Origin: Myxococcales bacterium
GTDB lineage: Bacteria; Myxococcota; Myxococcia; Myxococcales; Myxococcaceae
NCBI GenBank assembly: GCA_016191815.1
Contig: JACPVI010000001.1
Coordinates: 1 to 40,189 of the forward strand
Reading direction: 5' to 3'
DNA length: 40,189 bases
Shown: in pieces, positions 1-40,189 of the stretch
How the letters are laid out: each line of letters begins with the position of its first letter
Position numbering within the stretch: position 1 is the stretch's first letter
The notes under the pieces: model-generated
Told to the model about the DNA's origin: nothing
The model's input: the letters and a program-made list of their open reading frames with translations, nothing else
Database searches by the model: none
Translations under genes and position numbers: made by a program

Positions 1-311
1 GGCGCGAGGATGCGGAGCCCAGCGAGGTGCACCAAGCCCAAACGAAGGGCGTCGAGGACGGCGGGGAAGCGGCGGGCGAGCCGGGCCACCTGGATGTGGG
101 TGTAGGCGACGTCCTCGGAGAAGCCGAGCTCGGCGACGCAGAAGGCGAACATCGAAGAGAAGGCGCGGCCGAGGTACAGCTTCCTGGCGTCGACTTCGCC
201 TATGTGCAGCAGCAGGTCCGCGGTGGTGGCGAGGGAGCGGCGGACGAGGGTGCGGGTGGCGTCGAGGAGCTCTTCGTCGCCCAGCTTCTGGAGGCAGAGG
301 TCGGTCGTCAT
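1..311 (-). CDS. HNH-endonuclease-type protein, N-terminal part (runs off window)
   Basis: The minus strand reads 103 codons from an ATG at 311 to the window edge without a stop. The protein starts MTTDLCLQKLGDEELLDATR and continues with a helical segment containing LLLHIGEVDARKLYLGRA and FCVAELGFSEDVAY. This resembles the N-terminal helical region of a family of HNH endonucleases common in myxobacteria, in which the catalytic HNH lies far downstream; that part is outside the window, so the enzymatic call rests on recall of the family. The start is favoured by a GAGG just upstream (minus 317-314). A perfect 12-bp palindrome, CGTGGTACCACG (318-329), lies immediately upstream of the ribosome-binding site. 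The overlapping plus-strand open frames are antisense shadows. Confidence 0.6.
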   Translation of the reverse strand, partial: MTTDLCLQKLGDEELLDATRTLVRRSLATTADLLLHIGEVDARKLYLGRAFSSMFAFCVAELGFSEDVAYTHIQVARLARRFPAVLDALRLGLVHLAGLRILA

Positions 312-749
312 GAGCCTCGTGGTACCACGCACTCTTCCGGCGTCCGCCGTTGGCGAATGGGCGGCGAAGTCGCCCCGAGAGCCGCGCCCAGGCGGCCGCG
401 GGCGTTTGCGCGCCGTGGGGAGGCTGCTGCGCAATTGAGGAGGCATCTGTCGCGAGAGGTGGCGTCGTGGAGCGACGCCGCTCCGAAAATGTGTCAAGCG
501 AAAAACGACGTCGCGGCCGCGCGCCAGCAGCCGAGTCAGCCTGGCGCCGAGGCGGTCTCGAGGAGGGCGGCAAGCAAGCGGTCCGAAAAGGGAGAAACCC
601 AAGTCTGAGCCTGCGTCCTTAGAGTAGCGGCAGTGTCGTCATTGCGCCTCGATGACTGCGTGCGGCGCAAGCGAGGCGGTTGCCCTGGCCGCGATCCGAA
701 TCGTGTCCACCGGTACAGCCGACTCCCTCGAGCACGAGCACGACAGCCC
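312..749. other. Non-coding stretch between HNH-like gene and arsR-like gene
   Basis: I see no convincing gene here. Open frames on both strands are Arg/Ala-rich and look like high-GC chance frames. The only structure noted is a 6-bp stem (GGAGCG/CGCTCC, 469-484) next to a TTGACA on the minus strand (497-492). The latter could be a -35 box for the HNH-like gene, but no matching -10 box follows at normal spacing. Confidence 0.4.
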
Positions 750-779
750 TTGACATTTAAATAAGCACGCGCTTATACG
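750..779 (+). promoter_or_regulatory. arsR-like promoter with palindromic operator
   Basis: A consensus -35 box TTGACA (750-755) is followed 17-18 nt later by TTATAC/TATACG (773-779). The spacer and -10 carry an inverted repeat, ATAAGC-ACGC-GCTTAT (761-776), a plausible binding site for the dimeric repressor encoded directly downstream. The AT-rich patch stands out from its surroundings. The GTG start codon at 786 lies about 7 nt after the -10 box, so the transcript may be leaderless. Autorepression is inferred from the ArsR family. Confidence 0.6.
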
Positions 780-785
780 TCGGCC

Positions 786-1103
786 GTGCAGCGAGAGGAC
801 GCCATCTTCCGCGCCCTGGGGGACCCGAGCCGGCGCGCCATTTACGAGCGCCTCGCGCGTGGAGAGGCGCCGGTGAAGGACCTCGCCGCCCGGTTCGAGA
901 TCTCGCAGCCGGCGATCTCCCAGCACCTGGCGAAGCTCCGCGGCGTCGGCCTGGTGTCCGAGCGGCGCGAGGGTCGCTTCGTCTACTACCAGGTCGAGCC
1001 CGAGGGGCTACGGCCGCTCATCGATTGGATCGCCCATTACCGGGCGTTCTGGCCGGAGCGGGTCAACCGCCTGAGGAAGTTGCTCAAGGAGATGGATGAA
1101 TGA
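786..1103 (+). CDS. ArsR-family transcriptional repressor
   Basis: This 105-residue protein has the ArsR winged-helix layout: IFRALGDPSRRAIYERLARG (helices 1-2), the helix-turn-helix FEISQPAISQHLAKLRGVGLV (about 38-58), and the wing RREGRFVYYQVEPEG. It lacks the Cys-rich metal site of true ArsR/SmtB sensors. It belongs with the subgroup that controls SRPBCC/AHSA1 partner genes, and its partner follows with a 4-nt overlap (ATGA, 1100-1103). The GTG at 786 is chosen because it follows the promoter directly and the family starts near this point. It probably represses its own two-gene operon through the palindrome at 761-776. The family is secure; the ligand is unknown. Confidence 0.85.
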   Translation: MQREDAIFRALGDPSRRAIYERLARGEAPVKDLAARFEISQPAISQHLAKLRGVGLVSERREGRFVYYQVEPEGLRPLIDWIAHYRAFWPERVNRLRKLLKEMDE

Positions 1104-1381
1104 GTGGCAGAGCCGAAACCCAGACGATCAGCCTTTCGTGGGACCTCCCGCACCCGCCGGCGAAGGTCTGGCGCGCGCTCACCGAGCCGGAGCTGCTGGC
1201 AAAGTGGCTGATGGCGAATGACCTGCGGCTCGCGGTCGGGCACCGCTTCACCTTGAAGCAGGAACCCACGCCGTGGTGGGACGGGATGGTGCATTGCGAG
1301 GTGCTGGAGATCGAACCACCCAAGCGCATCCGCACCTCGTGGCGGAGAGGCCTGGCGGCGCTGCTCGCCCACCTCGGCTGA
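1100..1381 (+). CDS. AHSA1/SRPBCC-domain protein, internally shortened
   Basis: The 93-residue product begins like an AHSA1/START-like protein: ISLSWDLPHPPAKVWRALTEPELLAKWLM, then GHRFTL and VLEIEPPKRIRTSW. AHSA1 proteins usually have 140-160 residues. Here the usual middle and final beta strands are missing and the chain jumps to RGLAALLAHLG, which resembles the closing helix of the family. An in-frame internal deletion of about 50 residues is the simplest reading, so the fold is probably damaged. It overlaps the repressor stop by 4 nt and is translationally coupled to it. Family members bind small hydrophobic ligands; no function is claimed for this shortened form. Confidence 0.65.
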   Translation: MSGRAETQTISLSWDLPHPPAKVWRALTEPELLAKWLMANDLRLAVGHRFTLKQEPTPWWDGMVHCEVLEIEPPKRIRTSWRRGLAALLAHLG

Positions 1382-1510
1382 TCGGCCGCGGCCCCCGCCC
1401 TCTCGGCCAGGCAGGCCTTTCGGGCTGACGAAAAGCGCCTTCGCCCTTGCGCGCCGCCTCCTCGCTGGCTTGACTGTGCCCCCTCACCAGCAGCCACAAC
1501 GGGATCCGCC

Positions 1511-4309
1511 ATGAGCAAGAAGACCTTCATCTACGCCTTCGAGGAGGGCGACGGGAAAAACAAGATGCTGCTCGGCGGCAAGGGGGCCAACCTCTGCGAG
1601 ATGACGCAGATCGGCATCAACGTGCCTCCCGGCTTCACCATCACCACCGAGGCCTGCCTCGCCTACCTCGAGAGGAACCAGCTCCCCGAGGGCCTGATGG
1701 AGGAGGTCCGCCGCCACACGCAGCGGGTGGAGAAGAAGGTCGGCAGGGCCTTCGGCAACAAGGACAACCCGCTCTTGGTCTCGGTGCGCTCCGGCTCGGC
1801 CCTCTCCATGCCGGGGATGATGGACACCATCCTCAACCTGGGCCTCAACGAGGAGACGCTGCAAGGCCTCGTCAAGCAGACCCAAAACCCCCGCTTCGCC
1901 TACGACGCCTACCGGCGCTTCATCCAGCTCTTCGGCAAGGTGGCGCTGGGAGTCCCCGATGGGCCGTTCGACGCGGAGATGGCGGCGGTGAAGGCCAAGT
2001 ACAAGGCCAAGCAGGACGTGGACCTCAACGCCGACCACCTGAGCGAGCTGGCCTCGCGCTTCATCCAAGTGGTGGAGAAGGCCACCCAGAAGCCCTTCCC
2101 CAAGGACCCCTACCAGCAGCTCGAGGAGGCGGTGAAGGCCGTCTTCCGCTCCTGGATGGGCAGGCGCGCGGTGGACTACCGCAAGCAGTTCAAGATAACC
2201 CCGGAGAAGGCCAACGGCACCGCCGCGAACATCGTGGCGATGGTGTTCGGGAACATGGGCAACGACTCCGGCACCGGAGTCGGCTTCACCCGCGACCCCG
2301 GCACCGGGGAGAACGTCCTCTACGGAGACTACCTGGTGAACGCCCAGGGCGAGGACGTGGTGGCGGGCATCCGCACTCCCAAGCATCTCGCCGCGATGGC
2401 GCAAGAGATGCCTGCCATTCACAAGCAACTGCTCGAGCTGCGCCAGAAGCTCGAGTCCCACTACAGAGAGGTGCAGGACTTCGAGTTCACCATCGAGAAA
2501 GGCGTCCTCTACTGCCTGCAGACGCGCAACGGGAAGATGAACGCCCAGGCGATGGTGCGCTCCTCGGTGGAGATGCACCAGCAGGGGCTCATCTCCAAGG
2601 AGCAGGCGCTCCTGCGGATCGACCCCATGCTGCTCGAGCAGCTGCTGGTGCCCTCCTTGCCGCCGGGCTTCAAGGGCAAGCCCTTGGCCACCGGGCTCTC
2701 GGCCTCGCCGGGCGCCGCCTCGGGGAAGGTGGTCTTCGACGCCGACACCGCCGAGGAGCGGGGCAAGCTGGGGGAGAAGTTGATCCTGGTCCGCGAGGAG
2801 ACCAAGCCCGAGGACATCCACGGCTTCTTCGCGGCGCGGGGCATCCTCACCAGCCGGGGCGGGAAGACTTCTCACGCGGCGGTGGTGGCGCGCGGCATGG
2901 GCAAGCCCTGCGTCTCGGGGGCGGAGTCCATCCACGTGGACGTGCGCGAGAAGCTGGCCCGGGTGGGCGACACCGTGCTCCGCGAGGGCGACACCATCAC
3001 CATCGACGGCTCCACCGGTCACGTCTACGCGGGGGAGGTGCCCACCGTCGAGCCGGAGTTCTCCTCCGAGCTGCAGACTCTGCTCAGCGGGGCCGACGAG
3101 GTGGCCGCGATCCGGGTGAGGGCGAACGCGGACACTCCGGGCTCGGCCTCCAAGGCGCGCAAGTACGGCGCCCGCGGCATCGGCCTGTGCCGCACCGAGC
3201 GGATGTTCAACGACGTGGACCGGCTGCCGATCGTCCAGGAGATGATCCTCGCCGAGAGCAAGGAGCAAAGGCAGGCGGCGCTGGATCGGCTCTTGCCCAT
3301 CCAGCGGAACGACTTCGTCGGCATCTTCAAGGCGATGGAGGGGCTGCCGGTGACGGTGCGGCTACTCGATCCGCCGATCCATGAGTTCCTCCCCACCGCC
3401 CAGCAGCTCGAGACCGAGCTGGGCCAGCTCCGCGAGCTGCGGAGCTCGGTGAAGGGGATGGCCGAGCTGCCGGAGAGCCTGAGGCTCGTGGACCCCGAGC
3501 TGTTGAGGGAGAACGGCGGCAGCCTGGAGAAGCTGAGGGCCACCCTCCAGTCCTACGTGGAGTCGGGGAAGCTGGACGCGCTCATCACAAGGCGCGAAGC
3601 GATGCTCAAGAAGGTGCGGGCGCTCTTCGAGGTGAACCCGATGCTCGGGCACCGGGGAGTGCGGCTGGGCATCACCTACCCGGAGATCTACGCCATGCAG
3701 GCGCGGGCCATCCTGGAAGCCGCCGCGGACTGCCAGAAGCAGGGCGTGCAGGTCTTGCCGGAGATCATGGTCCCCCAGGTGTGCGCCGCGCTGGAGCTGA
3801 TGAAGGTGAAGGCGATGGTCCAGGAGGCCCACGCCCAGGTGGAGCGCGAGCGCGGGGTGAAGGTGAGCTACCTGTTCGGGACGATGATCGAGGTGGTGCG
3901 GGCCTGCATGCGCGCATCGTCGATCGCCGAGGTGGCGGAGTTCTTCTCCTTCGGCACCAACGACCTGACCCAGGCCACCTACTCGTTCAGCCGCGAGGAC
4001 GCGGAGAACAAGTTCCTCCCCGCCTACATCGAGCTGGGCATCCTGAAGAACAACCCGTTCGAAATCCTCGACGAGGAAGGGGTGGGCCGGCTGATGGCGA
4101 TGGCGGTGACGTGGGGCCGGGAGAAGAACCCCACGCTCAAGGTGGGGATCTGCGGCGAGCACGGCGGCCAGCCGGAGGCCATCCGTTTCTGCTGCCAGGT
4201 GGGGCTGGACTACGTGTCCTGCTCCGGGCCCAGGGTCCCGGTGGCCCGCCTGGCGGCCGCCCACGCCAAGCTCCAGGAAAAGGATCGGCCAGCGGTCACC
4301 TTCGACTGA
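1511..4309 (+). CDS. ppdK: Pyruvate, phosphate dikinase
   Basis: This 932-residue protein matches bacterial PPDK along its length. It interconverts pyruvate, ATP and phosphate with PEP, AMP and pyrophosphate in the cytoplasm. The N-terminal ATP-grasp part includes LLGGKGANLCEMTQIGINVP (about 20-39). The swivelling phosphohistidine domain carries GGKTSHAAVVARG with the catalytic histidine at residue 455. The C-terminal PEP/pyruvate TIM barrel includes RMF and GICGEHGG with the conserved Cys. It appears to be a single-gene unit: the AHSA1 fragment ends 129 nt upstream, where a TTGACT (1470-1475) could be a -35 box. With the PTS cluster 20 kb away it gives this locus two PEP-handling systems, but they share no visible regulation. 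No defects seen. Confidence 0.97.
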   Translation: MSKKTFIYAFEEGDGKNKMLLGGKGANLCEMTQIGINVPPGFTITTEACLAYLERNQLPEGLMEEVRRHTQRVEKKVGRAFGNKDNPLLVSVRSGSALSMPGMMDTILNLGLNEETLQGLVKQTQNPRFAYDAYRRFIQLFGKVALGVPDGPFDAEMAAVKAKYKAKQDVDLNADHLSELASRFIQVVEKATQKPFPKDPYQQLEEAVKAVFRSWMGRRAVDYRKQFKITPEKANGTAANIVAMVFGNMGNDSGTGVGFTRDPGTGENVLYGDYLVNAQGEDVVAGIRTPKHLAAMAQEMPAIHKQLLELRQKLESHYREVQDFEFTIEKGVLYCLQTRNGKMNAQAMVRSSVEMHQQGLISKEQALLRIDPMLLEQLLVPSLPPGFKGKPLATGLSASPGAASGKVVFDADTAEERGKLGEKLILVREETKPEDIHGFFAARGILTSRGGKTSHAAVVARGMGKPCVSGAESIHVDVREKLARVGDTVLREGDTITIDGSTGHVYAGEVPTVEPEFSSELQTLLSGADEVAAIRVRANADTPGSASKARKYGARGIGLCRTERMFNDVDRLPIVQEMILAESKEQRQAALDRLLPIQRNDFVGIFKAMEGLPVTVRLLDPPIHEFLPTAQQLETELGQLRELRSSVKGMAELPESLRLVDPELLRENGGSLEKLRATLQSYVESGKLDALITRREAMLKKVRALFEVNPMLGHRGVRLGITYPEIYAMQARAILEAAADCQKQGVQVLPEIMVPQVCAALELMKVKAMVQEAHAQVERERGVKVSYLFGTMIEVVRACMRASSIAEVAEFFSFGTNDLTQATYSFSREDAENKFLPAYIELGILKNNPFEILDEEGVGRLMAMAVTWGREKNPTLKVGICGEHGGQPEAIRFCCQVGLDYVSCSGPRVPVARLAAAHAKLQEKDRPAVTFD

Positions 4310-4387
4310 GTCACTGCGCCGAGGCGTGCTTGGCACCAGCGCGGCTGTGGAGAGACGCGGGGGAGTCGGCCTGACGGACTTCGTGTC

Positions 4388-4412
4388 CCGGCGCGCTGGC
4401 GGAGCGCGCCGG
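4388..4412 (+). terminator. GC-rich hairpin after ppdK
   Basis: A perfect 10-bp stem, CCGGCGCGCT/AGCGCGCCGG, with a GGCGG loop lies 78 nt after the ppdK stop and before the lipase gene. No U-tract follows, so it is either a weak intrinsic terminator or an RNA-stabilising structure. Confidence 0.4.
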
Positions 4413-4499
4413 TAAGAAGGGCCAGAAGAGCGGACCGGTCCCTGGTAGGGTCCGCCAGTTCTTCGAAGCGCCCGTCCACTTCGACTTGGGAGGTCCAAG

Positions 4500-5735
4500 G
4501 TGCCCAGCGCAATACAGAGGGTGTTCTTCCCCGTCGCGTTCACCGCCGCATTCGGCTCCGTGGCGTCCGAGGACATGGCGACCCAGATCGAGCACGCGAA
4601 GGTCGAGCGCCTCGCCAAGGACCACATCTACGCCTACGGGAAGGCGGGCGGGATGAGCGGGGACGACGCCACCCGCGCGGCGATGAAGAAAGATGGCTTC
4701 GACGTCAAGGCCTCCATCGAAGACTCGGACCTCAAGCTCCAGAAAGGAGAGGTGGTGGAGAAGGAGGCGGGGTTCGCCGCGATGGTGGTCGAACCCCCCG
4801 GCAACACGGTTTACCTCGTCTTCCGCGGGACCGATGACGCGACCGACGTCGGGGACTACCTTTCGCGAAAGGCAGACAAGGAAGGCCAGGGCGGCTACGA
4901 GGTCACCGTGGGCCGTGAGCAGTACGCGAAGTTCAAGAAGCAGCTCGATGCCGTCGTCGAGCGATACCGCAACACCGGCCGGAAGATCGTCGTCAGCGGC
5001 CACAGCCTCGGCGGCGCGCTGGCGCAGCGCTTCGTCGCCGATCACCCCGAGTTCGTGGACGAGATGATCCTCTTCCAGTCGCCCGGCGTGGAGAAGGAGC
5101 TGGTGGACAAGATGGACGCCCATGTGGCCAAGGGAGGCAAGTTCCCCAAGTCCAGGCTCTACGTCTCCGAGTGGGACAAGGTGCCGGACTTCGGCCATGG
5201 CCACATCGGGAACCCGGAGGTGGTGGTGGGCTCCTTCACGGGCCTGAACCAAAGGAGCGTGGTTGCCTCGCACCGCGTCTTCTTCAACCAGAAGGACAAG
5301 GCGAGGAGCCCCTACGGCGACAAGGCCGAGTACTCCTCGATCGCGAAGCTCTCCCACCGAAAGACGGTGAGCTACCTGGCGTACTCCCAGCACCGGAAGG
5401 TCGGCGGCGACCTGACGGGCCTGTCGGACGGAGAGCTGGTCGGGGTCGCGGGCACCTGGCAATCCAGCTGGGGACCGGTGACGCTCTCCCACCCCGCCCT
5501 TCAAGGCAATAGGCCGGCGCCGATCTCCGGCTCCTTCCAGCAGCCGAACGACGGGACCGGGACCATCACCGGCGGCTCGTGGAACCCGGCCACCGGGAGG
5601 CTGGAGTTCGAGTACTACCAGCCGTGGAACAAGATGCCTGGCAAGGCGACGTTGACCCTCTCGAAGGACGGCAAACAGTTGACCGGTGGCTACAAGCAAC
5701 CGAACGCCAGCGGCAGCTGGACCATGACCCGCTAG
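4500..5735 (+). CDS. Class-3-type alpha/beta-hydrolase lipase with beta-rich C-terminal domain
   Basis: The 411-residue protein contains a lipase-3-like core: VYLVFRGTDDATD, where the oxyanion region is expected, and IVVSGHSLGGALAQRF with the nucleophile in GHSLGG. It probably hydrolyses an ester or lipid. The N-terminus (RVFFPVAFTAAFGSVAS) could be a weak signal peptide. The GTG start at 4500 follows GGGAGG by 6 nt. The last 90 residues or so form a separate Gly/Trp-rich unit with repeated short strands (GTWQSSWG, ISGSFQQP, GTITGGSW, LTGGYKQP, SGSWTMTR), resembling a small antiparallel barrel. It may mediate binding or anchoring. The gene is convergent with the permease gene, only 9 nt away. 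Substrate unknown. Confidence 0.75.
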   Translation: MPSAIQRVFFPVAFTAAFGSVASEDMATQIEHAKVERLAKDHIYAYGKAGGMSGDDATRAAMKKDGFDVKASIEDSDLKLQKGEVVEKEAGFAAMVVEPPGNTVYLVFRGTDDATDVGDYLSRKADKEGQGGYEVTVGREQYAKFKKQLDAVVERYRNTGRKIVVSGHSLGGALAQRFVADHPEFVDEMILFQSPGVEKELVDKMDAHVAKGGKFPKSRLYVSEWDKVPDFGHGHIGNPEVVVGSFTGLNQRSVVASHRVFFNQKDKARSPYGDKAEYSSIAKLSHRKTVSYLAYSQHRKVGGDLTGLSDGELVGVAGTWQSSWGPVTLSHPALQGNRPAPISGSFQQPNDGTGTITGGSWNPATGRLEFEYYQPWNKMPGKATLTLSKDGKQLTGGYKQPNASGSWTMTR

Positions 5736-5744
5736 AGCGCCGCC

Positions 5745-7082
5745 TCAAAAGAGCGAGCCGGCCACCAGCAACAGCGCGTAGACGATCGCCACCGTCTGGA
5801 TCAGCGCGAAGCTCAACAACCCCACCGGCAAGAAGTCGAAGAAGCCGAAGCGCACCGGGGCGCCCAAAGGGTCGCGGAGATCCGCCCGCTCGGTGAGGAT
5901 CTGCGTCATCGGACCCGAGGTGGCGGCGGTGAGGAAGAGCGAGCTTCCCGCGCACACCGAGAGGGCCAGGCCGACGTACACCGCGGTGGGCGAGAGGCGG
6001 GCGGCGAGCGAGGCGGCCACGTCGAGCAGGGCCGCCATGCTCGGCCCGGCGGAGAAGAGCCCGGTCAGGATTCCCGCCAAGAGCAGGAACAGCACCAACT
6101 GAATCACCGACGGCACCGGGAGCGAGGTGAGCCCTCGGCCGATGGAGTCGAACACTCCGCTCTGGCGCACCGCGGACACCATCACGAATAGCGAGAGGAG
6201 GAACAGCACCGCCTCCACGTCCATCTTGGCCCGGATGACACGCTCCCCGGTCCTCGGCAAGACCGCCAGGGCGAGGCCGACGCCCAGCCAGCCGATCAGC
6301 TCCGGCCCCACTCCGCTCGAGGGAGGTACCCACACCCACGCCCCCAGCATCGCCAACAGGCACGCCGCGGTGGGCAGGAACAGCCGCCAGCTCAGCCGCA
6401 CCTTGCGGTAGAGCGCGCCCATCACCGCCAGAGAGAGCCGGGTGGCGACTGGCTCGCGTACCAGCCCCCGCTCGGGGCGCACCCGCACCATCACCACCAC
6501 GAGCAGCGCGGCGAGCGCCACCACCGTCGGCGGCGCCGCCGCCCAGAGGTAGCCCTGGAAGGTCATCACCCGCCGGCCGAGGAGCAGGATGGCCGGGAAG
6601 TCGCCGATCGGCGTGGCGGCGCCGCCCAGGTTGCACGCCACCAGGAGCACCCCCAGCGTCCAGGCCAAGTACCTCTGCCCCACTCCGAGCAGCTTGAGCA
6701 GGATGAGGAGGATCGGCAGCACCAGCAGCAACGCGGTGAGGTTGTTCACCAGGCCGGAGACCGCGTACATCGCCACCGCGAACAGCACCAGCACCCGCCT
6801 GGGCTCGCCCCGGCTCCAGCGAGTCACCGCCGCGGCGATGACGCCGAAGACGCGGGTGGCGACCAACAGCTCGGCGAGAAAGCCGAGGCCCACCAGGAGG
6901 ATCATCACGTCCCAGGGGACGTCGGCGAAGATGGCCCGGGTGGTGCCCACTCCGGTGAGGGCGGCCACCGCGCAGGAGAGGGCAGCGCCTCCGAGGGTGA
7001 GCAACAGCCGGTAGGAGGGCAACAGCGCCTGGGCCACCACGGTCAAGGCCAGGATGGAGGCCAACAGCAGCGGCGGTCCCAT
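5745..7082 (-). CDS. Ion-transporter-superfamily permease (ArsB/NhaD/CitM-like)
   Basis: An inner-membrane protein of 445 residues if it starts at the ATG at 7082, whose codon overlaps the previous stop (TGATG). An upstream extension in the same frame reads through the preceding gene and is rejected. About 11-12 hydrophobic segments are visible in two halves, each with a Gly/Asn-rich re-entrant-like stretch (GLVNNLTALLLVLP; CNLGGAATPIGDFPAI; AGPSMAALLD; CAGSSLFLTAATSGPM). The pattern of VNN and GG.ATPIGD resembles Na+/H+ antiporters and dicarboxylate or anion transporters of this superfamily. Substrate cannot be read from sequence. It is the last gene of the radical SAM operon, suggesting transport of a substrate, product or counter-ion. 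Confidence 0.8.
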   Translation of the reverse strand: MGPPLLLASILALTVVAQALLPSYRLLLTLGGAALSCAVAALTGVGTTRAIFADVPWDVMILLVGLGFLAELLVATRVFGVIAAAVTRWSRGEPRRVLVLFAVAMYAVSGLVNNLTALLLVLPILLILLKLLGVGQRYLAWTLGVLLVACNLGGAATPIGDFPAILLLGRRVMTFQGYLWAAAPPTVVALAALLVVVMVRVRPERGLVREPVATRLSLAVMGALYRKVRLSWRLFLPTAACLLAMLGAWVWVPPSSGVGPELIGWLGVGLALAVLPRTGERVIRAKMDVEAVLFLLSLFVMVSAVRQSGVFDSIGRGLTSLPVPSVIQLVLFLLLAGILTGLFSAGPSMAALLDVAASLAARLSPTAVYVGLALSVCAGSSLFLTAATSGPMTQILTERADLRDPLGAPVRFGFFDFLPVGLLSFALIQTVAIVYALLLVAGSLF

Positions 7083-7723
7083 CAGGCCCGCACCAGGTGG
7101 GAAAAGTCGGAGGCGGGCGCTTCCGAGAGCCAGCGAGGATAGAGGTACATCACGCTGCCCAAGACGTCCCACCCGACGATGGAACGGAATTGGGTGCGCA
7201 CGTCCGCCCCCATCACCCGGAGCCAGGCGGGGTCGACCCAGGTGCTCTCACCGCGGGTGCCGTAGAGGAAGGTGAGCAGCGCGCTGCGCCGGCCGGCGAG
7301 GCGGTGCAGGGAAGACAGCTCCACGGTCTCCAACCGCCGCTCGTGGTTGGCGACCACCCGCTCCCAGTCCACCGGGAAGGAGCTGTGGGCGAGCAGGGTG
7401 GCGCGGGTCTGGCCGAGCTTGGGCAACAGCGCGTCGAGGAACATCGCCTCGATTCCCACCACCAGGAGCCGGCTGGCTCCCTCGCAGGCGGCGAGGACCG
7501 AATCGGGCCCCACCTTTGGCTCGCGGCTGCCTTCCAGCCAGCGCCCCGCCACCGCGTCCAGCACCGGATAGGCGCGGCCGAGGAGGTCGCGCAGCTCCGA
7601 GACCAACGGCTCGCCGCCCTCGGCCGCCACCTCGCGCACGAAAAGCCAGGCGGCGCTGCACATGCCCAGCTCGCCCGCGGCCACGTGGAAGGCGGAGGCC
7701 ACCGCGGGGCCGAGCCGGCTCAA
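7082..7723 (-). CDS. Unrecognised 213-residue protein of the radical SAM operon
   Basis: I do not recognise this family. The start is taken as TTG at 7723, overlapping the previous stop as TTGA, with GGAGGAGG just upstream; longer in-frame starts would read through the preceding gene. The first half is helical (VASAFHVAAGELGMCSAAWLF, LVSELRDLLGRAYPVLDAVAGRWL). The middle has a Rossmann-like strand-helix (ASRLLVVGIEAMFLDALLPKL) followed by RATLLAHSSFPVDWERV and LHRLAGRRSALLTFLYG. The C-terminus is Trp/Tyr-rich. No signal peptide or membrane segment is seen, so it is probably cytoplasmic. The stop overlaps the permease start by one nucleotide, implying coordinated synthesis. Confidence 0.6.
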   Translation of the reverse strand: MSRLGPAVASAFHVAAGELGMCSAAWLFVREVAAEGGEPLVSELRDLLGRAYPVLDAVAGRWLEGSREPKVGPDSVLAACEGASRLLVVGIEAMFLDALLPKLGQTRATLLAHSSFPVDWERVVANHERRLETVELSSLHRLAGRRSALLTFLYGTRGESTWVDPAWLRVMGADVRTQFRSIVGWDVLGSVMYLYPRWLSEAPASDFSHLVRA

Positions 7724-8196
7724 GGCGCCCCTCCTCCGGAGCGCTCGAGCAGCGCGGAGATGAGGCAGAGCATCGCGGCGTTGGCCAACGAGTGCTGGGG
7801 CGGCCCATCGGTGAGGCAGTCGATCATCGCCTCCTGGGCGGCGGAGCCGGCGGGGGCGAGCCGCTCGAGCACCTTTCTCGGGAAGGAGAGCGGGTAGAAG
7901 CCGTCCTCTCCCACGTCGATGTGGGGCGGCAGGCGCATGGGCACTGGCACCGACGGCCCTTGGCTCTCCGGGGAAGCTTTGGCCGCGTCCAGGAGCTGGC
8001 CGAGCAGCGAGAGGAGCACGAAGTTGGCCCCCCGGTGGTGCGCCGGCCCCTCGTCCAGCACGCAGCGGAGGACGAAGGCGCGGTCCGCGGCCTCGGGGAC
8101 CCATCGAGCGAGCAGCTTGTCGATGCGTTCCCGGTCGATGAAGGAGGCGATGGCCGAGGACGGCAAGTGGCGGCGCGGAGGAGGAGGCTGCGCCAT
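7720..8196 (-). CDS. Internally duplicated helical protein with two GPxH..AN repeats
   Basis: I do not recognise this 158-residue protein, but it contains two copies of one unit. The first is about 44-75 (VLRCVLDEGPAHHRGANFVL continuing LSLLGQLLDAA) and the second about 120-151 (MIDCLTDGPPQHSLANAAML continuing CLISALLER). The shared pattern is D-(E)-G-P-x-x-H-x-x-A-N followed by a Leu-rich helix. Between them lies a Pro-rich stretch (PVPMRLPPHIDVGEDGFYPL). It is probably a cytoplasmic all-helical protein; the paired His residues could be a ligand or metal site, which is inference. The ATG at 8196 lies 7 nt after the upstream stop, and the stop overlaps the next start. Confidence 0.65.
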   Translation of the reverse strand: MAQPPPPRRHLPSSAIASFIDRERIDKLLARWVPEAADRAFVLRCVLDEGPAHHRGANFVLLSLLGQLLDAAKASPESQGPSVPVPMRLPPHIDVGEDGFYPLSFPRKVLERLAPAGSAAQEAMIDCLTDGPPQHSLANAAMLCLISALLERSGGGAP

Positions 8197-8203
8197 CTGG
8201 CCT

Positions 8204-8938
8204 CTAGGCCACCTCGAGGTTGAAGGCGTCGAAGGCCAGGCCCTCGTCGCCGTAGTCCACCACCAGCTCCACCTGGTAGAGGCCGGGCTCGGAAGGGAGC
8301 CGCCAGAGCACGCGGTCCCCGTCGCGGGACAGCTCGCCGGCGGTGGCCGCCCACTCCATCTTGCGCGAGCCCTGGAAGGCGGTGCGCGCTTCGAGCACCA
8401 CCTCCTGGCCCCGGCGCTGCACCAGGGCGATGGTCGCCTGGTGGGGGACGCCCAGCGGCAAGCCCTCGCCGCGCATCGCCACCTGCACCGTGTTGCCGCT
8501 CAAGGTGAAGCTGAAGGTCCGGCGGAAGGTGCAGCTCGAGCCGCGCGCGTCCCCCAGGGTGCCTTCGGCGGTGAAGGAGCCACTCGCCGCGCCGCCGTCG
8601 GCCGCCCCCCCATCCGAGGTCGGCAGGTCCAAGGTGACCACCAGGTTTCCGGAGGAGGTGTCTACCGTGCGCAGGGTGGCGCCCTGCACGTTGGTGACGG
8701 TGGCGCCGGCGAGGACTTGAGCGCTGAACTGTTGGTCGAAGATGGTGATGGTGAGCGTGTTGCCGCTAAAAATACCGTTCGCGCCCAAGCTCTGGCCGCC
8801 ATCCACCTTCCCGCACTCCAGGGGTGGCGGCGCTGGGTCCACGGCGCCGACGCAAAGGCAATTGGTGAGGCCGGCGCTCGCCACCGCGAGGCTCACTCCT
8901 CCGGCCAGCTTCTTCGAGACGTCCTTGATGATTCCCAT
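8204..8938 (-). CDS. Exported-looking Ig-like protein of the radical SAM operon
   Basis: The 244-residue product starts MGIIKDVSKKLAGGVSLAVA, a basic stretch followed by a short hydrophobic segment, then Cys27 and Cys29 in TNCLCVG. The LTNC is a poor lipobox because Asn precedes Cys, so lipidation is doubtful. Residues about 50-160 are Thr/Val/Gly-rich beta strands interrupted by a low-complexity SDGGAADGGAASG linker. The end (LPSEPGLYQVELVVDYGDEG and on to LEVA) looks like an Ig/PKD-type beta sandwich. Four Cys residues are visible. The ATG at 8938 is 3 nt after the radical SAM stop, so it is strictly co-translated. It may be the substrate of the enzyme or a surface partner; neither is shown. 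Confidence 0.6.
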   Translation of the reverse strand: MGIIKDVSKKLAGGVSLAVASAGLTNCLCVGAVDPAPPPLECGKVDGGQSLGANGIFSGNTLTITIFDQQFSAQVLAGATVTNVQGATLRTVDTSSGNLVVTLDLPTSDGGAADGGAASGSFTAEGTLGDARGSSCTFRRTFSFTLSGNTVQVAMRGEGLPLGVPHQATIALVQRRGQEVVLEARTAFQGSRKMEWAATAGELSRDGDRVLWRLPSEPGLYQVELVVDYGDEGLAFDAFNLEVA

Positions 8939-8941
8939 GGT

Positions 8942-10630
8942 TCAACCCCCTCGGTTCTCCGGCGGCCCCGGCAACCGCTCGGTCAGCGACTGTACACCGA
9001 CGGCGCTCCCCGTCGCTGCCTCGGGCGCCAACCCGTTTCCCAGCGGCTCGGCGGAAGAGAGGCCCGCCGAGCTGCGAATTCGGGCCTCCATCTCGCGGCG
9101 GAGCGCCTTCACCTCGGAGAGGAGCCGGAGGTCGGCGCGGGCGATCTCCCGGGCCAAGGCGAGGGTGAAGGCCTTGCTGGCCCCCGCGTCGCGCAGGTCC
9201 GCTTCCCGGACGAAGGAGAGAGCCTCGCGCATTCTCCGCACGCTGTCCTCCCCGGCGGCGCGGGAGAAGGCCGCCATCCTCCGGTGCCATTCCGGGTCCC
9301 AGCAGTCGGGGTAGAAGCGTCTCACCACCTCGTTGTCGAAGCGGACGCCCATGTTCAGGTTGGCGATGCCGTCGGCCTTGAAGTTGCGGGGGGCGAAGGC
9401 GGTGGAGGCGATGCGGAAGAGCAGCTCCACCCTCTCGTCACGCATCTGGTAGCTCCAGGCCAGGTAGTCGCCCTGGAGCCGGCCCTCCGACTCGAGCATC
9501 GACTTGAGAGGAGTGCCGGCGTACACCTCGGCGCGGCAGAAGTTGAAGGGGACCTCGGCGAACTCCTCCAGGAAGTCGAGGTTCTTCTCCACGCCTCCCA
9601 AGGTCGCCTCCGGGTCGAACAGGAGCAGGTTGAAGGAGGCGTAGACGTCCAGCTCGCGCAACAGCCGCATCGCCCGGCGGTTGTCCTCGGGGCTGATCCG
9701 CCGGTTGAGGCTGACGATGCCCTCCTCGGAGTTGGTCTCGATGCCCACGTAGGCGCGAATCATCCCCATCGACTTGAGCAGGCCGAACAGCTCCGGCTGG
9801 GCGTCGTCGGGCCGGCACTTGATCACCAGGGCCAGGTCCTCGAGGCCCTCTCGGCGCAGCAATTCCTGGAGCCGGCGGTAGCGCTGGAGGTTCTTCTCCG
9901 GGCTGGGCACGAAGAAGTTGTCGTCGTGGAAGATGAACAGTCTGATGCCGCGGCGCTCGCGTTCCTCCTTCATCTCGCGGGCGATGCTCTCGGGCGAGCG
10001 CATGCGGTAGCGGGCGCCCTGGGCTGCCAGGGAGTAGGCGTGGATGCAGCAGAAGGAGCAGTCGGCGTAGCAGCCGCGGCTCCCGAGGATGGGCGCGCAC
10101 CTCACCCCGAGGATGTCGAGCGGCGTGGTGCGGCGGACGGGCATGGGCAGCCGGTCCAGCTCTCCCAGCGCGCGGCGGGGGCCGACCGACACCCCGTCGA
10201 CGAAGCGCACTACCAGCCCGGGCAGCGCCGGGACCTCCTTCCCCTCGCGGAGCACCGCGCACAGCTCGCGCAGGGTGTCCTCGCCCTCGTGGCGCGCCAC
10301 CGAGTCCACCGCCGGGAAGTCCCGCAGGATGGCCTCGTACTCGAAGGTGGCGAAGTGCCCGCCGGCGCAGACGTGGCCGCGGTATCCGCGCTCGCGAAGC
10401 TCGCCGGCGAGGCCCAACAGCTCCTTGGCCCGATGCTGGAAGGGCATCGAGATGCCGACCGCCAGCGGCGCCGAGGCGATCACCGCATCGGCGGCGATCC
10501 TCCGCTGATCAGGCCCATTGAAGGGCACCAGCACCGCCTCGAAGCCGTCGGCCTCGAGGGCGGCGGCGAGGTAGCGCAAGGAAAGGTTCTCCTCGAACTC
10601 GGCGCCCACGAGCGCCACGAGCGGCCGCAT
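8942..10630 (-). CDS. B12-binding-domain radical SAM enzyme
   Basis: The 562-residue protein has an N-terminal cobalamin-binding Rossmann domain (1-130: LVALVGAEFEENLSLRYLAA, VGISMPFQHRAKEL, VCAGGHFAT, HEGEDTLREL). A radical SAM barrel follows with the [4Fe-4S] motif GCYADCSFC (Cys187, Cys191, Cys194), then GIRLFIFHDDNFF and IRAYVGIETNSEEG typical of this class. The final 80 residues or so are helical and specific to this protein. Such enzymes do methylations or other radical chemistry on peptides, lipids or natural products. The ATG at 10630 has GAGGTGAGGC upstream. It leads a five-gene operon with 3 nt, 7 nt and overlapping junctions. The class is secure; the reaction is unknown. Confidence 0.9.
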   Translation of the reverse strand: MRPLVALVGAEFEENLSLRYLAAALEADGFEAVLVPFNGPDQRRIAADAVIASAPLAVGISMPFQHRAKELLGLAGELRERGYRGHVCAGGHFATFEYEAILRDFPAVDSVARHEGEDTLRELCAVLREGKEVPALPGLVVRFVDGVSVGPRRALGELDRLPMPVRRTTPLDILGVRCAPILGSRGCYADCSFCCIHAYSLAAQGARYRMRSPESIAREMKEERERRGIRLFIFHDDNFFVPSPEKNLQRYRRLQELLRREGLEDLALVIKCRPDDAQPELFGLLKSMGMIRAYVGIETNSEEGIVSLNRRISPEDNRRAMRLLRELDVYASFNLLLFDPEATLGGVEKNLDFLEEFAEVPFNFCRAEVYAGTPLKSMLESEGRLQGDYLAWSYQMRDERVELLFRIASTAFAPRNFKADGIANLNMGVRFDNEVVRRFYPDCWDPEWHRRMAAFSRAAGEDSVRRMREALSFVREADLRDAGASKAFTLALAREIARADLRLLSEVKALRREMEARIRSSAGLSSAEPLGNGLAPEAATGSAVGVQSLTERLPGPPENRGG

Positions 10631-10653
10631 GCCTCACCTCGGGAAAGGCGGGC

Positions 10654-10683
10654 ATTACACTCTCCTCGCGGCGGCCGCGGCAA
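10654..10683 (-). promoter_or_regulatory. Possible promoter of the radical SAM operon
   Basis: On the minus strand TTGCCG (10683-10678) and TGTAAT (10659-10654) are separated by 18 nt, with the ATG at 10630 about 24 nt after the -10 box. This is a moderate sigma-70-like match found by eye, in the divergent gap between the operon and the EF-hand gene. Confidence 0.35.
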
Positions 10684-10778
10684 GCCGGAGGGGCCGCTGG
10701 ACCGACGCTCTCGAGCAGGTTCGCATCGGAAGGCGCACTTCGCCTATGCTGCCCGCCCACCAAACCGGAGGGAACCAC

Positions 10779-11174
10779 ATGGCACGCATCGCAAAGGCTG
10801 ACGTGAACCGCGCGCTGGAGATGGCGGCGAAGACTCTCGTTCGCATCGGCGGCGACGACGGCCGCATCTCGCGGACGGAAGTGAAGAACGCGCTCGCCAC
10901 CGATCGCGTGCCGCGCCGGCTGCACTCCTTGGTCGATATCTTCTTTAGGTTCGTGGACCACCGCGACTGGCGCGCCGGCGCCCAGGTGACACCGGGCGAC
11001 ATCAAGCGCGCGGTGGACTACGCGAAGAAGCACATGATTGCGAAGTACGACCTCAACGACAACGGGCTCTCGAAGGACGAGATCGCCAACATGTCCCTCA
11101 CCGGCAAGCGCGCGGTGGACGTGGCTCGGGCGCTCAAGTCCACGGCCACCGACAGCCCGCGCTTCGTGGAGTAG
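10779..11174 (+). CDS. Small EF-hand calcium-binding protein
   Basis: The 131-residue protein contains one good EF-hand loop, DLNDNGLSKDEI (about 89-100), with Asp/Asn/Asp at positions 1, 3 and 5, Gly at 6 and Glu at 12. A second, degenerate loop occurs near residue 26 (GGDDGRISRTEVKNAL). The paired-helix arrangement suggests a small cytoplasmic calcium sensor or buffer. The ATG at 10779 follows GGAGG by 7 nt; the longer frame from 10629 has no ribosome-binding site and would run across the divergent promoter region. It is followed within 17 nt by the 959-aa gene, so the two may be co-transcribed. Confidence 0.75.
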   Translation: MARIAKADVNRALEMAAKTLVRIGGDDGRISRTEVKNALATDRVPRRLHSLVDIFFRFVDHRDWRAGAQVTPGDIKRAVDYAKKHMIAKYDLNDNGLSKDEIANMSLTGKRAVDVARALKSTATDSPRFVE

Positions 11175-11191
11175 TCCCCTTCCCCGAGCGC

Positions 11192-14071
11192 GTGCGGAAA
11201 GGGCGAGCTTCCCTGCTCGAGCCCGCTGAGGCCCAGGCGGCGAAGGCCCGTCTCCCGGTGGGGCTCCGCTTCTGGCTGGAGGCCGAGCAGGGGCGAGTCA
11301 CGCGCGAGGTGGACGAGCGGCTGATCGACAAAGGCGACCTGGAAGCGGTCGACCCGCGCTTTCTTCCGGAGGGGGGAAGGGTCTTCCGCCTGCCGAGCCA
11401 CTGGGTGGACGTCCGAGAGCTGCACCTCACCGAGCTGGGGCTCTTGCGAGCTGGGCTGAGGCGCCGGCTTCTTCGGCGGACGAGTGCCGGGAAGCAGGTG
11501 CTCTTCCTCACGCATCCTCTCGCGCTGGCGAGGAGCCGGTTTCTCCAGGGAGCCGAGCCCGGCCCACCCCTGTACGCCGCAGCGACCGCGTCCACTCGCA
11601 CCGTGCTGGTCTGGAGCGAGAAGGGCGGGCCTCCTCCTTTCTTCGCCAAGCTGTCGATCGCCGGGGAATTCGCCGGCGCGAGCCGCGAGGTGTCCGCCAC
11701 CGAGGCGGCGACCTGCGTGGGAGTCTCGCGGCTACTTGGGGAAGTCCAGCGCGGCCGGGGCCTTGTGCTGCTCTTCGAGACGATGTCGGCGGTGCCCCGC
11801 GGTGAGGAGACGGGAGGCTTCATCGTCCGCGAGCTGCCGCCTTCCGTGCTCCGGGGCGGCTCGGTGCTGGTTCCGTGGTTCGCGCTCACCAACGCCTCGC
11901 GCGACGGCGGGGAGCCGATGCTCTGGGCGATGGCGCGCCGGTCGGGAGCGGCGCTTCTCCGCTTCGTGGGGGAGAGGCTCTTCCGGCCGTTCTTGCGCGC
12001 CTTCCTCGAGTCGGCGCTCTCCGAGGGCTGGGTGGCCGAGGTGCACGCGCAAAACCTCTTGGTGGAGCTGGATGCCCGCTTGGGGCCCACCGGCCGCTTT
12101 TTTCTCCGCGACGCGGAGGGCATCTACGCGGACCTCGCCTTCATCGAGCGGATCCACCCCTCCGGCGCGAAGGCGGTCCGTTCGCTCCCGTTCGTCCGAA
12201 ACCTCGCCGACGATTACGAGGAGCTCGAGCTGACGCGAGGGCTCGAGGCGAGCCTCCATGGGTACTTCCTCGGAGGGCCCATCTATCGCCTCGAGCGCTC
12301 CGCCCGCCCCCCGCTCGGGCGAGGCGCCTTCCGCCGCCTCTTCTTCGAGGAGTTGAAGGCCCGGATGCGGGCCGCCTCTGGCCGGGAAGTCCCGGGAGCG
12401 GCGCTGACTCCGGCGGGCTTTGCGGAATGGATTGAAGAAGAGCGGTTCCGCCGCTTGAAGAGGCCGCGGCTGCCAGGGGGGCTTTCGCGGTGGATTGAGC
12501 GCGAGCAGTCCACCAACCGGATGGAGCGCGATCCGCTGCTGTTCGCGCCGGTGGACTTCTCCGGGCTTCCCGAGAGGTTCCACCCTGCGAGCCGCCCGGT
12601 GTGGCGGCTCGAGTACCTGGCAATCCCGCGACGCCAGCTCGAGCTCACCGCCGGTCGCCTCCCGCGCGCGATTCGCCGGGGACTCTTCTTCCGCCGCGGC
12701 GGACGCGAGCACGTGCGCTTCTTTCTGCATCCGCTGATGAGGCAGCACCACCTCCTCGACGTGGCCGAGCACGGGCTGGAGCGCGGCACCTTCTGGGCCA
12801 CGCCCACCGCCTCGCTGCGCACCGTCGCCGTCTGGGACGCGGCCGATCCTTCCGTCCGCTTCGGGCTCAAGCTTTCGGTGGACGCGGAGATCCACGGAAT
12901 CAACCGGGTGGTGAAGGCGAGCAAGCTCGCGCGCGCCACCGCGGTGAGCGAGGCGTTCGACGCCATCCCAGGCCGGACTCGCCGCCGCCATGGCTTCGAG
13001 GTCTTGCGCGAGCCGCTGGCGCTGCGCACCGAGGATAAGGCCTTCGGCACCATCGTCCGCGAGCTTGCTCCTAGGATGGACCGGCTCGTGCCGGGTTTCT
13101 CGCTCTTCGCGGCGCCCGAGCGCGGGCGAGCTCCCCTGGCCATCGCGCTTGCCGGGCGCCGGGCCGGCGCGGAGGGGCTCGTCCGGTGGCTCGAGGCAAG
13201 GGTGCTCGGGCCGCTCGCGCGCGCCTGCGCGTACCTCATGTTCCAGGAAGGCCTCCTGGGCGACCTCCACCAGCAAAACGTGCTCTTCGAGCAGACGGGG
13301 AGTGGCGCGCTCTCGGGCAAGCTGGTGCTCAGGGACTTGGACTCCTTCAAGACAGACCTGGACCTGCGCTTCCGCAGAGGAAGGACGCTCCGGCCGTACG
13401 CCCGGCATCCGGGGCCGTCCGACGACTTGAAGCTGGACGAGGCGTTCCGGCACTACGACGAGGCCTGGGGGCGTGAGCTGCGGGCGGAGTGGGCCTTCCT
13501 CTGCCGGAGGCTCTTCGAGCAGTGGGCCTCGGTGCTCGGCGGACGCCGGGCGGTGCGCCGAGCCCTCGCCGGCGGCAGGCTATGGGCGGCGCTGGACCGG
13601 ACCTTCCTCGAGTCGGCCACGGAGCATCTGGGCGAGGAAGTCGTGCTGGCGGAGCTACGCCGAGTGCTGCAGGCGCGAAAAAACGCCGAGGCGCGCAGGC
13701 TCCACCGCTTGCTCGATACCCCCGAGGGCGCAAGTCTCGGCGCACGGGAGTTGTTGCGGAGAATCCCCTCGCCGCTGCTGGTGGACCCACGGACGCCGTC
13801 CCTGCCGCTCTACTCGGCAAACGCGATGGTACGCGCGTGGAAGCGCGTAGAGCCGGCTCCCTGCCGCGCGAGAGGCCCGCCAAGCTCGCGCCAGACGGAG
13901 TTGCGCCGCCGGTTTCTCACCCTTGCCTCGGAGGGGCGCTCGATTTTCGGCGGGCAGCCGCCCCCGGGGGCTCGCTTCACCGCGGCTGATGGAGTGCTGG
14001 TGGCGTGGGGAGCAGACGGCCGGCCGGCCGACTACGCGTTGAGTCAGACGAAGCCCTTGGCGCGAAGGTAG
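11192..14071 (+). CDS. Double-length IucA/IucC-like (NIS synthetase-type) protein
   Basis: This 959-residue protein consists of two related halves. Half one has HPLALARS (108-115), TASTRTVLVW (132-141), FAKLS (151-155), EVHAQNLL (283-290) and RDAEGIY (306-312). Half two has HPLMRQHH (513-520), TASLRTVAVW (539-548), LKLS (559-562), DLHQQNVL (691-698) and RDLDSF (714-719). The order HP..., S.RT, K.S, H.QN, RD is that of IucA/IucC siderophore synthetases, which adenylate a carboxylate and condense it with an amine or alcohol. The family call is inference from motif order, and no other siderophore gene is nearby. The GTG start at 11192 has a weak ribosome site, so the true start may be slightly downstream. 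The last 100 residues or so are basic and poorly conserved-looking. Confidence 0.6.
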   Translation: MRKGRASLLEPAEAQAAKARLPVGLRFWLEAEQGRVTREVDERLIDKGDLEAVDPRFLPEGGRVFRLPSHWVDVRELHLTELGLLRAGLRRRLLRRTSAGKQVLFLTHPLALARSRFLQGAEPGPPLYAAATASTRTVLVWSEKGGPPPFFAKLSIAGEFAGASREVSATEAATCVGVSRLLGEVQRGRGLVLLFETMSAVPRGEETGGFIVRELPPSVLRGGSVLVPWFALTNASRDGGEPMLWAMARRSGAALLRFVGERLFRPFLRAFLESALSEGWVAEVHAQNLLVELDARLGPTGRFFLRDAEGIYADLAFIERIHPSGAKAVRSLPFVRNLADDYEELELTRGLEASLHGYFLGGPIYRLERSARPPLGRGAFRRLFFEELKARMRAASGREVPGAALTPAGFAEWIEEERFRRLKRPRLPGGLSRWIEREQSTNRMERDPLLFAPVDFSGLPERFHPASRPVWRLEYLAIPRRQLELTAGRLPRAIRRGLFFRRGGREHVRFFLHPLMRQHHLLDVAEHGLERGTFWATPTASLRTVAVWDAADPSVRFGLKLSVDAEIHGINRVVKASKLARATAVSEAFDAIPGRTRRRHGFEVLREPLALRTEDKAFGTIVRELAPRMDRLVPGFSLFAAPERGRAPLAIALAGRRAGAEGLVRWLEARVLGPLARACAYLMFQEGLLGDLHQQNVLFEQTGSGALSGKLVLRDLDSFKTDLDLRFRRGRTLRPYARHPGPSDDLKLDEAFRHYDEAWGRELRAEWAFLCRRLFEQWASVLGGRRAVRRALAGGRLWAALDRTFLESATEHLGEEVVLAELRRVLQARKNAEARRLHRLLDTPEGASLGARELLRRIPSPLLVDPRTPSLPLYSANAMVRAWKRVEPAPCRARGPPSSRQTELRRRFLTLASEGRSIFGGQPPPGARFTAADGVLVAWGADGRPADYALSQTKPLARR

Positions 14072-14448
14072 CCCTCGATGGAGCTGATCAGCCGATCGGC
14101 TTCCGAGGCCAAGCGCCGGGCGCGCTCCTCGGTGACGTGCGCCTCGATGGAGTAGTCGGCGATGTCGCGCTCGCCTTCCAGCAACGCGTAGGCGGCCAGC
14201 GTCCAGTCCGGCAACAAGCCCGGGTGCACGAAGTGGATGTTGAGAAGGTGCTTCACCCCGCGATGCGTCTTCGGCTCGAGCCCTTCGCTGAAGAGCAGGC
14301 TGCGGGCGGCGTGCATGGCCGAGAAGTACAGACGCGCGGCGGCGCTGTCGTAGTCGCCCGCGACCACGTCCCTCTCCGCCGCTGCCCTCGATCGCCGGGA
14401 GCGATCGAGCTCGGACTCGATGTTCAGCCGTCGGTTGGCTTCGGTCAC
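14044..14448 (-). CDS. HEPN-domain protein, partner of MNT nucleotidyltransferase
   Basis: The 134-residue product has the HEPN helical-bundle signature: DRSRRSRAAAERDVVAGDYD, then AAARLYFSAMHAARSLLFSE, and later KHLLNIHFVHPGLLPDW and ERARRLASEADRLISSIEGY. HEPN proteins in such pairs are RNases or toxins; an Arg and a His lie six residues apart in RLYFSAMH, compatible with the HEPN Rx4-6H motif. The GTG start at 14448 is chosen because it overlaps the upstream stop as GTGA. It forms a two-gene toxin-antitoxin module with the MNT gene. The end overlaps the convergent 959-aa gene by 28 nt. Confidence 0.8.
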   Translation of the reverse strand: MTEANRRLNIESELDRSRRSRAAAERDVVAGDYDSAAARLYFSAMHAARSLLFSEGLEPKTHRGVKHLLNIHFVHPGLLPDWTLAAYALLEGERDIADYSIEAHVTEERARRLASEADRLISSIEGYLRAKGFV

Positions 14449-14816
14449 AGTACGATTCCCTCGGCGTCTAGGTCTTTGGGGAACCGTCGCTCTCGCCGGA
14501 TCAGCTCCTTGTACTGCGCAGTGGTCATCACCACGGGGGCAATCGGTTCGAAGCCCCGCTCGCGCCACAGGGCCGAGAGCAACTCCCAGACGGCGTTGCG
14601 ATCCGCGCCGACCGCCTGCTCATCGGAGCGAAGCAGAACCAACACGTCAATGTCCGACTCCTCGCCCGCGTCGCCTCTGGCCCGGGAGCCGAAAAGGACT
14701 GCGCGCTCCAGGCGGGGGCCAAAATGCTGCTTGAGGCGGCCGACATACTCCGCGAGCGCTGAGCGCTGAGCCGGGGTCAGGGTCAGGCCGAGAATCTGCG
14801 GGTCCTTGAGCGCCAT
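14445..14816 (-). CDS. MNT-type nucleotidyltransferase (antitoxin of HEPN/MNT module)
   Basis: The 123-residue protein carries the minimal nucleotidyltransferase signature GSRARGDAGEESDIDVLVLL (GS at 43-44, catalytic Asp55 and Asp57). Proteins of this type AMPylate and neutralise a HEPN partner in characterised modules. The ATG at 14816 gives a protein starting MALKDPQILG, the usual family length; the upstream frame is not protein-like. Its stop overlaps the HEPN start by 4 nt. There is no signal or membrane segment. Confidence 0.82.
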   Translation of the reverse strand: MALKDPQILGLTLTPAQRSALAEYVGRLKQHFGPRLERAVLFGSRARGDAGEESDIDVLVLLRSDEQAVGADRNAVWELLSALWRERGFEPIAPVVMTTAQYKELIRRERRFPKDLDAEGIVL

Positions 14817-14975
14817 GCGTCGAGTTTGGCGCCAGGCCAACAGTCCAGCAAGCTGCCCCTTGGGACCGACTGTGTCTCGAATCGGGGCCGCGGCGTTGGG
14901 TCGAGGCTCACCGACGCACGCGGGTTGACCCGAGCTTGCCCCTTCGCCGAGGATGCGCGCGAACAAGGAGGGGCC

Positions 14976-16679
14976 ATGCCGCCCAGGATTAGTCCAGACC
15001 CGGATCCCGCTCGCCGCCTGCAGCAGCTCGAGACCACCTTTCGGAGCGCGATCCGGAACAACAACGTCTCGGACGCCGAGGTCCGCACCCTCTGGTCCCT
15101 GGCCCTCACCCTGGAGGACAAGGCCAAGCTCAAGAGCCTCTTCGACGAAGCGAAGGCCTCCAACCCACAGCTCAAGGTGGCGTCGCGGCTTTCCGCCCTC
15201 TTGGGCGAGAGCGGCCCGGTGAGCGCCGCGGGGAGGATTGACCTGAGGCCCGTTTCGCCCTCCGGTTACAAGGCGGACATGGCGAAGCTCAACGCCCTCT
15301 TTCCCGGCCAGCCGCCGATGCGGACCATCGAAGACGCCTTCACCGCCATCGTGGACCTAGGCGAGCGCAAGCTCCCCGCGCCGACCCACCTGTTTCCGGG
15401 CAAGCCGGTCAACGTCGTCCCCTACTCCAACGAGAACGGCGGAGTGGACGCCGCCGGGAAGGCAGTCCCCCGGGGCGACGCGGAGATCGCCAAGCTCTTC
15501 CAGCCGGGAGAGATCGGCTTCGCCATCAAGCACCACCGGCCGGAGCACCGGACCCTCTCCGGAGCTGGCGCCAACGACAAGGAAGCGCTGAAGTTGCAGG
15601 ACACGCACATCGAGATCGTGGTCGGAACCGAGGAGAAGGCCCGTGACGGCAGCACCGTGCGGGGGGCAGTCACGGTCAACAACCCGCAGTCCTACGAGAA
15701 CGGCCAGTTCGGGACGCCCAGCTACCCGATGATCTTCGTGCGGCCGAAGTTCCCCGACTACCTGAGCGCCGACCAGGTGAAGGCCTTCCACGACAACATC
15801 CGCACCATGCTGGTCGGCTTCAACACGGTGACCGTCTTCCCCGGCGATTACAACGGAGGAGATCCGCTCGGGGCGCGCTCGCCCGGCGAGGTGAAGACCC
15901 TGGTGGAGAACATGATCCGCGCCGCCACCGGCGACGCCCAGGCCAAGGCCTTCTTCGACAAGCCGGAGAACAAGGTCTACTGCGCCGAGCTGGCCCACCT
16001 CTCCACCACCGCCGGGGTGCTCTTCCCGCTCAACAAGGCCACCTGGGCACCGATCGTCGGCGGGGAGGTCTGGTCGAAGTTCGAGGCCCAAATCGCCAAG
16101 CACAACTCCGGCGACGCCGGCGCCTTCACCCGCGCCAACTCCAATCCCAACGTCGGGAAGATCTCCCTCAAGCTCGCCCCCGACAGCCTCCGGCCGATGA
16201 CCGAGTACGCCCCGCCGATGGCGCGCGAGGGGCTAAAGGACAAGCTGGCCTTCCAGCCGATGACGATGAGCGACATCGTCGAGGAGTTCATGCGCACTCA
16301 CATCCCCCGCGAGCAGTTGGGCGAGGCGCTGGCCCCGGCTCAGGCGGCGCTGCTCGAGAAGATGAAGCCCGGCCTGCTCGAGGCGATGGGGATGGACAGC
16401 TTGCCGGCGAGCGATCCCCGCCGGGCGGCGGTGGAAGGCCTCTTCGGCCAGATGGTCCAGACAGTGGGCCGGCAGCACGGCAGCTACTCCGAGTTCCGCG
16501 CCGCGATCGCCCCGCTCCTGGAGCAGGCGCGGCAGGTGACCGGGCCGCGCGGCGACGGCAAGGGCCTCTTCACGCCGCCCTCGCTCTTCCACGTCATCGC
16601 CCAGGGCAAGCACCCCGGAGGGCTGATCGGCCTCGAGTACCTGGGCCACGGCCTGCACTACTCGGTGGTGAACCAGTAG
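14976..16679 (+). CDS. Putative permuted papain-fold (YiiX/NlpC-P60-like) hydrolase
   Basis: This 567-residue protein begins at the ATG at 14976, preceded by AAGGAGGGG; the longer frame to 14826 lacks a site. There is no clear signal peptide. The order GEIGFAIKHHRPEH (179-191), DTHIEIVVG (209-217) and VYCAELAHLST (334-344) resembles permuted papain-like amidases, where a His strand precedes a C-[SA]-E-L motif; His211 and Cys336 would be the catalytic pair. An unusually long insertion of about 120 residues separates them. The N-terminal 100 residues are helical, and the C-terminal 150 or so (MTMSDIVEEFMRTHIPREQL and onward) form another helical domain. The substrate could be a peptide, cell wall or acyl group. 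Medium-low confidence in the family, high that it is a gene. Confidence 0.55.
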   Translation: MPPRISPDPDPARRLQQLETTFRSAIRNNNVSDAEVRTLWSLALTLEDKAKLKSLFDEAKASNPQLKVASRLSALLGESGPVSAAGRIDLRPVSPSGYKADMAKLNALFPGQPPMRTIEDAFTAIVDLGERKLPAPTHLFPGKPVNVVPYSNENGGVDAAGKAVPRGDAEIAKLFQPGEIGFAIKHHRPEHRTLSGAGANDKEALKLQDTHIEIVVGTEEKARDGSTVRGAVTVNNPQSYENGQFGTPSYPMIFVRPKFPDYLSADQVKAFHDNIRTMLVGFNTVTVFPGDYNGGDPLGARSPGEVKTLVENMIRAATGDAQAKAFFDKPENKVYCAELAHLSTTAGVLFPLNKATWAPIVGGEVWSKFEAQIAKHNSGDAGAFTRANSNPNVGKISLKLAPDSLRPMTEYAPPMAREGLKDKLAFQPMTMSDIVEEFMRTHIPREQLGEALAPAQAALLEKMKPGLLEAMGMDSLPASDPRRAAVEGLFGQMVQTVGRQHGSYSEFRAAIAPLLEQARQVTGPRGDGKGLFTPPSLFHVIAQGKHPGGLIGLEYLGHGLHYSVVNQ

Positions 16680-16759
16680 CCAGGCGCGAGGCACTCGCCG
16701 AACAGGCTCTCAGCGACGGCGGAGCGAGCGGGCACCTTCTTCCCGGGCACAGGTGGGGT

Positions 16760-17161
16760 CTATCCGGGGCCTCTCGTCCGCGGACCGATCGCCCATGCGA
16801 TTTGCCGCTCCGGCCACCGGAGCGCCCCGATGCAGGCGCGGTCGTCGGCAGCCAGCGTCACCCCGTTGAAGTCGACGCAGGCGACCTCTCCGGTGAATGG
16901 TGCGCTGCCGCTATGGAGCACGCGCTGGCTCAGCGCCCGTTGCCACTGGCGCAGCGCCGGATGGCCGCTGGGGTGCGGGGGACAGAACTGCCCGTCGAGG
17001 GGCGGCACGTTCCAGTAGTGGCCGACCACCTGGGTCCGATCGCGCAGAACCAGCGGATCCGCGTCCTGCCACCAGGTCGCTCGCTTCATCGACCGGCGGA
17101 CTCCATCGGAGTCCTCGAACGGCTCTTCGGCAGCTACCTCGTGACCCTTGTCGGGTTCCCC
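16760..17161 (-). pseudogene. Metallophosphoesterase, C-terminal remnant
   Basis: The minus-strand frame contains VRRSMKRATWWQDADPLVLR, VVGHYWNVPP, VACVDFNGVTLAADDRACIG and ALRWPERQIAW. This is the closing section of calcineurin-like phosphoesterases, where GHYW is followed by the C-[VL]-D-[FY] strand. The N-terminal metal-binding half (D-H, GDxxDRG, GNHE) is absent. Upstream sequence in this frame is Arg/Pro-rich and unlike the family, so I read this as a decayed remnant without catalytic residues. The downstream end appears natural. Confidence 0.55.
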
Positions 17162-17278
17162 GGCTATAGGTGACCGAGTCCGTCGATGTCGAGCCGCAGC
17201 AGAGGTGACGAGGCGATTGCCGCCCCCGCCGGGCCCCATCTACGCCGAGGGCCCCGGCGGCGGAATGGCCCCGAGTCC

Positions 17279-17298
17279 ATTTTACTCATGAGTAAAAT
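17279..17298 (+). promoter_or_regulatory. Perfect 20-bp AT-rich palindrome
   Basis: ATTTTACTCATGAGTAAAAT is a perfect palindrome 18 nt upstream of the ATG of the AAA_14 remnant, inside GC-rich DNA. It looks like a dimeric-regulator operator or promoter element that arrived with the ATPase gene. Confidence 0.6.
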
Positions 17299-17315
17299 TG
17301 ACCATATGCTATTTC

Positions 17316-17700
17316 ATGCGCATCGCTCGCTACCTGCGCCCCGCGGTCGAGAAGGCGCTGGCCATGCGGAAGATGGCGTTCGTGGGTGGGCCACGCCAGG
17401 TGGGAAAGACGACGCTGGGACGACCCTCGCCAGCGCCCGGCCATTCGGCGTGCCGAGCTGCCCCCAGGCGAGCGGCTGCTCATCTTCGACGAGGTCCACA
17501 AATATGCTCGCTGGCGAAACCTGCTCAAGGGCATCTGGGACACCGAGAAGTCGCTCCGCCAGATTGTCGTGACTGGCTCGGCGCGGCTCGATTACTACCG
17601 CAAGGGCGGCGAATCGCTCGCGGGCCGATATCGCTACTTTCGCCTGCACCCCTTCTCGCTGCCCGAGCTGAGCGCGGCGGCCGCGCGCAGCGACCTCTGA
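17316..17700 (+). pseudogene. AAA_14/DUF4143 ATPase, frameshifted and truncated
   Basis: From the ATG at 17316 the frame reads MRIARYLRPAVEKALAMRKM and the Walker A motif GGPRQVGKTT. The family then continues only in the next frame: RWDDPRQRPAIRRAEL, Walker B LLIFDEVHKYARWRN, IVVTGSARLDYY and GRYRYFRLHPFSLPELS, stopping at 17698-17700. So there is a frameshift plus loss of roughly 15 residues directly after the P-loop, and the whole C-terminal DUF4143 region is missing. Intact members have about 370-400 residues. They are accessory ATPases of uncertain role, often horizontally acquired. Not expected to be functional. Confidence 0.75.
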
Positions 17701-17842
17701 GCGTTTCTGCTCCGAGCTATCCATGCCTTGATCGCCTTCCCGGCCGTCCGCACGCTCCCAAGGCAAGGCGCGGACGAATCGGCGCCCCGCCCGCACCGCG
17801 CTCGGTTGCCGCTGCCCTTTGCACTCCCCAACTAGGGCGCAG

Positions 17843-20389
17843 ATGGGCTCCAAAGCGGACATCACCCTCTCGGTGGACCCCCGGAGGCTAAGGGGGCGGG
17901 TGGACGAGTCGGCCTTTCGCTTCTCGACGACGCGCGAGCTGGTCGACGGCCAGCCGGCGCTCGTCGGGCTGACCTACCAGACGCGGCTCAGGCAAGCCCT
18001 CGGCCTGGCGGCCGCGTCCCACCACAAGGGGCTGAACGTGTTCGCCTCGGGACCGTCGGGCGTGCACAAGAGCCGCGCGGTGCTCGAGGTGCTGAAGGAG
18101 GAGGCCCGGCGCCGGGCCACTCCGAGCGACTGGTGCTACGTCTTCAACTTCGAGTCGCCGGACCGGCCGAGGGCGATCGCCCTTCCCCCCGGCTGGGGCC
18201 GCCGCTTCGCCCAGGACATGGAGCACTTCGTGGCCGAGGTCCGGAGGGACATCCCGCGGGCCTTCGAGAGCGAGGAGTACCGGCGCAAGCACCGGCGGAT
18301 CCACGACGAGCTGGAGCGGCGGCGGGCGGCCGTCACCGCCGAGCTCCAGCAGCTTGCCCGGCAGCAGGGCTTCGTGGCCGAGCTGGGCCCCGCCGGATTG
18401 GCGGTGAGCCCCAGCAACTCCGGCGGCCGGCCGTTCACCACCAGCGAGTTCGAGGCCCTCCCGGCAGAGGCGCGGCAGCGCATCGAGGAGGCGGGGTTGC
18501 GGCTGCACCGCGAGCTGGAGTCGCGCCTTCGGCAGGTGAGGAGCGTGGAGAAGGACTACCGGCAGCGCGAGCAGCAACTCGAGCGGGACACCGCGCTGCG
18601 CATCGCCGAGAGCGCCCTGGAGGAGCTGCGCGAGCGCTACCGGGAGGTTGCGCCGGTCCTCGAGTACCTGGAGCAGGTGAGCAAGGACGTGCCCAAGCGG
18701 TTGGATGAGCTTCGCTCCGCAGAAGAGGAGCACCGGGGCGCTCTCTTGGCCGCGCTCGAGGGCAGGTCGCGGGGCTTCCGCCACTACGGCGTCAACGTGC
18801 TGGTGGACCGAGGCGACGCCGAGGGCGCGCCGGTGGTGTTCGAGACCGACCCCACCTTCAGCAACCTCTGCGGCACCATCGACCGGAGGGTGGAGTTCGG
18901 AAACCTGGTGACCGACTTCACGCTCTTGCGCGCGGGCTCCCTGCACCGGGCGAATGGCGGCTATCTGGTGCTCTTCGCGGAGGACCTGCTCCGCCAGCTC
19001 GGCTCGTACCAGGCGCTGAAGAAGAGCCTGCACTCCCAGCAGGTCACCATCGAGGACCTCGCCAGCACCCTGGGGCTGGCGGTGGCCCAGCTGATCAAGC
19101 CGCAGCCGATCCCGCTCGACGTGCGGGTGGTGCTGGTCGGGCCGCCGCTGCTCTACCACCTGCTGTGGATGCTGGACCCTTCCTTCCGCAAGCTATTCCA
19201 GGTGCGGGCGGACTTCGACGACCAGGTCGATGCCACGGCGGAGAATCTCCAGGCCTTCGCCCGTGACCTGGGGGCCCTCGCCCGCGAGGAGGGGCTGCTG
19301 CCCTTGGACCGCAGCGGCGTCGCCCGCACCGCCGAGCACGCCATGCGCATCGCCGAGGACAAGCGGAAGCTCTCCTTGCGCTTCGGCGCGCTGGCGCAGC
19401 TGCTCCACGAGGCCAACCACCTCGCGCAGGGGGAAGGCGCCTCGGCCATCTCTCGCCGCCACCTCGAGGCCGCCGATGAGGCGCGCCGCTTTCGAAGCAG
19501 CCTGCCGCTGGAGCACCTGCGGGAGCTCATCAAGCGGGAAGTGCTGATCGTCCGCACCGCGGGCGAGAAGGTGGGCCAGCTCAACGGGCTGGCCCTCTCG
19601 GCGGTGGGAGAGGCGGTGATCGGCCGGCCGGTGCGCATCACCGCGGTCGTTCGGCCCGGCCACGGCGAGTTGGTGGACATCGAGCGGCGAGCCGAGCTGG
19701 GCGGCCGCATTCACACCAAGGCGGTGATGATCCTCGGCGGCTATCTGGCCTCGAGGTACGCCGCAGAGCTGCCGCTCTCGCTCTCGGCCCAGCTCACCTT
19801 CGAGCAGTCCTACTCGGAGATTGAAGGAGACAGCGCCTCCTTGGGGGAGGCGCTCGCCCTTTTGTCGGCGATCGGCGGCTTCCCCTTGCGGCAGGAGCTG
19901 GCGGTGACCGGAAGCGTGAGCCAGGCGGGAGAGGTGCAGCCGGTGGGAGGGGCGACGGACAAGATCGAGGCCTACTTCGAGGTTTGCCAGGCGGTGGGCC
20001 TGACCGGCCGGCAGGGCGTCATCGTTCCCTGGGCCAACCTGGACCACATCCACCTGCGGGACGAGGTGGTGGAGGCCGTGAGGCAGGGCCGGTTCCAGGT
20101 GTTCGCGGTTCGAACGGTGGACCAGGCGCTGGAGCTGACCAGCGGGCTCTCGGCAGGGGAGGCGGACAAGTCGGGCCGCTTCCCGCCGGAATCCGCCAAC
20201 GGCCGGGTGCGGAGCAGCCTGGAGCGGCTGGCCTCGGTGGTGCGGGAGTACCGGGCGCCCTCCGCGGTGGAGGCGGTTCCAGGGCACGCGGCGCGGCCGC
20301 TTCCGCCCACCGCGCCGACGCCGGGACCGGAGCATCCGCCGGGAGGTCCTCCTCCGCCGCCTGTCGGGAGGCGGCCGCGGTCCAAGTGA
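17843..20389 (+). CDS. Lon-like ATP-dependent protease (AAA_32 + Lon C-terminal)
   Basis: This 848-residue cytoplasmic protein starts at the ATG at 17843; a TTG eight codons upstream is less likely. The N-terminal P-loop reads GPSGVHKS (70-77), with His where the Walker A Gly is usual. A long helical insertion with coiled-coil-like stretches (REQQLERDTA) spans about 150-300. A second AAA-type section contains RANGGYLVLFAEDLL and LVGPPLLYHLLWMLD. The protease domain has EGDSAS with catalytic Ser664 and TDKIEAYF with catalytic Lys707, 43 residues apart as in Lon. The tail after 740 is Pro-rich and disordered-looking. It probably degrades damaged or regulatory proteins. The altered Walker A raises the question of ATP use at that site. 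Confidence 0.9.
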   Translation: MGSKADITLSVDPRRLRGRVDESAFRFSTTRELVDGQPALVGLTYQTRLRQALGLAAASHHKGLNVFASGPSGVHKSRAVLEVLKEEARRRATPSDWCYVFNFESPDRPRAIALPPGWGRRFAQDMEHFVAEVRRDIPRAFESEEYRRKHRRIHDELERRRAAVTAELQQLARQQGFVAELGPAGLAVSPSNSGGRPFTTSEFEALPAEARQRIEEAGLRLHRELESRLRQVRSVEKDYRQREQQLERDTALRIAESALEELRERYREVAPVLEYLEQVSKDVPKRLDELRSAEEEHRGALLAALEGRSRGFRHYGVNVLVDRGDAEGAPVVFETDPTFSNLCGTIDRRVEFGNLVTDFTLLRAGSLHRANGGYLVLFAEDLLRQLGSYQALKKSLHSQQVTIEDLASTLGLAVAQLIKPQPIPLDVRVVLVGPPLLYHLLWMLDPSFRKLFQVRADFDDQVDATAENLQAFARDLGALAREEGLLPLDRSGVARTAEHAMRIAEDKRKLSLRFGALAQLLHEANHLAQGEGASAISRRHLEAADEARRFRSSLPLEHLRELIKREVLIVRTAGEKVGQLNGLALSAVGEAVIGRPVRITAVVRPGHGELVDIERRAELGGRIHTKAVMILGGYLASRYAAELPLSLSAQLTFEQSYSEIEGDSASLGEALALLSAIGGFPLRQELAVTGSVSQAGEVQPVGGATDKIEAYFEVCQAVGLTGRQGVIVPWANLDHIHLRDEVVEAVRQGRFQVFAVRTVDQALELTSGLSAGEADKSGRFPPESANGRVRSSLERLASVVREYRAPSAVEAVPGHAARPLPPTAPTPGPEHPPGGPPPPPVGRRPRSK

Positions 20390-20534
20390 CGCCGAGCGCA
20401 GCGGCGCCGCGTCGCCAAAGACACTGAAAGGCGGCCCGGTCCACCTGGCCGGAGGAAGCGGGGCGGAGCCGCCCTGAGGGTTTTCCGCCGCGTCTGCGCT
20501 GGTGCCACACTGGAGCCCCTCCTCCGGGGAGCCA

Positions 20535-20639
20535 GTGCGCACTGCCGTTCTTGCCGTCCTGCTCGTCGCCGCTGGCTGTGGCCGCCGCCCCGGCAGCGAG
20601 GGCCTGAACCAAAACCTCTTCCTCTCCTTCTGCAAATAG
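20535..20639 (+). CDS. 34-residue small lipoprotein
   Basis: GTG at 20535 opens a 34-codon frame: a short basic start, the hydrophobic AVLAVLLV, the lipobox VAAGC (Cys at 15), then GRRPGSEGLNQNLFLSFCK. This is the layout of small entericidin-like or orphan lipoproteins, with 19 residues after the lipidated Cys. GGGGAG lies only 3 nt upstream, closer than ideal. The stop is followed at once by a terminator-like hairpin, which supports a real short transcript. No homologue is recognised. Confidence 0.5.
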   Translation: MRTAVLAVLLVAAGCGRRPGSEGLNQNLFLSFCK

Positions 20640-20656
20640 AGAGGCCTTTTCGTTTT
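20621..20656 (+). terminator. Hairpin with T-rich tail after the small lipoprotein
   Basis: CCTCTC (20621-20626) pairs with GAGAGG (20639-20644) across a 12-nt loop, followed by CCTTTTCGTTTT (20645-20656). The short stem plus T-tract fits a Rho-independent terminator overlapping the last codons of the lipoprotein gene, and it separates that gene from the GH9 promoter. Confidence 0.5.
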
Positions 20657-20692
20657 CAGAGAAGGTGAGAGGGCGTTTCCCACCGCGCGCCA

Positions 20693-20721
20693 TTGACGCG
20701 CGGGCGGCATCTCCGTACCTT
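20693..20721 (+). promoter_or_regulatory. Probable promoter of the GH9-diguanylate cyclase pair
   Basis: TTGACG (20693-20698) and TACCTT (20716-20721) are separated by 17 nt, about 95 nt upstream of the GTG start at 20817. The leader between them carries a strong GC hairpin (GGGGGCTCCCTCGGGAGC), so attenuation is conceivable. Confidence 0.45.
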
Positions 20722-20816
20722 GCTCGTGCCGAGACGCGAGCCGAAAAGGGGGCTCCCTCGGGAGCGGGCCGCGCGACGGTTGGACTGATTCTGGCCAGCC
20801 TTTGCGTGGAGTCGCC

Positions 20817-22955
20817 GTGAAACTGACAAGGACGTTGTTTCTCTCTCTGCTCGCCCTGGGAGCGCGCGCGGGCGCGCTCGAGGTGTGGGCCAACCAGGTG
20901 GGCTTCGACTCCGCCGGGCCGAAGCGCTTCCGGGTGGTGGCGCCTTTGGACTACGGGAAGGTGCCGGCGAGCTTCGAGCTGTTGGACTCCGCGGGGGTGG
21001 TGCGCCACTTGGGCACCGCGAGCTACCAGGGCTTCGAGTGGGGCCGGCACTTCTGGCTGGGCGAGGCCGGCTCCTTCAAGACGCCGGGCACCTACCGCAT
21101 CCGGGCGAAGCTGAGCACCGACACGGCGACCTCCTACTCTTTCGAGGTCGGGGACGACGCCCCGATGCGCGCGGCGGCGAGAGCGATGGTGGAGTTCTTC
21201 TTCGTGCAGCGCTGCGGCGGCGCGGTGCCTCTCTGGCATGCGGCCTGCCACACCGACGACGGCAAGACCCCCTCCGGCCAGCGCCAGGACTTCAGCGGCG
21301 GCTGGCACGATGCGGGCGAGTACCAGAAATACCCCGGCTTCTTCCACCCCTGGGCCACCCACTCGCTTTTGGAAGCCTACGAGCGGAGGCGAGCGCTCTT
21401 CGAGTCGATGGACGTCCTCACCAAGAACGGAGTGCCGGACATCCTCGAGGAGGCGGTGTGGGGCGCGAAGTTCGAGTCGAAGATGACCGAGGCCAACGGC
21501 CACGTCTGGGTGCGCATCGTCAAGGTGCGCAGCGGCTCGAGCTGGGTCACCCCCGAGGCGGACACCGATCGGGTGACCAACACCAGCGACGATCGGCTGG
21601 TGGCGGACCACGACTCCTCGAGCGGCCCACCTCCGCCCAACTCCCAGGCCACCCTGGTGGCCGCCAACCTGGCCAGGCTCCACCGCATCCTCAAGACGCG
21701 CGGGGGCCTGCCGGCCCCCGATCCGTCCTGGCTGCCCCAGGCGGAGTCCATCTGGTCCTACTACCTCACCCAGACGGGGGGCTCGCTTCCCTACGGCGCG
21801 GCCGAAGGCAACCTCCTCGCCGCCATCGAGCTGTACCTCGCCACCTCTGACGTGAAGTACCGCACCGCGGCCGACTCGGCGGCGAGCGCGCTGGCGGCGG
21901 CGCTGATCAACGACCCGTCGCTGCAAGACGCAGATTTCGTCGGGGCAGGCAGGGGCCCGGCCGCGCTGGCGGTGTACCTGGAGCGCTTCCCTCAGGGCAG
22001 CTCAGCGGCCAAGGCTCGGCAGGCGATCGTCGCGGCGCTGGACCACGCCGTGACCAATCTCTGGTCCAACCCGGTGGGGCTGGTCAAGCGCAGCTACTAC
22101 GGCCAGCGGGTGTACTTCGTGGGAGAGGCGATTGCCCCGGACGGCTGGCTCAGGCTGGGGCAGAACGCCGGTTACGGCTATACCGCCTACGCCGCTCACC
22201 TCGGAGCCGCCCTCACCGGCGATGCGCGCTACCTCCAGCTCGCCGCGGATCAGCTCGATTGGATCCTCGGCGCCAACCCGCAGCGCTGGTGCATGGTGCA
22301 CGGCATCGGCAAGGACCACATGAAGGGCTACCACCACCGCTACGCCTGGATTCCCGGCCACCTCGACGGCGCGGTGCCGGGGACGGTGCCCAACGGCTAC
22401 GCCCGGGACAAGAATGCGCTCTCCGCCGACGCGCCGTGGGTGGACACCAAGGCCAACACCGAGACGGTGATCGGTCCCTGGCGGGACATCGACGTCACCA
22501 GCCACGTCAGCAACGAGCCGTGGCTGCCGAACAATGCCGGGGTCTTCCTCGCCCTGGCGAGTGCGCCCTACACGCCCGCCTCGCCCCCTTCGCCGGACGC
22601 TGGGGTCGACGCCGGACCGCCCCCGCCGGCCGACGCGGGCGCCGCCGACGCCGGACCCGCCGACTCGGGGCAGCCAGCCGTTGACGCCGGCAACCCCGGG
22701 GACGTCGGTGCGCCCGATTCCGGCCTGCCGCCTGCCGGCTCGGACGCGGGCACCCAGCCGAAGGAGCGGCCCTCTTCGGCCAAAGACTCCTCGGTGCTCG
22801 GAGGTTGCGGCTGCTCCTCCGCTCCGCTGTTGCCGCTGGCGCTCCTCTTCGCGGCGGGGGTGAGGCGCAGGCGGCCCGGTTTTGGTTTGGCGCCCGGATG
22901 TGCTAGGAGAGCGCCGAAGTCGAAAAGGGGATTGACCTCAGGAGGAGCGCGGTGA
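20817..22955 (+). CDS. GH9 endoglucanase with MYXO-CTERM tag
   Basis: The protein starts at GTG 20817 (GGAG at 20808-20811) with signal peptide MKLTRTLFLSLLALGARAGA. An N-terminal Ig-like CelD_N domain (LEVWANQVGFDSAGPKRF) spans about 20-115. The GH9 barrel has GGWHDAGEYQKY (161-172), where family members normally have DAGD: the catalytic-base Asp is Glu here. It ends with YHHRYAW and the acid Glu in NEPWLPNNAG. An Asp/Ala/Gly/Pro linker leads to GGCGCSS (about 662), a hydrophobic stretch and VRRRR, the MYXO-CTERM surface-sorting tag. Unusually, 26 more residues follow the Arg cluster. The stop overlaps the next start as GTGA. Likely a surface or secreted beta-glucanase. Confidence 0.88.
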   Translation: MKLTRTLFLSLLALGARAGALEVWANQVGFDSAGPKRFRVVAPLDYGKVPASFELLDSAGVVRHLGTASYQGFEWGRHFWLGEAGSFKTPGTYRIRAKLSTDTATSYSFEVGDDAPMRAAARAMVEFFFVQRCGGAVPLWHAACHTDDGKTPSGQRQDFSGGWHDAGEYQKYPGFFHPWATHSLLEAYERRRALFESMDVLTKNGVPDILEEAVWGAKFESKMTEANGHVWVRIVKVRSGSSWVTPEADTDRVTNTSDDRLVADHDSSSGPPPPNSQATLVAANLARLHRILKTRGGLPAPDPSWLPQAESIWSYYLTQTGGSLPYGAAEGNLLAAIELYLATSDVKYRTAADSAASALAAALINDPSLQDADFVGAGRGPAALAVYLERFPQGSSAAKARQAIVAALDHAVTNLWSNPVGLVKRSYYGQRVYFVGEAIAPDGWLRLGQNAGYGYTAYAAHLGAALTGDARYLQLAADQLDWILGANPQRWCMVHGIGKDHMKGYHHRYAWIPGHLDGAVPGTVPNGYARDKNALSADAPWVDTKANTETVIGPWRDIDVTSHVSNEPWLPNNAGVFLALASAPYTPASPPSPDAGVDAGPPPPADAGAADAGPADSGQPAVDAGNPGDVGAPDSGLPPAGSDAGTQPKERPSSAKDSSVLGGCGCSSAPLLPLALLFAAGVRRRRPGFGLAPGCARRAPKSKRGLTSGGAR

Positions 22956-24103
22956 CCGCCTCTCCATCGGGCTTCCCTCGCGACTGCGCCAGCGTCTATT
23001 CCGATTGGGAGAAGCACAAGCTCGCGGTGGCGGGCCTGTTGCGTCTGAGCGCCGTCGGGCTGGCCTGTTCCATCGTCGTCCTGGTCCTCGAAGCATTCTT
23101 CCTCAGGCCGCGGGGCACTGACTTCCGGGTGCTGCTTGGCCCGGCGATCGGAGTGCTCGCCTCGCTCGCCGCCTATGCCCACGCCAACCGGCGGGGCGTG
23201 GACATCGAGCGCCCGATGGCCCTCGCGACCGGGCTGGCCCTGGTGCTCGCGGTGGCGGGCGGGCTAGGCACCACCGTGGGCGGCTTCGGCGCGCCCTACG
23301 CCCTGGGACTGTGGCCGGTGCTGATGGCCTGGCCGCTCTTGATGCCGGGGGGCCTTCGGCGGGCGCTGCTCCCCCTGGCCGGCGGAATGCTCTTGCAGCT
23401 TCTCGCGCTGCTGATCGGCTCCGGGGGCCGGATGGCGGCCGAGGACCGTTCGCTGGCCGCGCTGCTCACCTTCTCCGGCGCCATCGGGGTGGCCACCGCC
23501 GAGGTGGTGGAGTCCTGGCGCAAGCGGGCGGCGGCGGCTTCCCCGCACGACTGGCTCACCGGCGCCTTGAGGCCGGAGGACCTCTCCACCCGGCTCAAGG
23601 AGCTGTGCGCCCTGAGGGAGCGGGATCTCGCGCCCTTCTCTCTGGTGATGCTGGACATCGACCGCTTCCGAGACATCAACGCCGACTTCGGCCGGGCGGC
23701 GGGGGACGAGGTGCTCTCCGCGCTGGCCGAGGCGGTGAGGGGAGAGATCCGCGGCCACGACTTCTTCGGGCGCACCGGAGGCGACGAGTTCCTCCTGGTT
23801 TTGGACCAGTGCGAGGGGGAGCAGGCCCTGAGCCTGGTGGAGCGGGTGCGGGGGCGCCTCTCCCAGGCGCCGGTGGAGTCGGGGGAGAAGCAGGTCCGGG
23901 TCACCTTCTCCGCCGGCATCGCCTGCGCCAACATCGGAGACAACTTCACCGCCCCGGAGCTGATTCGCTCCGCCGAGCGGGCGCTCAAGGACGGCAAGGA
24001 GGCGGCGAGGGGCAGGACCGCCCTCACCCGGACGGAGCCGGAGCTGCCGCTGCCGATCGCCCTGGCTTCTCCGCGAGAGGGGAAACAGGGATACCTCAGC
24101 TAG
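22952..24103 (+). CDS. Membrane-bound diguanylate cyclase (GGDEF)
   Basis: The 383-residue protein has about six hydrophobic segments in residues 25-185 forming a membrane sensor region, then a GGDEF domain (about 198-365). The active site is intact: FSLVMLDIDRFRDINADFG and RTGGDEF (276-280). An inhibitory I-site RxxD (RGHD, 267-270) lies five residues before GGDEF, predicting product feedback. It makes c-di-GMP from GTP. GTG at 22952 overlaps the GH9 stop by 4 nt with AGGAGGAG upstream, so its translation is coupled to the cellulase. The sensed signal is unknown; no named periplasmic domain is seen. Confidence 0.93.
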   Translation: MTASPSGFPRDCASVYSDWEKHKLAVAGLLRLSAVGLACSIVVLVLEAFFLRPRGTDFRVLLGPAIGVLASLAAYAHANRRGVDIERPMALATGLALVLAVAGGLGTTVGGFGAPYALGLWPVLMAWPLLMPGGLRRALLPLAGGMLLQLLALLIGSGGRMAAEDRSLAALLTFSGAIGVATAEVVESWRKRAAAASPHDWLTGALRPEDLSTRLKELCALRERDLAPFSLVMLDIDRFRDINADFGRAAGDEVLSALAEAVRGEIRGHDFFGRTGGDEFLLVLDQCEGEQALSLVERVRGRLSQAPVESGEKQVRVTFSAGIACANIGDNFTAPELIRSAERALKDGKEAARGRTALTRTEPELPLPIALASPREGKQGYLS

Positions 24104-24203
24104 GGGCCTGAAACCGGATTACCCGATCATTCTCGCGGCCGATCCATCCGCGTCTGCGTCGTTGGGCTCCCTGCGCCGTACCGACGGGTACGGCTCGGCG
24201 CCC

Positions 24204-24210
<7 letters not shown>
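24097..24210. repeat. Inverted repeat spanning both stop codons of convergent genes
   Basis: CAGCTAGGGGC (24097-24107) and its exact reverse complement (24200-24210) flank the gap between the cyclase and ptsI genes. Each arm contains the TAG stop of one gene. A further 8-bp stem lies between the arms. The whole could fold as one 114-nt structure on either transcript. Confidence 0.6.
24175..24194. terminator. Hairpin between convergent cyclase and ptsI genes
   Basis: GCCGTACC (24175-24182) and GGTACGGC (24187-24194) form a perfect 8-bp stem with a GACG tetraloop. Its position between convergent genes suggests a bidirectional terminator, although there is no T-tract. Confidence 0.5.
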
Positions 24211-25961
<1,751 letters not shown>

Positions 25962-25965
25962 GCCG

Positions 25966-26253
25966 TCACTGCCCCTCCCCGAATCGGTCGGCGATGAGGG
26001 CGGCGATCTCCTCGAGGCAGGATACGGCGTCTTCGCCCTCGCAGCGGATTTTCACCTTCATCCCCTGGGCTGCCGCCAGCATCAGCACGCCCATGATGGA
26101 TTTCCCGTTCACCGTCTGACCCTCGCACTCCAGCCACACCTCGCTCTTGTAGCGGTTGGCCGCCTTCACCAACTGCGCCGCCGCCCGGGCGTGCAGGCCC
26201 AGCGCGTTGACGATCTCGTACTCGCCTTCCGCCACCTGGCGCATCCTCCCCAT
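25966..26253 (-). CDS. ptsH: HPr phosphocarrier protein
   Basis: A 95-residue HPr: the EI-phosphorylated His lies in LGLHARAAAQ (His21) and the regulatory Ser in NGKSIMGV (Ser52), so both phosphorylation routes (EI and the HPr kinase encoded nearby) are available. The ATG at 26253 overlaps the EIID stop as TGATG. A second ATG at 26244 has GGGAGG touching it, too close to act as its Shine-Dalgarno. It carries phosphate from EI to EIIA and probably signals carbon status through Ser phosphorylation. Confidence 0.95.
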   Translation of the reverse strand: MGRMRQVAEGEYEIVNALGLHARAAAQLVKAANRYKSEVWLECEGQTVNGKSIMGVLMLAAAQGMKVKIRCEGEDAVSCLEEIAALIADRFGEGQ

Positions 26254-27062
26254 CAGAGAACCGCTCCCGCTACTGCGGCGAGCAGCGCCGCTATGTACAG
26301 CGCCGCGTAGTGGCTCACCCTTCGGCCGACCAGCCAGTAGGCCAGCCCCCCCAGCGCCAGGCACCCTCCCGCGAGCAGAGGGGCCCAGGCGCCGCCCTGC
26401 CCGGCGCCAAAGAGGATGGCGAGCCAGGCGGCCAGTCCTCCGGCGCTGGCCGCCGCCACCCCGCGCAGCCGCGCCCCTTGGGAGGGCAGGTTGGCCTTGG
26501 CCACCGCCTCGACCAGTTTGTCCCCCAGCTTGAGCCCGAGCCAGTAGAGCCGCGCCCGCAAGGTGAAGTGGACCGCGTTGTAGAGGAGCAGGAAGAGCAG
26601 CGCCGCCCACTCGGCGAGCAGCGGCACCAGCGCCGCGCACACCGCGCCCACCGCCGGCTTGAGCGAGAGCCAGAAGAACCCGTCCCCCAGCGCCGCCAGG
26701 GGGCCCATCAGAGCGGCCTTGAAGGCGGTGACGCGCTCGGGGCCCTCGGCCCCGCGGGCGATCTGCTCCTCGTGGAAGAGCACCCCGCCCAGGATTGCCG
26801 CCGCCACGTAGGGATGAGTGTTGAAGAAGATGAGGTGGCGCCTGAGCGCTGCGCTCTGGGCGGCCGGCTCCGGGTAGAGCGCCTTCAAGGCGGGGAAGAT
26901 GGCGTAGGCCAGCCCGAGGTTCTGCATCCCTTGAGGGTTCCACGAGGCTTGGAGGAAGAGGGAGCGCCCGAAGACCCTGAGCAGCACCCAAAAGGACAGG
27001 CGACGCTCGGACGGCTCGGCGGCGCTGGGGCGGGCGGGGACGGAGTCGGCCGCGGCGGTCAC
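26253..27062 (-). CDS. PTS mannose-family IID component
   Basis: The 269-residue membrane protein starts at GTG 27062, overlapping the IIC stop as GTGA; the open frame upstream of that is a shadow of IIC. Diagnostic IID stretches are FLQASWNPQGMQNLGLAYAI, FNTHPYVAAAILG, and ALMGPLAALGDGFFW. Several hydrophobic helices fill the C-terminal half. With IIC it forms the sugar channel of mannose-type permeases, the only PTS family that has a IID subunit. Sugar specificity cannot be read; in delta-proteobacterial relatives these systems may be mainly regulatory. Confidence 0.94.
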   Translation of the reverse strand: MTAAADSVPARPSAAEPSERRLSFWVLLRVFGRSLFLQASWNPQGMQNLGLAYAIFPALKALYPEPAAQSAALRRHLIFFNTHPYVAAAILGGVLFHEEQIARGAEGPERVTAFKAALMGPLAALGDGFFWLSLKPAVGAVCAALVPLLAEWAALLFLLLYNAVHFTLRARLYWLGLKLGDKLVEAVAKANLPSQGARLRGVAAASAGGLAAWLAILFGAGQGGAWAPLLAGGCLALGGLAYWLVGRRVSHYAALYIAALLAAVAGAVL

Positions 27063-27775
27063 AAGGGGCCCCCGAAGAGAGAGGAGGCCGCCACCCAGAG
27101 GGTGACAGCCGCCGCCGCCGCTCCTGCGTAGAGCGCCGCCTTGCGGGAGTGGGAGCCCCGCACCGCGATCGCCGCCGCCACCGAGGCCATCGCCGGGTAG
27201 GCCCAGGCCAGTCCCCTCACCGCAGGCAAGGGGAGCCGCTGCAAAGACGGCCAGAGCAAGTATCCCAGCGCCGCGCTGGCGGCGCTGATGGCGCCGAAGG
27301 ACAGGAAGTGGGGCCACATTCCCCACAGATTCTGCCGCACCGCCCGGGTGAGCTGCCCGGCCTCGGCGGAGGCCATCGCCTTGCTGGCCAGGCGAGCCGA
27401 GTACTGCTCCAACGAGCGGTCGATGAGCCGCCCCACCCGGCCGGTGCCGATGAAGAGGAGGATGGCCAAAGACCACATCGCCGGGGTGCCTCCGCCGCCG
27501 GAGGCGTTGGCCATCGCGGAGCCCGCTGCGGCGGCCGAGGTGGCGGCCAAGGTGTCGTTCTCCGGCAGCGCCGCGCCCAAGGTGGCGGCACCCAGGTAGA
27601 ACAGCTCGAGCAGCATCCCGATGAAAAGCCCGGAGGGCAGGTCCTCCAGGAGCAGCCCCATTCCGGTGGCGGCCACCAGCGGGCGCGAGAACATGGCCTG
27701 GAGGAAGGCCCGCCGCTCGAGCGCGAGCAGGCCCCCCCACACGCCGGCCAGGAGCACGTGGGTCCACACCACCAT
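27059..27775 (-). CDS. PTS mannose-family IIC component
   Basis: The 238-residue polytopic inner-membrane protein has the mannose-IIC N-terminus (VLLAGVWGGLLALERRAFLQ) followed by MFSRPLVAATGMGLLLEDLP and GMLLELFYLGAATLGAALPE, where the GxxLEL..LG motif sits. It forms the translocation channel with IID. The ATG at 27775 is 12 nt downstream of the IIB stop and its stop overlaps IID. It is somewhat shorter than E. coli ManY (266). Confidence 0.92.
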   Translation of the reverse strand: MVVWTHVLLAGVWGGLLALERRAFLQAMFSRPLVAATGMGLLLEDLPSGLFIGMLLELFYLGAATLGAALPENDTLAATSAAAAGSAMANASGGGGTPAMWSLAILLFIGTGRVGRLIDRSLEQYSARLASKAMASAEAGQLTRAVRQNLWGMWPHFLSFGAISAASAALGYLLWPSLQRLPLPAVRGLAWAYPAMASVAAAIAVRGSHSRKAALYAGAAAAAVTLWVAASSLFGGPL

Positions 27776-27787
27776 GGAAGGCTAAGA

Positions 27788-28273
27788 CTATGCCCCCTTT
27801 CCGAGCCGGGCCTGTACCTCGGTGAGGCCGATGGCGCGGTCGGCCGGAACCGCCCGCACCTCGACCTCGGCGCCCGACTGGGCCAGCATTTTCAGCTGAT
27901 CCACCTCGCCTGGCGAGAGAAACACCGAGGGGCTCACCTTGGCGCGTCCCACCGAGAAGTGGACGTTGCCCACGTTGAGCCTTTGGAGGGGAAGCCCCTT
28001 CTCCCTGGCCGCCACCACCCCCGCCACCTCGCGGATCAACACCAGGGTGCGGACCGGATCCTCCCCCAGGGCCGGGTAGTCCACCTCCAAGAGGGGGCGG
28101 ATCAGCACCTCGGTGGACTTGAGGACCGCGAGCCCCATCGCGGCGCGGATGAGCGGATCCGCCGCGGCCTGATCGTCAGCCACCACTACCCGGGCGGCCT
28201 TGAGGTGGGGGAGCCAGGTCTCCACCACTTGGCCGTGGATGAGGCGGTTGTCGACTCGGACGAGGACGATCAC
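27788..28273 (-). CDS. PTS mannose-family IIB component
   Basis: The 161-residue cytoplasmic protein has the phosphorylation motif RVDNRLIHGQV with His13. It accepts phosphate from EIIA and passes it to the sugar at the IIC/IID channel. GTG at 28273 is the start; the protein begins MIVLVRVDNR as the family does. It lies 37 nt after the EIIA stop. EIIA and EIIB are separate proteins here, unlike the fused ManX of E. coli. Confidence 0.94.
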   Translation of the reverse strand: MIVLVRVDNRLIHGQVVETWLPHLKAARVVVADDQAAADPLIRAAMGLAVLKSTEVLIRPLLEVDYPALGEDPVRTLVLIREVAGVVAAREKGLPLQRLNVGNVHFSVGRAKVSPSVFLSPGEVDQLKMLAQSGAEVEVRAVPADRAIGLTEVQARLGKGA

Positions 28274-28310
28274 GAGGGCCTCGGAGGAGCACTTGCCTGG
28301 CGGAAGGAAG

Positions 28311-28736
28311 TCAGTGCGGGCGATGGCCCAAGGTGGCGTCCCTGAGCATCGCCGAGGCGCAGACGATGTTGCGCTGGCCGTACTGGACCAGCGCCTCCGC
28401 CAGCGCCGGGAGCGAGAGCGGCTCCAGCCTCAAGGCGTTGGCCTTGAGCAGCATGGGGAGGTTCACTCCGGTCACCACCTCTACCTGGTGCTGGCCGGAG
28501 AGCGCCAAAGCCTGGGTGCAGGGGGTGCCGCCGAAGAGGTCCGCCAAAACCAACACTCCCTCTCCCGTGTCCACCGCGCGCAGGGCGGAGCGGACCTCCT
28601 CGCGGATGCCCTCCGCGGACACCCCGGGGGCGACGGAGCAAGTGGCCACTCCGGGAAGCTTGCCGACGATCAGCTCCGCGGTGGCGACCAGCTCCTCCGC
28701 GAGACGTCCATGGGCAGCGACCAACAGCCCGACCAT
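28311..28736 (-). CDS. PTS mannose-family IIA component
   Basis: The 141-residue protein starts MVGLLVAAHGRLAEELV, with phosphoacceptor His9, and contains VLVLADLFGGTPC typical of this family. The ATG at 28736 follows GGGAG by 7 nt; an in-frame extension of ten residues is rejected. It passes phosphate from HPr to IIB. It is the first gene of the six-gene IIA-EI run. A gap of 119 nt separates it from rapZ upstream, room enough for a separate promoter, though I see no clear one. Confidence 0.94.
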   Translation of the reverse strand: MVGLLVAAHGRLAEELVATAELIVGKLPGVATCSVAPGVSAEGIREEVRSALRAVDTGEGVLVLADLFGGTPCTQALALSGQHQVEVVTGVNLPMLLKANALRLEPLSLPALAEALVQYGQRNIVCASAMLRDATLGHRPH

Positions 28737-28855
28737 GACTTCGCTCCCTGCCCCCCAGGCCTGCACGCCTCAAGTACCGCTCATGGGCGCCGAGCGCAAC
28801 CGCGCGGTGACACGCCCAGACGCTCGGCAGCTCGCTTCACCCACGGCGGAACCTG

Positions 28856-29725
28856 CTATTCCTTCTCAACATCTCGATTCCATAGCTGCACCATCGGGAC
28901 GAGCTTGGCCAGGCGGCGGTGCAGCTCGCCGGCGATGGCCACCGAGCGGTGCTTGCCGCCGGTGCAGCCGAGAGCGACGGTGAGGTAGGCCTTCCCCTCC
29001 TTCTGGTAGCGGGGGAAGAGGAATTCGCAAAGCTGCACCACCCGACAGAGGAACTCCTCGGTGTCGGCCCGCCCGAGCACGAAGCTCGCCACCATCGGGT
29101 CGCGTCCGTTGAGTCCCTTGAGCTCCGGGACGAAGTAGGGGTTGGGCAGGAAGCGCACGTCGAGCACCAGGTCCGCCTGGGGCGGGACCCCGTAGCGGTA
29201 GCCGAAGGACATCACCGAGATGGAGGGAGCGGTGGCCGGCTCGGAGGAGAAGCGGGCCTGCACCAGGCGCTTGAGGTCGTGCACGTTGAGGACGGAGGAG
29301 TCGATCACCTCGTCGGCCAGCTCGCGCAAGTCCTTCAGGGCGGCGCGCTCCTTGGAGATGCCCTCGGCGACCGAGCCCTTGGGCGCCAGGGGGTGGCGCC
29401 TTCGCGTCTCGGAGAAGCGGCGGAGCAAGGAGTCGTCGCTGGAGTCCAGAAAGAGCACCTCCACCTTGTGGCCGGCGCGCCGGGCCTCCTCGAGCATGCG
29501 GGGGGCGTCGGCGAGGAAGCTGCCCTCGCGCACGTCGATCACCAATGCCAGCCGGGGGCTGCCGCCCCCCAGGCCGAGAAGCTCGGTGAGCTTGGGGAGG
29601 AGCACCACCGGCAGGTTGTCGATGCAGAAGAAGCCGGCGTCCTCCAGGGCGCGGATGGCGGTGGACTTCCCCGAGCCGGACATGCCGGTGATGACCACGA
29701 TGTGCTTCTCGGGGGCGAGGCTCAC
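28856..29725 (-). CDS. rapZ: RapZ/YvcJ-type nucleotide-binding protein
   Basis: The 289-residue P-loop protein has Walker A GMSGSGKS (14-21), [18 protein letters not shown], and the C-terminal [16 protein letters not shown] typical of RapZ. In E. coli RapZ is an RNA-binding adaptor controlling amino-sugar synthesis; in other bacteria its genetic linkage to hprK and ptsH is common and the role is less clear. GTG at 29725 overlaps the hprK stop as GTGA. Length is close to E. coli RapZ (284). Confidence 0.95.
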
Positions 29726-30687
29726 TCGACCTCCTCGCCCAAGGTCCTCCTCATCCCCCCGTCGGAGATGGCCCGGTTGAGCTTTTGAGCGAACTCCCGC
29801 GCCGAGTGGTGGCCCTGCAGCTTGAGGAGGTGGTTTCGGGCGGCCACCTCCACGATGGTGGTCATGTTCCTGCCCGGCCGCACCGGGACCACCGAGAGGG
29901 GCACCCGGACGCCGAGCAGGTTGAAGCTCTGCTCCTCCACCCCCAGCCGGTCGTACTCGTGGGCGGGGTCCCACTCCACCAGCTCGATCACCAGCTCGAT
30001 CTTCTTTCGCTCGCGGACCGCGGCCACACCGAAGAGGTCCTTGATGTTGATGATCCCCAGGCCGCGGATCTCCATGTGGTGCTTGATGATCGGATTGCCG
30101 GCGCCGTAGACGGTGCCCGGCTTGAGGGTGGTGATGTCCACGATGTCGTCGGCCACCAGCCGGTGCCCCTTCATCACCAGGTCCAGGGCGATCTCGCTCT
30201 TTCCGATGCCGCTCTTGCCCAAGAGCAGGATGCCGACGCCGAAGACGTCCATCAGCACTCCGTGGAGGCTGGTGGAGGCGGCCAGCGCCTCCTCGAGGCA
30301 GGCCTGCACCTGCTGGATGAAGGTGGAGGACAAGAGCGGGCTGCGCATCAGCGCCACATTGGCCTGCTCGCAGGCTTCCAGGAGTGCCTGAGGGGGATCC
30401 AAGTCCTTGGTGACCACGATGCAGGCCAGCTCGTTCTCCATCAGGGAGAGGAGCACCTCCTTTTGGCGCTCGGGCGAAAGGCCGCGGAGGAAGGAGACTT
30501 CGGTGTTCCCGAAGACCTGGACCCGCTCGGAGTGCAGGTGCTCGGTGAAGCCGGTGAGTGCCAGGCCGGGCTTCTGGATTCTGGGGGAGCTGATCGGCCG
30601 GTCGAGGCCCCGCTCCCCCGCCACCAGGGAGAGGTGGAGGTCGTAGTCGGAGTCCTCGAGCAGTCGGGAGACTCGGATTGAGCTCAT
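29722..30687 (-). CDS. hprK: HPr kinase/phosphorylase
   Basis: The 321-residue protein has an N-terminal domain (1-130) and a catalytic domain with the P-loop GKSGIGKS (157-164), preceded by conserved His142 in [32 protein letters not shown] is the HprK signature. It phosphorylates HPr at Ser in response to metabolite levels and can reverse this. The ATG at 30687 is chosen; 21 extra upstream residues in frame are not family-like. It heads the rapZ unit by overlap. TAATAT (minus 30703-30698) just upstream may be its -10 box. Confidence 0.95.
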
Positions 30688-30836
30688 CGCAGGGGGGATA
30701 TTACGCCCAAGCGGGCTCGGCGCTCGGCCTGAGAGGATCGGCCCGCCCAACTTGCGCCCGCGCAGCGGAGGCGGAACGTTTCGGCGCGGCGCTTGCGCGG
30801 GGATTGCCCCATCTGGCAGGGGGCGCGAGAATACCT

Positions 30837-31016
30837 GTGAGCGAGTCGAGGTGGTTCGTGGAAGAGGCCAAGCTGCTCGAAAGGATCGTCATCAATCCAG
30901 ACATCTTCGGTGGCAAGCCCATCATCCGTGGGCGCCGCCTGGCGGTGGAGCATGTCCGCTTGGTCGCCCATGAGCGGGTCGAGCCGATGTTCGAGCGGAG
31001 CTCGAAGGACTGGTGA
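30837..31016 (+). pseudogene. DUF433 antitoxin, truncated
   Basis: From GTG 30837 the frame reads LLERIVINPDIFGGKPIIRG and RRLAVEHV, the DNA-binding N-terminus of DUF433 proteins. After AVEHV the family sequence is lost and the frame ends after about 16 unrelated residues (KDW, stop at 31014-31016). Intact members have 70-80 family residues, ending with a second helical part. I read it as the remaining half of an antitoxin, decayed together with its toxin directly downstream. Confidence 0.6.
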
Positions 31017-31039
31017 GCGTACCTGCCCGAGACCAGGGA

Positions 31040-31144
31040 GTCGCGTGCGCGTTGATCATCGAGTCCCCCCTTGCACGCGATCTCGAACAAGGGAGCATTA
31101 TCGTCTGTGAGCCCGGGCGGGTTCGAATCAGAAGTCTGGCTTGA
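31040..31144 (+). pseudogene. DUF5615 PIN-like toxin, C-terminal remnant
   Basis: A different frame from the DUF433 fragment reads ARDLEQGSIIVCEPGRVRIR SLA and then a TGA at 31142-31144. The pattern (G-[AS]-[IL]-V-V-x-E-x-x-R-V-R-[IV]-R) is the closing strand pair of DUF5615 PIN-like proteins, which are usually encoded immediately after DUF433 genes. The rest of the toxin, including acidic active-site residues, is deleted. Confidence 0.5.
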
Positions 31145-31147
31145 GTC

Positions 31148-32647
31148 GTGACTGCTCCCCCGAACGCCCAACCGCCGACTCCGGAGCCCTCGCCCGCCGA
31201 GCGCTTGGGGGGGCTGGCCGTGCTCGTGCTCTCGCTGGCCGCCGGGCTCGCCCTGCGGCTGCACTTGGCCTTGACCGACGACGGCATCTATTGGCCGGAC
31301 GAGGTGTACCAATCGCTCGAGCCGGCCCACCGGCTGGTGTTCGGCTACGGGATGGTGGCCTGGGAGTTCGTCGACGGGGCGAGGAGCTGGGCCTTCCCCT
31401 TCCTCTGCGCCGCCCTCCTCAAGCTGTCCGAGCTGGTCGGCCTCGACCGGCCGGGCGAGTACGTCCCCTTCCTCAAGTCCTGCTTCGCGCTGGTCGGGGC
31501 CGCCACCGCCTACGGCTGCTACCTGCTCGCCCGGACCTACGGCGCTTCGAAGCTCGCCTCCGCCACCGGAGCGGCGATGTTCGCCCTGGCCGCCCCGGCG
31601 ATCTACTTCGGCCCGCGGGCGATGAGCGAGACCGCCTCCGCGCTCCTGGTGGTGTTCGGGCTCGGGCTGTCCCTGCGGCGGAACCCGAGGCGGTGGGAGC
31701 TTCTCTTGGGGGCCTCGCTGCTCGGCTTCTCGGTGCTCCTTCGGCTCCAGTCGGCGGTGTTCTGCGCCGGCCTGCTCGGAGCGCTCCTCGGTAGGCGCAG
31801 CTTCAAGGAGGCGCGGGACACGGCGCTGGTACTGCTCGGCTGGGCGGTGGCCTTCGGGGCGCTGGACCACTTCACCTGGGCCGATGCCCCGGGCGCGCGC
31901 TTCGGAGGCTGGTTCCACTCCGCGCTCAAGTACTTCGAGTTCAACCTGATCCAGGACCGCGCCACGGGGTGGGGGGTGGGGCCGTGGTACTTCTACTTTC
32001 GGCACCTCTTCTCCTCGATGCCGGCGCTGGCAATCGGCCTGGGGCTGGGCTCGGCGATGGCGGGGCGGAGAGCTGCAGGGCTTTTGGCGATCGCGGTGGC
32101 CTTCTTCGCCCTGCATTCCTGGGTGGCGCACAAGGAGCTGCGCTTCGTCATCCCGGCGCTGCCGCTCTTCTGCGCGCTGTGCGCGGTGGGGCTCTCCGAG
32201 CTGCCGGCGAGGGTTTCGCGCTGGGCAGCCTCGCCCTCGCTCCTGCTCGCGGCGCTCTGGTCGGCCGCCAGCCACCGGAGCCTCACCTTCGGAGACCTCG
32301 GGCAGTACCCGGAGCGGCCAGGGGCCAGCGCCTACGACGACTTCGGGCCGGTGAACCGGATGCTGCTCGCCGCCCACGAGCGGCCGGACTTGTGCGGCAT
32401 CCGGGTGGACATCGCCCACCTGGCCTGGGCGGGAGGGCACACCTACCTGCACCGGAAGGTGCCGCTCTACCACCTGGGTTGGCCTCCCATCGAGGCGAGG
32501 ACTTTCAACTACGTCATCACCTGGGCCAGCCACCATCTCCCCGGCGAGGTGGTGGCGAAAGACGCGCGAAACCCGCAAGTCGCGCTGGTGCGCTTGCACC
32601 TCGACGGATGCCGGGCCGACGTGGGATATCCCTGGCGGCTGCCCTAG
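31148..32647 (+). CDS. GT22-like (ALG9/PIG-B type) membrane mannosyltransferase
   Basis: The 499-residue polytopic protein has the GT-C loop IYWPDEVYQSLEPAHRLVFG followed by WEFVDGARSW (about 47-81), as in family 22 mannosyltransferases, and later HKELRFVIPALPLF, the conserved HKExRF segment. About ten hydrophobic helices follow. Such enzymes transfer a sugar from a polyprenyl-phosphate donor at the membrane; the bacterial acceptor is unknown. GTG 31148 is the start, 3 nt after the DUF5615 remnant. The C-terminal 100 residues are soluble and probably periplasmic. Confidence 0.82.
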   Translation: MTAPPNAQPPTPEPSPAERLGGLAVLVLSLAAGLALRLHLALTDDGIYWPDEVYQSLEPAHRLVFGYGMVAWEFVDGARSWAFPFLCAALLKLSELVGLDRPGEYVPFLKSCFALVGAATAYGCYLLARTYGASKLASATGAAMFALAAPAIYFGPRAMSETASALLVVFGLGLSLRRNPRRWELLLGASLLGFSVLLRLQSAVFCAGLLGALLGRRSFKEARDTALVLLGWAVAFGALDHFTWADAPGARFGGWFHSALKYFEFNLIQDRATGWGVGPWYFYFRHLFSSMPALAIGLGLGSAMAGRRAAGLLAIAVAFFALHSWVAHKELRFVIPALPLFCALCAVGLSELPARVSRWAASPSLLLAALWSAASHRSLTFGDLGQYPERPGASAYDDFGPVNRMLLAAHERPDLCGIRVDIAHLAWAGGHTYLHRKVPLYHLGWPPIEARTFNYVITWASHHLPGEVVAKDARNPQVALVRLHLDGCRADVGYPWRLP

Positions 32648-32666
32648 CCCAAACTAGAATCCACCC

Positions 32667-33011
32667 ATGGCCGAATGCCTGTTCTGCAAGATTCGCGACG
32701 GGAGCATCCCGGCGAAGATCGTCTACCGCGACTCGGAGTGCCTGGGCTTCGAGGACATCCACCCCCAGGCGCCGACCCACGTGCTGTTCATCCCGCTCAC
32801 CCACATCTCCACGGTGAACGAGCTCACCGGCGAGGACCGGGAGCGCATCGGCCACCTCTTCATGGCGGCGGCCAAGCTGGCGAAGGAGCGCGGCCACTCC
32901 GAGGCCGGCTACCGGCTGGTGATGAACACCAACCGCGACGCCGGGCAGACGGTGTTCCACATCCACCTGCACCTGTTGGGGGGCCGCCCCTTCACCTGGC
33001 CGCCGGGGTAG
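32667..33011 (+). CDS. HIT-family (histidine triad) nucleotide hydrolase
   Basis: The 114-residue HINT-type protein has the triad HIHLHLLGG (His98, His100, His102) and N-terminal CLFCKIRDGSIPAKIVYRD with the CxxC typical of bacterial members. It hydrolyses purine nucleoside phosphoramidates or adenylated substrates in the cytoplasm. It starts at the ATG at 32667, 19 nt after the GT22 stop, so the two may be co-transcribed. Confidence 0.95.
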   Translation: MAECLFCKIRDGSIPAKIVYRDSECLGFEDIHPQAPTHVLFIPLTHISTVNELTGEDRERIGHLFMAAAKLAKERGHSEAGYRLVMNTNRDAGQTVFHIHLHLLGGRPFTWPPG

Positions 33012-33123
33012 GCGCGGACGGCGCCGTTCACTCGTCTCGTAGGGGCCCATCCTCTGCCAGCGAAACTGCTCCGGGGCGAGTGGGGTGGGCCTCCCCCAAG
33101 GGCCGAAGCATGCCACGAACGTC

Positions 33124-33519
33124 TCATTCCAGCCCGGCGCTCAGCCGGCCGAGAGTGAGCCCTGGGACCCGCTCGAAGTGCTCGAGGTTTCGGGTGAGCA
33201 GGATGCATTGGCGAGACAGGCAGATGCCAGCGATCAGGTAGTCGGCCATTCCGATCTTTGCGCCCCTGCCTTCCAGGCCACGGCGGACTTCGGCCGCACG
33301 GTTGGCCGCCTGCTCGTCCAACGGAAGGACGGGCATCGCGGCGAGCAAGGATTCGACTTTCTTCCGCTCGGCCTCGGACCTGGCACCGCTCAGAAGCTCG
33401 AAGGCAGAGATGGCGGTGGTGGCCAACGCGCCGGCCTTGAGCTCCAACTCAATGCGGCCCCTGGCGGCGCGCTGGCCGCGGAGCGCATCGACCAGAACGT
33501 CCGAATCCGCGACGATCAT
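33124..33519 (-). CDS. vapC: VapC-type PIN-domain ribonuclease toxin
   Basis: The 131-residue protein has PIN acidic residues Asp5 (VADSDVLVD), Glu41 (AFELLSGA) and Asp93 (IGMADYLIAGI), with TRNLEHFERVPGL near the end. PIN toxins cleave RNA with Mg2+. The ATG at 33519 overlaps the antitoxin stop as ATGA, preferred to the GTG two codons upstream. It appears intact. Confidence 0.92.
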   Translation of the reverse strand: MIVADSDVLVDALRGQRAARGRIELELKAGALATTAISAFELLSGARSEAERKKVESLLAAMPVLPLDEQAANRAAEVRRGLEGRGAKIGMADYLIAGICLSRQCILLTRNLEHFERVPGLTLGRLSAGLE

Positions 33520-33755
33520 CGCCACCGCCCGCGAATGTCTCGGACGGACGCTTCGAGCGCTTCGGCCGCCCTGGGGCTCAAGGTGCCGAGCACGGCCACC
33601 GCCTCCTGGACCCGTTCCTCGCGGGCGAGCCGCCCCTCGAGGTACTGGTCGAGCGCCTCCTGAACCAGCCTGGAGAAGCCCTTCTCGCCCCGCTCAGCGG
33701 CCAGCTCGAGGAGCCGGGCGCGCTGCCGGTCGGTGATCTCGATGGTCGTGCGCAT
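33516..33755 (-). CDS. Ribbon-helix-helix VapB-type antitoxin
   Basis: The 79-residue protein starts MRTTIEITDRQRARLLELAA, a ribbon-helix-helix DNA-binding N-terminus, and continues SRLVQEALDQYLEGRLAREE and a C-terminal helix that would bind the toxin. The ATG at 33755 gives family length; 15 upstream in-frame residues are rejected. It overlaps vapC by 4 nt. It probably represses the operon through the palindromes upstream. Confidence 0.85.
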   Translation of the reverse strand: MRTTIEITDRQRARLLELAAERGEKGFSRLVQEALDQYLEGRLAREERVQEAVAVLGTLSPRAAEALEASVRDIRGRWR

Positions 33756-33784
33756 GGCTCGAAGATAGCTCCGCGCCCGTCCAT

Positions 33785-33800
33785 ATGCACGTGCATGCAC
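33785..33800 (-). promoter_or_regulatory. Overlapping palindromes upstream of the antitoxin gene
   Basis: ATGCACGTGCAT (33785-33796) and GTGCATGCAC (33791-33800) are perfect overlapping palindromes about 30 nt upstream of the antitoxin start. They are a natural operator candidate for a ribbon-helix-helix repressor. Confidence 0.5.
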
Positions 33801-33822
33801 TTGCCAGAACCCGCGGGGGACG

Positions 33823-35916
33823 TCACCTTGCCGCCGCGGCTGCCTTGGCCTCCTCGCGCGGCTCCGCTTCCTCGCGGACCGATTCGAGCTGGCGGAAAAC
33901 GAAGCGCCGGATGGCCGCCCGGGTCACCACCCCGTACGGCAGGGAGCCGCGTCGGCGGTCGTGCACCGGCAGCGCGTCGACGTCCTCCTGGTCCATCAGC
34001 TCCAATGCGTGGGCCAGGGTGTCCTCCGGCGAGAGCACCTTTACCTTCCTCGCCACGTCCAGGGCGTTGAGCATCCGGTTCAACTGCTCGTCGCGCCAGA
34101 CGTCCCTGAGCTCGCTGATCAACGCCACCCCGTAGAGGGCTCCGCCCGAGTCCAGCACCGGGAGCGCCTCTCCCTCCGCGGAGATGAGCTGATCCACCAG
34201 CTCCCGGAGCTTGATGCCGGCGGCCACCGGAGAGCTGGCGAAGCTCACCTTGCGCACCGGGTGCTCGCGGAGGACGTCTCGCTCGGTCCTCGCCCGTTCC
34301 GCCCTCCGCTCCAGCAAGACGTGGCAGAGCGCCGAGGCCAGGGTGCAGGTCACCATCAGCGGGAGGATGATGGCGTAGTTCCCGGTCAGCTCGTAGAGCA
34401 TGATCATCCCCGTGAGCGGCCCCCGGGTGAGCCCGGCCACCGCGCCGCCCATCCCCACCACCGCGTAGGCTCCGGAGGGAGCGGTCAGCGCCGGAAAGAG
34501 TGAGTGGACCAACTCGCCGAAGGCCCCGCCGGCCATGGCGCCGATCACCAGCGAGGGGAAGAAGGTCCCTCCCGAGCCGCCGGAGCCGATGGTCACCGCG
34601 GTGCCGACCAGCTTGGCCACGCAGGCGAAGCCGAGGACAGCCAGGGAGAGCTGGCCCGCCGCCGCCAGGTTGACGAACTCGTGGCCGGTGCCCCACACCG
34701 CGGGGCTGGCCAGGATGAGCAGCCCGACCGACAGCCCTCCGGCGCCGGCCCGCACCCACAAGGGCTGCCGGCCCAGAAAGGCAGAGAGGCTCCCGGCAAT
34801 TCGCCCGCGGAAGAAGGCGTCCGAGTGGCGGAGAAGCCGGGCGAAGGCGTAGGCCAAAAGCCCGCAGAGCAGCCCCAGCGCCACGTAGCCCAGAATCTCC
34901 CAGCCGCTCACCATCTGGTAGGTGATGCGCCGGACCATCGGCGCTCCGCCCATCACGCCGCGGCCGACCATGGTCGCGGTCACGCTGGCGAGGATGATGG
35001 GAGAGAACACCTTCAGCTCGAACTGCCGGAGGATGATCTCCAGCGCGAAGATGGCCCCGCCGATGGGGGTGTTGAACGAGGCGGCGATCCCGGCGCCCGC
35101 GCCGCAGGCGAGGAGGATGGACAATTCCCTCCGCGAGAAGCCGAGCGTCCTGCCCACCGCCGAGCCGAAGGCGGCACCGCCGTAGACGATGGGGCCTTCG
35201 CGGCCGGCCGAGCCGCCGGTTCCGATGGTGACCGCCGAGGCGACCAGCTTGAGGAGCCCGCCTTCCGCGGGGAGACCGTCGCGCTGCCGCTGGACCGCGG
35301 AGACCACCTCCGGGACGCCGTGGCCGTGCGTCTCGGGCCGGTCGCGGAGCAGCCTGCCGACCGCGGCACCGCCGGCAGCGGGCAACAAAAGCTTCGCCCA
35401 CCAGGGCATCGCGGAGAGGGCGTTGGCCAGCTCGTGGCCGTGGCCGAAGACGGAGTTGAGCGCCGCCAGCGCGACCAGCGGGAAGTAGAGCCCGAGCGCC
35501 CCCAAGGTGAGCAGCGCGAGGACGCGCAGCCTCTGCCTCACCATGTCTCTTGGTCCGCCGGGGGACATCACCCTGGCGGTGAGGAGCGCGGCGAGGGCCA
35601 GCGGCGCGCCGACGATGGCGAACTCGAAGTGCCAGCTCGCGTCGGCGAAGGCGGCCCTCAGGCGCTCCAGCACCCCCGGCTGCGGGGGCTCGATGAGGTG
35701 CGGCAGCCCCACCGCGAGCCCGCTCACCAGGCCGATGAGGTTGGCGAAGATGCCCGCCGCCAGGCCGCCGTAGAGGCCTACTACTGCGCCCGCCACCGGG
35801 AGCACCGACGGCCCGGGCAGGGAGATGCGGTTGGACACCTCGAACGCGACGTGAAGCAGGGCGCGCAGGCGCTCCCGGAGGCTCAGGGAGTCGCGTTGTC
35901 TAGGTTCGGGGTCCAT
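33823..35916 (-). CDS. ClC-family chloride channel/exchanger with two CBS domains
   Basis: The 697-residue membrane protein has the ClC motifs THGHGVPEV (197-204, the GSGIP position), GTGGSAGREGP with the gating Glu240, and GSGGSGGTFFP (GxFxP). About 440 residues of membrane helices are followed by two CBS domains (about 565-680: VLDSGGALYGVALISELRDV; DALPVHDRRRGSLPYGVVT) that may bind nucleotides. It moves chloride, with or without protons, across the inner membrane. The ATG at 35916 is chosen; the same frame stays open to 37506 by chance through cstA. The GSGIP motif is altered to HGHGVP, so anion selectivity may differ. Confidence 0.93.
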   Translation of the reverse strand: MDPEPRQRDSLSLRERLRALLHVAFEVSNRISLPGPSVLPVAGAVVGLYGGLAAGIFANLIGLVSGLAVGLPHLIEPPQPGVLERLRAAFADASWHFEFAIVGAPLALAALLTARVMSPGGPRDMVRQRLRVLALLTLGALGLYFPLVALAALNSVFGHGHELANALSAMPWWAKLLLPAAGGAAVGRLLRDRPETHGHGVPEVVSAVQRQRDGLPAEGGLLKLVASAVTIGTGGSAGREGPIVYGGAAFGSAVGRTLGFSRRELSILLACGAGAGIAASFNTPIGGAIFALEIILRQFELKVFSPIILASVTATMVGRGVMGGAPMVRRITYQMVSGWEILGYVALGLLCGLLAYAFARLLRHSDAFFRGRIAGSLSAFLGRQPLWVRAGAGGLSVGLLILASPAVWGTGHEFVNLAAAGQLSLAVLGFACVAKLVGTAVTIGSGGSGGTFFPSLVIGAMAGGAFGELVHSLFPALTAPSGAYAVVGMGGAVAGLTRGPLTGMIMLYELTGNYAIILPLMVTCTLASALCHVLLERRAERARTERDVLREHPVRKVSFASSPVAAGIKLRELVDQLISAEGEALPVLDSGGALYGVALISELRDVWRDEQLNRMLNALDVARKVKVLSPEDTLAHALELMDQEDVDALPVHDRRRGSLPYGVVTRAAIRRFVFRQLESVREEAEPREEAKAAAAAR

Positions 35917-36062
35917 CTCCTCCGCGCGGGCCGGAAAGTACCAAGAAGCCCTGAAGAGGCGAGGAAAACTCGAGACTCCTCGGCGGGTGCCTCTGCCTCC
36001 AACCGTCTCATCCGGGTGACAGCCGAGGGAGGTGCCGGGCAACCCCAGCGGGCTCGCCAGCC

Positions 36063-37748
36063 TCAGCCGTCGGCGCGAGAGACGGCGGGCGATGGGCCAG
36101 GCGAGAGGAGCGCCTTGGCGCCGAAGAAGAACAGCGAGGCGGCGAGGGCCAAGAGAAGCAGGGCCACCGCCCCGTTGAGGAGCTGGAGCGCGGTCGGCTG
36201 CGGCGCGAGCAAGGCCTGGTGGATCTGCACCCCGAGCGAGCTGAGCGTCACCGCCGCGACGAACACCATCGGCAGGAGCGCGAACCAGTAGCGCCGGCCG
36301 GTCTTCTTCAGCCACACCGCGATGCCCAGCAGGGAGAGCGCGGCGAGCAGTTGGTTGCTCGTCCCGAACAGCGTCCAGAACGTCTTCCAGGCGCCCTCCC
36401 CGGCCAGGAGCACGAAGCCGAGCGGCACTCCCACGGTGATGGCAGTGGCGGCGATCGCCGCGGGCTTTCCCTTCCAGCCGAACAGCTCCTGGAGGATGTA
36501 CCGGCCGAGCCGGGTGGAGACGTCCAGGGTGTCGAACACGAAGGTGGAGAAGGCCATCGCTCCGAAGGTGATGGCGAAGGGGAGGTTCTCCTCTCCGATG
36601 AGGAGCGAGAGGAAGCGCCCGATCCCGATCCCGTAGACGGTCCCCGGCGCCTTCCCGGCCAAGTCTCCCGAGGCGACGATCATCACCGTGGCGAGCGCGA
36701 TGATTGCCACGAAGCCCTCGAGCAACATCGCCCCGTACCCCACCGGCCGGCAATGCGTCTCGTTGGCGATCTGCTTGGAGGTGGTCCCCGAACAGACCAG
36801 CCCGTGGAACCCGGAGCAGGCGCCGCAGGCGATGGTGACGAACAGGAAGGGGAAGAGCGCCCCGGTGGGGCCGGGCACCTGGAACCCCTTGAAGGCCTCC
36901 TGCTTCACCTCGAAGCCGCCGAAGAAGACGCCCACCACTCCGATGGCGAGGGCGAGGTAGAGGACGAAGCCCCCGAGGTAACCCCGCGGCTGGAGCAGCG
37001 CCCACACCGGCGTGAGCGACGCCGCGAAGCAGTAGGCCAGGATGATGCAGGCCCAAACCTTCCCGTCCAGCACCAGCACCTCGGAGAGCCGGGTGCCCGC
37101 CCACACCGCCAAGAGGGTGGCCGGGACGAAGATGGCCGTCTGCAGCCACAACGGCGGCTTGAGGAAGCGGTCCAAAAGCCCCATCGCCACCGCGAGCAGG
37201 AGGTAGAGCGCGGAGGCCATTGCCACCGCTCCGCCTTGCCGGAACTCGAAGCGCAGGCCGGCGAGGCCTGGGTCTCCCGCGACGAAGGTGGAGGCGGTGA
37301 TGTCGGCGAACGCCACGATGACGTAGACGAGCGCCACCCAGATGAAGCCGAGCATCGCCAGCCCGGCGCCCGGGCCGAGGTTGGCCTTCACCACCTCGGC
37401 GATGGAGCGGGCGTCGTGCCGCACCGAGGCGACCAGCGCCGACAAGTCGTGCACCGCGCCGATGAACACCACCCCGAGGGCAATCCACAGCGCTGCCGGC
37501 AGCCACCCGAACTGCTGGCAGGCGAGTATGGGCCCGGCGATGGGCCCAGCCGCGGCGATGGCGGAGAAGTGCTGGCCGAGGAGGTAGAAGGGCCGGGTGG
37601 GCACGAAGTCCACCCCGTCGTTGCGCCGCTGGGCCGGGGTGCTGGCCTGGCGGTCCAGCCCGTACTGCCGCGCGACGAAGCCCCCGTACAGCCAGTAGCC
37701 CAAGCCGAGCAACAGGAGCACCGCCCCGGCGAGCAGCGGAAGACCCAT
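36063..37748 (-). CDS. cstA: CstA-type carbon starvation/pyruvate-peptide transporter
   Basis: The 561-residue membrane protein has about 14-15 hydrophobic segments and the CstA landmarks YWLYGGFVARQYGLD, FYLLGQHFSAIAAAGPIAGP, CSGFHGLVCSGTTSKQIANE and TCRPVGYG-type HCRPVGYGAMLLEG. E. coli CstA and BtsT are pyruvate-proton symporters of about 700 residues; this shorter form lacks part of the C-terminus, as in many relatives. The ATG at 37748 is chosen; the frame upstream runs into insertion DNA. A 146-nt gap separates it from the ClC gene. Confidence 0.94.
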   Translation of the reverse strand: MGLPLLAGAVLLLLGLGYWLYGGFVARQYGLDRQASTPAQRRNDGVDFVPTRPFYLLGQHFSAIAAAGPIAGPILACQQFGWLPAALWIALGVVFIGAVHDLSALVASVRHDARSIAEVVKANLGPGAGLAMLGFIWVALVYVIVAFADITASTFVAGDPGLAGLRFEFRQGGAVAMASALYLLLAVAMGLLDRFLKPPLWLQTAIFVPATLLAVWAGTRLSEVLVLDGKVWACIILAYCFAASLTPVWALLQPRGYLGGFVLYLALAIGVVGVFFGGFEVKQEAFKGFQVPGPTGALFPFLFVTIACGACSGFHGLVCSGTTSKQIANETHCRPVGYGAMLLEGFVAIIALATVMIVASGDLAGKAPGTVYGIGIGRFLSLLIGEENLPFAITFGAMAFSTFVFDTLDVSTRLGRYILQELFGWKGKPAAIAATAITVGVPLGFVLLAGEGAWKTFWTLFGTSNQLLAALSLLGIAVWLKKTGRRYWFALLPMVFVAAVTLSSLGVQIHQALLAPQPTALQLLNGAVALLLLALAASLFFFGAKALLSPGPSPAVSRADG

Positions 37749-37877
37749 GCGCGCATTGGGGATGACCGTCTCGCCGCTGTCAAGGAGACAACTCGGAGGC
37801 GCCGAGCACGCCGGACCGCCGGGGATGACCGCGCGCGCCGCGGGGCTCCCGACCACGAGAATGCGTAACCCGTTTAT

Positions 37878-38126
37878 TGGAAACGATCCTCGAAAAGCGC
37901 GGGCTTTCGATCGCCACGATCGCGGGGAAGTGCGGGATCCACCCAAGTGCCGCCGGCTCAGGAGATCGGGGCGGTTGGCCACCCAGAAGCTCGGATTCTG
38001 GGCGGCCAGCCGCCATCGCGCCGCGCGCAAGCGCCTGATTTGGGGCTCTCCTTGCGCGGCGCGAAGCTGCACCAACGATCGCGCTGCCCGCGATCGTTTC
38101 GCCGCGCTTTTCGAGGATCGTTTCCA
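37878..38126. mobile_element. 249-bp MITE-like element with 25-bp inverted ends
   Basis: The outer ends, 37878-37902 and 38102-38126, are a perfect 25-bp inverted repeat beginning TGGAAACGATCC. Inside are further foldbacks: AACGATCGCG/CGCGATCGTT (38074-38083 with 38089-38098), CCCAGAA/TTCTGGG set in a 14-of-16 longer match, and a 13-nt near-repeat around the Leu-rich GC stretch ending CAAG/CTTG. No convincing open frame is present. It directly abuts the point where the ISAs1-like transposase breaks off. No obvious target duplication was found. Confidence 0.65.
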
Positions 38127-38593
38127 CCCACCGCCCCGAGGCCTGCGCTGTGCGTCTGCTTCTGGGCGTATTTCCTGTCCCAGGCGGTGGCCGTGCTGCC
38201 CTTCCCATCCATCGCCGCCATCCCGAACGGCAGTCCATCCGGCTCGAGCGCCTTGCGCCGGTGGGCTGCCTTCGTCTGAGCGAGCAGGCTCCGCCGCAGC
38301 TTTTTCGGCTCGACCTTCACCAGCGCATCTCGCAGCGTCGTGTCCGAGACGCGGCGCCGAATCCCCAGCCGGCGCCGGACTGCCGGCGACATCTCCGCCG
38401 TCAGCGCCTCCGTCTGCGCCAGGCTCTTGCACCCCACGGCCAACCCGGTCACCACGGCCGTCAGCAGTGCCGTCAACGGCCACCGCTGCCCTCGGGCGTC
38501 CCGCGGGTCATCCACCTCGCCCAGCCGAGCCTCCGGCAGTCGGGATGCCAGCACCCCTATCAATCTCCGCTTCATTCTTCCGTCCTGCGCCAT
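38126..38593 (-). pseudogene. ISAs1-like transposase, N-terminal 156 codons only
   Basis: From the ATG at 38593 the frame reads the ISAs1/DDE_Tnp_1-associated N-terminus: RLPEARLGEVDDPRDARGQR, LLTAVVTGLAVGCKSLAQTE, RVSDTTLRDALVKVEP, then GMAAMDGKG with the first catalytic Asp129. Homology ends at GLGAVG, exactly where the 249-bp inverted-repeat element begins. The remaining two-thirds with the other catalytic residues are missing, so the gene is inactive. Confidence 0.7.
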
Positions 38594-39081
38594 GCCTGCC
38601 TCACTTTCTGGTTGAAGGCGGGCCGCGACAGGATCAGCCTCGACGCCGCCTGGTACTGCGACTCGGACTCGGTTTGTGGCCGAACCCCGCTCCAGCACCC
38701 GTCGGAAAACGGGCGGCAGCGAGAAGATCCGCTTGCGGGTCGCAGCGCCAGGCACTCTCAGCGCCCAACGCGAATTTGTGCAGGTCCGCCTCGCCGCAGG
38801 CGATAGGCGGAAATTCCCTCGACGGCAGCGGCCACGTCGATAGCCTTCCGACCTGACTACCGATTCAACCTACAGCGATGGGGGCAGCCGCATGATCCGG
38901 CCGCGTTCCAGACCCGTCCGCGGAGCCTGGGAGGATCGCGTCCCAGCCGCCTCGCGAGCCGCGCCGAACGGCGCGGAGGCTACCAGGTTGTCGGGCGTGC
39001 GGGTGGACTACCCGCCGACCCCGCCTCCGCGACGCCGATCTCCCTCGACGCACGCTCGCCGGAAGGGCACCCCTTCTTCGA
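38594..39081. other. Non-coding gap in accessory region
   Basis: No supported gene is seen in these 488 nt. Open frames on both strands are short and Arg/Pro-rich. It lies between the transposase fragment and the RHS-linked cassette and may be debris of earlier insertions. Confidence 0.4.
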
Positions 39082-39722
39082 TCAATTCGCGCCGCCGCTT
39101 GCATCAGCGCTGGAGTGTGTCGGTTCTGATGCGGCCCCGGCGTCTGCGTCAGCGCCCCGGCTTGACATCTTGTACCTGTGCTTTTCGGCGGATGGCTGAT
39201 CCGGCTCAATGTGCTTCAGGTACGCATCGACTTCGGAAACGTACTGGCTCGGAACCCCCACGCTTTTCAGCTCGCGCGGCAAGTCGGCGCACGGTAGACG
39301 CCCCTCCGTCTTCTGCTGCTCTTTGAAATACTCGCCGATCACGCGTTCTCCATCGACGAAGTTGAGCAAGCAGGTCCGCTTATCGTCGGTCCGAATCACG
39401 ATAATGAACTTGCTATTGCGAATCGTCTTGCGAACTTCCACGTCAGCCTTGGGAAAAGGTGAATATCAATCGCAGCATGTGGATAGGGGTCGAAACCGGG
39501 AGGAATCTCGGACCGCAGGGGGGTCTGACCAGGCACAGGGAAGGCGGCAACCACCAAGGCTGAGTCTTCCCATGTCCATACGGTGCTGAATGTCGGCCAT
39601 CCGATCACTTGAGCAATTGCCGCCTGCAGCCGAGTCGGTTCACCTCGTAGCCGCTGGACCTGGCTGCCGCCAGGTCCAGCAGCGAGCAGCGCCACCACGA
39701 GCGGAGCAATCTTCAGGTTCAT
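39082..39722 (-). pseudogene. Exported partner of RHS cassette, apparently frameshifted
   Basis: From the ATG at 39722, which overlaps the RHS-CT stop as ATGA, the frame reads the signal peptide MNLKIAPLVVALLAAGPGGS, then VIGWPTFSTVWTWEDSALVV and PHAAIDIHLFP before ending at 39396 after unlikely residues. The adjacent frame continues sensibly from the same spot: ADVEVRKTIRNSKFIIVIRT, then RTCLLNFVDGERVIGEYFK and YVSEVDAYLKHIEPDQPS, to 39082. Adding one base at the CCC-AAG junction (about 39451) joins both into one protein of about 212 residues. It is either a 1-nt deletion or a sequencing error. Position suggests an immunity or accessory protein; no family recognised. Confidence 0.5.
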
Positions 39723-40054
39723 CTTTCGCATGACTGCGAACATGCCCTCTTGTGCTTCCGGTAAGTCGCGTCGTCGGTCGGCAGGGTCGAGGTCCAGCCG
39801 CTACCGCCGGGGAGCTTGCAGTCGTCGCCAATAATAGCGTCGGCGGCCTCGCCCACGTCGTAGACAACGGTCCACTCACCACCTTGGTTCATGCATTCAC
39901 ACCTTCGGCGGTTCAGTTCGATCGCGTACATCTCGCACGCGGTCGGATTCCTGTCGCAGTACGGCGAGAGCCCGCTGGGATCGGTGAAGTGAAGCGGGTT
40001 GTTCAGTGCGTAGGCATAAACCAAACGGGGGTTCCGTGTCCCACCAGCGCCCAT
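39719..40054 (-). CDS. Orphan RHS-repeat C-terminal domain with Cys-rich tip
   Basis: The 111-residue frame holds LVYAYALNNPLHFTDPSGLS, the signature that closes the RHS core just before the variable toxin tip. The tip (about 30-111) has seven Cys residues (YCDRNPTACEMYAIEL, RRCECMNQGGEW, DDCKLPGG, RACSQSCER). The long RHS body that should precede it is not in the upstream frame visible to the window end, so this looks like a displaced C-terminal cassette rather than a complete toxin. The ATG at 40054 may not be a real start. Its stop overlaps the downstream gene start by 4 nt. Confidence 0.6.
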   Translation of the reverse strand: MGAGGTRNPRLVYAYALNNPLHFTDPSGLSPYCDRNPTACEMYAIELNRRRCECMNQGGEWTVVYDVGEAADAIIGDDCKLPGGSGWTSTLPTDDATYRKHKRACSQSCER

Positions 40055-40189
40055 GCGCGTCCGGTTAGCGGCGGGGTGAAAACCTGAGGCCGGATGATCA
40101 CTTGCGATGGGGGATCGACACGGGAAGAGGAATCGTGTTTCTCGCGGGAATGCCCACCCGTGCCCATCCCAAGAAGGTGCCGCTGACCA
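40055..40189. other. Window edge upstream of RHS cassette
   Basis: The RHS frame has no stop that I see in the last 135 nt, but the residues read do not look like RHS repeats or the usual RYYDPxxGRF motif. Whether the cassette joins a distant RHS gene cannot be decided here. Confidence 0.3.

Follow-up and report, generated by a model that had tools for sequence, protein, structure and literature searches.

Within the window, by which the whole analyzed stretch of 40,189 nucleotides from a Myxococcales bacterium is meant, five open reading frames follow one another on the minus strand. Both the reading frames and their tight junctions (3 nt, 7 nt, a TTGA overlap and a TGATG overlap) are real and stand where an earlier note on this DNA had placed them. 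The first two genes are referred to here as Module A and the remaining three as Module B, with the following features.

8942..10630, minus strand: Module A enzyme P0001, a cobalamin-binding radical-SAM protein of 562 aa (Pfam B12-binding and Radical_SAM domains above cut-off, family tree, alignment)
10262..10594, minus strand: B12-binding domain, residues 13-123 of P0001 (PF02310, E 9.5e-15)
9608..10081, minus strand: Radical SAM core, residues 184-341 of P0001 (PF04055, E 2.5e-16)
10049..10072, minus strand: [4Fe-4S] motif CxxxCxxC, residues 187-194 of P0001 (cysteines invariant across aligned homologues)
8204..8938, minus strand: Module A partner P0002, a predicted exported protein of 244 aa and the proposed substrate (orthologues adjoin the orthologous enzyme; no paralogue in the genome)
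8858..8908, minus strand: hydrophobic signal segment of P0002, ending in a lipobox-like L-T-N-C27 (from sequence; C27 invariant, L-[ST]-[ANS]-C in orthologues)
8813..8839, minus strand: proposed target motif DPAPPPLEC, residues 34-42 of P0002 (recurrence of the motif class in split partners; trailing Cys)
8210..8791, minus strand: two predicted beta-sandwich (Ig-like) domains, about residues 50-243 of P0002 (AlphaFold2, mean pLDDT 71.6, and Foldseek)
7720..8196, minus strand: Module B protein of 158 aa with two EGPxHHxxN-type half-repeats, outside the enzyme-partner system (12 of 195 genomes; alignment)
7082..7723, minus strand: Module B protein P0004 of 213 aa, unknown family, TTG start (adjoins the 158-aa gene in 12 of 12 genomes)
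5745..7082, minus strand: Module B CitMHS-type permease P0005 (MamN/ArsB-like), 445 aa (PF03600, 103.2 bits; always third in the module)

The Module A enzyme

P0001 exceeds the Pfam cut-offs for B12-binding PF02310 (54.9 bits vs 32.1) and Radical_SAM PF04055 (60.7 bits vs 29.5), and no Pfam domain besides these two was found in it. Its family was compared in a tree of 83 rows and an alignment of 69 rows, in which C187, C191 and C194 are invariant in all homologues. It has to be noted that one locus, L145, entered the trees from the wrong strand, which makes its long branch an error and deprives its tree position of weight, while the reading of its fused tail is correct. The predicted model of a homologue, L061 (core pLDDT 91-99), matches the folds of OxsB, TsrM, MgmA, CysS and TokK; by its B12-binding domain, its CxxxCxxC core and the fold modeled for this homologue, P0001 can be assigned to the cobalamin-dependent (class B) radical-SAM enzymes.

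None of the curated families among the NCBIfam profiles reaches its cut-off with P0001. Assignments to HpnR (TIGR04367, 96.1 bits, cut-off 650), MgmA (TIGR04014, 39.9 bits, cut-off 360) and the RiPP maturation radical-SAM C-methyltransferases (TIGR03975, 54.8 bits, cut-off 281.85) were rejected, as were BchE and ApyD, for which the profile scores are likewise far below cut-off. HpnR, the hopanoid C-3 methylase, a lipid methylase, is the best of the NCBIfam profile matches and shares the B12-binding plus radical-SAM layout, but in addition to the large shortfall in score, hopanoid genes are not conserved near the enzyme loci. The best sequence match of P0001 in the PDB is MgmA, the methyl-coenzyme M reductase glutamine C-methyltransferase (PDB 9ccb, E 6.7e-8), which is also among the top fold matches of the L061 model. 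MgmA belongs to the B12 radical-SAM enzymes, acts on a protein, in which it methylates a Gln, and offers an extended peptide a cleft to bind in (PMC11796369); it differs from the present system in that it modifies a large cytosolic archaeal enzyme and has no paired or fused exported protein with motif repeats.

The exported partner and its acidic-proline motif

P0002 has an N-terminal hydrophobic stretch, four cysteines (residues 27, 29, 42 and 136) and an Ig-like beta-sandwich model, in keeping with the exported-looking Ig-like protein with four Cys of the earlier note, and as that note also held, neither a leader protease nor a classic small RiPP precursor is present. Its hydrophobic segment ends in L-T-N-C, with Asn at -1 being unusual for a lipobox, whereas the orthologues end in L-S-A-C, L-S-S-C or L-T-A-C. 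A search within the source genome revealed no paralogue of P0002, and a PDB sequence search gave no match.

The enzyme family comprises 80 loci in at least seven named bacterial phyla and is present in 14 of 195 genomes of the phylum; cultured carriers include Hyalangium versicolor and Geomonas oryzae. A hydrophobic segment and an acidic-proline motif occur together in 71 of the 75 untruncated loci, in 42 of which the partner is fused to the C-terminus of the enzyme, in 26 is encoded by the next gene downstream and in 3 by the gene just upstream; the pair in the window is a further next-gene case beyond the 26. No neighbor family other than the partner is clearly tied to the enzyme across the 80 loci, and no third gene conserved beside the enzyme was found. 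Orthologues of P0002 adjoin the orthologous enzyme at four loci (L051, L052, L053 and L110), and the pair occurs together in Acidobacteria (Vicinamibacteria) and Gemmatimonadota, where the enzyme is up to 66% identical and the partner 40-44%. This joint occurrence in other phyla, together with a motif-bearing exported partner that nearly always adjoins or is fused to the enzyme, lends good comparative support to the earlier proposal that the radical-SAM enzyme modifies the 244-aa protein. The hydrophobic segment ends in a strict lipobox in 40 of 69 cases. At L092 and L102 a motif-bearing partner was not seen; L117 and L091 carry variants, the latter without a signal segment.

The motif itself is short and often repeated, in forms such as DPLPPP, EMAPPP and GVAEAAPPP. 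DPxP is found in 25 of 26 split partners, the window included, against 3.0 in shuffled sequences (maximum 7), and E[MAR][AV]PxP in 49 copies in the fused tails against 0.5 (maximum 4), the motif having been defined on the same loci that were used for these counts. A Cys trails the motif in 23 of 27 cases, and repeats also occur in the fused forms L143, L145 and L147, which lie outside the scanned set. In the source genome, the tail of the enzyme's paralogue holds 5 of the 6 sites there that encode VAEA[AP]PP. The motif class follows the enzyme tree with 4 changes as opposed to at least 19 when shuffled, a pattern that would also be expected from linked inheritance alone. Across the family the motif is loose, its last position not being Pro in L053, L084, L093 and L147. 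AlphaFold2 left the fused tail disordered (pLDDT mostly below 50) and did not place it in the active site.

A genome-wide set of substrates modified in trans was considered and rejected, with V-x-D-P-x-P-P-P at 2 sites and VDPxPxP at 17 (reversed control, 45) both falling below their reversed controls. Behind a lipobox, VDPxPxP occurs in the source genome only in P0002 and in one other lipoprotein-like reading frame, in which DPLPFP follows the lipobox and which is the only further in-trans candidate.

A different, though rather unlikely, reading is that the enzyme's substrate is a lipid or another small molecule, as with HpnR or BchE, and that the partner or tail anchors the enzyme, binds the product or ferries it across the membrane. 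The strongest NCBIfam matches being HpnR and BchE is in keeping with this, with ladder-lipid and HpnJ enzymes scoring too, and fusion to a tail would give the enzyme a membrane tether, the tails carrying a variety of periplasmic domains, among them TonB_C and CarboxypepD_reg; yet every curated family stays far below cut-off, and the partner aside there are no conserved biosynthetic neighbors at the 80 loci. Such a role would also leave unexplained the recurrence of a 6-residue motif, in up to 8 copies, in tails that otherwise diverge, and the long conserved N-regions that precede the membrane segment in split partners. Less probable still is that the motif serves exported lipoproteins for sorting or as a spacer and has nothing to do with the enzyme, with the pairing reflecting co-regulation: Pro/Asp-rich linkers do follow lipoboxes in these bacteria, and the second lipoprotein-like reading frame with its DPLPFP fits that picture, but the lack of genome-wide enrichment of VDPxPxP and its confinement, behind lipoboxes, to that frame and P0002 speak against it, as does the way in which the motif type tracks the enzyme, and it gives no reason for the fusion of motif and enzyme.

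The three downstream genes

The junctions fit co-transcription of the whole gene run. The earlier note went further and regarded stoichiometric coupling as clear from the sequence, a claim that is too strong because the gene order in relatives splits the run into two modules. The three genes of Module B, for the 158-aa protein, the 213-aa protein and the CitMHS permease, occur in one conserved order in 12 of 195 genomes of the phylum, the 213-aa gene adjoining the 158-aa gene and the permease coming third in all 12, and they adjoin the enzyme family in the window genome only. The internal duplication noticed earlier in the 158-aa protein holds up, as both EGPxHHRGxN and DGPPQHxxAN are conserved in the alignment. 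Neither this protein nor the 213-aa one has a Pfam or NCBIfam match, and a PDB sequence search with P0004 gave none either. P0005 was rightly placed among the ion-superfamily permeases, as it passes the CitMHS cut-off (PF03600, 103.2 bits vs 31.9); with 122 bits it is below the MamN profile's cut-off of 500, and it differs from CitMHS, MamN and ArsB-type permeases in that its gene always follows those of two proteins of unknown family.

That the five genes together make up a single modification-and-export pathway, as was originally proposed on the strength of their very tight junctions in the source genome, is highly improbable, given that genes 3-5 are a unit of their own in 12 of 12 genomes, are carried by 0 of the 80 enzyme loci and co-occur with the enzyme family in 2 genomes where about 0.9 would be expected by chance. 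The five-gene order, which the earlier note wanted checked in relatives and whose uniqueness it had named as grounds for giving up its proposal, is unique to the window genome. On comparative grounds, the run is two conserved modules side by side, and its description as one system is not supported.

A proposed modifying enzyme-substrate pair

The reading preferred here is that P0001 and P0002 are probably a dedicated modifying enzyme-substrate pair in which the motif undergoes radical C-methylation before export, with Module B being separate. In this model, the cytosolic B12-dependent radical-SAM enzyme would engage the partner before its export, binding its flexible N-terminal segment in an extended form, and install a modification at the acidic-proline motif (DPAPPPLEC in P0002). 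The modification would most likely be a radical C-methylation, methylation being the commonest reaction of the B12 radical-SAM class (PMC11659888). Export of the modified partner would follow, and in most family members it would probably also receive a lipid on the Cys at the end of the hydrophobic segment, so that the modified proline-rich stretch would come to lie just outside the membrane anchor. Where the partner is fused to the enzyme C-terminus, as in about half of the family and often with several motif copies, each enzyme would therefore carry its own substrate; otherwise the substrate would come from a separate gene. The permease module (5745-8196) would lie downstream by happenstance. 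Pairing, fusion, the recurring motif and the division into two modules are visible in the sequences themselves; the motif as the site of modification, the chemistry, its timing ahead of export and the biological role are inferred.

The arrangement is most likely a radical-SAM counterpart of the borosins, in which the enzyme either carries its own substrate as a C-terminal fusion (OphMA type) or is split from it (SonM/SonA, type IV) and one polypeptide is modified repeatedly (PMC8429565). Here, too, the enzyme is fused to or encoded beside its partner, which is the presumed substrate. Borosin enzymes differ in not being radical-SAM proteins and in methylating the backbone N, and the Pfam search of P0001 gave no borosin-type alpha-N-methyltransferase domain. 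In the present family, moreover, a hydrophobic export segment links the two fused parts, and what is modified would be a membrane-anchored protein and not a small natural product.

A second parallel is TIGR04133/TIGR04134, a Bacteroidota radical-SAM gene beside a dedicated putative lipoprotein proposed as its substrate. With an E limit of 1, neither P0001 nor P0002 matched these models; to our knowledge, the enzymes have no B12-binding domain and no fusion has been described. Full-text literature searches, the coverage of which mostly excludes subscription journals, found no description of the enzyme-partner system, which on the searches made is undescribed and widespread across many bacterial phyla.

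More tentatively, the family may form a widespread class of self-modifying membrane proteins, in which a B12 radical-SAM enzyme, an internal lipoprotein-type signal and the enzyme's own multi-copy substrate, a modified proline-rich tail in the periplasm, would be made in one polypeptide and perhaps split by signal peptidase II; the window would hold a two-gene version.

The locus illustrates that close packing of genes does not preclude their belonging to two unrelated modules. If the proposed pairing is correct, it would add to the radical-SAM enzymes a family whose targets are exported proteins dedicated to it, modified at a short proline-rich motif, and which is fused to its substrate in about half of its members. 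A direct assay would become available, in which a mass shift is expected in a specified peptide of one polypeptide, and naturally occurring motif variants could be used to study substrate choice. It would also mean that a likely new post-translational modification is present at the surface of Myxococcota, Acidobacteria, Planctomycetes and others.

Two modules in the five-gene run

The five minus-strand ORFs described in the earlier note, and the junctions between them, are borne out by the sequence:

8942-10630, minus strand: cobalamin radical-SAM enzyme, 562 aa (P0001), with B12-binding and Radical_SAM domains (Pfam)
8204-8938, minus strand: 244-aa protein (P0002), 3 nt gap to the 562-aa ORF
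7720-8196, minus strand: 158-aa protein, 7 nt gap to the 244-aa ORF
7082-7723, minus strand: 213-aa protein, TTGA overlap with the 158-aa ORF
5745-7082, minus strand: 445-aa CitMHS permease (CitMHS, Pfam), TGATG overlap with the 213-aa ORF

The Pfam domains agree with the first gene having been read as a B12 radical-SAM enzyme and the last as a permease, and the alignment recovers the two half-repeats of the 158-aa protein; the 244-, 158- and 213-aa proteins have no match over the cut-off in Pfam or NCBIfam. Upstream of the operon lies a 959-aa protein (11192-14071) with two IucA/IucC-FhuF-like halves arising from tandem duplication, and a Lipase/Mbeg1-like alpha/beta hydrolase (4500-5735) is convergent with the permease gene.

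The reading of the five genes as one system is not supported: their order is seen only in the window genome, an outcome that the earlier note had itself named as a refutation. With the 158-aa protein as query, 60 relatives yielded five other genomes that carry the 158-213-permease trio in unchanged order, none of them with an adjoining radical-SAM or 244-aa gene. Across the phylum the trio is present in 12 of 195 genomes, with constant gene order, and the enzyme family in 14 of 195; the only genomes with both are that of the window and one more, where they lie on different contigs, while independence would predict about 0.9. In the scan of named genomes, genes 3-5 were absent from all 80 enzyme loci. 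The five-gene run is two modules, not one. The trio is a conserved unit, and the residues conserved in the half-repeats of the 158-aa protein (EGPxHHRGxN and DGPPQHxxAN; Cys, Glu/Asp, Gly-Pro, His and Asn) suggest, through the Cys, His and acidic positions, metal or ligand binding.

P0001 forms a clade with the homologues at L051 (Vicinamibacteria, 66%), L052 and L053 (Gemmatimonadota) and L110, at each of which the gene after the enzyme encodes a P0002 orthologue (40-44% identical; 26% at L110). Because other enzymes from the same family of myxobacteria are placed in other clades, the pair was probably acquired by horizontal transfer and inserted upstream of a resident trio. P0002 has no paralogue within its genome.

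The enzyme family, its partners and their motif

A profile built from eight homologues found 80 enzyme loci in a one-genome-per-species collection, five of them cut by a contig end. They fall in Myxococcota, Acidobacteriota, Gemmatimonadota, Planctomycetota, Verrucomicrobiota, Armatimonadota, Bdellovibrionota, Desulfuromonadia and a few others, although some assignments may be binning errors, as the source genomes are mostly MAGs. At 42 loci no stop codon closes the enzyme part, and the ORF continues into a C-terminal extension made up of a hydrophobic segment, usually Cys-terminated, and then a proline-rich tail; at 26 loci the next gene, often with an ATGA-style overlap, encodes an exported protein that shares these features. 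The strict lipobox pattern is found in 40 of 69. The partner genes directly precede the enzyme gene at L071 and L079, the two tandem genes at L071 (~3780-4990; DPMPTP/DPMPPP and DMMPEP motifs) being candidates for two substrates of one enzyme; L123 has an upstream ORF with a lipobox and EMAPTP, and L117 a variant partner. At L091, from a Geomonas oryzae relative, the next gene (6833-7549) carries FRPPPEPAH, exact or slightly varied, four times and has no signal segment, possibly a cytosolic sister system. L102 and L092 have no recognisable partner at the locus, and clustering of the neighbour genes at enzyme loci gave no further partner.

Apart from the motif features, split partners and fused tails have little in common. 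The motif counts are descriptive, the motif having first been noticed on these same loci: DPxP occurs in 25 of 26 split partners (shuffled mean 3.0, maximum 7), D[PM]xPxP in 22 of 26 (shuffled 0.43, maximum 3) and E[MAR][AV]PxP in 49 copies across 21 fused tails (shuffled 0.5, maximum 4), with a Cys at most 6 residues after the motif in 23 of 27 split partners (shuffled mean 1.0, maximum 5). The variants include DPLPPP, DPMPAP, DMMPEP, HMCEMAPPP, SEMAP, HERAP, GVAEAAPPP and VVDPLPxDAG, and repeats within one tail are of that tail's own variant. Similar repeats occur in fused forms beyond the scanned set (L143, L145, L147), of which L143 (contig C3, about 53700-55945) is a second family member in the window genome, its GVAEAAPPP-repeat tail holding 5 of the 6 VAEA[AP]PP-encoding sites found there. 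On contig C70 of that genome, an alpha/beta-hydrolase-like lipoprotein (L185:4053-5294, minus strand) carries LLGCGPPAEVDPLPFPP at the same Cys-to-motif spacing as P0002; it is possibly a second in-trans substrate, or a chance match.

On the enzyme-domain tree the motif class changes 4 times (72 labelled rows) versus at least 19 times in 300 shuffles. This agreement is partly due to linked inheritance, which leaves unexplained that the motif is kept while the rest of the partner turns into unrelated domains. Behind it stand TonB_C, CarboxypepD_reg, ASH/HYDIN-like Ig or PEGA domains, a variety which suggests that the putatively modified stretch serves as a linker close to the membrane, joined to one cargo domain or another. 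At the fused acidobacterial loci L101 and L105, with CarboxypepD_reg and TonB_C behind the motif, the radical-SAM enzyme and a TonB-like energy transducer end are one polypeptide.

A proposed modification before export

The first 40 residues of P0002 are predicted to be disordered and contain the signal, a lipobox-like LTNC and DPAPPPLEC; the remainder is modelled as two beta-sandwich domains with Ig-like Foldseek matches, in keeping with the beta-protein foreseen earlier. The best PDB sequence match of P0001 is MgmA (9ccb, E 6.7e-8). For the fused homologue L061, the modelled structure matches OxsB, TsrM, MgmA, CysS and TokK. The protein substrate of MgmA is methylated on a Gln carbon, and the enzyme's cleft can bind a linear peptide in extended form (PMC11796369). 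Within the enzyme class, methylation is the most frequent reaction (PMC11659888).

Pairing, fusion and motif are direct observations; from them we infer a modification of the partner, together with its chemistry, timing and function. A Pro-rich stretch directly behind a signal segment is naturally extended and would be accessible to the enzyme before export. The proposed order is C-methylation of the motif, then export and lipidation. In many split partners the signal is preceded by a long N-region, of the RxR..HL..L type in 16 of 27 and of the LMPEVLP type in 7 of 27; the LMPEVLP type occurs in 0 of 43 fused forms, and the window clade lacks such a region. It resembles a docking leader that would be required only where the substrate is not fused to its enzyme. 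The L061 tail is disordered in its AlphaFold2 model (pLDDT mostly <50). The fused-or-split design has a precedent in borosins (PMC8429565).

None of the scanned enzymes or partners reached the cut-off of a curated NCBIfam model, apart from one tail with a generic choice-of-anchor domain, and full-text searches turned up no description of the enzyme-partner system. Related known kinds are B12 radical-SAM protein methyltransferases and fused or split modifying enzymes; what appears to be new is that they are combined with an internal export signal and a repeated motif.
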